64,000 nucleotides of DNA from Whalleya microplaca (lineage: Eukaryota; Ascomycota; Sordariomycetes; Xylariales; Xylariaceae). The notes beneath the pieces were generated by a model. That model had not been told where the DNA came from, searched no databases, and saw only the letters and a program-made list of their open reading frames with translations. Every line of letters starts with the position of its first letter. Within the stretch, counting starts at the first letter, position 1. Positions 1-64,000 of the stretch are shown piece after piece. Where the stretch lies: contig MU385715.1 of the NCBI GenBank assembly GCA_022497155.1, forward strand, positions 620,001 to 684,000, read 5' to 3'. A program made the translations under genes and the position numbers.

Positions 1-3000
1 TGGGACTCTTCAAGAACTTGTGCATGGATATTATAAGAGAGGGACGAGGTGACTTGTGAGAATACGCGTGTCATTCGACAGCTTAACGTCAATTTAAGAA
101 GACTCTGCTTGCACCGTCTTAACATTCCCTCAGACTAAGTCCTCTAAAGAGACTCTGAAATTACCATCTTAACAGCTAAACTTAGTCAAGCTTAATGTTA
201 TCGTCACCAATAGTTGAGCAGCCCATTCAAGAAACTCGGCTCTACAATGGCCTCACCGGCATACACCATTTACTAGTCATGAGTGTTAGTTATCTTGATG
301 GGAAAGTGTGCTACTTTTATATCTGCTGACTTCGAGTTCATTATTCTGAAATGTCCTCAAACGCATCCTGTATTTCTTCACTGGTCATTGACCTTGTTTG
401 AGTGAGATATGAGCAACTCGCCTGCACAAAGAGAAGATCCTCGAAAAGCAGTGGAATCAGTGAGTTGAGTTCAGAATAGCGTCAGTTTTCGAACCAAAAG
501 ATCTTATCTTGGAGCACCCCACTGCGATCTAGAACACACTTGGGTTGCCTGTTAGCGTAATCTGGATGTTAATGCAGAACATGAAAAATTAAGGTAAGGA
601 GGTGACCAGGTATCAGCACTAGCTCTTCACCTTGTCCCGGGCCTCAGGTGTGGGGTGCCCTCACCGAGGAAGCCCTCTCCGCTCCGCTCCGCCTCGAGCT
701 CGTTATTGCTTGCTTTTAGAATTGCCGCACGGGGTTCTAGAGTCATGAGCATATATCCCAGCAGGAGAATGGGAACACCAAACGCCCATCTCTCTTCACT
801 GTAGAATGAGACTGATAGCTGAGAGCTGTCCGCCGATGCTTTCCTATTCTCCATGTATGATGTCCATAAGTTTCATGGCCGCATTATAATGGGAATTCTC
901 TACGACGGAAACTTATAAAGTCTCATCTGTATGAAAGAGGCATTCGCAGGAGGTTGAGGGGTATTCATGCCAATGTTCCATGATGAGACCAACGGCATCA
1001 TCTCAAACACAAAGACACTAAGAAACTTCGATGTTGCTAGTACCGGTATAGTTAACCGTAGACTTACTCCGCTCTCTATCTATCATCTCTATATTGTGAC
1101 TTTTCTCATTAGCATGCTTCAGCAGTGGGTATGCCACTTATATCTCTAAGACTTCGGGGTACTTAGATAAGCTTAAAGGATAATCTGTATTCTCAACAAG
1201 AGTATGAAGTCGTTTACTAAAGGGCCCTCCGAGAACATGCATACTACCTTCAGAACCTAGCTGAATATATTTGTTCAGACTACACGAGCACAAATTTAGT
1301 CAAATGTAACAAGATTTACCTTGACTCCTCTAAAGAGACTATTAACGAGGTTAAGTGAAACCTCCAATACCAACTTGGACGACGATAAGCTAGTCTATAC
1401 GTAGCATAACGATAGGGGTACCATAATGTAGGGAGTGTCAAGATAGGGGTAATTGTTAGATCCCCTTTTTGTTGTGAGCTCGGGTGAATGGTATTTCCAA
1501 GCGCGTAATTTTTAAAAGAAAACTTCTCATCCGCCGGGACGAGATCACTTAGGTAGACAGATATAATGCTCGATCAACTACTTGCGATTACGGCATCACC
1601 TAGATGATAATTCCACACATACAATAATTGTGATAGAAAGCCAAGTGTGAGAGAAGCTATTCGCGCAGTTGAAGTCTTGCAGCTCAATAACAGTTGCAGC
1701 CAAATTCAAGCCATTGTGATCAAAGTTAATGCAACTGAACTACTTGAATAACTGAAGAGCCCGAGGCTCTGGGAGAGAAGAGAAAGAAAAACGATCAATG
1801 AAATACAGTCGTGGGTACCTCTAGTAAGTAATTTCCAAGTAGTAATACTATGCCCCATTTCAAAAATGCTCCCAGCACCGATAAATGGAGTATGGAGGAG
1901 ATACTTGGGTAGCCTAACTCAATCTCACGTCCCATATACCCTCTAGAGGCAGGGTATGCAGATTTACATTATAGCTTCAATCAAGATGTCTAACTCCCAT
2001 GGAGTCATTCGCTGTGTATATTGATGGTCAAGCCCTCCTCTTTTGTCGAGTGTTCGTTGACGAAGATATCCCTGAGCCAACATAGAACTAGACATACTGC
2101 AACGTGTCTCTTAACTATATAAGAATGATGCTTGTAATTGTTCTGAGTAAAGAGAGAACTTGGATTTTTGGGTCATTTCCTGCATCCGAGGAATCTTTAG
2201 CCTAGGCTCCTTTTCTAGTGAAAAGTTCAGGCTCGCTTTCATAAGATATAAACTCATAGATTGTTAAGAATAATAATAATGCTTTCTTACGGCTCATCAT
2301 AACACTTACGGAGTTTATAATTGAAAAGACAATGAGGTTAATAAATGGCCGAGACGTATTTGGCTACACGTTTGTCGACTTTCATGTAGCTGCACAATGT
2401 CTTTGCTACATACTTGACAAATTTCGACGATGCCGAGAGCAAGCTCGTCGATTCTGACGAGTGTATGGACATCGAACTGTAGGATCATGCCGAAAATTGA
2501 TGGCCGTTAGAAATCTTCGTGACTTTCAAATACATAGGGAGCACCAGTTGAACTGGCCCAAATAGGTCTCGATCTTCAACGACGACGTTGAGAAGTAGTC
2601 GAGCTGTTAACGCCTGGTGTGCCTCTATTCACTTACAAATGTCCAGGGAAGCGTTCCTGCATCCGACTTCATACTTCTATGGGTCCTCAGAAATGGTTTC
2701 TGCGATAGGGTACCGGTATTTCACGACACATACGAGGTTCTCCGTAATGAGAGGATAGTCTTGGGTTTAAGATGAGATACGTGTTCATAAATTTCACACA
2801 TGCTGTCCCGACGGGAATTCATGAGACTGGACAAATATCAAGTAGCTAACATCCAAGTATGAACAATAGGTACTAGAAGGGCTACTGAATTAATGTATAA
2901 TCCTGCTTGTGTACTACTCGTGGTACATGAAGTTCTATAACGCGGATAACGAGGCTCAATTAGCCCACCTCTGCCTATGATGGGCTGGCATGCTCAGAGT

Positions 3001-5040
3001 CGGTTCCAAAGCTCTTAAAACTCGCCCATCTGAAATATAGAACACACTTTATGATTTGATGTGCTGTTAGCGGCGTGTTCCAACAGATTGTGTTTCCTAC
3101 GAACGATAAGCATATCTTCGAGTGAAAATCGCTTTCGCGTAACCTTACAGCCGTCCATGCGACCCAACACATGGGCACTCCTATCATCACCATTAGCCAC
3201 ATATTTGATATATAACCTAGTACAAGATATCCAAGTGCTACCTTGAACATTTTATACCTGTTGCGAGAGGAGCTGGGTTGCTGGTAGTTATCACTAGATC
3301 GTCATAGTTCCTACGTAGAGGTCGCATGGACACCTGGTTCGCTCTCGACTCCGAAGCGATCACGGTTCTGCCTAGACCTAGTGCTTGGTCTTACAAGTTA
3401 TAGTATGCCCTCATGACCTGCCGAGGTAGGCAATACAATTTCCCGGCCGGCTCCAGTAGTACCTGGTATTCAATTCCTATCATAATGATATGTGGTCGGG
3501 GAGACGGGCACGTTCGGTGATCCTGAATGTGAATTCCCGTCAGCGGCAAAATCGATGAATGAAATTGCCATACCTCACCATTTGAGAATCGACGGTCGAT
3601 CATATAGGTGGAAGAAAATGATATATATGGGAGCCCTACTTTCTTGGGCAATTGGCAGGCATATGGTTGTACGTCAGTCTCGGCAATGCAAATCAAGGAG
3701 AATCCAAGCGTGGATCAGGGATCAAGTGACTACACTCTGCCTGCGATATCCATGGAAGATAGACTATGAAGTTATCTGTATGGGGTGAATTTCAGGGAAT
3801 GACCTCACAATATGACGTATCACCCAAAAGCCGAATTCGTCCTTGGAACCCCAATTCAGTCTGCCTCGATATGGCTGCAGATTGAAGCATGCTGGATCCT
3901 TGATATCGAGGATATTCTCACTACGTCAAGCGGCTCACCTCGGTGCCGATAATAATGGTGCAGTCGCAGCTATTATGATGACAATATAGTCGGACTCAAC
4001 TTTGTAGATCAGACCAAGCAAGCCATACCGGCATTCTTTATCTTAGGTAACCCATGAACAGGCTGAATATGGACCACCCACTTGGAGGCAGTGTGTCCTA
4101 CTAAGGGCAATAATACACTTGTGTCAAGAGGGTAAAGTAACCATTCGAGACGGGAGCTGAAAGCTTATCATCAACTATATCAAAATTAAAGTTGGTTCCT
4201 GCAATTTTGATCTGGCAAAAAGGTTGCTGAGCTTGATTAGACTTGACGCGATCTCTCCAAGGAGAATGCTCCGAGCTGAGGGGTTACAACCTGGAATGTC
4301 TGAAAGCGTCAGTTATGTAATAATGCTTTTCGGGGTTTGCGCTGCATGTATATTGTACCTAACTATATACTTAAGTACATAATGTGGTAGGTAATGCCAA
4401 GCTCGGAGTTCAACGGTCCCACTCTCCGCCTCGGTCCGCCCAATGGGACGCTGTAGGACCGCGAATAATCATCCCTGCTACGGGAGTAGTCCGTCTTGCA
4501 TACTTCCCGTCTCCATCTCCTGGGCCCTGGGAGTGCAGGATCTCAAGAACGTCGACGTTCTGGCAGTGTCTGGGTTGACGCCTAGTTAAATCAGCCCAAC
4601 ATCTATTGCTGCTGCATAGGTAACCAACCAATCTTATGCTGACGGGGCTTCGGTGCTTCTTCCCAATCATCTTTTCTTCCATTATCTTTTCAACATCCTA
4701 TGACCTGCAGTCTTGGTGAAGGCAAGTTGTCTATACTTGATCCACCTGACCCGAAGACGTCACATCATAGCAACTTCTTATCATCCAACCCTACTCCTCA
4801 CCCCTACTCCTGACTCCATCGGTTAAGCCCGGTGAAGCTTTCAGGGAGAGAAGCATCGTGCCTCGCAGTCGTTCGGGCGCAACTGGTTGGTCAGGTTGGC
4901 CACAGCCCGTTAGCTATCAAAAACCTCTGCAACGCCCAAGGCCGCCCATCTGCAAGCCTTTCCGGATACTTACATCCCGAGGTCCTCTAGAGAACAACCC
5001 CCTGGCAAGACCAATATCCAGCCAGTAATGTTCATTCTAG
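1..5040. other. Gene-poor tract, no supported gene
   Basis: No open frame here looks like a protein. The longest are about 60-100 codons, show no recognisable domain and often overlap one another on opposite strands. The DNA is dense in stop codons in all frames and rich in TA-containing words (TAG, CTAG, TATA), as expected of decayed repeats in fungi with repeat-induced mutation. That origin is an inference and I did not compute an index. I saw no intact transposase, reverse transcriptase or long terminal repeat. The last 650 bases before RIB7 are visibly more GC-rich and probably hold its promoter. Confidence 0.5.
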
Positions 5041-6000
5041 ATGGCTGAGCTTCTAGTCTTCCCATCGGTCGAGGCTCAGCGGCTGGAGCCCTATCTCCCA
5101 CCTTTAGGCGCTGGTGCAAAGGACTCCGGGGAGAAGCACCACTCGTCATCCCCCTTGCCTTTTGTCACACTAACCTTTGCCACTTCACTCGACTCGGCTC
5201 TGTCCCTAGGACCGGGTATCAGAACAGCCCTTTCCGGACCCCAATCAAAGGCTATGACTCACTATCTCCGCAGCCGCCACGACGCAATCTGTGTGGGAGT
5301 TGGGACCGTAATTGCTGATGATCCAGGATTAAACTGCCGCTTGGCGGCTACTATCCCAGACCCAATCTCCGTGCCTGCTGCTGATACAGCTGGTGTCGGT
5401 GCTCTTCTGGGTCTTGCACCCATCTCGACTGAGGGAACTGGGTCCCGCCTGTCACATAACGCAATCACTCCACGTCAACCACGGCCGGTAGTTGTTGACC
5501 CAATGTTACGCTGGGACTTCAACCACTCAAGTAAAGTCATGCAGTTAGCTTGGGAAGGACGGGGCTTGGCGCCGTACATCATAACGGCAGTGCCCGAGCC
5601 CCCCTTGTGCAAGAAGAAGCTTTTGGAAGATGCCGGTGGGAAGTTCATCCTACTTAATCAGCCTAGAAGCAGCAAGATTAGCACGGACACGAGTAAACGG
5701 TCTTTTGATTGGCGCGATATTCTTATTGCTGTACGGAACGAGGGTTTACAGAGCATCATGGTCGAGGGCGGCGGCGAAGTGATAAACTCGCTCCTCTCCC
5801 ACGAAAATGCACCTTTAATCGACTCGGTGATTATAACTCTCGCTCCAACGTGGTTAGGCCAAGGCAGTGTGTTTGTCTGCCCTCCTCGGAAGACCGGTCA
5901 GGATAACCTACCAAGCGCCGCTGCTCGGCTTACCGATACCACCTGGATACCGCTCGGGGAAGACGTAGTTCTATCCGGCAGGATCGCAAATCAAGACTAA
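5041..6000 (+). CDS. RIB7: RIB7: 2,5-diamino-6-ribosylamino-pyrimidinone 5'-phosphate reductase
   Basis: A single-exon gene of 319 codons. The protein matches the fungal RIB7 (RibD C-terminal) family, which reduces the ribosyl side chain of the diaminopyrimidinone phosphate to the ribityl form with NADPH, the second step of riboflavin synthesis, in the cytosol. Diagnostic segments are PFVTLTFATSLD (about residues 40-51), GPGIRTALSG, the MTHYLRSRHDAICVGVGTV block (about 77-95), DDPGLNCRL, and VEGGGEVINSLL near residue 240. These line up with the corresponding stretches of yeast Rib7. It is longer than yeast Rib7 (244 residues) because of an N-terminal extension and an insert after the DDPGLNC block. 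The ATG at 5041 is the first in frame and follows a C/T-rich leader. It stands alone in a gene-poor tract and its frame is intact. Confidence 0.93.
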   Translation: MAELLVFPSVEAQRLEPYLPPLGAGAKDSGEKHHSSSPLPFVTLTFATSLDSALSLGPGIRTALSGPQSKAMTHYLRSRHDAICVGVGTVIADDPGLNCRLAATIPDPISVPAADTAGVGALLGLAPISTEGTGSRLSHNAITPRQPRPVVVDPMLRWDFNHSSKVMQLAWEGRGLAPYIITAVPEPPLCKKKLLEDAGGKFILLNQPRSSKISTDTSKRSFDWRDILIAVRNEGLQSIMVEGGGEVINSLLSHENAPLIDSVIITLAPTWLGQGSVFVCPPRKTGQDNLPSAAARLTDTTWIPLGEDVVLSGRIANQD

Positions 6001-9000
6001 TAGCGCCAAATGTTACCCAGAGACTGTAACCGTCCTTTGTGAACGCCTATTCGTCTCTCGTAACGAATTGTTACTTCTGTTCGTGATGTTGACAAGTCTC
6101 TGTTGGAAGTAAGCGCTTGATTCGTTGTCAAACTGCTGTCTCTTCCTTGTAGTTCTCTGATACTCCCTCAGGTTGATGCAGGGCGTCAGACTAGGGTTCC
6201 ATCAATCCCACTCAATTAGGCCTTGCAATTAAGTACCTCCATCCCCTGTTTGAAACACCAAAACACAAAATAACCACATCCCATTGTCATTTCTACCGAT
6301 AAGATAATCCAGAAGCCTAAAATTGAGGATCTCATGAAGTTTAAATAGAGATGTGGGCTAAGGCAGCTCGCGCCACCAACTAGTGTATGGACTCATTGAT
6401 AAAACCGTTATCTGATCTCTACCAACTAGGGGGGCCTGGGTTAAAGACAGCCCAGGCATAGAAAGCCATTTCGAAGCCTATGCGTTCTACAATCCTGGCT
6501 GTGAGTTTAGTGTACCATGTTGTGTTTACGTTTGGAAAGACTAGCACCAAGCGGACGAGCTAGCTTATGCGAACCTCCCCCACCCCCCTGGACGTATTTG
6601 ATGGCTTGGTTGAATGTCGACAACTTGAGCCTACAAACGCTGATAGTAGTACGTTGAACCAACCATCTTGTGGGCCAATGGGTATCAGGGAGCACTCGGA
6701 CGAACCCCCGAGAGACAGCCATCTTTAGGAAATTTCGGGGATAGTCGGTCGTCTATGTAGCGTATGCTCGAAAGGGACCAGACAGGTACGCAGTCACTAC
6801 CTAAGACGGATATGAAGAGTACTTGCCTAGTCAAGGGGTTCTGCGAATATGACAATGCTGGCCTATACCAGCCACCAACTACATAGTTCTACCCTGCTGC
6901 TACCCAAGCTTTTGATCGGATTTATCGACAATAATAACTTTCTATTCTATACTCCCTATGAGAAGGTCGAATGGCGTGCTTTCGTCCCTTCGGTTTGCAG
7001 AGCGATTGCGTGATAACGGGGTAATAATAACAGCTACCCAGTATGTAGACGAGAGTGATACAGGTAATCACTCTGCATACGCTGTTGGGGTTACTGTCTA
7101 ACACGTTGCTTCACTGATATGCCGTGTCTTAAAAAGACCATTTCTGCGGCCGGGATGCAGATCTGTCAGACAAGAACCACGCTTTCGGGCCGCTCAATAA
7201 AAACTCTAGAGAATATCCTACCACGAGTGTGTAAGCCTACCGTTAATGATAAGAACGGTTTATCACGTTGTATGTAGTGCCACGTCCATTCGCTGATATA
7301 TCGGGGTGTTGGTCAGCTACCACAGATCTGATTCGAGACCGCATATTGGTTAACTTGGATAGCGGGTTTGATTCGTGGGTGTTAATGATATAAGTTCGGT
7401 ACGTAGGCATTTATATCTGGTACCAAATACCATCAACACCGGAGCGAGGCTAAGACCTGGTGTTGACTTACCAACCAGGTACTTAAGGTAGCACGTTTCA
7501 TTGGAAAACCAGGCAGGGATTTAAGCACCAATAGGCAACCTTTCCAGTATGCCGGTAAGGAAATTTCTTATTCGATAGACGCATTGTAACCATGGTGAAG
7601 GACACTCAAGTCAACACGAGGCTTGACTTGAATGTACCCCAAGATACCTTACAGAAACGAGAATCCTACCGACATGCAGCTCATCACCTTACCTCTCACT
7701 TTACTCCTTTCGTTGTTAGCAATTTGTATGGTGAAGTCATGGAACAAGGACTAGGCGTGATCATCACCAGCTCCTTGTTACATATGCGAGGCTCGTCAAA
7801 TCCTAAAGCTAACTCGAGTACAGCATCAGCCCCTAGAACCATAGCCCTCAGTGGATGGCACGTTAATTGGCCCACAATATAGATTCAGTAAAAGCTTAGT
7901 ATCAGACTCTGAGTCTTAAGGTATTATATAGATATAATGAACTCCTATAGACCCCATTTGATTAGGATTATAAAATAATCTACTTGCCAACCCATTGAGA
8001 AACTCGGCACATGTACCTAGTGCTTCACAGACCAGAGGTGTCACTCAACTTAAGCTACACCTAGGCACTCGAGTACTAAGAATGAACAACGATATCTTCA
8101 CCTCACTGATATCTCCTCTATGGGTGTGTCTCTATAAACAATGACTATTTGCTTTTCTTAATACTATTCAATGGTTCAGGCTGCATGTAGTACGTCAAAG
8201 CTCATACTTACATGAGTAGCTCCACTCCACCACCCCCTTTCCTTTAACAAACACCAAGATTAGTAAACTAGTAGAAACCAACCGCCTCCACTCCCCTTCG
8301 TATTTAGGCTCTTTCAATGCTACATGAATAATGAATGGTTAATATTGGAATGATTCTTCAAGGTTCATGTGATGGAAGTCTACTATCGAGCGCAGAAACG
8401 AAGACTCAAGGGATAATGACTTATAAAGACACGGTATTACAAAATCCTATACTTACCGCATGCTTGTCGTTTTTGAGACTCTACTATACCTATATACATT
8501 GAATTCGTGATATGAGGTGTACCTATGTTACTGATTCTAGAAACTAGAGCCATTGGTAATACCCAGAGCACTCTTACCGCCTCATGGAGTTCAAATATAA
8601 CATTTAGGCTATATTAGATTTGGAGTATAATCAAGCGTAACTACTCAGCGACCGTTATGTTATGGATAATAACTTCATCTTAATCTTTTGTTTGTCATCA
8701 GGCATCGACCTGGCCTGTCGAGGTACCATAGGCTAGGGCAAAGGTGCAGTATAGATCAAACGAATTCGTGCTCTAGCTTAAGATCAAAGGGGGTATCGTG
8801 GAATAGGCTCATACTAGGCTAGGGAAGTTGAATAGGGGTACAAAGAGGCTACATCAATAGGTCAGTATCTAGGATACCCAAAAGCTCATTGCCGTTCTAC
8901 CCGTTCTCACGTTATATTGAAGGAGATATAAACTCAATATCAGGCCATTGAAATACCCAGGTCATTATGTCTTGATGCAGAAGACATAATCCAATAAGGT

Positions 9001-12000
9001 GGTTATCATCTTACTCATACATAGGTCTCAAGACATCAGCCACCAACACGATAGTCTGATGGCTTCATTATACCAACCTAAGTCTTAGGTATACTGCAGG
9101 TAATCAACCCAGTTACTAACAATTCCATTGGCTGATGTCTAAGAAGAACCATGATGCTGGGATATAGTCACACGATTGTTTGAAAGATCACTTCCTCTTC
9201 TGTTCTTACCGAGAATGCATCCCCATGTGGAGAATGCCAGAAACTGACATAGAAAGGTGGAAACTGCCCCCCCTTTTCTTTTAAAGCCAGTTTATTCCCC
9301 CATCGTGAGGTTCTAAGCAAAGACAACATATGCGCAGTAAGACAAACGGATCCCCTGTCAATGGCTGTGCGAAATGTGCAATGCGCCAGGACATAACAAC
9401 CAAAAGCTCACCGGTTCCGCAGAAGCCCTTGTCTGCTGTCGAGACCGACTATATCTAAGTACTGCTGTACAGCCTAGGTACTATGCACCTTTCCTCTCCA
9501 CACAAGCGATGATGAGAAGCCACTTGTATCTCTACTCGACTGTGTCGTAAGCGCTCGTAATGTTTGATGTAAGATTATGCCCGTAGTCGGCCGCTGACTT
9601 TGCTTGGGGTGTAGATGAAGACCCTCCAATGTCCCTATCATGTAATACGGGTCCATCGAAGCATCTAGTGTTGGCAGAAGAAGAACTAAAGACAGTACTG
9701 ATTCGGCAATCCGGCCGGCATGTCATACCTAATGCGTCCTCCTGTCAGCTAGTTTGCTATGAGATAGTTCGGGGATGTTAAGGTCTCCTATCCCGCTGAC
9801 ATTCTTGCTAACAGTATATTCGGCCAAGTCAAGCTTGATAACAGTACACTACGATGCTTATATTTCAAAGCTAGGTTCTCTCAAAATGTAAAGACCAGAG
9901 CAGACGCGTGTCGCTGACTCAGCCAGGCCCCATCATTCTCTACAACTCCTGAGCCTCTGGTGAGAAGTACCATTCATACTCCCGAAAATGAAATGACATC
10001 TCCGAAAATTGCAGAAAAATACCACAGTTGGCTTGATTACTTCCGTATGATCCATGTCACCCAAGGTCATGGTTCAAGAGGATATTTCGAGTAATGTACA
10101 TTAATGATGCAGATGCAGATATCGTGATCCCGACAGTTTCCCGTCCTTTAGAACACAACCCTAACGTTAGTATCTCCTTTCTTCTCCGAAATGTGACGTT
10201 CCGAACAGAAACCAGAAACAATATGCTCAGATCGTTGTAGTATTGGCTAGACAGGACGATACGAAGTAGAATGGGCATCAGAGAGATGAGAGCGTAGCTG
10301 AGCTGCCACACTTGTACCGAATTACTTCCTCAAATTTATCAACCTCGGAGGAAGATTGATCCTACATATGCCGACCCTGGAGAGCTTACGACATCTACCG
10401 AGTGTCAGACTATCCATGCTGTCGGGGATTGTGATGAGTCTCCTCTAGATTCGATTAACCTATATTCCCGAGACCAACTTTCCAGTCAGGTGGCGGATTT
10501 TGTTTTTGCCGAAACCAACAAGGAGCTGCTGCTATACACTACCTATTAGCTTCGATGGAACTGAGCCAGGAGCTTATAAGCAGTCTGGTCTATGTTGAGG
10601 GGGAGTACGCTTCGGCGTTCTGTATCAGCTAGGAATAATGTTCTTCCAGGAGGCATAGATACCTGTAAGATATATTTCTCACTGGAACCTAGCCTAGACA
10701 ACAAGGAGTTGTAAGAAATGAACCCAAAGTTATAATTTAAGCTGCAGACATGTGAAAGAGTACTATCAGTTTGGCAAGTCTAACCTCTACCTATAGATGG
10801 TACAATTTCGGCCCTTCTACTGTCGCAGCACATATTACCAAACCTTGCCGTCATCACAGGGCTTCCCGGACCTTTCTATCCAGTTATCATGCCAACAGGA
10901 TCTTCCTGCATAGAGTTGCTCACAAGTCCTCCCCTGTCTTGAAATTAATAGAACAATTGTGTCAAGAAGGGAGATTCACAGCTTCGCAAAGTTCCTTGTC
11001 AATGGGCACGCTTGGGACATCCCCTTATGGTAATCTTTACAGACTTATGGGCATAGCTCTCGAAGGAAGTAAAAGGCCTTAATAAAAAGGTGTGGATAAC
11101 GACTCAAGGTTGTATCAGATGCTAGAATACCTGGTTAAGTGTTTGAGTATATGTCGAAGTATTCAGGCTAATTAGACACGAGGCAAGATCCCTAGCCCCG
11201 AGTCCCCATGTATACTTCTCACTTTATTCATTGCCATTTCTATCCTGATTCTGATTCCTGATGACCTTTGGGAAGGATCGAAGAACTCTCGATGACTTGC
11301 TAAACTCTCCGAAGGTAGCAGTTACTCATGTCCAAAGCCCTCGGTTCGTATCCGTACAGAGATTATACATTGGAAGTAAGGGGTTACGTATAATATGTGA
11401 TCTGCACATTGGTCTATTCCAAATCCGAGGATTGAGATCACATCGCATGGTCCCCCTTGAACGAGCAAGATTAGACGAGCCACGGCCATCACATCGAAGG
11501 TCTCACTCATGCCGTATGTTGTTCATGAAACTATGGGACTTACTTGTGGATTATTATGGCAAGTGTGCATACAGCATACATACAGTATGCCCAATCACGG
11601 CGAACATCTCTAAGGCTGAGAATTTGCATCCTGCTGCGAACAGTCAGGGGTCCTCACCGACATCGTGATTCTGTCATTTATGACAGCTTTTAGTGCGCGC
11701 AGTACAGCTCCCGGCCATGTACCGGGACTATGGTTCTGGGCCCATTCCAGCTCCTCAAATTCGAAACTTTCTAACCTACTCTGGGTAGCATATGAGATAT
11801 CACCTCGAGATGCTGGCTGTGCAGGTTCTCTCACGGCCTAACTGACACATCTACTCCCAGCTATTCGTTCTAGTCTTAACACGGCCGCATGACTGCCAGC
11901 AAGCTGCCAGCAAGCCTTCTAGCAAGGTACTAGACCTGCGTCATTACGAGCCTGGCTATATGTGTAACCACGTCAAAGTAATCTTACCGAGGAAAATTGA

Positions 12001-15000
12001 GGCTGTAGGGAAAAGATCGTCATCTTGGTTTCCTCTTGAAGGATGCCAACTCGTCGCCATTCTAGTCTGGTAACCCCCCCGTCGGGTATCAACGCTACAA
12101 GGCGACTGCAGTAATCACGAATCGTAGCGCGGAGATCAACAACAGTCCCTGTCTCCCCGGCCATGCTAACACCTATCACTTGACTCAAAAGTCCCCCAAA
12201 GCTGAGTTAAGGTGCTGACAGATCCCTGGTGGGTGTCGAGGAAGGCCCGTGCCTCGGTACCAGAGCCGCCCAAATCGATGGTTATTTGAGCCTCTTATTT
12301 AGTCGGTGTAATGCACGTCGCCACTTGAAGATAATGGTGTAGGCTATCGTAACTTCACTGTCGTAACTTCGCATTACAAGACAGCTCTTCGTAATCAAAT
12401 CATGCTGAGAACAATGGCTAGAGCGGGCGGTGAGATAGAGGTTAAAAATGGCTATACTCTTCTTGTCCATTTCTCGGCCGGTTGACGTCGTTGGTGTTTA
12501 GGCTCAGCTCGTCCATAATAGCTGTAGTCCTGGTTCAAAAACGCCCCTTCTTACGTCCCAATCCAGATCAGGCCTAGAACGTGTTGGAATATTGGAGGTC
12601 TAGGCTAGCTTGAGAAGATCTGGTCCGTGACAGGTCGAGGTGGTGGTAAATCGATCCCAGTACAGCAACGCCACATAAGGCTCGGCTTATAGTCACGCCC
12701 TCCGCGGATGGTAAAACCGTCTCGCGGGTTATCTAGTAATGTGCTGACTGGCCAAATTGTTGGCCAAGCGAGAAACTGGCAGTTATCCCGGGCGATGGTC
12801 ATGTTGCATCGGGCTTATTAAAGGGATGATACAGCCGAGTGACCTGCTGGCTGGGAGCTTATGTGTGTGAATTTAGACGGTGACGCGCTTGTGTAACGCG
12901 GATGCATCTTCCGGACGCCCGCTGACTGACCCGACAACTTAAATGCTTCCTGTAGGTACTACGCTTACATCTCACCTCGCCGTAATTGGTACGAAAATTG
13001 CGACTTCGTTCGGAAATGCGGACGAGTGTTGGTTGAAGAGATGCACCTTACGAGTCTATTGACTTTGATATGTATTCCTAATTCAGTCACGAGACAGGAA
13101 TGCAATCCAACAAGACATTCATCCACATACACTAGTTTCGCTTGAGAATCTGCAGGGCATGACAACTGTTATCAACGAACAGAGAATCATGTGAGGATCA
13201 CCCTAGCTGTGGCCGTGAACATCAACAAGAAATATTCAGGCCCCGGCGCTGATCACGGAAGATAGTAGCAAATCATTGTGTCCTCTGTTACAAGGTAAAT
13301 AACGGGGAGTTTAACAAAAAGCTTGATCAGTGTATGGTCAAGCATAGGAGGCTGTATCACATGCAGCCATATATACGGCCTGAATGAAAGACTTACATTT
13401 GAGAGGACGACGCTTTATACTGCTTCTGTAAACTCAGAGGCGTTTGCTAAGATTGAAGGTTAGCTTTAATCAAATACTTCATGTATTAGACTGCGCATGA
13501 TGTTAGGACACATGTTAAAATTTGTGTTCCGGTCCGAAACACTGACATGTATGAACCAATGTCGGTCATGACTGGTCCTAGAGCTACCAGTCCTCTATAT
13601 TTGGTAATTTAGTGCATGGACGGTAGATGAAGTACAGTACGCAAAGACGTGGGCACCTCCGTGGCCACAAACACGTTTCACTACCCCAGACGTACGTATC
13701 CCGGCAGAGTCAAAGAAATAAGCCATGACTTGAATGAGATAGCCTCTGGGGTTCTTTGATCAGTCAAAGCAATATCTTAGTCTGGGAAAGTTCGAGCATA
13801 TTGGAAAGTGTGTTACCCGATGTTGGTGGAGGATATGATCCGATGACAGTCCCATGCGGTCATACACACGATGGACAGTGATATTGTCGGAATTGGCAGA
13901 TTGAGTCCATAAGCGGTAAATCAGGTAAGCTGACTAGAGATGATGGCTCTCGGATCGCCGTGCCTTGTCAATGCAGGCAGGAATGCCATACGGGCTAGGA
14001 GATTGCTAGGAGCGGGGAGGGACCACTGACACCGAGGCGCAGAATAATACCTGCAATGCATGATGATATCTCTGCGCCGTTTACTCGATAGCAACATAGT
14101 TCCTTAGGCTCATCGACTGCATATATGTTGCCCGAGCTAGCTGGAGATGATGGATCTAAGATATGGCTTGCGCCTTGATGGTGCATCTCGAAAGGATGAG
14201 CACAGTCGCGAACAGGGTGTCATCAGGGCCTAGAACAGAACGTTAAAAGTCATTCGACGGAGCTAAGCCTTCCTCTAATTAGATGCTGCACAGGTGGGCG
14301 ATCCTGAGGGAACGGAAAGATTCGCGAATGAGGGCCTTCGCAACCAAGACGTGACGTCTGGGAACCTGGCCGTCATCGGGAGCTAAAGGCGGGAAAGCCC
14401 GGCGGCATCCACACCACAGCCGTGTTGTCGGAAACGGAATCGATGAGGAGTATCCATAGTACAGAGGCTGTGCAGGGCAGCACGACACAGAATACATCTG
14501 GCCAACCATTGCGTAGGTATCGAATTAAGCTCCTCCGGCATCAAACACGGTGAGTTCAGTGAAGATCCGGTCAAGCATAGTTTGTTATTGGTTAACGGCG
14601 ACATGCAAGCAGAGCCCAAAAAGGTTGGGCGACTGCAGCTCGATGCTTGATTGCGGTCGACGCTCAGATGCAGGCTGCATCGGCACGTACCTGTCGCCCG
14701 ATAGAGTGTACGCTCGGTGAATACAGCCTTTTCTGAGGTTATCTACCATGGTGGCCAACAGCCCAAGAGTTTCTGCAGAGTACCGGTTTTGCTCCGTACC
14801 AATGAGACACGGCAATTCTGCATCTTGTTATGTAAGCGCTCTAGTATATGTAATAAAATCAAATAGTAGGAAAATACCTAGGCATCAGACATGTCGGAAG
14901 GCTATAGTTGAGTAAATAATGAGTGAGATTGGTGTTGTAGTTTAGCAGAAAGACCTCAAGTCAGCTACGGCAAAGGGCAAGATGATCCCGATAGCCACTT

Positions 15001-18000
15001 AGAAGTGCCGGAAGAGCCGGACTGTGATGTGTATTTGAACTTGCAGCTTTCTAGATCAGCCTTAGAACGCTTTGTCAAGTGATCTTCGGTCGGTAGAGAG
15101 TAAATGCCGTGAAGCAGCCGAACCTGGTAATCATCAACTATGGGCTGTACGGGGTAAGTGTGAATAAACCCCAGTCGGTGGCATCAGACGCAGACGCAAA
15201 CGTCAAGTCACTACCGGGGAGTCGATTACTCAGCATCGACGCACTGTCCACTATACGATTAACGATTAGAGTAAATCTGCAGTTTACGTCCATATGTATG
15301 GATGTATGCATGTACCTACATACATAAAGTATGTAGGCCGTACACAGTACCGCTGCCAGCCCTGGTGAACATCTATATACTTACCCACGTGGAGATAATT
15401 CCTACCTGACATGTTACCATGTTACATATCCATCACAGAGTGCCAATCGATCTGCATTCCCTATCAGGAATCGCAACCCAATCCAACCCAACCTAAATGG
15501 GAGTCCCCTGGACGTCAAGTCTCACGAATAGATGCGATCAATCGCTTCTACCTATGGCATGCGTGCCACCAAGCTGGTAACTCTTTGCTGTCACATCTCT
15601 CTCTTTCCCTCCCTCTCTTTCAGAACGTCACATGAGCCCCGTCTCAAACAACCTCAACTGAGGTGGAGCTCCTCCAGAAGGGAGATGATGGAACAATTGC
15701 GTAACAGGACGCATACACAATGCTGTACTGTCAGTCAGCGAGTGCATTCCAAGGCCGGCTGATCAAGCGACGGCGGGCCTAGGCTCTGCAACTGGACAAG
15801 TTATCACATCAAACCACTCTCATTTGACCGCTTTTCCTATGGGCGGATTCTCCATTGGCTATGACGGTCATATCAGTTCCATCGCTATGGCAAGCTGTGT
15901 CGTCTCGTGAGCTTGGAGGCTCGTCGTCCGGCATCCGCCGGGCGGTCAGAGTCACCGTTGACCTCATCATGGTCCCATCCCGATTGGACATCTTTGCTTG
16001 ACTCAGGTGTATACGATGCTGTCACTAATAATAAGAGGGATGGGATTCTTCACCACTTTCCTTTACCCATCATCCAAACCACCGTCATGTGACCAAGATA
16101 GCCTCACCGGGCGCAGCCCTATACCTAGTCTATATCGAACGTTGGCTCACCGCTTTCGCCTTACTGCGTATAGCAAGGCGAGCAGTGGAGCCGAGGCGAC
16201 TGTCCGTCACCGTCAACCCTGCCGAATGTTTCACCGCTGGCCGTTATTCCCAATGCAGCCCTACCTACTTTCCAATTGTAGATCCGAAGGAGTCATCATC
16301 CAAAGGGCCAATGCCATTACAATGAACGCATTGTCGGATCAGTTCGTGTGCCCGGAGCCTTTCCCTTCCCCTCCCCCCCAAAATGAGCTCACCTTGCCAG
16401 TACCGGTGGCATAGAACGGCCCGGCTGCTTGCTCACCGTTTACCCCTTTCCCGCGAGACTGCTTCCAGGCGCTAGAGAAGGGGGGTGGGCAAGTGGGGTA
16501 GATTTTGTCCATTCGGGATTTTGCCAGAACTCCGAGGAAATTGGGTCAATAGATCTACCACGCCAGCTACCAGCTTCCGCGTGCGCAAGTTGTCGAAACT
16601 TGCCCTAGAAGGCCACAGAAGTATTTTCAAAGTACTCGGCAGAATCATCATCGTCTACTTTGTAGGGCCACCACCAACTTTTTTTTTGCTTATGTCATCA
16701 ATCTATGGTCGGCGCCCCTATTCGTCAGAAGAACATGTCTAGCCTAGGTGCAGGGATCAGCACTTCTTCTACGCTGTCCATAGGCCTTAGATCTACTAAC
16801 ATTTGCAGGTAGGTATCTGGTCAGGCACTGTTGCAGGAACTGCAACTTGCCTGGAGCTTGGCTTAGGGAGCGGTGAGATGCCATCGACGCAGTCGGATCG
16901 CCTGGAGTTAAATAAACCCTGGCCGTGAGCGACAACACAGCAGTTTTACTACCACTGGGTCTCATCGAGAAAGAATAATGAAACACATCATTCTGTATGC
17001 ACCCAGTTGACTGGAACAGCAGCTTGCGCACGATGTTGACGCGCCTTAAACGTGGGCCACTGCTGCATGACATGCATGTTCCACATGTATGCAGAATATC
17101 GGAACATTCAAATCTAGCCTTCCACTTCGGTTTGCCAGGCTAATCGTAGCAGCTCATTGATTGATTCATCCATGGTCGTGCTACTGTAGATTTTAATATG
17201 CCAAGCAGACTCCTGATCTCGTGAGATTTAACACTTTAAGCCTCATTCTCTATAGTACCTGCGCAACATTGACGATCCTAACATTACATCAATGAAACGC
17301 CATACACTACATAGTAGCTATGATTTTTTTTAAGCCCAGATCATATGATCAATCAGTTCTGCATGCACGTCCAGGATGCATTCTATCCCAGAAAAGAATG
17401 ATCCCTGGAACGATTAATCAGGTCGACCCGGACCAGATCGCCAACAGAAAAGGGGCGACCAGCGGAGCACCTGGAGCTTGGCGTTCAGAATGAACAAGAG
17501 ACTTTCCCTCCACGGCACGCTTCCGGTAGTTAACTTCACGGCGCCAAATGGCCGGGTCAGGCTTGTTCGCTAGGGTCTCCCTGGTACCTGAAACTACTAC
17601 GGTAGGCTTCACGACCCGGTTTCCTGAAATTGATTCCACGCCGGCGATGCCGTGGATTTTCCTTACGACGACGAGCTGAAACTCCGCAGCGCTCATTTGT
17701 TTCTAACCATCACATCATCACAAAATGTTGCGCAACACCTGGAGCTTTGAAGGACATATCCTGCTACCACCCTTATGAGGACAAGCTACTTCATCCGTCT
17801 TCGCATCAGTATGCTGGACAGCACAAGTATATATTAAAATAATAAGAAGCTACAGATGAGGCAACCTTCTCCGCATTCGCTTGTTTCAAAATTATGGTGG
17901 CTCACCGGAACTCACCCGACACGCCGCTCGAGCGCCGCGGGTTCTTAGGCAAGTTGCCTAGTGAGAAAAAAAAAAAAAGAAGAAAAATTCATCTCGCTTT

Positions 18001-20649
18001 GAACCCGACTCGCAATCTTGTTGCTCCAATTTACGCTAGACACCAACTGCCACATGGTTAGACAAGGTCTAGCCTGTCAGCACGTTTTCTGGAATATTAC
18101 GGATTTCTTCTATTTGTTCCAAAACCAAAGCACGGCCTACATACTCCTCAGTGCTAGCTCTAGGGCTAGACCTGGCCAAGTCGGAAACCGGAGCAAATGA
18201 CTGTGGGGTCGTCGCCCTCAGATAGATATTTGTACTCTACATACAGAATACTATGTACGCAATACATACATACATTACGGACGCCCTGGACGCCTTCCTT
18301 TACGATCGTCCAGATACGTGTACGGTGTACTCAGCTGACAAGACAACAATCTCCACCGTTGTGTTGCACAGCGCTGTTAAGAATCTTCACTGACCGAATC
18401 ATTCTGTGACTTGTCAGCAGGTGACTATCTGAGTGACAAATTATATCATAAGCTCGTCCAATCTCTTGGTATGGATGAGAGACAGTCGCATTTGACCGCC
18501 AGCCCGGCGAGGAAACAGACGGTCAATAGTCATCGACTTTCAAGAAAGGCATTACTTTAGAGACTCTGCCTAAAGACAGGGATCTTGGATCCTGTTCTGT
18601 GGGGAAATGCAATGCATGGCTCCATAGAAGCTGTCGTGGCATCGGCTGATAACAATCTCGTTGCTATTAAAAGTAGCCTCGATACCGGGCTGTTTACTTG
18701 CATCGTCATCACAAAAAGACCAGCGTCCACATCACGAAGGGACTCAGCTTTAGGAGAATTAGGATGCGGGGCTTCGCGATCTTTGAAGCGATCACTATGT
18801 ACAAGAGAAGTCGGATCAGGCTCCTGAGTCCTACTAGGTAATGATGATCGCCATCAGGGTGATGCTAGAAATCAAGATGACGAGAACTAACCGGCCGTGC
18901 GTCGATGGACGTGCAGCCGGCAACACCTAAATGTGATGCCATCAAAGCTCTGTGCAAAGACCCGAGAGATATTAGTTTCGAAACGACGGACAGTGGCATA
19001 TCGAACGAAGTATAACAGGCGCGGCAACTCAGCCGGCTGCCGTACGCAGGTAACACAACATATACTTCAACACTTTGTGTAGTGCAAGACGGGGATCGAA
19101 TCCGACCCCATGGGCTGAGCTTGTCAGGTGTTGTGATCCATTGCTGTTACTGATCGCAAAGCCCTACAACAGCCCAGGCCACGGCTTATCGTCGGTTATG
19201 AGCGCGCATGTACATACACAGTAGTATAGTAAATGAGGCTTGGTAGGTTGGCTGCACAACCTGCGTCATGATGGGCGCTCTCATCAAAAATGCAGTACCC
19301 GGCCATTCGGTTCATCCCATGCTAAAACCAACCCCCAGTTGCTATTTCCATTACCCAATCCCACATGCAGTTACGTGTACCTCAGACCTTATTATTATTA
19401 TCCGGCTTAAGTTTCAAGCCTCGCCTTGTCAGCGAGGCTTTGCTTGCTGGCTTGGATGTATGTAGCCTACGAAGTATTTTCGGACAAACACAGGCTGTGG
19501 ATAATCCTTCACCGCTTGAGTGACTACTATCTTCCAACTGTCGCGACAGGCCCATCTGCCCATTCGCTCAGATCCTCGGCGGATCCACCATTCAGCGTTT
19601 GGTGTGGTCAAATTGCCAATGAACTCGGATTGCTTGACGCTCATCACTGGCCGGCTTATGATTCGAGGACTTTAACCCGGAAGGGAAAGGTTCACTACCT
19701 CTTGATTCTTTGCTTCTTTCTTACCTGGCGAGCCCCGGCAGCCCGGGGTCAACCCCTGTCCTCCTGTCAGAGCAGAACATGCATCCAATGCCGGAGACAA
19801 ACAGGGACCCAGCAGGGGCCTATCTATGTATGTACTCCTCAATGGGCTTCCATAATCCTAGTCAGGTCTTTCCGCGAACCGCGTGGTCATTCGACTCGGC
19901 CTGTACTTCCTTCTCATGCAGTCTCGTACTTAGTAAGGCTCTGTAGAGCCAAGTCCCGACTTTCTCGTTTGCAGGTACATGTCATAGTACTCCGTACCGC
20001 CTCGAACATGGCATTAGGGATCCACCGGCCAGTCCACTTCTGGGTCTCCGTGACAGACAGAGTCGTTTCCACGAAGTTGGGAGTTAGGACTACAATGTCT
20101 CCATACCTTGTGAGACCATCGCCGCGTTACACCTGGCACCGTTGGAAGGATCATCTATTGAACTTGCACTTTGCTTTTCGCCCTAACATTTGTCACCGCT
20201 GGTTCCAATATTAAATGACTTAATATCCGTCCTCCGCCATGGATATGTCTGTCTCTGGAATTGATATTCTACCGTACTTCTATCAGATTTCTCTTCTCCC
20301 TTCTGCCGATTACACAAGCTGACCTTCTCGAGTTTCCCTTCGTTCTGCAGCTTATCTTACATAATTCCATCTATTACTACGTCAGCCCAACAGTGTTAGG
20401 TTCAAAGTCGCGTCAGGCACTTTGCATTTTAGCTCTACTAGATCTCCCTTTAGAAAGGTGTAAACGCATTTTTAGCTTGCACTGATCTAAGTAACCTTCA
20501 TAAAGCTCCTCACCTTCGAAGCTCAGATAAAGCTTGAGATAATCCAGCGGCCTTAAACTCGAGACGCTAGCTTCCCTTAGTTCAAGCGTTCTTGCCACTA
20601 CTATATATCGTTGTCGTCCTCGAACATTTCATGTAGTACAACACACATC
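6001..20649. other. 14.6-kb gene-poor tract
   Basis: No gene could be supported. Open frames are short and lack recognisable domains. The longest runs 19426-20214 on the plus strand (252 codons from its first ATG at 19456). It lies just upstream of the MFS transporter and resembles nothing I know, so I do not call it. A perfect 9-bp inverted repeat (CCTACATAC, loop ATAAA) sits at 15315-15337. An 11-bp direct duplication (TGCCAGCAAGC) lies near 11.9 kb. Words of the ACATACATAC/TACCTACATA type recur near 15.3 and 18.2 kb. No tRNA, rRNA or transposon gene was recognised. Confidence 0.45.
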
Positions 20650-22598
20650 ATGAGGAACGATTCCTTCGTGAGGACGACTAGTCCTTCGATGGACCACAGT
20701 AGTCGACCCCTCCCGCCTTTTCCAAGACGGCAGATGTTAGTTCTGGGTACGTCTTCGTCAAGATCGTAGATCGTGACCTCCTGCTTGTGTCCAGCTAACC
20801 CATATTGTAGCAATATGTCGAATATGCGAACCAATTGCATTCATGGGAATCTTCCCATATATCTATTTTATGATTGAGGACTTTAATATCACCGACGACA
20901 AAAACCAAATCTCATTTTACGCCGGCATGGTCACATCAGCATTCACCTTCGCCGAGTTTTCCACGGGACTCCTATGGGGACGACTAAGTGATAGAATTGG
21001 AAGGAAGCCAGTACTACTAACGGGTCTCATCGGCACCGCTCTGAGTGTTCTGATATTCGGCTTTGCCCCTAATCTAACGGTAGCACTCATGGCCCGCGCA
21101 ATCGGCGGTCTTTTGAACGGGTAAGATGTTCTTATCAAGCTTGAAAATTCGGTCCTCTAATACTGTTATTAGGAACATGGGAGTGCTTCAAACGACGGTG
21201 GCAGAACTGATCACTGTTAAGGCGCATCAGCGTATGTTTATATTTCTGTGAAATGTTGTACCGCCGAAGACTAATATCGTGATAGCTCGCGCTTATACCA
21301 TTATGCCCGTGGTGTGGTGCTTAGGGTTCGTCATTACCACAAAACGAGCTATTTCTCCGAAAGACTTCATTCTAACTATCTGGCAGGTCAATTGTTGGGC
21401 CCATGATTGGCGGAGCGCTAGCTCGACCATGTATCAGCTATCCGAGCATCTTCCCAGCTGGATCCATTTGGGACAAATATCCGTACCTGCTGCCTAACCT
21501 TTTCAGCGCGTTTATTGTATTGATTGGGGTTGTCAACGGGATCCTGTTCCTCGAAGAGACACATGCTGGAAAGAAACTGAAGCCGGATCGAGGGTTGGAA
21601 TTAGGGAACTGGATTCTTTCAGCTTTGCCAAATTTCCGGAAGTGCGCCGAGCCACGAGACGAGAAATCAAAATTAGCCGAGATCGACGACGACTTGCAGC
21701 CGCTGATTGACCATGACGAGCAGTTGCCGGGATATCGAACGAAGGAGAATTCGCCGCAAAACTCGCCGCGCCTCATCGCTACGTCTGGACCGTCGATCTC
21801 GCAGGACACCCTGGATCTTGAAAGAGGGCGGCAGGATTTGGGTCTAGGGATATCAAGAATTTTCACTCGACCAGTGGTTCTAAATATCGTTTCGTTTGGT
21901 ATCTTGGCCTTGTAAGTTCCCGTGATGCTGAGCAATAAGCTTACTATTGCTAACGCTGCACAAGTCACACAATGACTTTCGATCAACTGTTCCCCGTGTT
22001 CCTGAGCACCACACCACCGGAGCACCCGAAACCAGTTTCGTTACCATTCCAGTTTGTCGGCGGATTTGGACTCGACAGCAAGACAGTCGGCATTATCCTG
22101 AGTGCTCAAGGCGCCTATCAACTGGTCGTCAACATGTTCCTGGTTCCGCCGGTGCTGAAGCGCATGGGCCCACGGCGCTTGTTCCGTTTCCTGGTTATTA
22201 TTTATTTCGCACTTTACCTAATCACCCCGTATCTAGTGCTTCTACCAGAGGACTATCGCATGGTGGGCGTTGGACTGGTCCTGGTTTGGAAGTGCACATT
22301 TTCAAGTATGGCATATCCGAGCAATGCAATTATGACAGCAGATTCAGCACCTAGTCATTTGGCCCTCGGTACAATCAATGGCGTTGCGGCATCGACAGCG
22401 AGCCTGTGCCGTGCTTTTGGCCCTACGATTTCCGGAATTCTTTACGCCGTCGGCCTGCAGACTGGTTACTCAGGCCTGGCATGGTGGTGCAGTGCTCTGG
22501 TGGCTATTGGAGGAGCTGTTGTGGGACTTCAGATTCAAGACCCAAGCGGAAACTCAGACGACAACGCCAACCGGGATGACGATGCCGGCGCAAGTTAA
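20650..22598 (+). CDS. MFS transporter, drug:H+ antiporter / zinc-induced-facilitator-like type
   Basis: Six exons: 20650-20746, 20811-21120, 21173-21231, 21286-21325, 21387-21911 and 21965-22598, giving 554 residues. Introns are 52-64 bp; the fourth has a slightly unusual GTTCGT donor. The first exon adds RRQMLVLA, which joins ICRICEPIAFMGIFPYIY, the usual first membrane helix of this family. MFS motif A is clear in exon 2 (GLLWGRLSDRIGRKPVLLTG). Later landmarks are NGNMGVLQTTVAEL, AYTIMPVVWCLGS, GPMIGGALARPC, HTMTFDQLFPVFL and the C-terminal helices from about residue 360. A long hydrophilic loop rich in charged residues (21600-21850) separates the two six-helix halves. The start at 20650 is the upstream in-frame ATG; a second in-frame ATG lies at 20689. 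It is probably a plasma- or vacuolar-membrane exporter. The substrate cannot be read from the sequence. Confidence 0.9.
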
Positions 22599-24574
22599 CC
22601 GCAGATGTTCCCAAGGAACCGCCCAAGAAATCGTACCTAAGTTAGGGCGTAGACACTAGCAGGGATATTCCTCTGGCGAGGAGTCTTCGAGGTTTTCAGC
22701 ATCATTCTCATTCTGACGATGTCATTCTAAGTTCAACACTGGGTTTTTTCGCCGAATTTGTTTGGATTACGACCTTTAATGACTTATTTTCCTTGGCGCC
22801 ACATTCATCGGATTGTCTTAGTCTGGTCCTTTACTTTACGAATATGGGTGGGGGAAAACGAAAAAGGCATTCTACTTGCTACATAGACTGGTTTGGGCAA
22901 CTAGATTCACCTCGGTTAGGAAAGGGGGGAAACAACTGGCGATACCTCTGTACAACGACGAAAAGGGTGTTTAGAGAGAACCTTTTTATAGGTTCGGAGT
23001 TTATTCATGTTTTGGTTGTGCAAACGAACAGAACATCAGGGTGTTCTTCGGAGAACAAGCGTCAATTTTCGGGAAAAGGGGGGAGGGGGATTTAGGACCT
23101 TCGCTGGTTACTATCTCTGTACTTTTGGGACACATCAATGAGAAAAAGGCTCAGGCGTTGGAAGAAAAATATTTGAGCATGGTATCACGGAAGTTTTACT
23201 ATTGGGCGTCACAGATTGGCAGTTTTTGGAGGGTTTCTTCGGGAGTCAATAGAAGGGCAAGGATGTAGAAATAGGTTAGATGGAGGAGACGGAGCCGGTC
23301 GTTTTCAATCGAGAATCCGAACCTCTGAGGTCAAATTTCCATTCAACTTTTGTTCCATTCATGTCTATTGTGTTATCGATTGTCAATTGTTTTCTGAGAT
23401 GATATCCCGTAGGCTAGGGGTAGTGAGGTCTCATTCCTTACGACTACTTAATCTGACAAACCCTTCTATCCGAATTATCTACTAGCATACTTCATGACGA
23501 TCATCGGACGAAGTTAAATGCCCTACATTACTAATTCAGTCTAAGTCATATCGATAGGGTACTAACTGGCATATATTTGTGGTTTCCTCTGTCGACTTCA
23601 CGCGTCAGCCACTAGGCTGGCTGTGAATGTGCTAAGGACGAGGACGTCGGACCCATTATGTACATGATTATGCATCAACAGCTTAATCTGAACACACAAA
23701 CAGCTAAGGCTAGGGAAACCCAAGTCACTGACGTCGACATCAGATGCGCCGCGTCACCAATTGCTTACATACGTAGCCATCATCCATCTTAGTTATTGCA
23801 AGTAGCCGCGTACCATGTAATCCTGCAGAAAGCCAAGCAGATACACGACACAGTTCCATACATACTAGTCCGTAAGGTCCAGGCCGAGGAATTGCGGTAC
23901 GTTAGCGTGATACTCGGCGTGGAGAGTCGGTTGTAGCGAACCGCCGTCTGCGGTCCAGTCAAGCATTAACTATATGGGTCGATGGGACCCTGAGACGGCA
24001 ATGGTAGAGAGATCAGCGGAGCTGGGGTAAAATCTAGTGCTATTTATCGATTTGCATGGGGACAGATGACAAAGGTTAAGACAATGGTTCATATGCACGT
24101 CGATCTATCGGGATAGCAAGTCGATAACTAGTTAAGGCTTAGGTGACTCCTGAACCTTGGTTGACTCTTGAACTAGCCAAGTGATATATCACATGAGTAA
24201 ACATTATCGAAAAGTCTATTTTTAGGACGTCATTTCAGCTGATTGTTTTACAGTTAACGGCGCCTTCCGCTCTTCCTTTTTGGCTTTTCGGACGGACATC
24301 TTGATGATTCTGGTAATGAGAGTCAATATATCAACATTCTCATACGGTAAGGACCGACAAACATGCACTTGACGCCCAACCACTTCTAATACCAAGAAAC
24401 TTCATTCAAGACTAGACTAGACTAGGGTTTACGGTAAAAATCGTGTAAAAGACCCCTGCCTTTCTGCTTATTCCCAGCACCCCAGATTCGTCTCTATGTC
24501 AGTTTTGGTCACCTCGGTAACTCCACATTGTCGGGCCGTGCCTTTTCGGTTCATTCTGTCCTTGACGGCACATT
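22599..24574. other. Intergenic region, no supported gene
   Basis: This stretch separates the MFS gene from the convergent small gene on the minus strand. Open frames at 22.8-23.5 kb overlap in several frames and have no domain character. The 3' half (23.5-24.5 kb) is rich in stop codons. The copy ACTAGACTAGACTAGG near 24.41 kb is a short simple repeat. I saw no RNA gene. Confidence 0.4.
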
Positions 24575-25164
24575 TTAGGCTTGGTACTGTGCGCCTTGCC
24601 CTTTCTGGGATCGTTTCTTGTGGCGCGATTCCTGCGGGCAGTGCAAGTGATTAGTCAGGGACTGCAAGAAGGGACTGGCCATGTACATAGAAAACATGTA
24701 GATGGTGCTTGGAAGAACCGTACCTTGGCAGCATCGTGTATATCGTGAGCAATGACCATACCATCTGGCTCAGCCCGAAGACGATGTCTTAACGCCAGGT
24801 AGGTAGCTCGATGGAGGTCTCGGCCAGACCATTGCAACTTCTCCAGAATGGTCTCAGGTGCAAGATGAGATCGACGATGGAGCACCATCAGCATCCAAGT
24901 GCGGACCTCCTCGGGGCTAGCGTCCTTGCTCGGGGCATAGTTGACGATGTCACCCCATGATTCGACGAGATACCTCTTCTGATCTTGGGATAGCGCGCGC
25001 CGCTTTCGGGGACTAAAAGGTCCGGAAGACCGAGAACCGAATCGGGATCTGAGTGAAAGCGAACGCGAGCCGCGGCCGGTTCGTGGTACAGACGGCCCGG
25101 GAATATTGGGCGGCGGGAACACGGAGGTCGTTACGGGCGCGGTAGTAGTAGTAGTAGAAGCCAT
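24575..25164 (-). CDS. Small Ser/Arg-rich protein of unknown function
   Basis: Two exons, 24724-25164 and 24575-24631, joined across a 92-bp intron (donor GTACGG, acceptor CCCGCAG), give 165 residues ending KGQGAQYQA. If unspliced, the frame would run to 24655 with an unlikely Cys/Pro-rich tail. The N-terminus is Thr-rich, encoded by a GTA/TAC-type trinucleotide run at the start of the gene, and is followed by a Ser/Arg-rich basic segment (about residues 30-58). A predicted helical domain follows (about 60-145, with YLVESWGDIVNYAPSKD and EVRTWMLMVLHRRSHL), then a Lys-rich tail. I do not recognise the family. The basic, low-complexity ends suggest a nucleic-acid or nuclear role, but that is a guess. 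The gene is isolated between two gene-poor stretches. Confidence 0.6.
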
Positions 25165-25635
25165 GATTTTACAGAGTTACGGTCTCGAGCCAGTTAGCGA
25201 TTCCACCAGGTGTTATCGAGGACGAATATTTAGAAACGCGATTTGTTGTTAATATGAGGGTTATGACTTGGCTTGGAAGAATTCTAGTGTGTCGGAAGGA
25301 TTGAAGATTAGACTAAGGTGAACGATTGATTACATGTGTTACTCTAGTTTTATGATTGTAGGTTGTGATGCAACGGCTGGTTCATAGAGCAGAGGAAGCT
25401 ACATGCTTCGTTTGATGATCTTTACCTCCCTCAAGTTAGTGTAATATTGCACATAATTCAGTAAGGCAAGTGCGTGCTTACAAATCTTCCATTTGGACCT
25501 AAATAGATGATAACAAGTAAAATAATGATTTTTACTAGCTAAAAGATTGACGACATCTTAGGTTGTTTGAACGTTGAAACTAAAATTCTCTCCTTATACG
25601 ATGTCAGGAACGCCCCAGGAACGCCCCATGAGCTA

Positions 25636-25688
25636 GGACGGATTGTCCGTCCTTAGATAGCTGTCCTCCAGGACAGTCAGTCCTGGAG
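25636..25688. repeat. Cluster of overlapping perfect inverted repeats
   Basis: Three perfect hairpins are packed into 53 bp. GGACGGA/TCCGTCC has a 3-base loop (25636-25652). CTGTCCT/AGGACAG has a 2-base loop (25661-25676). CTCCAGGAC/GTCCTGGAG has a 5-base loop (25666-25688). The last two share bases and cannot form together. Just upstream an 11-bp direct repeat (AGGAACGCCCC) occurs twice. The cluster lies in AT-rich DNA with no neighbouring gene within 0.4 kb. It may be the end of a decayed element or a chance cluster. Confidence 0.7.
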
Positions 25689-27185
25689 AGACTATCAATG
25701 ATACACATCTTAATGTCACCTCATGGTCTACCGTCACATACGAGAAGAGTTGTTAATTATGATGGTTTATAGCTCTGGTTATCTATTTAAGTAAGTAGCC
25801 AATTACCTAGGTAAGAAATCCACCATCTATTTAACACGAAAATATAATACTTAAATAATTTAATCAAAAATCTTGACCGTATTTCCCTTCATTATAATCC
25901 CTAAACGACACCCCGTCCACCGCACCGAACAGCGGGTAACACGTAGTGAGTTTAATTTATTTAACTAAGTTTGATAGGACACACTTTTTATCTAGCGATC
26001 CTCTTATTATACTTTTATATCTAAAGTATAACGGTATACTCGGATTGTTTTAATGTGCCTGAGCGTAGGTATAGATTCGGTTCTTAGCACGTACCAGGGG
26101 TAGGCTTCGGTTCTACTATAAGCTTCTTCCATATCCCGCTACTAGTATCACGTTCTGTCTATCTAACCCTCGAGTATATCTTTAGATGAGTACTGAAGTT
26201 CTTTCAGACCAAGCTTTGGCTTTTCGTTTTGTTGTTCTTTCCAAGTACAAACCCCTTAGCTTCGAAATGGACTAGGCATGGTCTCTGTACCTATCTCCCT
26301 ACAACGCCTTATATGACTAGTTCATAAAGTCGCAGTTGAAATAAGCATAACCAGCTCCTATAGAATGAGAGACTTGTTATTCCAGCCTTCAACTTTCGTT
26401 AAGTCGATGAGAAATCCTGGATTAACATGACTCTCATGGCGCCTTGGGTCGACAACCCTGTCATCTGAAGTAGAACTGTGAGGGATCACTATGATGCGTT
26501 ATCTCCAGGAATGTCCCCTATATATCGCAAAACCTTTGTTATTCAGCCATTGGGAATTCAACTTGTGAACCTGAACGTGATCTTTAATCCAACTCTGAGG
26601 CTGTTGAGCCAGCAAGCTAGCCTTTGACAGCCACAGCCCAGTCAGTTCTCAGCCGCTCTATGAGCCCTGTGAAGCCGTATGCCCTACTTTCGCTAATATA
26701 TAGCTAACTTACAGGGGCTCATGATGGCCCAGCAGGAAGTAGATGATACTGGCTCATCTGTATTATCCACCGAGATATGAATAGAACCTCATTCATCACA
26801 CAACCTATATGATTAAGTATAAAGAGATAGTCAGCCTTCTATTTGATAGTGAAGTTATGTAGTTGAGGCGTCTCGGGATGTAAATCGGAATGGATCTGGA
26901 ACACGATGGGGACAGGCGGGACAACCGTAACTAGACCTGCTGTTTCCACAGTAATTTTCTTTTCTCTTCGCATTTCTTTTGTATCTGGACTCTGGCCTGC
27001 TCCCTCGAAAGGCGACCAACTTCTCTCACTCAGCGCCGGACACGAGCCCAATACGCGGGGCGAACGGTAACGGTTTGACTTTCATGTGTGCCCTCGGGTT
27101 TCAATTGTGGGATATCAGTGTATTTTAGAATGAATAGACTAGATAGCCTCATACGCCGCATGTCCCTAGGGAGACCTGGGGAGTT

Positions 27186-27186
<1 letters not shown>

Positions 27187-27225
<39 letters not shown>

Positions 27226-27399
27226 CGGGGGCGGGGGGGGGGCGGGGGCGGCGGCGGGGCGAGGGGAGGGGCAGCGCGNNNNNNNNNNTTATTTGTTGGT
27301 TTTTGCTTTTTTTTTTTTTTTAATTTAAATTTTTTCCAAATACGCCCATTTTCCATTGGGTTCCCTGGGGTTTTGGCCCCCCCCCCCCCCCCCCCCCCC
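27187..27399. other. Assembly gap (10 N) flanked by homopolymer runs
   Basis: A run of 39 G (27187-27225) passes into G/C-only sequence, then ten Ns (27279-27288), a T-rich stretch with about 14 consecutive T, and a run of 23 C (27377-27399). Runs like these, flanking a fixed-size N block, are typical of low-quality read ends joined by scaffolding. The true length and sequence here are unknown, and the two sides may not be adjacent in the genome. Confidence 0.9.
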
Positions 27400-29728
27400 T
27401 TCGCAGTTTAATATTCCAACCAACCAACCAACGACGGGGACAGGTTGAAAACTGGCGGCGGATATATCGGACTCCACTATCATAGGTTATGTCAATATTC
27501 AATAACGTTATCTTAGCTATAACTGTGTGTAAAAGCGCTTATAAAATCAGTACTCTGCTGGCAGAAGGAAAGCCACTCGTGTGATAGGTCTACGGGGGCT
27601 CTCAGGTTTCCTCAGAAGTCGCTGTCTCCGTGGAGATGCGGAGATTCTTAATCTGAAGAACGCCACCTAAAAGCCAAACATACGAGGAAATATTGCTTAC
27701 AATCTATCTTAGAAAGAATGTACACAGTCATACTACATGAGGAAGGAGAAGAAAGCTATCAAATAATGAGGCGGGCGGACATCTTTAGACTACATACCTA
27801 TAGATAAAAACAAGGCAAAAACGGGGAGTCTTAATAAAGCAATACAGGGCAGTTCCGGACAAGCAAAGACCCAAGAGAAAGAAGACTCGAGGCCATAGGT
27901 TCTCGGCGAATGCCGGTTATGGTGTTGGTCTTCAGCTGTATCATGTAGTGCCACAGGTGGTCTGTGCAGAGCCCCTTTTCTGGCAGCCACAGGATCGGAT
28001 GTATTTACATTATGAGTGTTTGTCCAGACTATGATCCTATAATCCTCGTGCCTGAGTAGACTGCATCTTGTCTTGGTGTTAATATAGCTCTTATGGGAGC
28101 GTATAATGCTTAATCTGTGTCTTAGCCTATCTTTGCGGGCATGCTTAGGGGGAGAAAGACAAGCATGTTGCCTCCTTGACAAGCCTTTGAGAGCTGATAT
28201 ATCCTATAGCTAGGAAAGATATTGACATAACTAAGCTCTATGATGCAGGGCTATATGGGTCCCCTGAAGACATTTTCAGCCACTCTCTTCCTTCCATCTT
28301 CATTCTAGCTAAAGCTTGGCCCTGACCCCCGCTCTTAGAGCCCTTGATACTCTCGATATCCCGAACCATCGTTAAATAAAGAGGCTTTTGGAAATCCAGG
28401 GGTCGAGTGTAATTCTTATCTTGTTCTGCTTTCGGCGCAGCGTAGGAATCGTAACTACGGACATGCAAGTGCCTAGGATCAGCCGTAACGGCCCTTAATG
28501 GCACGGGTTTATATGATATCAAGTATGTTGAAATAGGTGGAATTGAATTCATATGATAGAATCTAGTTATGCTGAACAGCGGTTGCTTTACTGGAAAGTG
28601 ATATTTAGACAGCCAGTGATAAGTCTGCCGGTCAATCCGGTACTTTCCTGGATGTGTAGGATGTGAATCGTTTTGGCTGGCTAATACTCGAAGCTCTAAA
28701 GATGCTTAACGATAATATAGATAACTACTAAATCAATATTCGATATTAGGAACAGGAAACGTCAAAAGTTTTCACCAAGGAAGTCTCTTACGCTGCCTTA
28801 TACTTTGTTCATGGATTTCTTGGGTTGCAACTGGATGTTTAAGTGTATTGAACGGTTATCTGATCTCTAACACGTTGGACACCTATTAGAGTCTGGATGA
28901 AATTCATTCCCAAGTTCATTTTTTCTTTGCCCCCTTTTTCGCCAAGGGATATTGTAGCAATGCCGATTGACTTTTCTTCTGGTATTCTTCTGGTATTTGA
29001 TATTTCAACCTAACTGCATATCGGTGTTAGTCGCTGGGTATGCGGGGTTCCGTCTTATACGATATTCTAGGGTGAATAACGTGCTTATAACAAGTACCAG
29101 TATATCAGTCTAGTAACATGCTAATCATTGTTTATGACAGTGTTGCTTCTAATACATCGTGACTCTAAAATATCATATGTATCGCCTAGAATCCATATGT
29201 CTTTTCCTGTTGATGACCTCGCCGGGTAAGCGACAATGCCTAGAAATTCGCCGGTTTTCCTGGATGGATCGAAGCCAAGCTCTCCTCTCTCTATAATGAG
29301 GCCAGAGGGAATACTGTCGTATAGTGTCGAATCTATCCCATCGTCCAGTAGTTATCTAGCCACTAGTTACAGGTTTCAGTCCGTTGCCGGTATAAGTCCT
29401 CCGGCGAGCTTTCTCTTTTCAAGACTAGCCAAGCCTTTATGTACATCAGGTGCCATATCTCATCTTGCCGTAAATCCGGCTCAAGTTGGGCAACGAGAAG
29501 GACAATATACACGATAGGCGAGAGATTTGCGATAGCACTTAAGGACTGCGTCTATTCATGCTGTCCTGACAAAAGGGTAAGGCTGACAGTTGTCTCCCCA
29601 CTCTAGCTTCACATGCCTGTTTGCGGCACAGAATGAGGGGCGTAGTGATCGCCCTATGCTAATGCTCAAGTTTGCAATTGATGAACGACATCCTACATTC
29701 CGAATCCTTATACATATACACAGCCTAC

Positions 29729-29751
29729 TCAATCAATCAATCAATCAATCA
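29729..29751. repeat. Tetranucleotide microsatellite (TCAA)n
   Basis: Five to six copies of TCAA lie about 30 bp upstream of the 14-bp tandem array, in a stretch without genes. There is no sign of function. Confidence 0.8.
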
Positions 29752-29778
29752 CATGGCTCTTGCACATACATCATTTGT

Positions 29779-29862
29779 TGACCTACGAGATGTGACCTAC
29801 GAGATGTGACCTACGAGATGTGACCTACGAGATGTGACCTACGAGATGTGACCTACGAGATG
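29779..29862. repeat. Six perfect tandem copies of a 14-bp unit
   Basis: The unit TGACCTACGAGATG is repeated six times without a mismatch, ending at TCGGTG. Perfect identity between copies in otherwise degenerate DNA points to recent expansion or contraction. Fourteen bases is not a multiple of three, and no credible frame crosses it, so it is probably non-coding. No associated gene or transposon end was seen. Confidence 0.95.
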
Positions 29863-31034
29863 TCGGTGTGAGTACGCAGCCCGGAAGGACTCCCATCGTG
29901 ACACCTATAATAAGTACCACTTATATAACTTATGTGACCGGCAACATGAAAAACGTTAACGTAATAGTCATTTATTGTAGACTTGTCTGCCAGTTAATAG
30001 ATGCAGACCCCAGCCCCCTGCTGCAGGATTGCTACATAAACAGTAATCGTATTTTGTGCACAATCCCATGTAACGAGAAGAAAAAGGATAAGAGGAGTTT
30101 TATTAAGTTACCGGAGCTGCCTTATATGTACTCGCAGTACATACAAACCACGACTAATACTATGTAAGGTTACGTACCGAACCGATGAACTTGCAAGGAT
30201 GACTCGGACTAATTCTGCAGCCAAACGAAAAGGCGGTAGCCTGAGTTATACATACCCTAGTAAAGGAGGAGGGGGTTGCCGATGGACCGGGCACTTTATT
30301 CAAGTCGGGAGGAGATTGATGAAGAGAGCTTATGTATGCGTACGTGTATTCTATGTGTATGTGCCTACACCCGCTATTAACACGGGCTAACACCCAGCTT
30401 ATTATCGCTTATTATCACTTCTAACGAGCCCAGTTACGGTCCCAGTCGCGCTCGACTATGATTCGTCGTTGGGCCTCTTATCAGTAATCCCAGGACGGAC
30501 CCCCTCCCCAATTCTCCTCAATCCAGCAAAGCTGCAACTGCTCCAAAGTACATACAAATTTGCTATGCTTTTTCCTCAATTCCCATTAACCAACTTACTA
30601 TACAACGTCGCCGTGTCGGATTAAACGCTGAGGACACCTCGGAAGCTCGCATGCATGTAAGCCTGCTTCCCTCCATACCCTTCAATAGCGCCCAAGAGCC
30701 CTTTAGAGCCTTTAATTCGCTATCGTTATCGCCGTCGCCTCAATCCTTGCAGCCTCGATTTGTTGCTGCTGCGACCGAATACCGTATTCCCGCGCACTCT
30801 GCACTCGGAGTATATCCCGTCTCATATAAGGACCTCTCGGCAAAGCGATGAGATGGAGCTGATGACGTTCGGCTTTTACGAGTAGCTAACCCAGCACATT
30901 GCCAATTGCGCAAGTCGGCGCATAATACTACCTACCCTGTTACCGTACTTCATCGTGGCCTCGCCCGGCACTTGTTGTTTCACTCAATTGAACTGAGTTG
31001 TCACCGCCTCCGCAGCTGACTGACTGGCCCGCGG

Positions 31035-34000
31035 ATGAGCTCGGGGAATATGCCACCACACTCACCGCCATCGCCGGAACCGCACGCTTCGAAACGCCAA
31101 CGTGCCTCAACGCCAGACAAGGACTCGCCCGCCTCCGCCTCTGGCATCCCGCCCTCTCCTACTACCGAGCAAACACAGGATGGCATTGGCCCAAGCTCCA
31201 AGGTTGGACAATCCAGTAGCTTCCGCAACGTCAGCGCATGTAACAGATGTCGGTTGCGCAAGAACAGGTGCGACCAGAAGCTGCCGAGCTGTGCGAGCTG
31301 TGAGAAGGCGAGGGTAGCTTGCGTTGGCTATGATCCTATAACAAAGAGAGAAATACCCCGCAGGTCAGATCCTTACCGAGACACATAGAAGGCATTTCGC
31401 CGATCCCGTCGTAGAACTGACCCTCTCCTCCAGCTATGTATTCTATCTCGAGACGCGCGTCGAGCAGCTGGAAACTCTGCTCCGTACCAACAAAATAAAA
31501 TATCCGCCCGCTGCTAACCTAGAATACTGTTCACGACCTGGAGCTGATGGCGGCTTCGGTCACTCCCCGACAGAGGTTACACCATCAACGGCCACTGAAA
31601 CTGGAGAGACCTCGAGTGCTGCACGTCCACATAAAAACGGCGACGAGATGGCGAAGCCGAGCAAGCCGTCGAGACATAGCGGAGGGGGTGGACAAAGACA
31701 TCTCGGGTCTGCTAACGGGGTATCATTTGCACGCGTAGTGTTCGCTGCAGTTCAATCATCTGTTGGCGACCAAAGATCCAGTTCTGATAAAACTGGGGTG
31801 CGGCCGTATAAGCCAATTGCCGGAAATGGGGCCGTGGCATCAGGCACATCAATGCGCGACTCTTTCTTCGGTCTGCATACTCGGCCAACTATCAGTCCGG
31901 CCGAGTTCCCGGATAAGGACCTAGCGATTAAGTTGGTAGACCTGTATTTCGAACACGCGAACCCGCAAATACCCGTTCTCCACCGAGGCGACTTCATGCA
32001 TATGTTCAGCCAAGCATATGCCGATGAAGGCAGGATACGGGGTCCCAAGGAGCTTTACATGTTGAATATGGTATTTGCTATCGGGGGTGGAATCATCATG
32101 GATGCCCAGACAACATCTGTGAAGTTGGGCGGCGAGGAAAAGAAACAGTCCCAACCCGAAGAATATCATGCAAGCGCTATTATTCACCTTGAAGCTTGTC
32201 TGAGTAACAGTGGTGGTGGTCTTGAAGAGCTACAGGCCGTCTTATTACTAGCAAACTTTGCTCTGCTTCGTCCAATTCCTCCAGGATTATGGTATGACCC
32301 AATCGTCGAAGGAATGTTTTGGAGAGCCCAATACTAAAGAATATCAGGTACATTGTTGGTGTAGCCGTGAGGTTAGCAGTCGATTTGGGTCTTCATTATG
32401 AGGACGGAAAGGACGTTGAGTTCGACCTTAACGATTCGCGGACCGCAACCAAGGTGGAGGGGGGCCATGACAAGTCGCGGGACGCCTTCCTACGTGAGAG
32501 GGGGAGACGACAATACGTGCGCGACCTCCGGAGACGGCTTTGGTGGTGCACATATTCATTCGATAGGCTTGTAAGTACATGTGTCGGGAGACCTTTTGGT
32601 GTGTCGGATCAAGTGATCACCACAGAGTTTCCGTCGCTACTGGACGACCGCTATATTACTCCTGCGGGCTTCACGGGCCCTCCAGCAGAAGGTGAACCCA
32701 CTTACAAGATTGTTGCAAAACATTACTTCCGTCTTCGATTGCTGCAATCCGAGATCCTGCAAGTTCTGCAGTACCAACAAGCACAAATAGCAAGGTTTAA
32801 TGGCCAAAATATCAGGAATGACTATATGCACACTCGACTCCCATCACCTTTTCTCCAAAGATTCGATTCATTCAGGAACTGGAGGAGGAATATTGATGAA
32901 CGGTTGTATGAATGGAAGAACTCGGCACCAACAAAACGGGACTCGGGTGTCGCCTTTTCCATCGAATTTCTGGAGCTGAATTATTGGCAGGCGATCATCA
33001 TGCTTTACCGACAAAGTTTGAGTGTGCCAGCCATGTTTGAAGGTGAATACAACACCTCGAAAGAAGTTAATACTCCATCTGTCTTCGCTGCCGAGCTGCG
33101 AGAAGATGAAGAAAGGGTATATCTCAAAGTTGCGGAAGCAGGCCAGAAGATCCTACGTTTGTACAGGCAGCTGCATGTTGTAGGACTCGTCAACTATACG
33201 TATCTGGCCACGCACCACCTTTTCATGGCGGGAATATCTTATCTTTATGCGATATGGCATTCTCATGTTGTCCGGAGCCGCCTTGTAAGTTAGTAGAGCT
33301 GAATACGTGGACTTTAATAACTAACAGAATACGATGCTAGACGATGGATGAGGTCGATTTTACAATCTTGGCGGCTACCTCGGTCTTCACCGATCTCATC
33401 GAGAAATGTCCGCCCGCTGAAGCCTGCCGAGATGCCTTCGACCGGACGGCCAAAGCAACCATCAAGATGGCTAACTCTACTGGTGGTTTTGGCCAGTTGT
33501 TGAATAGGAGTAAGCATAGTTCAAGAAGCGGCAGCGAAAGAGTCGACTATCTCAATGTCAGAGAAGCGACAATTAATCGGCAAAGAAACCACCACCGGAC
33601 GTCATTAGATCATTCTTCATCCCAATCCACTTCACCGTACGATACCCCGGGGCAGGATAGTTATATTTCACAAAGCACACCAACGCAGATGAGCCAGATG
33701 CAATCAACACCGCAAAGTGGTCCGTACCGTCTCTCTCTTCCCAATGTCAATGTCAAGGCAGAACCAGATGGATACTCCATGCTGCGCTCGATGCCAGCAC
33801 CAAGCCTCAGCGCAGGCAGTGCGTCAGACGCGGCTTCAATTCCTGATAACTCTGCCATAGACCCCGTCCTCCTGCCCTCCCCCGGCGCGCAGGTAAACTC
33901 CCCGCTGTCCGCCGCCAGCATCACCTCGCAGCCCAACCAATTTACCCAGAACGCGGGTAACCAGAACTATAACATGCTCCGGTCGCCCGGTGCCCAATTC

Positions 34001-34225
34001 ACACCACCCGGGGCCTTGAACTTCTCGGACCTGCAGGGCATGGACTTCCTGCAGAACATCCAGGACCAGCCGAACTCGGATGGCGTCCCCGCCGGGGATA
34101 TGCAGATGGACATGGGCTTTGGGCTAGGCTGGGAGGGGCTGCACCACGACTTCAGCGAGGGGCAGCAGGTCGACCTATTCGATGGGTTTTTCTTCGGGGG
34201 GCAGCAAGGGGGCTCCGGTGCATAA
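31035..34225 (+). CDS. Zn2Cys6 transcription factor, PPR1/UaY-like
   Basis: Four exons (31035-31363, 31434-32291, 32348-33284, 33341-34225) give 1002 residues; the introns are 70, 56 and 56 bp. A binuclear zinc cluster occupies residues 69-96 with the pattern CX2CX6CX6CX2CX6C (C69, C72, C79, C86, C89, C96). It is followed by VGYDPITKREIPRSYVFYLE and a short coiled coil (LETLLRTNK), the same linker type as yeast Ppr1 and Aspergillus UaY, which control pyrimidine and purine genes. The fungal transcription-factor middle homology region spans about residues 290-700, including RRLWWCTYSFDRLVSTCVGR. The last 250 residues are Ser/Gln/Pro- and Gly-rich, ending in an acidic/aromatic stretch that may be an activation domain. 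It acts in the nucleus. The assignment to the PPR1/UaY subgroup is by resemblance; the target pathway is not shown by the neighbours. Confidence 0.88.
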
Positions 34226-35243
34226 AGGGGGGGAAGAGAAGATCCATAAAAAAAGAAATTTAGCGATGTGTCAATAACATCATCATCACCATCATCATCA
34301 TCATTTTCGACATATGATTTCGAAGACCTCCCCTATGATGCTGTAATCAGCAGGACGGAATTTTGTCATCCATTAACAGTTCATTATCACGGGCCGCTCC
34401 CCTCTCGGGATAGGTGGGGGCGAGGCATGCTTGCTTACTTATGGAACGAACAAGGGACGGAACAACTGGGAACGAAGCGCATATTATCTTTGCTGGACAC
34501 GCACACGCGTGCGAGAGAGGGGGAAAGAGAGGGAGACATCTACCATACAGCTGTCTGTCTGTTGTCGAAAGAAAGCGCACTCACTGGTTGCTTTCTTTGT
34601 ACTTGTGTATTTCGAAATACCCCTTGATTTGCTGAAATCGCATCTATCTATCTATCTATCTATCTATCTAGGTCAGGCAGGCAAGGCAAGGCAAGGCAAG
34701 GCAGGGAAGGGGAAATTTTCGTTGTCTTTTTAACCCCCGGGGAAAGAAAGGGGCTCAGAAACCTCAACTTATCTATCTACCTTACTAAGTAAGGGCGGAG
34801 ACGAACGGGTCAGTGCAGTGTTTCCGCGAAAATTAGGGGGTGTGTGCGTGCTTAGGGTCGTATTTAAATCATGATTCATGTCCTTGAGCTTCCGGAACGT
34901 AACATAAGTTTGTGGTGTCTTTGCGGCGGTGTCCTGAAGGTGAACGACTATAATCAGAACTAGAGTGAGGATAGAGTATACTATTTGCTCGCATGTTCCC
35001 ACTCAGGACTACAGAACACCGGGACTAGATGCTTTGCATGTTGTCAGCGATGAAGGGTATTATTGTGAGCATCTGGGTAAATCTATAGACTCAGTTCCTT
35101 CTCTCTTACCCGTACACTATACATACTCTCTTGTTCCCCTCATCGACCAGAATAACAAAACACATACACAAACAAGAAAGGCAACCCTAATTAGTTATAT
35201 TCGGAAATAGCCATCGGAACCGAAAAACCCCTTCGTACTATTT
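34226..35243. other. Intergenic region with microsatellites
   Basis: This lies between the convergent 3' ends of the transcription factor and the secreted-protein gene. Its first half holds several simple repeats: a (TCA)n run near 34280, about seven copies of CTAT/TATC at 34640-34670 and four to five copies of GGCAA at 34680-34700. The repeats probably lie in or just beyond the 3' untranslated region of the transcription factor. No gene or RNA is apparent. Confidence 0.5.
34640..34700. repeat. Compound microsatellite (CTAT)n then (GGCAA)n
   Basis: Around seven copies of CTAT are followed, after a short linker GTCAGGCA, by GGCAA repeats. This is simple-sequence DNA in the 3' flank of the Zn2Cys6 gene. 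Confidence 0.85.
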
Positions 35244-36191
35244 TTACGGTGACTTCTCCAAAGTCTGCTCGAATATTTCGTCTTGGCAGACATCCTGCTC
35301 CTGTGCTTCATCTGGAGACCAGGGATCCGGCACCGTAACAAGACGCGGCGGCTCGTCCGCCGTGCTGGTATCAGGGACCCTATCACGCCCTAATTCCATG
35401 AGCGATATCTCCTGATCAGAGCTAGAGGAGTCATAGGAGTTAGAGGATGGTGAGTCGGAGGCTTTGGTGCTCCCCTTGTCCGTCGATAGCGAGCTCATCG
35501 TGGAGTAGTGATCGCAGCTGGAGGAGTTGGATGTTTTAGGGGGGAGGTCGTCAGGGACTTTGCTGTTTAGGTCTTCCGCCGCCGGCGGCTTCACCGCAGT
35601 GGGATCGGAATTACAATTGACCTTGTAGGGTTTGCCATTTATAAGTTGGGAAGGTGGACAAGGCAGCATTTTATAATCTCTGTACTTAAAACCGCCATCG
35701 CTAGACCCTTTCCGCTTGGTCTTTGGATTCGGCGGCATGTCTCCATTGGCATCCCAGTAACCATCCTCTTCAGTGAGTTTACTCAGTTTGAGTTTCGGAC
35801 GCAATGCCTCGATGTTATCGGTCTTGTGGTCGTCGAGGCACTCATAAATCGCCTGGTAGTTCGAGTTGTTGGAAGGGATACCGTCGACAAAAACACGATT
35901 GATGCAAGTACCGCACACAGGAACATCTGGGCTACATGTACCGTCTATATAAGAAATGCCATCATAGACGCTTTCATTGTCGAACATATGTGGTTCCTTG
36001 AAGTAATAGTCTTTATGAAGAGAGCTCCCATTAGACATATTTGTATCCTTCAACTTTTCGAGCTTCGTGATCGGAGCATACGCTCCGGGATCGCTATATA
36101 ATACAGGATCGTCGATGTAGTTGAGGGCGGACAGGATCTGAATTTGCAACGCTACTAGGGAAGTAGTGAAACTAGCAGTAAAATGCCTCAT
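35244..36191 (-). CDS. Predicted secreted Ser/Pro-rich protein, unknown function
   Basis: A single exon of 315 codons. Residues 1-22 form a signal peptide (MRHFTASFTTSLVALQIQ then ILSA), with probable cleavage before LNYIDD. The mature protein has an N-terminal half with scattered cysteines (CSPDVPVCGTC near residues 86-96, then single Cys around 118, 177 and 193). The C-terminal half is acidic and Ser/Pro-rich, and is probably disordered, with long Ser runs. I recognise no enzyme fold, GPI signal or transmembrane segment beyond the signal. It could be a cell-surface or effector-like protein; neither is shown. Its ATG lies only 69 bp after the stop of the SigF-like gene on the same strand, so its promoter must sit largely inside that gene or the two share a transcript. 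Confidence 0.7.
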   Translation of the reverse strand: MRHFTASFTTSLVALQIQILSALNYIDDPVLYSDPGAYAPITKLEKLKDTNMSNGSSLHKDYYFKEPHMFDNESVYDGISYIDGTCSPDVPVCGTCINRVFVDGIPSNNSNYQAIYECLDDHKTDNIEALRPKLKLSKLTEEDGYWDANGDMPPNPKTKRKGSSDGGFKYRDYKMLPCPPSQLINGKPYKVNCNSDPTAVKPPAAEDLNSKVPDDLPPKTSNSSSCDHYSTMSSLSTDKGSTKASDSPSSNSYDSSSSDQEISLMELGRDRVPDTSTADEPPRLVTVPDPWSPDEAQEQDVCQDEIFEQTLEKSP

Positions 36192-36260
36192 GAGGTGGAA
36201 GGCTTGGAGAGAAGCTCCTAGTATCGTATCTGCGGGAGCCAGAGAGAGTTTCAGAGCCCC

Positions 36261-36987
36261 CTACGGCTGCTTGGGAGGCCCGCTCTCGACGCCGGGAAAT
36301 TGCCTAATGACGGCGACAAGAGGACCTAGGATAAACGCGCCAAGTACACAGACGATCGACCCCCAACACTGCCACACCTCCCACAGCAGCGAGGCACCCC
36401 ACGGAGCGATGAATTTGAGGAACTCCTCGATCTGGTAGTGGTCCTCCTGCCCTCGAATAAAGTAGAGCTTTGGTGGCGCGAGGGCGTGGTCGTCTTCGTT
36501 CCTATCCGCACTGCTGGGGAGTGGGCGGTTGCGCTCATCGACGGGCAGGTGTGCGAGCGAGAGTACCGTCACCAGCTTTACCTTGGCCTGCCAGAGAGAG
36601 AATGGAACAAACCAAAGCGTGAAGGTCTGATGGATCGTGGTGTAGAAGAGATTCTTCTTCTTATCGAAGCCTACCAGACGGATAAGTAAGTCTGGTGAGG
36701 ATCGTGATAGAAGATGTTTTCAACTTACTGGTCGACTCGATACTGAGCTCGATCTTGGGGCTCAATATGCGGTACCATCGGTATATCATAAAGATGAACC
36801 AGCGCGACTCGATGGTCTCCGATGTGAAGGGAACCTGGTAGCCTTCGAAGGCTGGTACGCGGCAGAATGGGTGGATGAAGTAGGCATCTGGTGTAAAGAA
36901 CTTGTTCAAAGCCCAGTGCTGGTCTTCTGTCGTGCCCTGTGTCAAACTATGGATGATTCTAGGAATCTGAGTCTCTGGATTGTCCAT
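36261..36987 (-). CDS. SigF-like NTF2-like domain membrane protein
   Basis: Two exons (36729-36987 and 36261-36670) flank a 58-bp intron (donor GTAAGT, acceptor GGTAG), giving 222 residues. An earlier acceptor 21 bases upstream also keeps the frame. The one used here gives STSFDKKKNLFY, which better fits the family. The protein begins MDNPETQIPRIIHSLTQ, has NKFFTPDAYFIHPFCRVP (about 29-46), RWYRILSPKIELS, and HQTFTLWFVPF, all characteristic of fungal SigF-like NTF2 proteins. A hydrophobic pair of helices near the C-terminus (FIAPWGASLLWEVW and SIVCVLGAFILGPLVAVI) anchors it in a membrane. Family members are common in fungi and their role is not established. The secreted-protein gene follows after 69 bp. 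Confidence 0.8.
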
Positions 36988-37848
36988 ACTGAAATCTTGG
37001 AGAACTGGCGCTGTGCTATTCCGACTGGCTCTTATTCCTTTTATTTCCCTGAAGACGAAACTGTACAGAAATGGACCAATTTAATGTTGTATATAGTTGA
37101 AGGGTTGAAGAGGCTCAAGCTGAAAAGGGAGGTTGACTTAACCTGCATTGAATAAGACTGGTGATGATGTCATTAGTAAAGAAAGTTCCACAGACATGTG
37201 AAATTGGAGAGGAAGCTGTGACAACACCAAAGTAATTACCTGTCTACTTAATCAAATACTAACTTTGAAGGTAGTCACCTCGAGCAAATAATGACAGTTC
37301 ATGCTTCAGATCTGAATATACTTTATTTTCTAGTTCGTTAGTTGCCATACGGTTGGTTCTCATTGAGAGACATAGTCATAACCTTAACTATAGCTACCTG
37401 AATTAAGCGCATATAAGACATTACCTAGGCGAAAGTTTATCCCTGAATAGAACCACGTGTATATTAATTATCAGATAGTATAGCACCTGCATGCACTTGT
37501 GTTCAGAGTTATCAGAAGAAAATATTTGCATCTAAGCCTAAAAGGCGACTAAAAAAATCTACATAAATATGAGAGTAAGAGGAAACGCAGTCATTTCGGT
37601 ATTATCATACAAACTGCAACCTTGTTGGATATCTTCGCCGCCATTTACACACCCGTATGCACCATGCCTACCAGGAGATACCATATCCAAACATATCCCA
37701 TTCCAGATGCACGAAGCCGGGCCATCATCCCATATACAATATTTCATGGAGCAGTGTAACCGAATGCCCCTTTCGAGCTGCACGCTCGTTCTTCTACCCA
37801 TTACCCCGTATCTTTAAACCCTAACCAATATCACTTTAAACATAAGGT
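36988..37848. other. Intergenic region, no supported gene
   Basis: This separates the SigF-like gene from the 3' end of the next minus-strand gene. A small Cys-containing open frame lies at 37559-37801 on the minus strand (six Cys in 45 residues, no signal peptide). I do not call it a gene, because it lies close to the 3' end of its neighbour and may be part of that untranslated region. Confidence 0.4.
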
Positions 37849-38592
37849 TCATCTTCGGGGGCTACTCCTTCTTCGGCTTATACTCCTTGGCGGCGCATCG
37901 CCGCCCGCATACCGATACGGGTCGATATCCCGATAGCTCCCACTGCTCCTCCTCCGATGGGACCTGCTCGCCCGCCTAGGCGGGGTATGTTCCTCGATGA
38001 CCATGATCTCGTCGTCTTCAGCGGGCTCTCGAGGCGGCGGGGGGTGCGGGCGACTGATAGTCCGCGATCTGGGGCGGTGGTGGTGATGTTCCTCCTCGAC
38101 AACGATCTCGTCGGGCTCCGGGGCCCGGGGCGGCGGGACGACGATGGGGACGGCGTGCTCGCGGCGGATCTCGACGGTCTCGTGTGGCGGGCGCGCCTGC
38201 GACGACCGCGACTGGTGGCTGCGCCGGTGCCGGTGCGGCCGCGGCGCCGAGTGCCGCGACACCACCGACGTCGAGCCCCCGCCGATGGACGCCGTCTCAA
38301 GGACCGCCGGCGGCGCCCCCATGTTCACGCACCAGTATATCAGCCACAGCAGGAGCACGAATCCCGCGACGGACCCGAGCACGATTCCCACCACGGTGCC
38401 GGCGTCCGGGCCATTCTGGGTCCGCCCGTAGCCCTCGGGGACTGTGCTGACGTCTTCGGCAAGCCTCGGGGCTAGTATGCGCGACGTAAGGTCGTATAAG
38501 CCCCGTGCGAGGACGGTCGAGGATAGCGATCGAGAGGAATCGTCTGGAAGTACACCCGCCGCGGACTTAGCGAAATGTATTAGAGGCGCCAT
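37849..38592 (-). CDS. Single-pass membrane protein with Arg/His/Pro-rich cytoplasmic tail
   Basis: A single exon of 247 codons starting at the ATG at 38592; the frame is open further up but has no ATG there. A Ser-rich N-terminal segment of about 70 residues contains no clear signal peptide. One transmembrane helix follows (GTVVGIVLGSVAGFVLLLWL, about residues 66-90), in the small-Gly/Ala style of fungal single-pass surface proteins. The rest is low complexity: His/Arg/Pro-rich with SRRRSS-like ends and two acidic VEEEHHHH or VIEEHTPPR segments. This layout (short outer part, one helix, charged tail) is widespread in filamentous fungi and unassigned. High GC with strong third-position G/C leaves long shadow frames on the other strand. 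Confidence 0.65.
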   Translation of the reverse strand: MAPLIHFAKSAAGVLPDDSSRSLSSTVLARGLYDLTSRILAPRLAEDVSTVPEGYGRTQNGPDAGTVVGIVLGSVAGFVLLLWLIYWCVNMGAPPAVLETASIGGGSTSVVSRHSAPRPHRHRRSHQSRSSQARPPHETVEIRREHAVPIVVPPPRAPEPDEIVVEEEHHHHRPRSRTISRPHPPPPREPAEDDEIMVIEEHTPPRRASRSHRRRSSGSYRDIDPYRYAGGDAPPRSISRRRSSPRR

Positions 38593-39843
38593 TGCGAGGT
38601 GATTGTACGTCGTGGAGTGAAGCAGGAGCAAGTCGCTGCTGCTCACTTCGAATTGGGCATGTGCTGCAGCGATGAGGCTGTGGAATCCTCGACTTCCGAT
38701 TCGCGAGGCCCTTGTAGCCGCGACGATGCGATTGTATTGAAGTAGCAGCAGATAATGGAGGGGGGTGGAGTAATCGCGCTCTTTTGCGACGAACGAACGA
38801 ACGAGAGTCGCAACAGGTATCTTGTAAGTAAAGTATTATTATTCAATAAGCTATCGTCATATATGTTTTCAATACAGATTCATTTGTTTACTTAGTAGGT
38901 ATCGTCAGCTTTAAAATATTGGACGGTTCGTAAGGCAGAACGAGCAAATTGTGTAAGTATACGTAAGGCAAAGTCCGATGGCTGGGTGGATGATGGTCGA
39001 CGTGATCTACCAACCTGTCTAATAATAAAAGGCACCAGCGTCGCGCGCTCTATCTGCACTCGACATGCACTATAACGTAGTGCTAATCCCACTTCCAACC
39101 AAGGCAGGCCGAGCAAGCCGGGGTGGCACGGCAGCAGCCCATGGCAGACACATGTCGCCAATTACTATTTGACCGTTACTTACACACAATCGTTCACAAC
39201 CGTCATTTGTATCATTTGTATGACCACCGCCGTTCTGCTGCACGTCCATTGGTTTCGCCTCTCCTGCCTACGCTTCTACAGCTGGGGCGCTCATGGTCGC
39301 CATCGGCGGTTGTGGTTGACAAGGCACGCCAGCAAAGTCCTTGCTCCAGATTTGTCAATCTGGTCAGTTTTGCTTGGCTGACGGCGACCCAATTGACCCC
39401 AACCTGGTAGCAAGATTGGAGCAACATTGAAGCTCAACGTCAATCTAGGATCTGCCTGTGTCTTGGCAAACCAGCAAGCTGCTGCTGTTTCGGAGCCCTT
39501 GCAGTCTCTCGTACCGCTAGAAAGCTGGAATATATCTAACGAAGATAAAGAAAGTCAGTATTGCTTTTTCCTCTTTCTATTATACTTGTGCTCCCATTTC
39601 AAGTTTTGGTGAGTCCTTTGCCGGGATGAGAGAACTGGGCACTACCATGTACATACATATACGAAGTGAAGCTAGGGAGACGAGGCCTCGGCACTGCTGC
39701 TTCATTCGGCTAGCAACCTTCGCCAAATGCTTGATTTCTCCAAGTCGTGATGCGCCCGTACTCAGTAAGAGCATTACTAAGAACATAAACCTGAGCTAGG
39801 CAATTGCGCATACATCTTCAGCCACAACCACAGTATTGTCCAA
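38593..39843. other. Divergent intergenic region
   Basis: This 1.25-kb spacer lies between the membrane-protein gene (minus) and the mitochondrial-protein gene (plus) and presumably holds both promoters. A short (GAAC)n run is present near 38790. Overlapping open frames of 60-95 codons at 39.1-39.6 kb have no domain character. No RNA gene was seen. Confidence 0.4.
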
Positions 39844-41128
39844 ATGATAATCACAAGGTCCACTTGTGCCCGTGCCTGGGGCCGGCTCGTGATGGAGCGG
39901 CGGTGGGAGTTGCGGGTTCCAACCCCCCTAGCAGCGCCGCACCAAGCGGGCCCGAATCCATCTATCAAGACTTCAGCTGTTAGGCAATTTGCTTCTTCCA
40001 AGTCGGAAGACAACAGTCTGCCGCTACGTCACCCTTTCCCATCTGCCGAGGCCTTAATCCCTCCGCCTTTCGATTCGAGTGAGTTTGATCGAGCATCAGG
40101 GGAAGGCCGCCGAGATGCTCCGGGCGTCCTCGACGGTCTCGAGCCATCACGTATCAATGAGGATGCCATAATTACCCAAGGCCTCGAGTCCTTACAGGCT
40201 TACAATGAGCAAATTAGCTCGCTCCCAGTCGAAGATGCACGTAATGCAATCCTCAGGGACAGCGCCGAAACCATAGTTATGCGCTGGGCATGGGACCCCA
40301 AAGTTCGTCGCCAGATTGAAGGCAACCATCCAAAGTCCCAGTAAACCTACAAAGCACCGAACCTTACGTGCAACATTTACTAATTGCTTTCCCAGACCGA
40401 TTCTGCAATTGATCGCGGATATCGTGGTCGGTGCCTCGCAGACAAAGGCATTGGACACTTGGATCAAATATCGCCCAGAGAACCTTGACACCTTGAGGTA
40501 TAAGGAGATGGACAAGAAAATGGCCTGGAAGGGACTATTGTTCATGAGTGTTATACGGGCACTACTACGGTGGAGCCCGGACGGCTCTGCTAACGCTGCC
40601 TTAGACTACGCCTCAGATGTTACAGAAGAGCAGAAGAGAGTTTTTGGGGTTGCTGGGCTGTCTGGTTGGAAACGCCCTTGTAGTCACATACCGTTGCTAT
40701 ATGCAGCGGCTATCGTGAACGGAATCCCTAGGAATCGCGCAAGCCCTGAGAACTATACGCGTTGCCAAGAGTTGCATTCATTCTACTTCCGCTTAGATTA
40801 CAAGATGCAGCTTAGAGCCGCACAGAGGTTGTTGATGCATTCAACCCCAGCTACTGTCGATCCGTTCATCGCGTACCTCGTTGGAGTGGAACGCAACCCT
40901 AAGCATATCCATCGGCCTAATTCCACGAAGGGAAGTTATGAAGAGTCTTTCAATCACGCCAAGTTCTTCCGCTCGATTGGCCACCACGCCGATGTACTCT
41001 TGAAGAAAGAAGGCCGGCTTGACGAGGCCACTTGGGTATACAGGTTCATAAAGGACACATGGCCTTTTCCCAAAAAACCGACGACTACTCAACCTCCAAT
41101 TCAACCTGATATCGAAAGCGAAGTCTGA
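39844..41128 (+). CDS. Predicted mitochondrial protein of unknown function
   Basis: Two exons (39844-40340 and 40396-41128) joined across a 55-bp intron (donor GTAAAC, acceptor TTTCCCAG), restoring HPKSQPILQLIADIVV, give 409 residues. The N-terminus (MIITRSTCARAWGRLVMERR) is basic with no acidic residue until position 18, and is followed by RQFASS near residue 50, a plausible matrix-targeting presequence with cleavage. The body is mainly helical, with SLPVEDARNAILRDSAE, RWSPDGSANAALDYA and LHSFYFRLDYKMQLRAAQRL. I do not recognise a domain. It may be one of the poorly annotated fungal mitochondrial factors. The start is the first ATG of the frame. Confidence 0.68.
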
Positions 41129-41993
41129 TGAGTATTGGTTTCTCAATTATGCACCACCACCTCTGATAAGGTGACACCAGGGGGCTTCCACCAATCGGCG
41201 AACAACACCTGCAAGCAATCTCTTGGGCTTGGACGGTGGCATCTGAGCAAATCCGAAGCCATCCCCAACTGCAAATGCAACATGGTGAACCAACCCCTCC
41301 CCGTGAAACACGGCATGTGAGTCATCACCTGACAGCGCGACGTGATCGCGTCGCGGTCCTAGAAAAGACGCGAGGCCGTTGGAGTCAGGTCGGGGCCCGC
41401 GTTTCCTCAGCTGCAGCAGCTGCAGGTAAACCTTGGCGCTCGGCCACTTGGACTAAACTCCGGACTAAGAAGCCGAAGGCTACATGTAGGTAAGGACGGG
41501 AAGATTAGCTAAATCACCTTCTATAGCTTCAATAATGAAATATTTCTCGTGGGTTAGAGTCGTGAATAACTGGCAGTACTAATGTGAATATGTGTGAGAC
41601 TCGATATACATAGCGTAGAATATACACTTGCTACATCGGGGATCTGAGCCCGTATAGTAGTGCTTACATGTATGATAGATAGGGTTACGCAACGAGCTGA
41701 AACCGGCGATAGGCTACAAGAATCACTGGGCAGCATTGCTTGGCTCATGCCTGGAGGATCAAGGGCGCGCGCATATTTGTGTACTTCATAGGCCATCCAT
41801 CGACATATCGGAACCAATTCGGAGACATTCAACATACATAAAGGCGCGTGTGTAAGTGGGAACCTCCAACTCTAGACTCCTCCAGCCCAACCCAACCTTC
41901 AGACTCGAGCAAACCTTTTAAACCTCTGGAACACTCAATTAGAACTGAGGATAGTTACTCTTTGGGACAAATATCCTATTCCAATTCGCAACA
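41129..41993. other. Intergenic region, no supported gene
   Basis: This separates two plus-strand genes. An 85-codon open frame at 41236-41493 overlaps frames on the other strand and shows no domain. The last 150 bases hold the presumed promoter and leader of the GFA-domain gene. Confidence 0.4.
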
Positions 41994-43396
41994 ATGGCCG
42001 AGGAACAACCCCAAAATGCACCCCTCAAAACCTACCGCGGCAGCTGCCACTGCGGCGCCTACGTATACGAGGCCAACCTGCCCGAGATCAAGGAGGCGAG
42101 CGAGTGCAACTGCAGCATCTGCTATAAGAGAGGAGCGCTGTGGCAGTTGACAGACGCCAAGGATCTGCGCTTCGTCAAGGGCGACCCTGGGACTTTGAAG
42201 AACTATACCTTTGGACGGCAGCAGTTTAATCACAAGGTAGGAAGCCGATATTACTACATAAATCCGTACTATAGCTGGATATCTTGCTCGTCATATGAGG
42301 AGAGGGCTTCTGCTAATGTCTACGGGGTGTCTGCTAGTACTGTCCTACTTGCGGCATCGAGCTCATGATCGTCGGACACCTGCTGGCGCCTCAGCCGGGC
42401 GAGGAGAAGGAGCCTAAGACTACGATCAATGTAAGCGACCATACCTTTAATAGGCATGGTGAATCGAACAGACAAAAGCTAATCGTAATCGCAGCTTCGA
42501 ACTATCCAGTATGGCCAGGGTGTCGATGTGTGGAAGCTGGACATCAAGCCGTGAGTTGTCTCTGCCCGTAGCTCTCACCTCCCTGAAGTAACACAATAGG
42601 CTGACATGATATACTGATTACCCTCACCAGTTTCGACGGCGGCTCCTTTCCGCCGCCTTACGTCCCGCCAAAGTACACCGGGCCAGAGCCGAAGGCCGAG
42701 GTCGAGGGGGGAAGGCTGTATACGGGGAGTTGCCACTGTGGCGCTGTGAGACTCGCTTTCCTGGCTAAGCCATTGGACAAGACCTATCCGGAGAATATCG
42801 CGCAGTGCAACTGCAGCATGTGCGGGAGGGTGCGTCGCGATAATGGCCCTGCTCCCTTGTAAGTGGGACAAGAGCTGACGGGCTTACAGCAAGGTGTAAC
42901 GTGGATCTACCCGCGCAAGGAGCAAGTCGTCATCGAGGGTGAGGAGAACCTCGCGACGTACTGTTTTGGGAAGAAGTATTTTGGCAAGACATTCTGCAAA
43001 ACGGTGAGTAGTACCCATCGCCATTTGTTACCTCTTCTTCTTTGATACATGAGCAAGCAAAACAAAAGAAGAAAAAACAATCCCCACGGAGATGTATCCA
43101 GGAATCAAGGATTCTTCAAAAACGTCTTAGAGCCTGCGACTTTTCGGCCGGACTGTCTAGGAAGAGAAATACTGACTCCAGATCTGCAGTGTGGTGTACC
43201 GGTGCATAACGTACCGCAGACTCTCACAGAAGAGGATGCTGCCAAGATGAAGGAAAGCGATAAGAACTTCGTGGCGGCTGCGAAATATTTAAAGCCAATC
43301 AATCTACGGCTATTTGACGGCGTAGATGTCAAGGACCTGAATATAAAAAAGATAGATGGCTATAACATCGTCGAGCCACGGTATGTCGAGCCATGA
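41994..43396 (+). CDS. Protein with two GFA/CENP-V zinc-binding domains
   Basis: Six exons: 41994-42236, 42338-42430, 42510-42550, 42631-42829, 42890-43003 and 43190-43396, giving 298 residues; introns are 60-186 bp. It carries two copies of the GFA (glutathione-dependent formaldehyde-activating, CENP-V) fold. In the first, GSCHCGAYVYEA (about residue 18), ECNCSICYKRG and YCPTCGIEL supply the zinc cysteines. In the second, GSCHCGAVRLAF, QCNCSMCGRQG and FCKTCGVPVHN do the same. All expected Cys are present in both halves, so both may bind zinc. The family name comes from bacterial S-hydroxymethylglutathione synthase. Most fungal members have no proven substrate, so a formaldehyde role should not be assumed. 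Exon 3 is only 41 nt. The spliced frame continues to a stop after VEPRYVEP. Confidence 0.85.
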
Positions 43397-43633
43397 AATA
43401 GCCAAGGTAGAAGAGACCAGATGTCGGAGATGGTGGTAAAAATGTTCATTCGCCTCTCGTTTTCCATCTATATGTAAATAGGAACAGCTCCAGCCCAGCC
43501 TACAGATCGTCATGATAACTTCAATCGTAAATCATCAAATAAGTATAGGCAGACGATCTGATGGGTATAGCGAGAGGCTCTTGCTGCCTCGAACATGTGT
43601 GATATAACGCTCGATTAAGTGCTGCGAAGGCTC

Positions 43634-45096
43634 TCATCCCTTGGGCTCTTGCGCGGCTTGCTCAATGTTAGGGTTGGCTTTCTTATATCTAGCCTTATCC
43701 CAACTAGGATTTCCATCATCATCGAAATCTGCCCATTGGAAGAACGTGCAACTTTTCTTGCCCGGCACGTTGCCCCCGTGGCACATCCAGAAATACCTGC
43801 CCAAGTTCTCTTTCTTCTTCGAGACGGCTCTCAGTACCGCTGGGATACCGCACTTACACTTCTGCGTGTACTTTGGATGGAAAATCGGCTTATAGTCTCG
43901 GTAGGTGACATTGATTCTCCGGTTCCCCGCAATGGGGTGGGGATCAATGGCTTGAGCTGGAGCAATGCTGTGCTTCCATTCCTCTTGCATCTCGGCATGC
44001 ATAACTAGGAGCGAGTTATGAGGGAGGTGAATGGAGATTTGCCCTTCAGCGTCAGGATCATCTGTACGATTGTTGTCGGGATCCTTAGGCACAGTTCGTC
44101 TGACACGGAATTCCCGTGCGACGCCTAGGGACAAAGACCCTATCACGGCTCGCGGGCCTAGGTAAGTCAAATGATCAGCATGGTAACCAACGCTTTCGTG
44201 CGGACCATCATAGCTATTGACAAAAGCTGCATTAGGTGACCATGGATCTGGCGACTGGAACTTGAGCTTCCGTCCTTCGGGGTATTTAGTTCTGATGCGG
44301 TGCTGAATCTCCCTATTGACTGCCTCTTGAACTTTTGGTCGTACCCGGAGGAGCTGTGGTGTGATGCGTCGAACGTCCTATGAGTCGTTAGTGCGTGGCT
44401 ATGCACTCCTACTAGACCAACTATCTCCAAGAGGTATAGACAACAACTGATCTTAATATATGCAGAATAGGTTCAGAAGTCATGCGGCGTTTATGGATGA
44501 AATGGTAACAATACATCTAGAGCAGAGCTAGATACTCAGACAAAACTCACCGTGAGGCGAGAGCCATTATAAAAATACTCATGTTTCTGCGTGTTAACTT
44601 CGGCTTCTGTGCCGACATAGAAGCTAGCGGTATGTGGGCTTTGGACGACATTGTCGAACAATTTGAATGTACTCCTCTCGAAGGAAGCTGACTCATCCAG
44701 CATTTCCCTGAGAAGATCATTGGCTTCATCCTGAGGAAGAAAATTATGAATGATACTGCAGGGTGTATGCTCAGCAATGTCGTCAGGGTCATAGAGATGA
44801 AGTGTGGCGCCCTTCTTAGAAAGTAGTTTCGGCGTCTTGGGCGATGTTGATTGCTCATCGGTTGAAGAGATAGACGTAAAGAATTTCAATGATGTCTGAG
44901 ACCCGATCACGGCACCGCTTCGCCGCTTCTTTGGCGATTCTGATGGATCATCGGCAAGAGAGGCAGAAGCTGCTTTGACGGAGCCAGCATGAGCTAGAAG
45001 AGATTCAAGCAAGACCTCCTGGCTGATGTTGGAGTGCAGTGATGAGAGGAGCGCGAGTTTCAAATCCGTTGACTCATTGTCATCGTCCATTGTCAT
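43634..45096 (-). CDS. AlkB-like 2-oxoglutarate/Fe(II) dioxygenase with CUE and GRF domains
   Basis: Two exons (44551-45096 and 43634-44377) around a 173-bp intron (GTGAGT ... CTCATAG) give 429 residues from the ATG at 45096. The order is an N-terminal CUE-like ubiquitin-binding helix bundle (LALLSSLHSNISQEVLLESL, about 13-45), then a linker with basic KKRRSG, then the AlkB core. The iron ligands are the HAD of GYHADHL (about 246-248) and the His of EEWKHSIAP; 2-oxoglutarate contacts lie in RRINVTYRDYK. A GRF zinc finger (KCKCGIP ... YFWMCHGG ... SCTFFQW) closes the protein. AlkB/ALKBH2-type enzymes repair alkylated bases in DNA, and GRF fingers bind single-stranded DNA, so nuclear repair is the likely job. 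The start is uncertain: a 13-bp tandem duplication at 45075-45100 breaks a longer frame that begins at an ATG at 45160. Confidence 0.85.
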
Positions 45097-45100
45097 CGTC
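45075..45100 (-). repeat. 13-bp tandem duplication at the AlkB gene start
   Basis: CATTGTCATCGTC occurs twice in a row (plus strand). On the minus strand this is GACGATGACAATG repeated, encoding Asp-Asp-Asp-Asn. Because 13 is not a multiple of three, the duplication shifts the frame between the upstream ATG (45160, MEAFLKGTKRKSS) and the CUE domain. The second copy also supplies the downstream start MTMDDDNE. Confidence 0.95.
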
Positions 45101-45160
45101 CAAATCCAACTCTTCCGTGACGGACGACTTGCGTTTAGTTCCTTTCAAGAAAGCCTCCAT

Positions 45161-45714
45161 TGAGAAGCCTCGTAGATCAGAATCCGGGGCTGCCAACTTG
45201 ATATTCGCTGCTTCATTGCCGCTATCGATCGCAGCTGCCTTGGCTTAATTACAGCGGACGTTCATGCTTTGGCCTAGGTAAATAAGTTGACTTAGGTCGC
45301 TGAAGTTATCATGTACTACATATACTACCTATGTATAAGTGAACCTGTGAAGTGAAGTGAGAAGTGAAGCGAAGGGCGACCAATCGGAGGAAAGATACTA
45401 GTTAGACATGATACACAATTGTACATACAAAGGGCGTGCCAAAACTTTCAACGCTGTCAATTGAGTCGCTACGGCTGCATGTATTATGTATACAAAGTAC
45501 TATATGTATCGGACAGGGAAGCCCCTGCTATGGTCGTTGCCATGCATCTGAAGCCGAGGCTCCACATAGCTCGGCTTCTAGGCGGTCCATCTAAATCCAT
45601 CCCACCATCGTCATTCCCATAAATCTTAGATCATCAGCTGTAAGTTGAATGTGACAGCAAGTTCGCGTTTGCGGTCCAACGGGACCTCCATTCCAGTTCA
45701 AATAGTCCTCAACC
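45161..45714. promoter_or_regulatory. Divergent promoter spacer between the AlkB gene and PEX7
   Basis: The AlkB-like gene reads left and PEX7 reads right from this spacer of about 0.55 kb. It contains GAAGTGAA-type repeats near 45350 and TACATACAAAG-like words near 45420-45500. No TATA box or known binding site was identified with confidence. Confidence 0.45.
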
Positions 45715-46878
45715 ATGGCTCCCATGCTAGAGTTCCGCACTGTTGGTTTCAATCCTTATGCCGTCAAGTACTCGCCATACTACGACTCGCGCATAGCTGT
45801 CGCATCGGCAGCCAACTATGGCATCGTGGGGAATGGCCGGGTATTCTGTCTGGCCTTAGGACCGCAGGGTATCCAGGTAGAAAAGACGTATGCGGTCGCG
45901 ACGCACCTCCAGCTTTGCTGTTGCTAAACTGTCTCCAGCTTCGATACAAACGACGCCCAGTATGATCTTGCCTGGTCGGAGATCAACGAGAACCAACTGC
46001 TGGTCGCATGCGGCGATGGTTCCATAAAACTCTACGACTTGAACGTCAATGAATTCCCTGTTATGAATTTTCACGAGCACAAGCGAGAGTGTTTCTCGGT
46101 GGCATGGAGTCCTGTCACCAAAGATACGTTTGCCTCCAGTTCCTGGGATGGAACTATCAAGATTGTACGTATCGCACCCTCGATGTAGCTAACCCCAAAC
46201 CTACTAAAGAGCCTTGTGCAGTGGTCACCAGCCAGAAAGGACTCATTGAAGACTCTTCCCGTTGGTAATTGCACCTACAGTACATCTTATTGTCCTTCGA
46301 ATCCCAATATTATTTCCGCTGTATCGACCGACTCATTTCTACGTGTATTTGATCTTCGCACGCCTATCAGCGCCCAATATCATCTCACAACCAAGATACC
46401 AGTCCATCAGCCTCCTCCTGTTCCCCTGCCACAGGGCCCGGCTCCGCCTGCTATGCCAGCCGAGATCCTCACGCATGACTGGAATAAGTACAGAGATACG
46501 GTGATTGCGACGGGTGGTGTGGACAGGGTGATACGGACGTTTGACATCAGGAACCCTTCCGCAGGCCCCGCGTCTTTAATGATGGGTCATGAATACGCGG
46601 TTCGGAGGCTGGCGTGGAGCCCACACGCCAGCGACATCTTACTCAGCGCAAGTTATGACATGACGGTGCGGCTATGGACTGACGGATCGACCATGGCGCC
46701 GGAACAGAGCTCACCGATCAAATCGGGGCTTCAGCTCGGTATTATGAATCGTCATACGGAATTTGCGACTGGCGTAGACTGGTGCTTGTTCGGTGTTGCT
46801 GGCTGGGTTGCGACTGTAGGCTGGGACGAGAGATTGCTTTTGTGGGATGCCAACGCCATGTTACAAGGACGAGTCTGA
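45715..46878 (+). CDS. PEX7: PEX7: peroxisomal PTS2 receptor
   Basis: Three exons (45715-45887, 45939-46164 and 46222-46878), with introns of 51 and 57 bp, give 351 residues, the usual PEX7 length. The start MAPMLEFRTVGFNPYAVKYS is typical. The protein is a WD40 beta-propeller: DLAWSEINENQLLVACGDGS, SVAWSPVTKDTFASSSWDG, STDSFLRVFDLR, DTVIATGGVDRVIRTFDIR, RLAWSPHASDILLSASYDMT and the final VATVGWDERLLLWD repeat are all visible. PEX7 binds the N-terminal PTS2 nonapeptide of peroxisomal matrix enzymes in the cytosol and docks with a Pex20-type co-receptor. A Pro-rich insertion (about 195-212) interrupts the propeller, as is common in filamentous fungi. All repeats seem intact. Confidence 0.93.
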
Positions 46879-47967
46879 CATGTCGAATGGATACGAGGAG
46901 AGAGAAGACTACCTACATGAAGCACATTCGTGCTTGCCGGGGGTATGGCAGTGAGGTATTGGAAAAGGGGTTAAGCTTGCGTCCTACATACCATGGAACG
47001 GTGCATTGATAGGAGTTCAAGGCGGCAGTCTAAGTGTTTTGTATTCGTTGATACCAGGGTTTGCATTCAATCACATACATGTTCCCAATTATCAAGGGAA
47101 TCACAGTGTTAAGTCAACTTTCCGACATATTTCCCCGAAATATGAGCCACCTTAACTAGTGGTGTTCCAAACCAACAGAAATACTGGCCTCCCTTCATTT
47201 ATTCCGTTTGTGTAGTACGTATCTGAATGACAAGTGATGGTCATCGGATGAATTGTGCTCTTGTAGACAGTCATGGTATTTGTCAGTCTGACACATTCCT
47301 GTGCTTGGTAACATCTTCCTCATCAACAGGGGCACGTTATCTATTATTCGAGTCAACTGCTGACTATTCCTTCGGTGTCTACAGGAATATGACTTGGTAG
47401 CACTTCAGTTATTTGGTAAAACAACAGTATTCGCCCCACGTCGCTGTCCAAACCGCTAGTTTAACACTGGTATCAAATTCAGGGGGTATGATATTCAAAC
47501 AAAGGAGTATCGTGTTACGTTGGGGGACTCGAGGATGAGAAAACAAAAGAACGAGTGGACGTGGCCCTCAATATCCCAGCAATGTTATTCTCGTACAAAG
47601 AAGTTACTTCCAGCTTGCCTCGAGGGGTCATACTCCCACCAAATGCCCGACTATTTGGTCATTTTATCATCCGCTGAATCATATACTTCCTAATTTGTTA
47701 TCACACACCTGCATAACAACGAAATACAGTCAATACGTGACTCTTTTTCGGTTAAGTGCTACGTTACCAAAACTAACACAGACATCCATATGCCACTTCT
47801 GTTATGACTTCTTAACAACGTGTAATCGGATATATATACAGATTTAGACCAAGATGGAATTCGCGATAAGTTACCATCTCTTTCAATATACCTTTTTATA
47901 TCTTATTAGGTTCATTTATCTTGGGTCCTATGCTCTTCTCAAATAATTGAATCATCAACGATCCAAC
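46879..47967. other. Intergenic region, no supported gene
   Basis: This separates two plus-strand genes. It has no long open frame. The distal 300 bases are AT-rich and probably hold the promoter of the gene at 47968. No RNA gene was recognised. Confidence 0.4.
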
Positions 47968-48492
47968 ATGGCACAGCAACGCTCCCAACACCCGGCCTCC
48001 ACATCTGACAACAAGAACAGAGAACGCACAGAAGAAAAAGAAGCTATTCTAAGACGTCTCAGAACTGTGGATGGTGTTATAGAACAGTTCAATATCGTCT
48101 GTAAAAGCTATAAAGAAAAAGTTGTCGCCAGGGCTGAAATCGCTAATTGCGGGGAGAAGGACGAGGAGGAACTCAAGATAAAGGGCAAGGCATGCGTTAT
48201 GATCCATTTCAAAAAACCTGCTCTCGAACTTCCGGGTGCACAATCCGAATGTGAAGAGATCAGGGATAAAACCATCGAGTCTATTGTCGACTTGCATAAA
48301 AAGTTGGGTTCTCCGACGGTATGGCTCCCGAGTCAAATTACGCTCGGCTGTTCGGTTCCAAACGAGGAACTTACTTTCTGCATGAAGGATGGATGGCTGG
48401 CAGCTGAATACAACCCGGGCGAGGGCTACAGAGTTAAGGAATGGGATTGGTATCCGGTCATTAAGGAAATGCCAAAGACAAGTCCCCCGTGA
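47968..48492 (+). CDS. Hypothetical protein, no recognised domain
   Basis: A single exon of 174 codons from the first ATG (47968, context CCAACATGGC). The frame is open nine codons above it but without an ATG. Residues 18-50 are highly charged and helical (REREEKEAILRR-like, with RTVDGVIEQFNIVCKSYKEK). The C-terminal part (LPSQITLGCSVPNEELTF, EYNPGEGYRVKEWDWYPV) looks like beta structure. There is no signal peptide or membrane helix. I recognise no family, and the codon content is gene-like. It could be lineage-specific. Confidence 0.5.
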   Translation: MAQQRSQHPASTSDNKNRERTEEKEAILRRLRTVDGVIEQFNIVCKSYKEKVVARAEIANCGEKDEEELKIKGKACVMIHFKKPALELPGAQSECEEIRDKTIESIVDLHKKLGSPTVWLPSQITLGCSVPNEELTFCMKDGWLAAEYNPGEGYRVKEWDWYPVIKEMPKTSPP

Positions 48493-49830
48493 CGACGTAC
48501 TACCAGTCTCCGATGTAGACGAAACACCGGAGGAAGATGATGAACATGATTCCCAGGGCTAGTACTGCGGCTGGAGATTGGTCATCTATGCTTTATCATC
48601 GTCATGTTTAGTCGTTATCTTGTTTGGTCATAGATGAATGCATCTGCGTTGAGTTCTTCCATGGTAATTTCGTTTCCATCCTCGAAATGACATGACTAGT
48701 AACAAAGCAAAAAAGCGTACGGAGAGAAAGCCACGATAATATTCCCCTCGGCAGATACAATCTCAATATTCGTCTGCTCTCTTCTCACTTGTTTGTGGTT
48801 TGAGACTACACTAGATTCCCTCAAGGGGGAAGAGGCGAAGAAAGTCTATTATGTTTATATTACATAGCATCGTAGTTTGCAGCGACATAGAGTGATATTA
48901 GTAGGCCCAAATTCTCCCTCTCGTGTGAGGCTTGAAGTCGTAGTCGTGACCTTTGATATATTGCGTCTGGTCTTCATATATTCTAGTTTCCATAGCCCAT
49001 TTAGAAATCTATCCTATATGCCGAAGTCAAAGAGCGCTTGTCATGTCGTTGGGAACGATGGGGCGAGCGACTAACTTTCTTCGAGGCAAAGTAAGAACTA
49101 CGGTCAATTCTATCTGAAGATGTATGTAGCTTTAGATTCACCTATTTTATTCCCCCCCTTTGAAACTTAGGTCGGTATCTATCTCGATCGGTATGGTTAC
49201 AACACACAGGTCCTTTCCACACGCAAGCTAAGGCGACCATCTACGCCTCTATCTTGAGGAGGTCTACGAGTACAGCAGGAGCGAACTACTCACCCGTGAA
49301 GTAAAACGTATTAACGGCGTTGAGAATACATATATCCTACCGGGCAAGTCATCTCATTCCCGCCAGCAACACGGGAAGTAGACACGGCGAGTCTTGAGAA
49401 ATTCTATATTGGCACGTAACACATAAGGTTTCCTTTTCTATTGGTACAACGAAGTAGGGATTTCCGACATTAGACACAGCTTTGGTTTGTTTTTTAGTAG
49501 ACCTCCCGACGCGCGCGTTGAATCATCATCTGGCAAACCAAAGTTAAGACAACCTGACTCCGACAAGTGACCTGCGAAAAAGCAAAATTCCGCTTGAGAG
49601 GTTAAATCGCGACCTCCCTATATTCCCCCTCTCCACCCACCATGTCATCATGTTGCCCCACTGTAATGGTAGGTAATATACACACATATTTCTACATCAG
49701 ATATCCGTACGCCAGGGAGGCACCTAGCTCTGAGTGCAGGATTTTGTCGGATATTATGAAGGCTGCGGGGGGTCGATAGAGGAGATTAGTATCTTCTCTA
49801 GGGCCGCAGAAGGAAGACGCTGCCAATCTC
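48493..49830. other. Intergenic region, no supported gene
   Basis: Convergent spacer between the hypothetical gene and the 3' end of the MSS116-like gene. The only open frame of note (48877-49074) is 65 codons without domain character. No structured RNA was recognised. Confidence 0.4.
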
Positions 49831-52143
49831 TTAAAAAAGTGATTCCGGCTTCTTAAAGCCGCCACCCGTGCGGCCTCGACCACCAAATTTGTTACCACCT
49901 CGAGAGTCGCCCCGACCTCTAGAAAAGCCACCACCGGACCGGCTATCCGGTCGGGAACCCCAGCTATCGTTTCGGCTACCAAATGAGTTGCCACCGCCTC
50001 CCCGGCCACCGAATGAGTTACCACCTGATCGGCCACCAAACGAGTCACCACCCGATCGGCTGCCAAACGAGTCGCCACCTGATCGGCCACCAAACGAGTC
50101 ACCACCCGATCGGCCACCAAACGAGTTGCCGCCTGATCGGCCACCGAATGAGCCGCCACCTGATCGGCCACCACCAAATCCTCGTGAGCCAGAGCCAAAG
50201 CCACCACCACCACCACCACTTCGGCCGCCACCGAAGCCCCGATCCCCGAAGCCCCGGTCGAAGCTGGAGTCAAATGCGGTTCCAAGTCCGGAAACATCGT
50301 CATCTTTGTCGTATCCAACATTGATCCCTGGTATACGACTAAGTCCCCGGTTCTGAGCCGCCCTCGGCGCAATGGCCGGTGGGTTGTCCCACTCGAGGCC
50401 TCTTGAGCTCCAGTTGTTGAGGAGCTGGACTACGTCTTCTGCCGCCAGATTCCTGCCGAACTTCTGGCCCAAGAGGCTGTTGTACGTAGCCCTGAAAAGG
50501 TCTCTTGGCGCGCGTTTGTACCCCTTCTTGATTTCCGCGAAATAGGCCTCTACGGTTTCAGATGATGCAGGCTCTCCCACTCTGTGCTTCGGTGCTTCAA
50601 GACTATCGTTCTTCTTGATGGGCAACCCACCAAGACGATAACGAGCCTCCCTAATTTCCTCATTGGCTAGAAGAATCCATCCCTCACCGCTGTTTCCAGC
50701 ACGGCCAGTTCGGCCGACTCGGTGAATATACTGATCTCGGTCGGGTGGCAGGCCAACTTGAATAACATGTGAGACGTTGGGGAAGTCCATTCCTCTTGCT
50801 GTAACGTCGGACGAGAAAAGGACACCAGTCTGGGCACGTCGGAAGGCGTCAGCATTCCTTGTGCGCTGGGCTTGAGTAAGCCTGGAGTGAATGTCGTAAA
50901 CCGGGACGCCCTTGTCCCTGCTCGCTAACCAGGTGCCCATGAAGACGCGGTGGGCCAATTGCACAGTGGCGGTGTTCGAGAAAAACACAATTGCTTTGAA
51001 TGGAAGGGCAGATGGATCATTACGAGAATTTTGGATGGCTCGATCAGCCAATTCGATAATGGTTGGGAACCAATTCTCATAACTCTCCACAGCGGCAAGA
51101 TGTTGTGGAACTTTCTCGTGTGTCGGGGTATCATTAGGGCTGATGGTCTGGACAAATTCGAAATTATCCCTCTTGACCATGCTCTTAGCCAGATGAACGA
51201 CGTCAGTAGGTATTGTTGCGGAAAACAATAGAGTCTGCCGGTCGACCTTGTTGATGGGCGGAAGCAGGTCTAGGATGTCACGGATAGCATCGGTGAACCC
51301 CACGTCAAGCATACGGTCTGCCTCGTCAAGTACCAGAGCTTTTAGGTTCGGCGCGGCAACACCAGCTGATGGGTCTGACAGGATATCCACAAGTCTGCCT
51401 GGAGTTGCGACAAGAACATGGCAACCTTCACGTTTCATTTGGAAAAGAGCCTCTCTCTTACGTGTACCACCGACAGCTGTTTGGACAACAATACCAGTAT
51501 TGCGTGCCAGTTTCCTCGCTTCGACACCGATTTGTTCGGCGAGTTCACGAGTTGGGGATAGAATAAGGGCACGAATATCGTCAGAAGCAGCAGTCCGGCG
51601 GTGGTTTCGGTTGGCAAGATTGGGGTCAACATTCAAGAGGCGCTGGAAAACCGGTACCAGAAATGCTAATGTCTTTCCCGTGCCCGTCTTCGCTTGCGCA
51701 ACCCTGCGAATGTTAGTGGCAGAACGATAGTCAGATCAATGGTATATTCTCTTGTGCCGAACTTACAGATCAACTCCCTTGACTGCCGGATTGATAGTTA
51801 ATGATTGCACTGAAGTCATATTGTCGTATCCCATGCCCTGCGTGATCGCCTGTACAAGGACGGGGTCGACACCGGCCTTGGTCAACTCCGAGAAGCGGGT
51901 GATGAGCCCTGACGAAGCTTCCGAAGATCCATCTTCTTCCGCGGTGCGTTCAGCAGCATTCGCGGAGGAATTGAACCGAAGCGCAGTTTGCATGAGAGGG
52001 CTTGGGCGGAATACGGCTTGCGACAGTCTCTGACACGAGGTCACAGGCGCTCTCGAGCGAACCGGCGGCGAGGCGAGGACGGAGAGCTGACGACGAGCCA
52101 CCTGGCCCAGGCGGGCATACCGCTGTATTGATCCCTTGAACAT
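49831..52143 (-). CDS. MSS116: MSS116-like mitochondrial DEAD-box RNA helicase
   Basis: Two exons (51767-52143 and 49831-51703) around a 63-bp intron (GTAAGT ... TCGCAG) that falls just before helicase motif I, giving 749 residues. The first 60 residues are Arg/Ser-rich and nearly free of acidic residues, a mitochondrial presequence. Helicase motifs follow in order: a Q-motif-like SVQSLTI, AQAKTGTGKT (I, about 128-137), PTRELAEQ (Ia), TPGRLVD, LDEADRM (II), SAT (III), SSDVTARGMDFP (V) and HRVGRTGRAG (VI). The family unwinds RNA and helps group I/II intron splicing and translation in mitochondria. After about residue 560 comes a Gly/Ser/Arg-rich tail built of GGRSGGxSFG repeats and ending GGFKKPESLF, used in this family to hold RNA. 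The ATG at 52143 is chosen because the frame above it lacks an ATG. Confidence 0.9.
49975..50200 (-). repeat. Coding minisatellite in the MSS116-like tail (about 30-bp unit)
   Basis: Near-identical copies of a unit of about 30 bp encode GGRSGGDSFG or GGRSGGNSFG in tandem. Copies differ at a few bases, mostly at third positions and at the Asp/Asn codon. The unit is a multiple of three, so gains and losses keep the frame. The other strand carries long artefactual Pro-rich frames. Confidence 0.85.
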
Positions 52144-53496
52144 GGCTGCTGCGAGAGAAGTGTACAAACTTTTTTCGCAAAGGGAATGGATGTGTGTGGA
52201 AGAGATTGTCTAGTATGGGACCTCAATGGAGGAAGTTTTTTAAGGCGCACGATAAGAAGGCGATTGTAGACGAAATTTTTCGAGCTTTGGCCAACTGGCC
52301 GTCCCGCGCTAACCTTAATAGGATGAGTGGATCACCGTCTACTGCATGTCCGGACCGGCCTGGGCTACCTTATTTGCTACTCCGACTACCGTATCCACTT
52401 ATATAGTATGTACAAAGTACTTCCCTACATAGCAACATCTAGGGGTCCCAGAGGTTTACATACCTACATACATGTAGTGTGTATATTAGTGCGGGCTGGC
52501 GGTCTAAATTTTTATTGTTCGTTTGAATCGTTTCTGCATCTTCCCATCGGTTACCAAATACATTGATAGGCCTCACAGAAAGCAGATCCTGGGTTGCGTC
52601 GCTTGATTCCCTTGCTGCCTCAAGTTTTGGGGTCAAATATAAGGGACCTGGCGGTTCGTTATATATATAAGTACGTACGTAAGCAAGGTGCCCAGCTGCC
52701 ATAAACTTACTGCGTAAATCTCACATTTCTATAACCCTAACAATGTTGACGCTTAAACACAAAACATGTCTCGGATAGATATAATTGTCAGGTAGTAGTT
52801 GTATGTGTATATATGGAAATATGGGGCTAGATGAAGCCATAGAGTAACCCTCCTTCGCTCATGATGAAAACTGCACACACATGTTCATTTCGATATATTG
52901 ATAGTTTGGGGACCTATCTCGTTTTATGTGCGCTCTCATGCAGGCGCAAATTCAAATGAAGTCATGATGAGGTCGAATTATAGTTTGTCAACCTCTCGTA
53001 GCCAGATACTAAATCACCATATCTTTATTTTATAGAAGGCTGAAATGACTACATGTGTTGTAGCTCAATTTGTGAGTCTGGACATACGCAATACTTTGGA
53101 GCGTAAGCCGCCTCTTTCACATGTGATGATAACGGTTATCTAAAGTAGGTGCATAAGTCAGTATACGAAACACAAGATCGGCCGTAGGCTTGATGGTTGG
53201 GTGGACCCTTGGCTTTCACGTCCGATTATATATGAATGCGGCGGTAGCAGGTGAATATCTGCCTACATACCTACAGCTTTTTCACCCAAAAATCTGAGAT
53301 AACGTTTATGATGAGGTATATTTTTAAGTAACAGGCATAGCCATCAGTTTTAACCCATTTCTCATGACTTAGATCTCTTTTTCATTTTGACGGAAGTCTC
53401 TTACTGCATCTGCACTGCGGTAAAAACCACCGCAAGTAGTGACTTTCCAAAGCCTGCATCTTCCAGCGATCTGCAACTTCTCGACGAATCGCCCTC
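52144..53496. other. Divergent intergenic region
   Basis: This lies between the MSS116-like gene (minus) and the unknown membrane-protein gene (plus). Open frames at 52.2-52.7 kb are short and overlap on both strands. ACATACCTACATACATGTA-type words occur near 52450, like those at 15.3 and 18.2 kb. Nothing else was recognised. Confidence 0.4.
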
Positions 53497-54511
53497 ATGG
53501 AGCAACATGACATTCCAATAGAAGTATTGAACGTGCTCCCAGCCGCAGTTCAATCACGAATTCCGGGCTTCCGATTGCTCCATCGGTCAGCCAGCCTTTC
53601 AATACTGTCTTCGCTCCGCCGTTCCATGTCGACGCAGAGAGAAGTGAACGAACAGGAGGTCATGGTCTCGAGTAAGGAGAAAGACGAAGTCCTAGTCACA
53701 GGTAAAGCCGAGTCCTCGGCCGTCGAGATGCAGACAAGCGAGGCAGCAAGAAGTATGGTGCAGTGTAAACTCGAGGGCGACATCTCCAAGTACCCCGGCC
53801 CCAACGGCCAAGTTTCCAGTGTACAAGGCTCAGGGGTGAAGTGGAGGTATGCCGCACAAGGTATGCACGCGAGCACGGCCTTCCGTTCTGGAGAAGCTCG
53901 ACACTGACCCCAGGGTGTTAGGATCGTATATGCACCATACCGCGTCCCAGGAAAGAGACGACGGGGACTTCGCTCGGAAGTCGTATATCGACGGTGTGGC
54001 GTACTTGCTCAGGGCCCTCCCGGACGACCTGGATGAGCACGAGAGCAGCATCATTCGCCGGGCGCTGCCGGAGTCATGCGCGCCGCTACTCGCAGACGGC
54101 AGAGCCGCCGATGCTGGGGTAGATCCGCTGCAGCTTGGGTGGCCGTCGTCTGATAATGGGAAAACGCTTTTGCATCGCGTCGTAAGGGCCACCACTACCT
54201 GCATGATCCTCTTAGCACACCTCTTCCTCTCGGTCTTGGTGTTCCTGATCCGTGCTGGGGCGCATTATGAGCGAGAGTACAACATCTCGCAAAAGTTCGT
54301 CTCCCATGGGCTCGTATTAGCCAGTGCTATCGGGAAGTACAGCGTAGTCTTGAGTGGGAAGATGTGTGCTATGAGCGACGGCAAGGTTGGTAGGGCAGTA
54401 TCTGGTCTTACTGTCTGCACCGTCGAGAATGTCACCAGGGGAATTCAGGATGGCATTGGAAACGGTCTACTGATAATCGAACAGAAAGAGAAGATGGGAC
54501 TGGATAGATAA
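53497..54511 (+). CDS. Predicted membrane protein of unknown function
   Basis: Two exons (53497-53846 and 53914-54511) give 315 residues. Two open frames overlap here in different phases. A 67-bp intron with donor GTATGC, branch-like CACTGAC and acceptor CCCCAG joins them in frame (GVKWR followed by VLGSYMHH). A later donor at about 53861 would not restore the frame. The N-terminal 115 residues are polar and probably disordered. The middle has SYIDGVAYLLRALPDDLDEHE, which looks like a helical module. A hydrophobic helix (TTCMILLAHLFLSVLVFLIR, about 225-245) follows. I recognise the general type as common in filamentous fungi but know no function for it. Confidence 0.65.
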
Positions 54512-54903
54512 AACCCGCGGCCTTTTAGATTTCCTGTCAGGTTGATTTGGCGTTCGGGAAAGAGCATGGGCAATACACGTATCACGACATCTGCATATAT
54601 TTGAAATTAAATTAGACGGTTTAAGAAAGGTGCTTTTGGGCATCAATACTTCCTTTACCAACTAGCACACTTACAAGTTAGTGTACATACAATGGATCTA
54701 ATCGAATCTACTTCCACGTCAATCCTGCATATTGTCGCGTCTTTGGACCAAGTCTCACATCGAGGCAATATTGTCGCTTTGTAATCCGTAAAGTATTCCA
54801 ATTCCGCTATACCAAACGCTGTGACTTTAAAGTATAGTCGCAATCAGAAGGTTTGGCCATTCTAACGCCGGCCAATAGTAGGTGCTGTGTCATGGTATAT
54901 CTA
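54512..54903. other. Convergent spacer, no gene seen
   Basis: About 390 bases lie between the stop of the plus-strand membrane protein and the stop of CUE1 on the minus strand. The DNA is AT-rich and probably holds both 3' untranslated regions. I see nothing else. Confidence 0.5.
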
Positions 54904-55594
54904 TTATAATCTCCCACTAGCCCCCTTCTCTGCTGCCACTTTCGCTTCCATCTTTCTCCTCGCCGCCAAGATCATATCGTCTCGTCTCCGCTGAAGCGCC
55001 GCTTGCCTTTCCTCCCGATTCGAACTCCACGCCTTTGGTGACGTGGTAGTTTCGGGCTTGCTTTCTATACTCACTTTGTCTTGCAGTTTGTATCTCGTGA
55101 TTAAATCGGGTTCGGCTGGTTTCGGGGGCACCTTGAAAGGCTGCGACTGTGTTGTCGAGGACGGACTCGGGGATGTTGGCGGAGGTGGCGGTTGGTAGGT
55201 GATAGGGGGCTAGGAAGACGTGAACGTTAGCGTGACCGTGTTGCAACTTGCAAATGAACAACATCATCTCGTAGCAAGATAGATGCCACAATCCTCCAGA
55301 AGGGGGTCTGTAAAGACTTACAGTTTCCATCCGTCCTGATAATATCCTCTCGGTAGTTGCGGTAATATTCCCTCCGTTGCGCTGTAAATCCCACAAGATA
55401 GTCCGCCGATCGACCTGGGGAAACATCTGTTGTATCCTCTCGACGGCAGCCTCTCTAGCCCGCGACGCCGACTGCGCATCCCGCGGATGTCGTGGTGCTG
55501 GGACTGTGGGCGAGAAGAACAGATAGCGAACGATCAGTGCTCCGAGGACGACTATGACGACCAAGGATGTGAATGACACTTGTTCATCTGCCAT
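54904..55594 (-). CDS. CUE1: CUE1-like ER membrane ubiquitin-binding protein
   Basis: Two exons (55322-55594 and 54904-55209) around a 112-bp intron (GTAAGT ... CTTCCTAG, with GCTAACG as likely branch) give 192 residues. The N-terminus is a membrane anchor (VSFTSLVVIVVLGALIVRYL, residues 6-25). A CUE domain spans about 47-90 (AVERIQQMFPQVDRRTILWD then LQRNGGNITATTERIL), including the MFP and late Leu signature. A Pro/Ser/Thr-rich linker (PPITYQPPPPP) leads to a basic C-terminal helix (REERQAALQRRRDDMILAAR), the segment that in yeast Cue1 recruits and activates the E2 enzyme Ubc7. The architecture therefore matches coupling of ubiquitin conjugation to ER-associated degradation. Without splicing, the frame would read through into an unrelated tail. 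Confidence 0.85.
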
Positions 55595-56302
55595 TTTGGC
55601 GTTGATGCGAAGGTGCAGTATTCTGTCTCACTAGCCGATGCAGCGAATGGCGAAAATAATTAAGTACGTTGTCCAGTGGAGTGCTGCTCTGAGGTCGAGA
55701 TGACGTTCAGAGAGTAATAATAGTAAACTGTGGAAGAGTCGCGTGCTGGCTGACTCTACGAAGCAGCCCACAGCGAAATCAATCATTGATCTCCCTATGA
55801 CCGGGGGGCTGTAAAACTGGAGCTTATCGGCTCCGATATTGCTGCCAAGCTCCGATGACAGGTTGAGGTACCAACTTTATTACCTAACTAACGTATCATG
55901 TATTCCCTGGCAGCCTGGGCTACCTAGGTACGTTTCGAGTCACATTAATAAATTCATTGGAGTAGTGTTATAATGAGACGAGGCTACATCTTTCTTTGTA
56001 TGACTTGACTCTTCTGGAAGTAGAAACTGCAGGACGAATCAATGGGAGAATATATCTACTATCTACCGTGAACTAGAAGCAGGCGATCATCCTAACTTAT
56101 ACCTACGCATGTGTAAGGTATACAAGTTATTCACCCCACTATCAGTCGACGTGCTGCCTATATAGCAACCCGTCGCTTTGATGCCTGTAAAATCAGGTAG
56201 GATATCGCTCCATTGTTGACCTGCTTGTAGTATCATGTGTAGGAACATTGGAGCCCTTCTTCATAACCCTAGGCAAGCTAGAGATAACAATGAAAGGTTT
56301 GC
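55595..56302. other. Spacer between CUE1 and U2 snRNA
   Basis: About 0.7 kb holds the CUE1 promoter and the 3' flank of the U2 gene, both on the minus strand. There is no open frame. No further small RNA was recognised. Confidence 0.45.
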
Positions 56303-56548
56303 GTCACCTGGAGGCAGTGTAATACCAGAGACACGATGGATGCTGCCATGGGCAAGCCCAGAGGGTCAGCTCCCAGAAGGCAAAAATAAGAATAATCACG
56401 ATTGAGCCACTATGTGACTCTTTCAGAGATTAAACTGAAAAGAACAGATACTACACTTGATCTAAGCCAAAACTATAGTGACTGTATTAGCAGATATCCT
56501 TCGTTGGTGGCGGTTTGGGTGGTGTTCACTTACGGCAAAGAGAGCTGA
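56303..56548 (-). ncRNA. U2 spliceosomal snRNA gene interrupted by a putative 61-bp intron
   Basis: Read on the minus strand, the body is unmistakably U2: TTTTGGCTTAGATCAAG, the branch-point-recognition GTAGTA (56449-56454), CTGTTCTTTTCAGTTTAATC with the matching CTGAAAG that closes stem-loop IIa, an Sm site TTATTTTTG (near 56381-56390), a stem III/IV region with GGGCTTGCCC, and the 3' CTGGTATTACACTGCCTCC near the end. The 5' arm of stem I (CTCTTTGCC) is not adjacent but lies 61 bp upstream (exon 1 about 56534-56548, exon 2 56303-56472). The intervening segment begins GTAAGTG, contains GCTAATAC and ends CACTATAG. Splicing would give a U2 of about 185 nt with the canonical stem-loop I. Both ends are approximate. 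This RNA pairs with intron branch sites in the nucleus. Confidence 0.88.
56473..56533 (-). other. Putative spliceosomal intron inside U2 snRNA
   Basis: The segment is 61 bp with donor GTAAGT, branch-like GCTAATAC about 13-18 bases from the 3' end, and acceptor TATAG. These resemble the mRNA introns of neighbouring genes in length and signals. Its removal joins GCC to TTTTGGC, restoring the stem-loop I hairpin. It falls at the boundary between the 5' arm and the loop. Confidence 0.8.
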
Positions 56549-56841
56549 AGAGGGAAAGGAAACGGACCAAAATGGAGTGGGGATGATTTTAGACATGGGC
56601 ACACAGAGGGCGGTCAGGAGGGCGGTCAGAATTCTGCCGGACCTTGCGGGTTGCTATAATGGTCCGTGCACACTCTCGGGATCCACACCACCACTACCTA
56701 ATCGTGCTAGGAGCCCTGCGACTCCTCCGATTGTTTTTGTTGACCTCGATCGCGTTGGCAACCATTTGAAAAGCAAATGCGGTAGCAGTAGATAGATAGC
56801 ACCACGAACAATTTCATGCGAACCCAGCTATATTCGCCAAC
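56549..56841. promoter_or_regulatory. Divergent promoter of U2 snRNA and SMC2
   Basis: About 290 bases separate the U2 5' end (reading left) and the SMC2 start codon (reading right). It contains a perfect 12-bp tandem duplication GAGGGCGGTCAG (56606-56629) about 60-80 bp upstream of U2. No convincing TATA box was seen. Confidence 0.5.
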
Positions 56842-59800
56842 ATGAGGGTTACGGAGGTGATTATAGATGTATGTATGCTGCAGAAAATATCTGATTTCCC
56901 TACTAATCAGCTCAAAGGGCTTTAAATCCTATGCCGTCCGGACGGTGATCTCAGGATGGTTAGTAAACAATGCCTATTTCTCGTGTCGCATAGCGGCAGC
57001 TAATGTCGCCCAGGGACGAGAGTTTCAACTCGATCACCGGCTTGAACGGTAGTGGGAAATCCAACATCCTGGATGCCATTTGCTTCGTCCTCGGTATTAC
57101 CAACATGTCAACAGTCCGAGCCCAGAATTTACAGGTATGGACAGGCAGATGACGTCGAACTTTTGTGCCGCTGAGCCTGACAGCTGTAATCTATAGGACC
57201 TCATCTACAAGCGTGGCCAAGCAGGCGTTACGAAAGCGAGTGTCACCATTGTATTCGATAATAGGGACAAAAACAAGTCGCCGATTGGTTTCGAAGAGTA
57301 TGCGACAATCAGCGTGACAAGACAGATCGTCCTAGGGGGCACTTCAAAGTATCTCATCAACGGACACCGAGCGCAGCAACAGACGGTCCAGAACCTCTTC
57401 CAATCGGTCCAACTCAATATAAATAACCCCAATTTCTTAATCATGCAAGGTCGCATCACGAAGGTGCTGAACATGAAGGCAGCCGAGATCCTAGCCATGA
57501 TCGAGGAAGCAGCTGGCACAAGGATGTTCGAGGACCGAAGAGACAAGGCTTTGAAAACCATGGCGAAGAAGGAGATGAAACTCCAAGAGATTACCGAACT
57601 CTTGCGCGACGAAATCGAACCTAAGCTCGAGAAATTACGAACAGAGAAGCGGGCCTTCTTGGACTTTCAACAAACCCAGAACGACCTGGAGCGCCTGACG
57701 AGAGTGGTTGTGGCACACGACTACGTACGGTATCAGGAGAGATTAGAGCAATCCGCTTCAGACCTAGAGAACAAGAAACAACGCCAAAAGGACCTTGAGG
57801 AATCTGCTGCAAGACTTAAAAGTGAAATATCTCACCTCGAGGAAGACGTAAAGAGGGTAAGGGCAGAGAGGGATAAGGAGCTTAGGAAGGGTGGAAAAGC
57901 TCAGGCGCTTGAGGATGATGTCAAGAAACATTCCAATGAACTGGTCCGACTCGCTACTGTTATGGACTTGAAAAAGTCTAGCAAGGCTGAAGAGGAAGAG
58001 CGAAAGACGGCAGTACAAAAGAACGTTGCTGAACTAGAGGCAACGCTAAAGGAGAAGACGAAGGCCTACGAGAAGATTAAGGCCAAGTACGATTCCGCTA
58101 AAGAGGAGAACGAGAAGCAAAGCCAAGACGCAGAATCAAAGGAGGAATTGCTCCAAACACTGCAAACTGGTGTTGCATCCAAGGAAGGTCAAGAAAGCGG
58201 TTACCAAGGTCAATTGCAAGATGCTCGGAATCGCGTAGCTGCTGCTGCCACTGAACAGGAGCAAGTGAAGATCAAGATTGCACATCTTGAAAAGCGCATT
58301 AAGGAAGAGGAGCCTCGCGCGAAAAAGGCCAAGGAACAGAATGCGGGTCTATTAAAGGATCTGGAAGGGCTCAAGGCCCAGTCGCAGAAGCTTGAGGCTC
58401 AACTTGGGAAGCTTGGTTTTGAGCCAGGACAGGAAGAGGAGATGTACAAGCAGGAGTCTTCATTGCAACAAACCATCAGAGGCTTGCGGCAGGAGGCAGA
58501 TGCGCTCAAGCGCAAAGTTGCCAACATCGACTTCAACTATGCCGACCCTACTCCCAACTTTGACCGTTCAAAAGTCAAGGGGCTCGTTGCTCAGCTATTC
58601 ACTCTCGACAAGGATCATACGAAAGCTGGGACTGCCCTAGAGATCTGCGCTGGTGGCCGTCTCTACAACGTAGTTGTGGATAGCGAAGTCACCGGCACAC
58701 AGCTGCTGCAAGGCGGAAAACTACGAAAGAGAGTCACCATTATCCCGCTGAACAAGATTGCAACATTTAAAGCATCGGCGCAAACTATTGCCACAGCGCA
58801 GAAGATCGCACCCGGTAAGGTAGACCTGGCCCTGTCGCTCGTTGGTTACGACAACGAGATCTCTGCAGCCATGGAATTCGTCTTCGGGAATACCCTGATT
58901 TGCCAAGATGCGGAGACGGCGAAGAGAGTAACCTTCGACCCGAACGTGCGGATGAGAAGCATCACACTAGAAGGAGATGCGTATGACCCCTCTGGTACGC
59001 TTTCAGGTGGCAGTGCGCCTAATTCTAGCGGCGTTCTCGTTACACTTCAAAAACTGAACGATATCAACCGCCAGCTGAGAGAAGCTGAAAGTTCTTTACA
59101 TGATCTCCGGGCCCGAATCTCGCGAGAAAAGTCTAAACTCGACCAGGCTCGCAAGATCAAACAAGACCTCGATTTGAAAACGCATGAAATCAAGCTTGCG
59201 GAAGAACAGATCAGTGGCAATTCGTCCTCTTCAATTATTCAGGAGGTTGAAAATATGAAGGAGACGATCGCACAGCTCAAGACTGACAGCGCGGAAGCCA
59301 AGAAGAGACAAGCTGAATCGAGTGCAGATGTCAAGAGAATCGAGAAGGACATGAAGGACTTCGAGAACAACAAAGACTCGAAGCTTGTGGAACTTCAGAC
59401 TTCTCTTGATAAGCTGCGAGCAACATTGGCTAAGAACTCGACCGCTGTTAAGTCTCTGCAGAAGGAACTTCAAACTGCTCAGCTAGATTCAGAACAGGTA
59501 TCGGGCGACCTCGCTGCCGCAAGGGAACAGCTTCATGAAGTCGAGTTGGCTATCAAGTCACAACAACAGGAAATCGAGGACCTGATCAAAAAGCAGTCAG
59601 ATTTACAAGAGACCCATGATCTCGCCCAGGCAGAGCTCGACGGCGAACGAGCTAAACTTACTGGTTTTGACGATGAGTTACGTGCTCTCGAAGAAGCAAC
59701 ACGAGCCAAGAATACTCGGATTACAGAAGAGAGTCTTGAAAAGCAAAAACTTGGCCATCAAGTTGACAAGTTCCACAAGGAGCAACAAAATGCCGTACAA

Positions 59801-60610
59801 AGCGTCGCGACCATGGAGAGCCAGCACGAATGGATTGCTGACGAGAAGGACAACTTTGGCCGAACGGGGACTCCGTACGACTTCAAGGGGCAGAACATCG
59901 TCGAGTGCAAGGCAACCTTGAAGACGCTCACGGATCGCTTCCAGGGAATGAAGAAAAAGATCAACCCCAAGGTCATGAACATGATCGACAGCGTGGAGAA
60001 GAAGGAGGTCGGCCTCAAGCACATGATGAAGACGGTCATCCGCGACAAGCGGAAGATCGAGGAGACCATCATCAGCCTCGACGACTACAAGAAGAAGGCC
60101 CTCCTGCAGACCTGGCAGAAGGTCAACGGCGACTTCGGCCAGATCTTCTCCGAGCTGCTCCCCGGAGGCAGCTTCGCCAAGCTCGACCCGCCCGAGGGCA
60201 AAACCATCAACGAGGGTCTCGAAGTCAAGGTGTGCCTCGGCAAGGTGTGGAAGCAGAGCTTAACGGAGCTGAGCGGTGGTCAACGGTAAGCCCCCTTCTC
60301 CTCACCTTTCATCCCATCGTAGATAACTAACTGATGATCCCATAGATCGCTCGTGGCCCTCTCCCTCATCATGGCCCTCCTGCAGTTCAAGCCCGCGCCC
60401 ATGTACATCCTGGACGAGGTCGACGCGGCGCTGGACCTGTCGCACACGCAGAACATCGGCCGCCTGATCAAGACGCGCTTCAAGGGCTCCCAGTTCATCG
60501 TCGTGTCGCTCAAGGACGGCATGTTCCAGAACGCCAACCGCATCTTCCGCACGCGCTTCAGCGAGGGCACGAGTATGGTGCAGGCGCTCACGGCCGCGGA
60601 CTTCAAGTAG
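56842..60610 (+). CDS. SMC2: SMC2 condensin ATPase subunit
   Basis: Five exons (56842-56868, 56918-56958, 57014-57134, 57197-60285 and 60346-60610) give 1180 residues, the standard SMC2 length. The first two exons are only 27 and 41 nt and encode MRVTEVIID and [14 protein letters not shown], as in other SMC2 proteins. The Walker A motif GLNGSGKSN is at residues 32-40. Two long coiled coils (about 170-515 and 670-950) flank a hinge (about 519-665, [14 protein letters not shown] to GTLSGGS). The ABC signature LSGGQR (about 1088) is split by the last intron. Walker [13 protein letters not shown] follows near 1110. SMC2 pairs with SMC4 in condensin, which compacts mitotic chromosomes by ATP-driven loop extrusion. 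All catalytic motifs are present. It is divergent from the U2 gene. Confidence 0.96.
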
Positions 60611-61181
60611 TAGATGATCTATCTGCCAGGTTTTCTTTTCCCCGGGTAAATTTCCCCGGTATTCCGGTGTTTTCGAGGAAGCCTCGGTCCCGTGTTATGT
60701 ATGTGTGATGATGATGTGACGGATGACAGACAAAACACTATTAAGGTGCACTTTGATTATGAAATGTGATAGATGGATGGATCATGGATCATGGATGGTG
60801 ATTGGTACGTGCGGGTCGTGCAGGGACAAACATGGGGGTGTGTGTGTTCATGGGTTCTGTGGTTTTACGAAAGCGTGTGTGTATATACCGTATATTTCCC
60901 CATATACCACGGCCGGATGGATGGAGAGCGACCTTGCGAGATGCTTTCGTTGGGGATTGCGATACTTGGTTTAGTCGTGACCTGGTCCGGAGACGACTGC
61001 TCATCTCAAACTGTAATAATGAGGCATGAATTTCTTACTTGTCCTTTCTGCTCAAGTTGACCTGGGTGCATCAAGTATTATGGCTCGTTAGAGTTGTCCA
61101 TTTCACTTCACCTAGATGAAACCTTCATGTGGCAACTGCCCCCTCAATGCCATCGCTCTATGCAATTACTGTACAAATTCC
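60611..61181. other. Convergent spacer between SMC2 and the MOSC gene
   Basis: About 570 bases contain the 3' ends of both genes. ATGGATGGATCATGGATCATGG-like short repeats lie near 60770. The several overlapping short frames show no domain. No gene is supported. Confidence 0.45.
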
Positions 61182-62897
61182 TTACTGTTTGATATACACA
61201 TGATTTCCCCTTTCCTCGACCTCCACGGCCATGCCCACGGCAACCCAGCCCTCTCGATCATCCCCGAGACTGGGATCGAACAACGGAGTCAGCTGCATAC
61301 CGAGACAGCCCATATTCGGCGCTCCTTCGTCCACCGCTCGGCGTGCCCTGAGTGACTTGTCCGGCTCTCGCGGGTGACGAGTACCATCAGCCGGGTCAAC
61401 ATTAGGCATTTTGCACCTGGAAGATCTCGTTAGCACAAGGTTCATTTAGCCACGTTCTCTCAGGACCATATATCTCCAATGGGAGAGATGCAGAGAATGA
61501 AGCAGTCTATACTAACCTAACAGTTCTGCATGACACGTGGAACAAGGCGTCATTATACAAGCCGGAAGTCCCCGGCTTGAACCGGGCCGTCTTCCATGTA
61601 TCCTCATCGTATGCCGGGGCGCCGGAAACTAGCAAGAATAAGTCATTATGAGTCGCAATTGAAATAGGAAGCAATAACGTCGTGGTGGCACTCCTATCTG
61701 GTTGTCTGCGACTTACCGATAATATTGGGCCGGAATCTGAGCACATCAAGCTGCTTTAGGCTATCGTCCTTCGGCACTTCAGAGCTGAACTCTCGGACGC
61801 TGCTCAAATTCATCAAGTGGAGTGGATACTAAGTTTGGGATTAGTTTCAAGGGTCAATTGTAATTGAGAGAAGGTGGTTAGAGACGTACAGCATCCTGAA
61901 ATCCTGTCACTATACACAACCCAGAGTTAGTAAATATGTTCTCTATATCGCTCCAGGCGTTTTAAGTTATGTCTCGAGAGAAAATGGCAGCCTCAACTTC
62001 TGAAACAGGCTGATATATGAAAAAAAGAGCCTCAATATACGTACCAGGTTGATAACCAGCATCTTCTTTGAGTGGTGCACATCGGTAGACTTCTCTCAGT
62101 TGATCTGGATCGATTCTGAAGATACCTAGTTTATTGCTCACACCAAGGTATAGCCGCAGCTCCTCGGGCAGTTCCTTCTCCATGTTGAGTGCATTGACCG
62201 TGTCTTTCCATATTCTGACATTCTCGAACGTGTATCCCATCTCCTTGATGTCAGCGCTCGACGGGAAATCCACCGGCAATAGAATCTCCTTCTCTGGCTC
62301 TGCCGATAGCCCTCTAGCAAGCTTGGCCTCAATCACGGACAAGACTCCACGCCAGCCACGTTCCTTCCAGGGGAAACGTAGAATTAAGAATGCCTCCTTG
62401 GACTTCATAGACTGCTTGCGCAGCTTCATCTCGTCCGGCAGCCAGAGGTCGACCGTAACCGTAGCCAGCCTGGCGAACTGTCGTTGGGTGATGAACTCCC
62501 ACTTGTGCTCCGTCTTCTCCTTACTCGTTGCATCTACGGCAACCGGAAAGGGACTCTTGAGCTGAGCAAACGTGAAGAGTCGATCGAATTGCAGTCCAGT
62601 CGGGAAAACCCTGCTCCTCGTCACCTCGATGCCCTTGCATGACTTGACGGGATAAACGACCAAGCTCTGCACTCGGGGTGGCCCATCGACCTGATCAGGC
62701 GAATACTGCTTCGCCAAATTGCTCTTGGCACCCTGAACGCCAGCTATGGAGTGTGTCTGAACCAGCGCATCACTCTTCCGAAGTGGGATGGGCGGTAGGA
62801 TTAATACGATCGGTATTAAAAAGGCGCAAATAGTTATGAACAGTAAGAAGAAAGCGCTGGCGTCCAGGTTGAGGCCTTGCAGTAAAGATTGCTCCAT
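61182..62897 (-). CDS. MOSC-domain molybdenum-cofactor protein, mARC-like
   Basis: Five exons (62045-62897, 61890-61909, 61717-61828, 61517-61628 and 61182-61416) give 443 residues; introns are 135, 61, 88 and 100 bp. Exon 2 is only 20 nt. An N-terminal membrane anchor (FFLLFITICAFLIPIVLILP, about 16-35) is followed by the MOSC N-terminal barrel (VQSLVVYPVKSCKGIEV, about 77-93, and GLQFDRLFTF). The MOSC core has FQDAYPLHLMNLSS, RFRPNIIVSGAPAYDED and CRTVRCKMPNVDP. The Cys in VRC matches the residue that holds molybdenum in mARC. The family reduces N-hydroxylated compounds with cytochrome b5 partners at mitochondrial outer membranes. Placing this protein there is inferred from the anchor and homology. 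Splicing was chosen because it restores these motifs. Confidence 0.88.
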
Positions 62898-64000
62898 GGT
62901 GACAGGTCGGCTTTGCCGGGATATCAGTTCTGACTAGGTAGTAGAAAGAATTGACCGGGATGATTTAAGGCGCCACTCGACCAGCAAGGAGCATCTTCGA
63001 CCTTAATAAATATGTTCAATGAAAATTACGAAAACAATAGAGTGTCAATTAGTATGAGTGAAGCTTGAGTTTCGTTCACATGAAGTCAAAATACAATACA
63101 GGAGAGAAAATTATTGCCTTGAGGACAGGCGCGCTGTCATTCACGTAATGAAACAAAGGGAAACATCTGAAACGTTGAAGGGTAAAGTCATGTGACCTTA
63201 AGCCACTGCTGCTTACAAAGTACTATAGCGCGACACGTGGGCTCCATATCGATTAATGTATATACATACCTGTAAATTTCCTCCTGAGACTCGCCAAATG
63301 GAATTGCAGAATTCTTGGCCGAGACATACATATACCTACGAACATACTAACTACACTATCACCAAAGTTTATCCGAAACCGTGTGAACACCTAAGTAACG
63401 GATTCAATCAATTACTAGAAATCGAAACATAGTCGAAGCTTTACGCTGAGTAACAACCACTTTTACTGCCTCACTAAACCGCAATTGGAGAAAAGATGCG
63501 CTCCAAGTGTTGACAAACAATTTTCGAGCGATGCGATGGTAGTAATCCACCGTGGGCTGTTCGTGGCGGACTTCACTCCGAAAATAGATTAAGCTGGGGA
63601 GGACCGCACCACTTGCGTATTAGTGAATCGGCCGGTAGGGCCGGTAGAGTTGATCGATTCTCTCCGACATTCACGAAGCTAACCGCTACTAGCCAAGGTG
63701 GTCAATCAGGCTAGCCTTGTTGTGTGCGTACTGTGAAGGTAGGTGGTAGGCAGTCTGGTAGTGAAACTGTGGAATTCTCTTGAGCCTGAACAACGCGGCT
63801 ATTCCTGCGTGAAAGACAAAAGTAGTACTGATGGAACCCACCCTTTCTAATCAACCTCCTTAGCCAGGCCTGCTAGGTAGGCAGGGCTTCTAAAGGCTAT
63901 TGAGGCCGTTTCTGATCTACGAAGATCTTGACAATCCTGAAGATCTATTGAGACGGCGCTGGTTATGTTCTGACATACTAGACATTTCAATCTGGTTCAA
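62898..64000. other. Terminal region, no gene seen
   Basis: The first part should contain the MOSC gene promoter. The remainder has no open frame above 60 codons, and no RNA gene was recognised. Short ACATACATATACCTACG-like words occur near 63330. Confidence 0.4.

Follow-up and report, generated by a model that had tools for sequence, protein, structure and literature searches.

A very probable spliceosomal intron in stem-loop I of U2 snRNA genes of the ascomycete Whalleya microplaca

Main finding

A U2 snRNA gene of Whalleya microplaca, located in the window (i.e., the whole stretch of DNA that was analysed, 64,000 nucleotides), is split in the loop of stem-loop I by a 61-nt insert, which is very probably a real spliceosomal intron that can be removed in this U2 lineage. 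The anatomy of the locus, its paralogs, the retention of intron signals and the structural constraint on the U2 body can all be read from the sequences themselves. As part of the best explanation, we propose that three intron-bearing U2 paralogs of this genome share one intron by descent.

Anatomy of the interrupted U2 gene

Direct reading of the minus strand showed a U2 snRNA at 56546-56296 that is interrupted at 56533-56473 by an insert of 61 nt. Its exon 1 has 13 nt (AGCUCUCUUUGCC), assuming that the 5′ end aligns with the start of the intact copies, and the U2 sequence resumes at 56472 with TTTTGGCTTAGATC, so that the insertion point falls between GCC and UUUU. Exon 2 contains the 3′ arm of stem-loop I, the GUAGUA branch-site recognition sequence, an Sm-type site and stem-loops II to IV. 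The features of the locus are the following:

56534-56546, minus strand: exon 1 of U2 (AGCTCTCTTTGCC), which supplies the 5′ arm of stem-loop I, with its start aligned to the intact copies
56534-56546, minus strand: exon 1 again, as the predicted U2 strand of U2/U6 helix II (pairing prediction)
56473-56533, minus strand: GT-AG spliceosome-type intron of 61 nt, GTAAGT ... GCTAAT ... TAG (sequence signals)
56484-56491, minus strand: GCTAATAC, which includes GCTAAT as the branch-site motif; the A predicted as branch point lies 14 nt from the 3′ end of the intron
56296-56472, minus strand: U2 exon 2, 3′ end approximate (Rfam match and copy alignment)
56255-56295, minus strand: 3′ element (TTTCRTTR, short hairpin, GARGA) common to other snRNA loci (motif comparison)
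56585-56594, minus strand: GTCTAAAATC, in the region occupied by a TATA box at some other snRNA loci
56621-56638, minus strand: upstream element GGCAGAATTCTGACCGCC; segments of it are also found in front of other snRNA loci

The Rfam U2 model (RF00004) matched the minus strand at 56293-56487 with 125.1 bits, exceeding the gathering score (cut-off of 46); stem-loop I appears poorly paired in this match because the model was forced onto the intron tail. Once the two flanks are joined, the first 70 nt are identical to those of an intact U2 copy of the genome (L001), and the first difference occurs at position 71. The claim of the original prediction that a 61-bp insert parts the 5′ arm from the rest of U2 is thus borne out, with exact junctions at 56534/56472.

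U2 paralogs in the genome

The search for other U2 copies that the original prediction had proposed covered 48,144,339 bases in 114 contigs, with the U2 model scored on the best 46 of 1,236 candidates. It yielded at least seven loci above the Rfam cut-off (three with an intron, two intact, one divergent but uninterrupted, and one damaged), and the same insert was found in three of the seven, at the same base (GCC/UUUU). Note that this and all other snRNA locus counts given below are lower bounds, since the best candidates alone were scored and the assembly is perhaps incomplete. The U2 loci are the following:

L001, contig C14: uninterrupted U2, 160.9 bits
L002, contig C64: uninterrupted U2, 160.5 bits
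L003, contig C5, minus strand: U2 with a 61-nt intron
L004, the window copy, contig C6, minus strand: U2 with a 61-nt intron
L005, contig C16: U2 with a 62-nt intron
L006, contig C82, minus strand: divergent, uninterrupted U2, like L001 at 153 of 186 aligned positions
L007, contig C29, minus strand: damaged U2, 71.8 bits

Genome-wide, the joined U2 junction has exactly two exact matches, L001 and L002. The original prediction had considered that a second uninterrupted U2 gene, if expressed while the window locus is silent, would speak against it; such genes were found (L001 and L002 in full length, L006 in divergent form), which fulfils the first half of that test. In L006, stem-loop I is a GCC-UUC-GGC hairpin with a shorter loop and stem II is altered, and this copy is possibly a specialised U2 variant. 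The damage in L007 comprises a stem-loop I two bases short, a broken stem IV region, and the absence of both an Sm-type word and the 3′ element. A further locus (L072 on C1), which carries the joined junction at three mismatches, was set aside, as its downstream region is without U2 sequence. Viral contigs were also scanned three times as a source of U2 relatives, giving 0, 47 and 0 stretches; the 47 were read as chance matches to a 15-base word, because neither of two U2 words lies within 400 bases of the match start.

Intron signals and comparison with introns of the genome

The spliceosome-type intron claimed by the original prediction in stem-loop I is well supported by its donor, branch motif and acceptor, as well as by the copies. 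Indeed, a donor, a branch motif and an acceptor spaced over exactly 61 nt are expected 0.05 times per 64-kb strand (20 first-order Markov shuffles), a rough figure resting on a single chance match over the 20 shuffles together. In addition, exon 1 followed by GTAAGT has three matches in the 48 Mb genome, every one of them at a U2 locus, and the reversed control has none. The donor GTAAGT is common to the three U2 introns, the branch motifs of L003, L004 and L005 are GCTAAT, GCTAAT and GCTAAC, the predicted branch A lies 14, 14 and 15 nt from the 3′ end, and the acceptors are CAG, TAG and CAG, respectively. These signals persist in introns that have otherwise diverged (pairwise identities of 55/61 for L003-L004, 44/58 for L003-L005 and 43/58 for L004-L005): 13 of 15 signal columns are invariant among the three introns compared with 20 of 47 other columns (Fisher P 0.003), and the two signal columns that vary are T/C swaps permitted by RCTRAY and YAG. 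Both the donors and the branch motifs fit the fungal consensus (GTRWGT/RCTRAY) given in section 3.2 of PMC5832005.

The insert was also said to resemble the introns of nearby protein genes, and the plus-strand SMC2 gene that adjoins U2 (main exon at 57314-60289) supports this resemblance. A protein-to-DNA fit placed three SMC2 introns of 49, 55 and 62 nt, with donors GTATGT, GTTAGT and GTATGG, and left a later one unplaced; ACTAAT or GCTAAT precedes the acceptor in two of the three, but since the fit itself called for a loosely defined branch motif close to the 3′ end, lengths and donors are better established than branch sites. Taken with their own signals, this comparison makes the U2 introns look like ordinary introns of the genome.

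Structural constraint on the U2 body

Between the window copy and L001, 24 of 187 positions differ, and all lie downstream of nt 70; the window copy retains both GUAGUA and the Sm-type site. In its joined form, 41 of the 45 Rfam-derived pairs are formed, exactly as many as in L001: one C-A and one A-A mismatch occur in stems where L001 pairs, and two places unpaired in L001 are paired in the window copy. Among the six full-length U2 copies (L007 was left out), ten stem pairs are changed on both sides, a value reached in none of 500 shuffles and compared with at most 2 in slid controls; the covariation score is 0.222 versus 0.121 in shuffles, and further pair types number 21 versus 16.0 (reached by 2 of 500 shuffles). 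Since the copies are few and related, the shuffles overstate significance, and the slid controls, which keep this relatedness, agree with them; note that some stem I mispairs of L006 in the count stem from a shifted alignment of this copy. At the sequence level, these compensatory stem changes establish that the U2 bodies have been under structural constraint.

Transcription signals and activity of the window copy

Flanking signals were surveyed at 13 U1, U2 and U4 loci, U5 and U6 being left out. The 3′ element, a motif drawn by eye from the same loci and without shuffle control, is present at 12 of the 13 and missing at L007 alone; it is a possible 3′-end processing or termination signal of snRNAs in this fungal group. 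Within 200 nt upstream, GGCAGAAT occurs on either strand at seven of the 13 loci and ACCGCC at eight (both counted without shuffle control). TATA(A/T)A was found at seven of the 13, with its first occurrence starting at −54 to −61; L005 is among them, L011 and L014 have near-variants, and the window copy and L003 have none in this survey, which means that expression of these two may be weak. If any intron-bearing U2 copy is well expressed, L005 would be the likeliest one.

These data bear on a reading in which the window copy is silent or decaying, its insert is a relic and the other copies make all U2. Such a reading concerns the activity of the locus and is compatible with the insert being a real intron. 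It draws on the existence of intact L001 and L002, on the window locus having no clear TATA box, and on the 24 positions at which it is unlike L001. However, no change is seen in the first 70 nt, compensatory stem changes are among the differences, and the recognition sequence and the Sm-type site are kept, whereas decay in this genome looks like L007, with its low score and its missing 3′ element and Sm-type word. Moreover, L005 combines the intron with a TATA box and the 3′ element. We consider a silent window copy unlikely, and good expression of the window copy itself reasonably probable.

Alternative origins and fates of the insert

The insert might instead stay unspliced in a variant U2 and enlarge the loop of stem-loop I. 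It does sit in a loop, and the loops of many structured RNAs tolerate insertions. However, GT-AG, the branch motif and their spacing are kept in three diverged copies, a retained insert would separate the predicted helix II strand from the U2 helix I region (taking U2/U6 pairing as it is generally described), and the insert by itself shows no fold of note. For exon 1 folded together with the intron, z is +1.26 and 185 of 200 shuffles reach the same or greater stability, and no strong fold of the intron termini was seen in this folding test. Retention is thereby reduced to an extremely unlikely reading.

The same folding result, together with genome-wide DNA similarity, bears on a recent mobile-intron origin of the insert, as an introner or stwintron of the sort known to spread in Hypoxylaceae. 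Stwintrons do propagate in Hypoxylaceae and Xylariaceae according to the available text of PMC12403724, but the window intron matches itself and the C5 U2 intron alone, the C16 intron matches itself alone, and the termini lack a strong fold; no dispersed family of intron-like copies at many sites was found in this genome. A recent mobile intron is thus very unlikely, and an introner or stwintron-type element may lie at the old origin of the U2 intron. The reading that we retain is that of an ordinary spliceosomal intron, removable from the U2 transcript.

U6 and other structured RNA genes

The U6 model, scored on the best 47 of 2,566 candidates, gave one locus over the cut-off, which also carries a spliceosome-type intron:

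L008:1444-1604 (G000:C4, about 1360459-1360619), plus strand: U6 with a 53-nt spliceosome-type intron

Its DNA reads GAAACGATAC / GTAAGT...ACTAAC...ACAG / AGAGAAGATTAGC, where the intron splits the ACAGAGA box as AC/AGAGA. The uninterrupted U6 junction word (GATACAGAGAAGATTAGC) was found nowhere in the assembly, and a genome search for U6 exon 2 gave a single match. The genome search also found at least four U1 loci (59.2, 56.7, 52.7 and 33.3 bits, all below the Rfam cut-off, and starting with AUACUUACCU or AAACUUACCU), at least two U4 loci and at least one U5 locus, and no insert was seen in these four U1, two U4 and one U5 loci. For U3, one locus was detected:

L069 (G000:C44), minus strand: U3 with a likely 65-nt intron near its 5′ end

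The candidate signals of the latter are GTCAGT...GCTAAC...ACAG, and introns near the 5′ end of U3 are reported for the vast majority of Pezizomycotina surveyed (PMC5832005, in the available text); the U3 gene of this genome is probably intron-bearing. A 3′ element similar to that of the snRNA loci is visible after U3 in L069.

A U2 gene that would need U2

We propose that the intron-bearing U2 gene would be transcribed into a pre-U2, from which existing spliceosomes would cut out an ordinary 61-nt U2-type GT-AG intron, and that the ligated RNA would fold stem-loop I and become U2, with coexisting uninterrupted U2 genes able to supply U2 independently. From the features described above, we infer transcription of the gene and use of its product in spliceosomes, and splicing of the U2 intron is very likely. 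Exon 1 is predicted to pair with the 3′ end of the U6 of this genome over 11 base pairs with one bulge (−13.3 kcal/mol), a pairing which we take to be the helix II of the literature. The intron would then separate the helix II strand of U2 from its helix I strand, so that U2 still carrying it would not be expected to fit into the catalytic core and pre-U2 would have to be spliced by pre-existing U2. The self-reference that had been claimed (new U2 needs old U2) therefore holds for the window locus and not for the species, which has two intact full-length copies and the divergent L006. U2 alone is not strictly circular at the species level, because uninterrupted copies exist; the loop seems to be closed at U6, since the sole detected U6 gene is interrupted.

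The occurrence of introns in snRNA genes has served as a circumstantial argument that introns can arise by reverse splicing. Among the five spliceosomal snRNAs, U2 and U6 alone are interrupted, which would suit reverse splicing into the catalytic core, although this is suggestive only: with two of five families interrupted, the chance of these being exactly U2 and U6 is 1 in 10. One may go further and imagine that excised introns were reverse-spliced into the core RNAs U2 and U6 (and not U1, U4 or U5) and copied into DNA, and that the sole U6 and part of U2 are now renewed by an autocatalytic loop in which working spliceosomes must be inherited; we put this forward tentatively, as a possible but doubtful scenario.

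The presence of interrupted and uninterrupted U2 paralogs together with an interrupted and apparently single U6 makes direct tests possible, in particular of which copies supply U2, of whether a U2 shortage lowers its own renewal, and of how the intron can persist while gene conversion makes the remainder of the gene uniform.

Gene conversion and history of the intron

L003 is a mosaic: its intron is 55/61 like the window intron, and its body is 185/187 like L001. At the 24 positions separating L001 from the window copy, it agrees with L001 at 23 and with the window copy at one. This pattern suggests gene conversion in the making of L003, of which it is a likely trace. Conversion could have run in either of two directions: in one, an intron-bearing gene received its exon 2 region from an uninterrupted gene; in the other, conversion with cDNA from a spliced L003-type U2 gave rise to copies like L001.

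Trees built for six copies (all but L007), from the U2 bodies and from the flanks, show no starred branch, so that they do not separate gain from loss of the intron. On each of them the intron label needs two changes, and the three intron copies fall on one side in 22% and 29% of bootstrap trees, respectively. The flank tree pairs L003 with the window copy (support 81/80). Plain flank identities do not clearly favour this pair, either upstream (70/96 for L003-window versus 68/88 for L003-L005) or downstream (54/76 for L003-window versus 51/71 for L003-L006), and the flanks are too diverged to help much.

Relation to known introns in structured RNA genes

Takahashi et al. are said to have described, in 1993, a U2 intron of about 60 nt in Rhodotorula hasegawae, an organism that reportedly also has U6 introns; this U2 intron reportedly lies just downstream of the branch-site recognition sequence. 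Both cases are mRNA-type introns in a U2 gene. In contrast to the reported site in this basidiomycete yeast, the intron described here interrupts stem-loop I and precedes the branch-site recognition sequence, its host is an ascomycete, and it occupies some of the U2 paralogs only. Fungal U6 introns are alike in being spliceosomal introns in a catalytic snRNA, as in the single detected U6 of this genome, but differ from the window gene in the RNA concerned, U6 being a Pol III gene. The U2 intron of R. hasegawae appears as a reference title in PMC2586383, which backs the mRNA-type U2 intron in Rhodotorula that the original prediction had mentioned, and fungal U6 introns (fission yeast; Canzler, Stadler and Hertel 2016) appear among the references of PMC5832005. 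A further likeness is found in the U3 snoRNA, whose fungal introns are, in the available text of PMC5832005, canonical, near the 5′ end and almost always in the first stem-loop, and where paralogs with and without the intron occur together in 8 of 147 genomes; U3, however, acts outside the spliceosome, hence without self-reference. The stwintrons of Hypoxylaceae and Xylariaceae (PMC12403724, as far as its available text goes) occur in what is probably the same fungal family, one with documented intron gain, but they are nested, sequence-similar and multicopy, whereas the U2 intron is single and not dispersed.

Among the matches listed in a search of the PMC literature (titles and abstract starts), no U2 intron was found in any ascomycete, nor the stem-loop I position, mixed U2 paralogs or the conversion pattern, and the available text of PMC4424553 contains nothing on introns in snRNA genes. 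Introns in U2 are already known, and the stem-loop I site, the ascomycete host, the mixed paralogs and the conversion pattern are apparently new with respect to the literature matches listed.

The neighbouring SMC2 gene

The SMC2 start codon lies at 56842, and U2 and SMC2 are divergent genes with about 300 bases between them. Among the best 120 protein matches, SMC2 identity is 94% with Hypoxylon sp. FL1857 and 93% with Hypoxylon sp. EC38 and H. trugodes. Judged by these identities, the host most likely belongs to the Hypoxylaceae (Xylariales). An AT skew of +0.219 was observed at 56001-60000, overlapping the plus-strand SMC2 coding region, and the coiled-coil codons of SMC2 are a likely cause of it.
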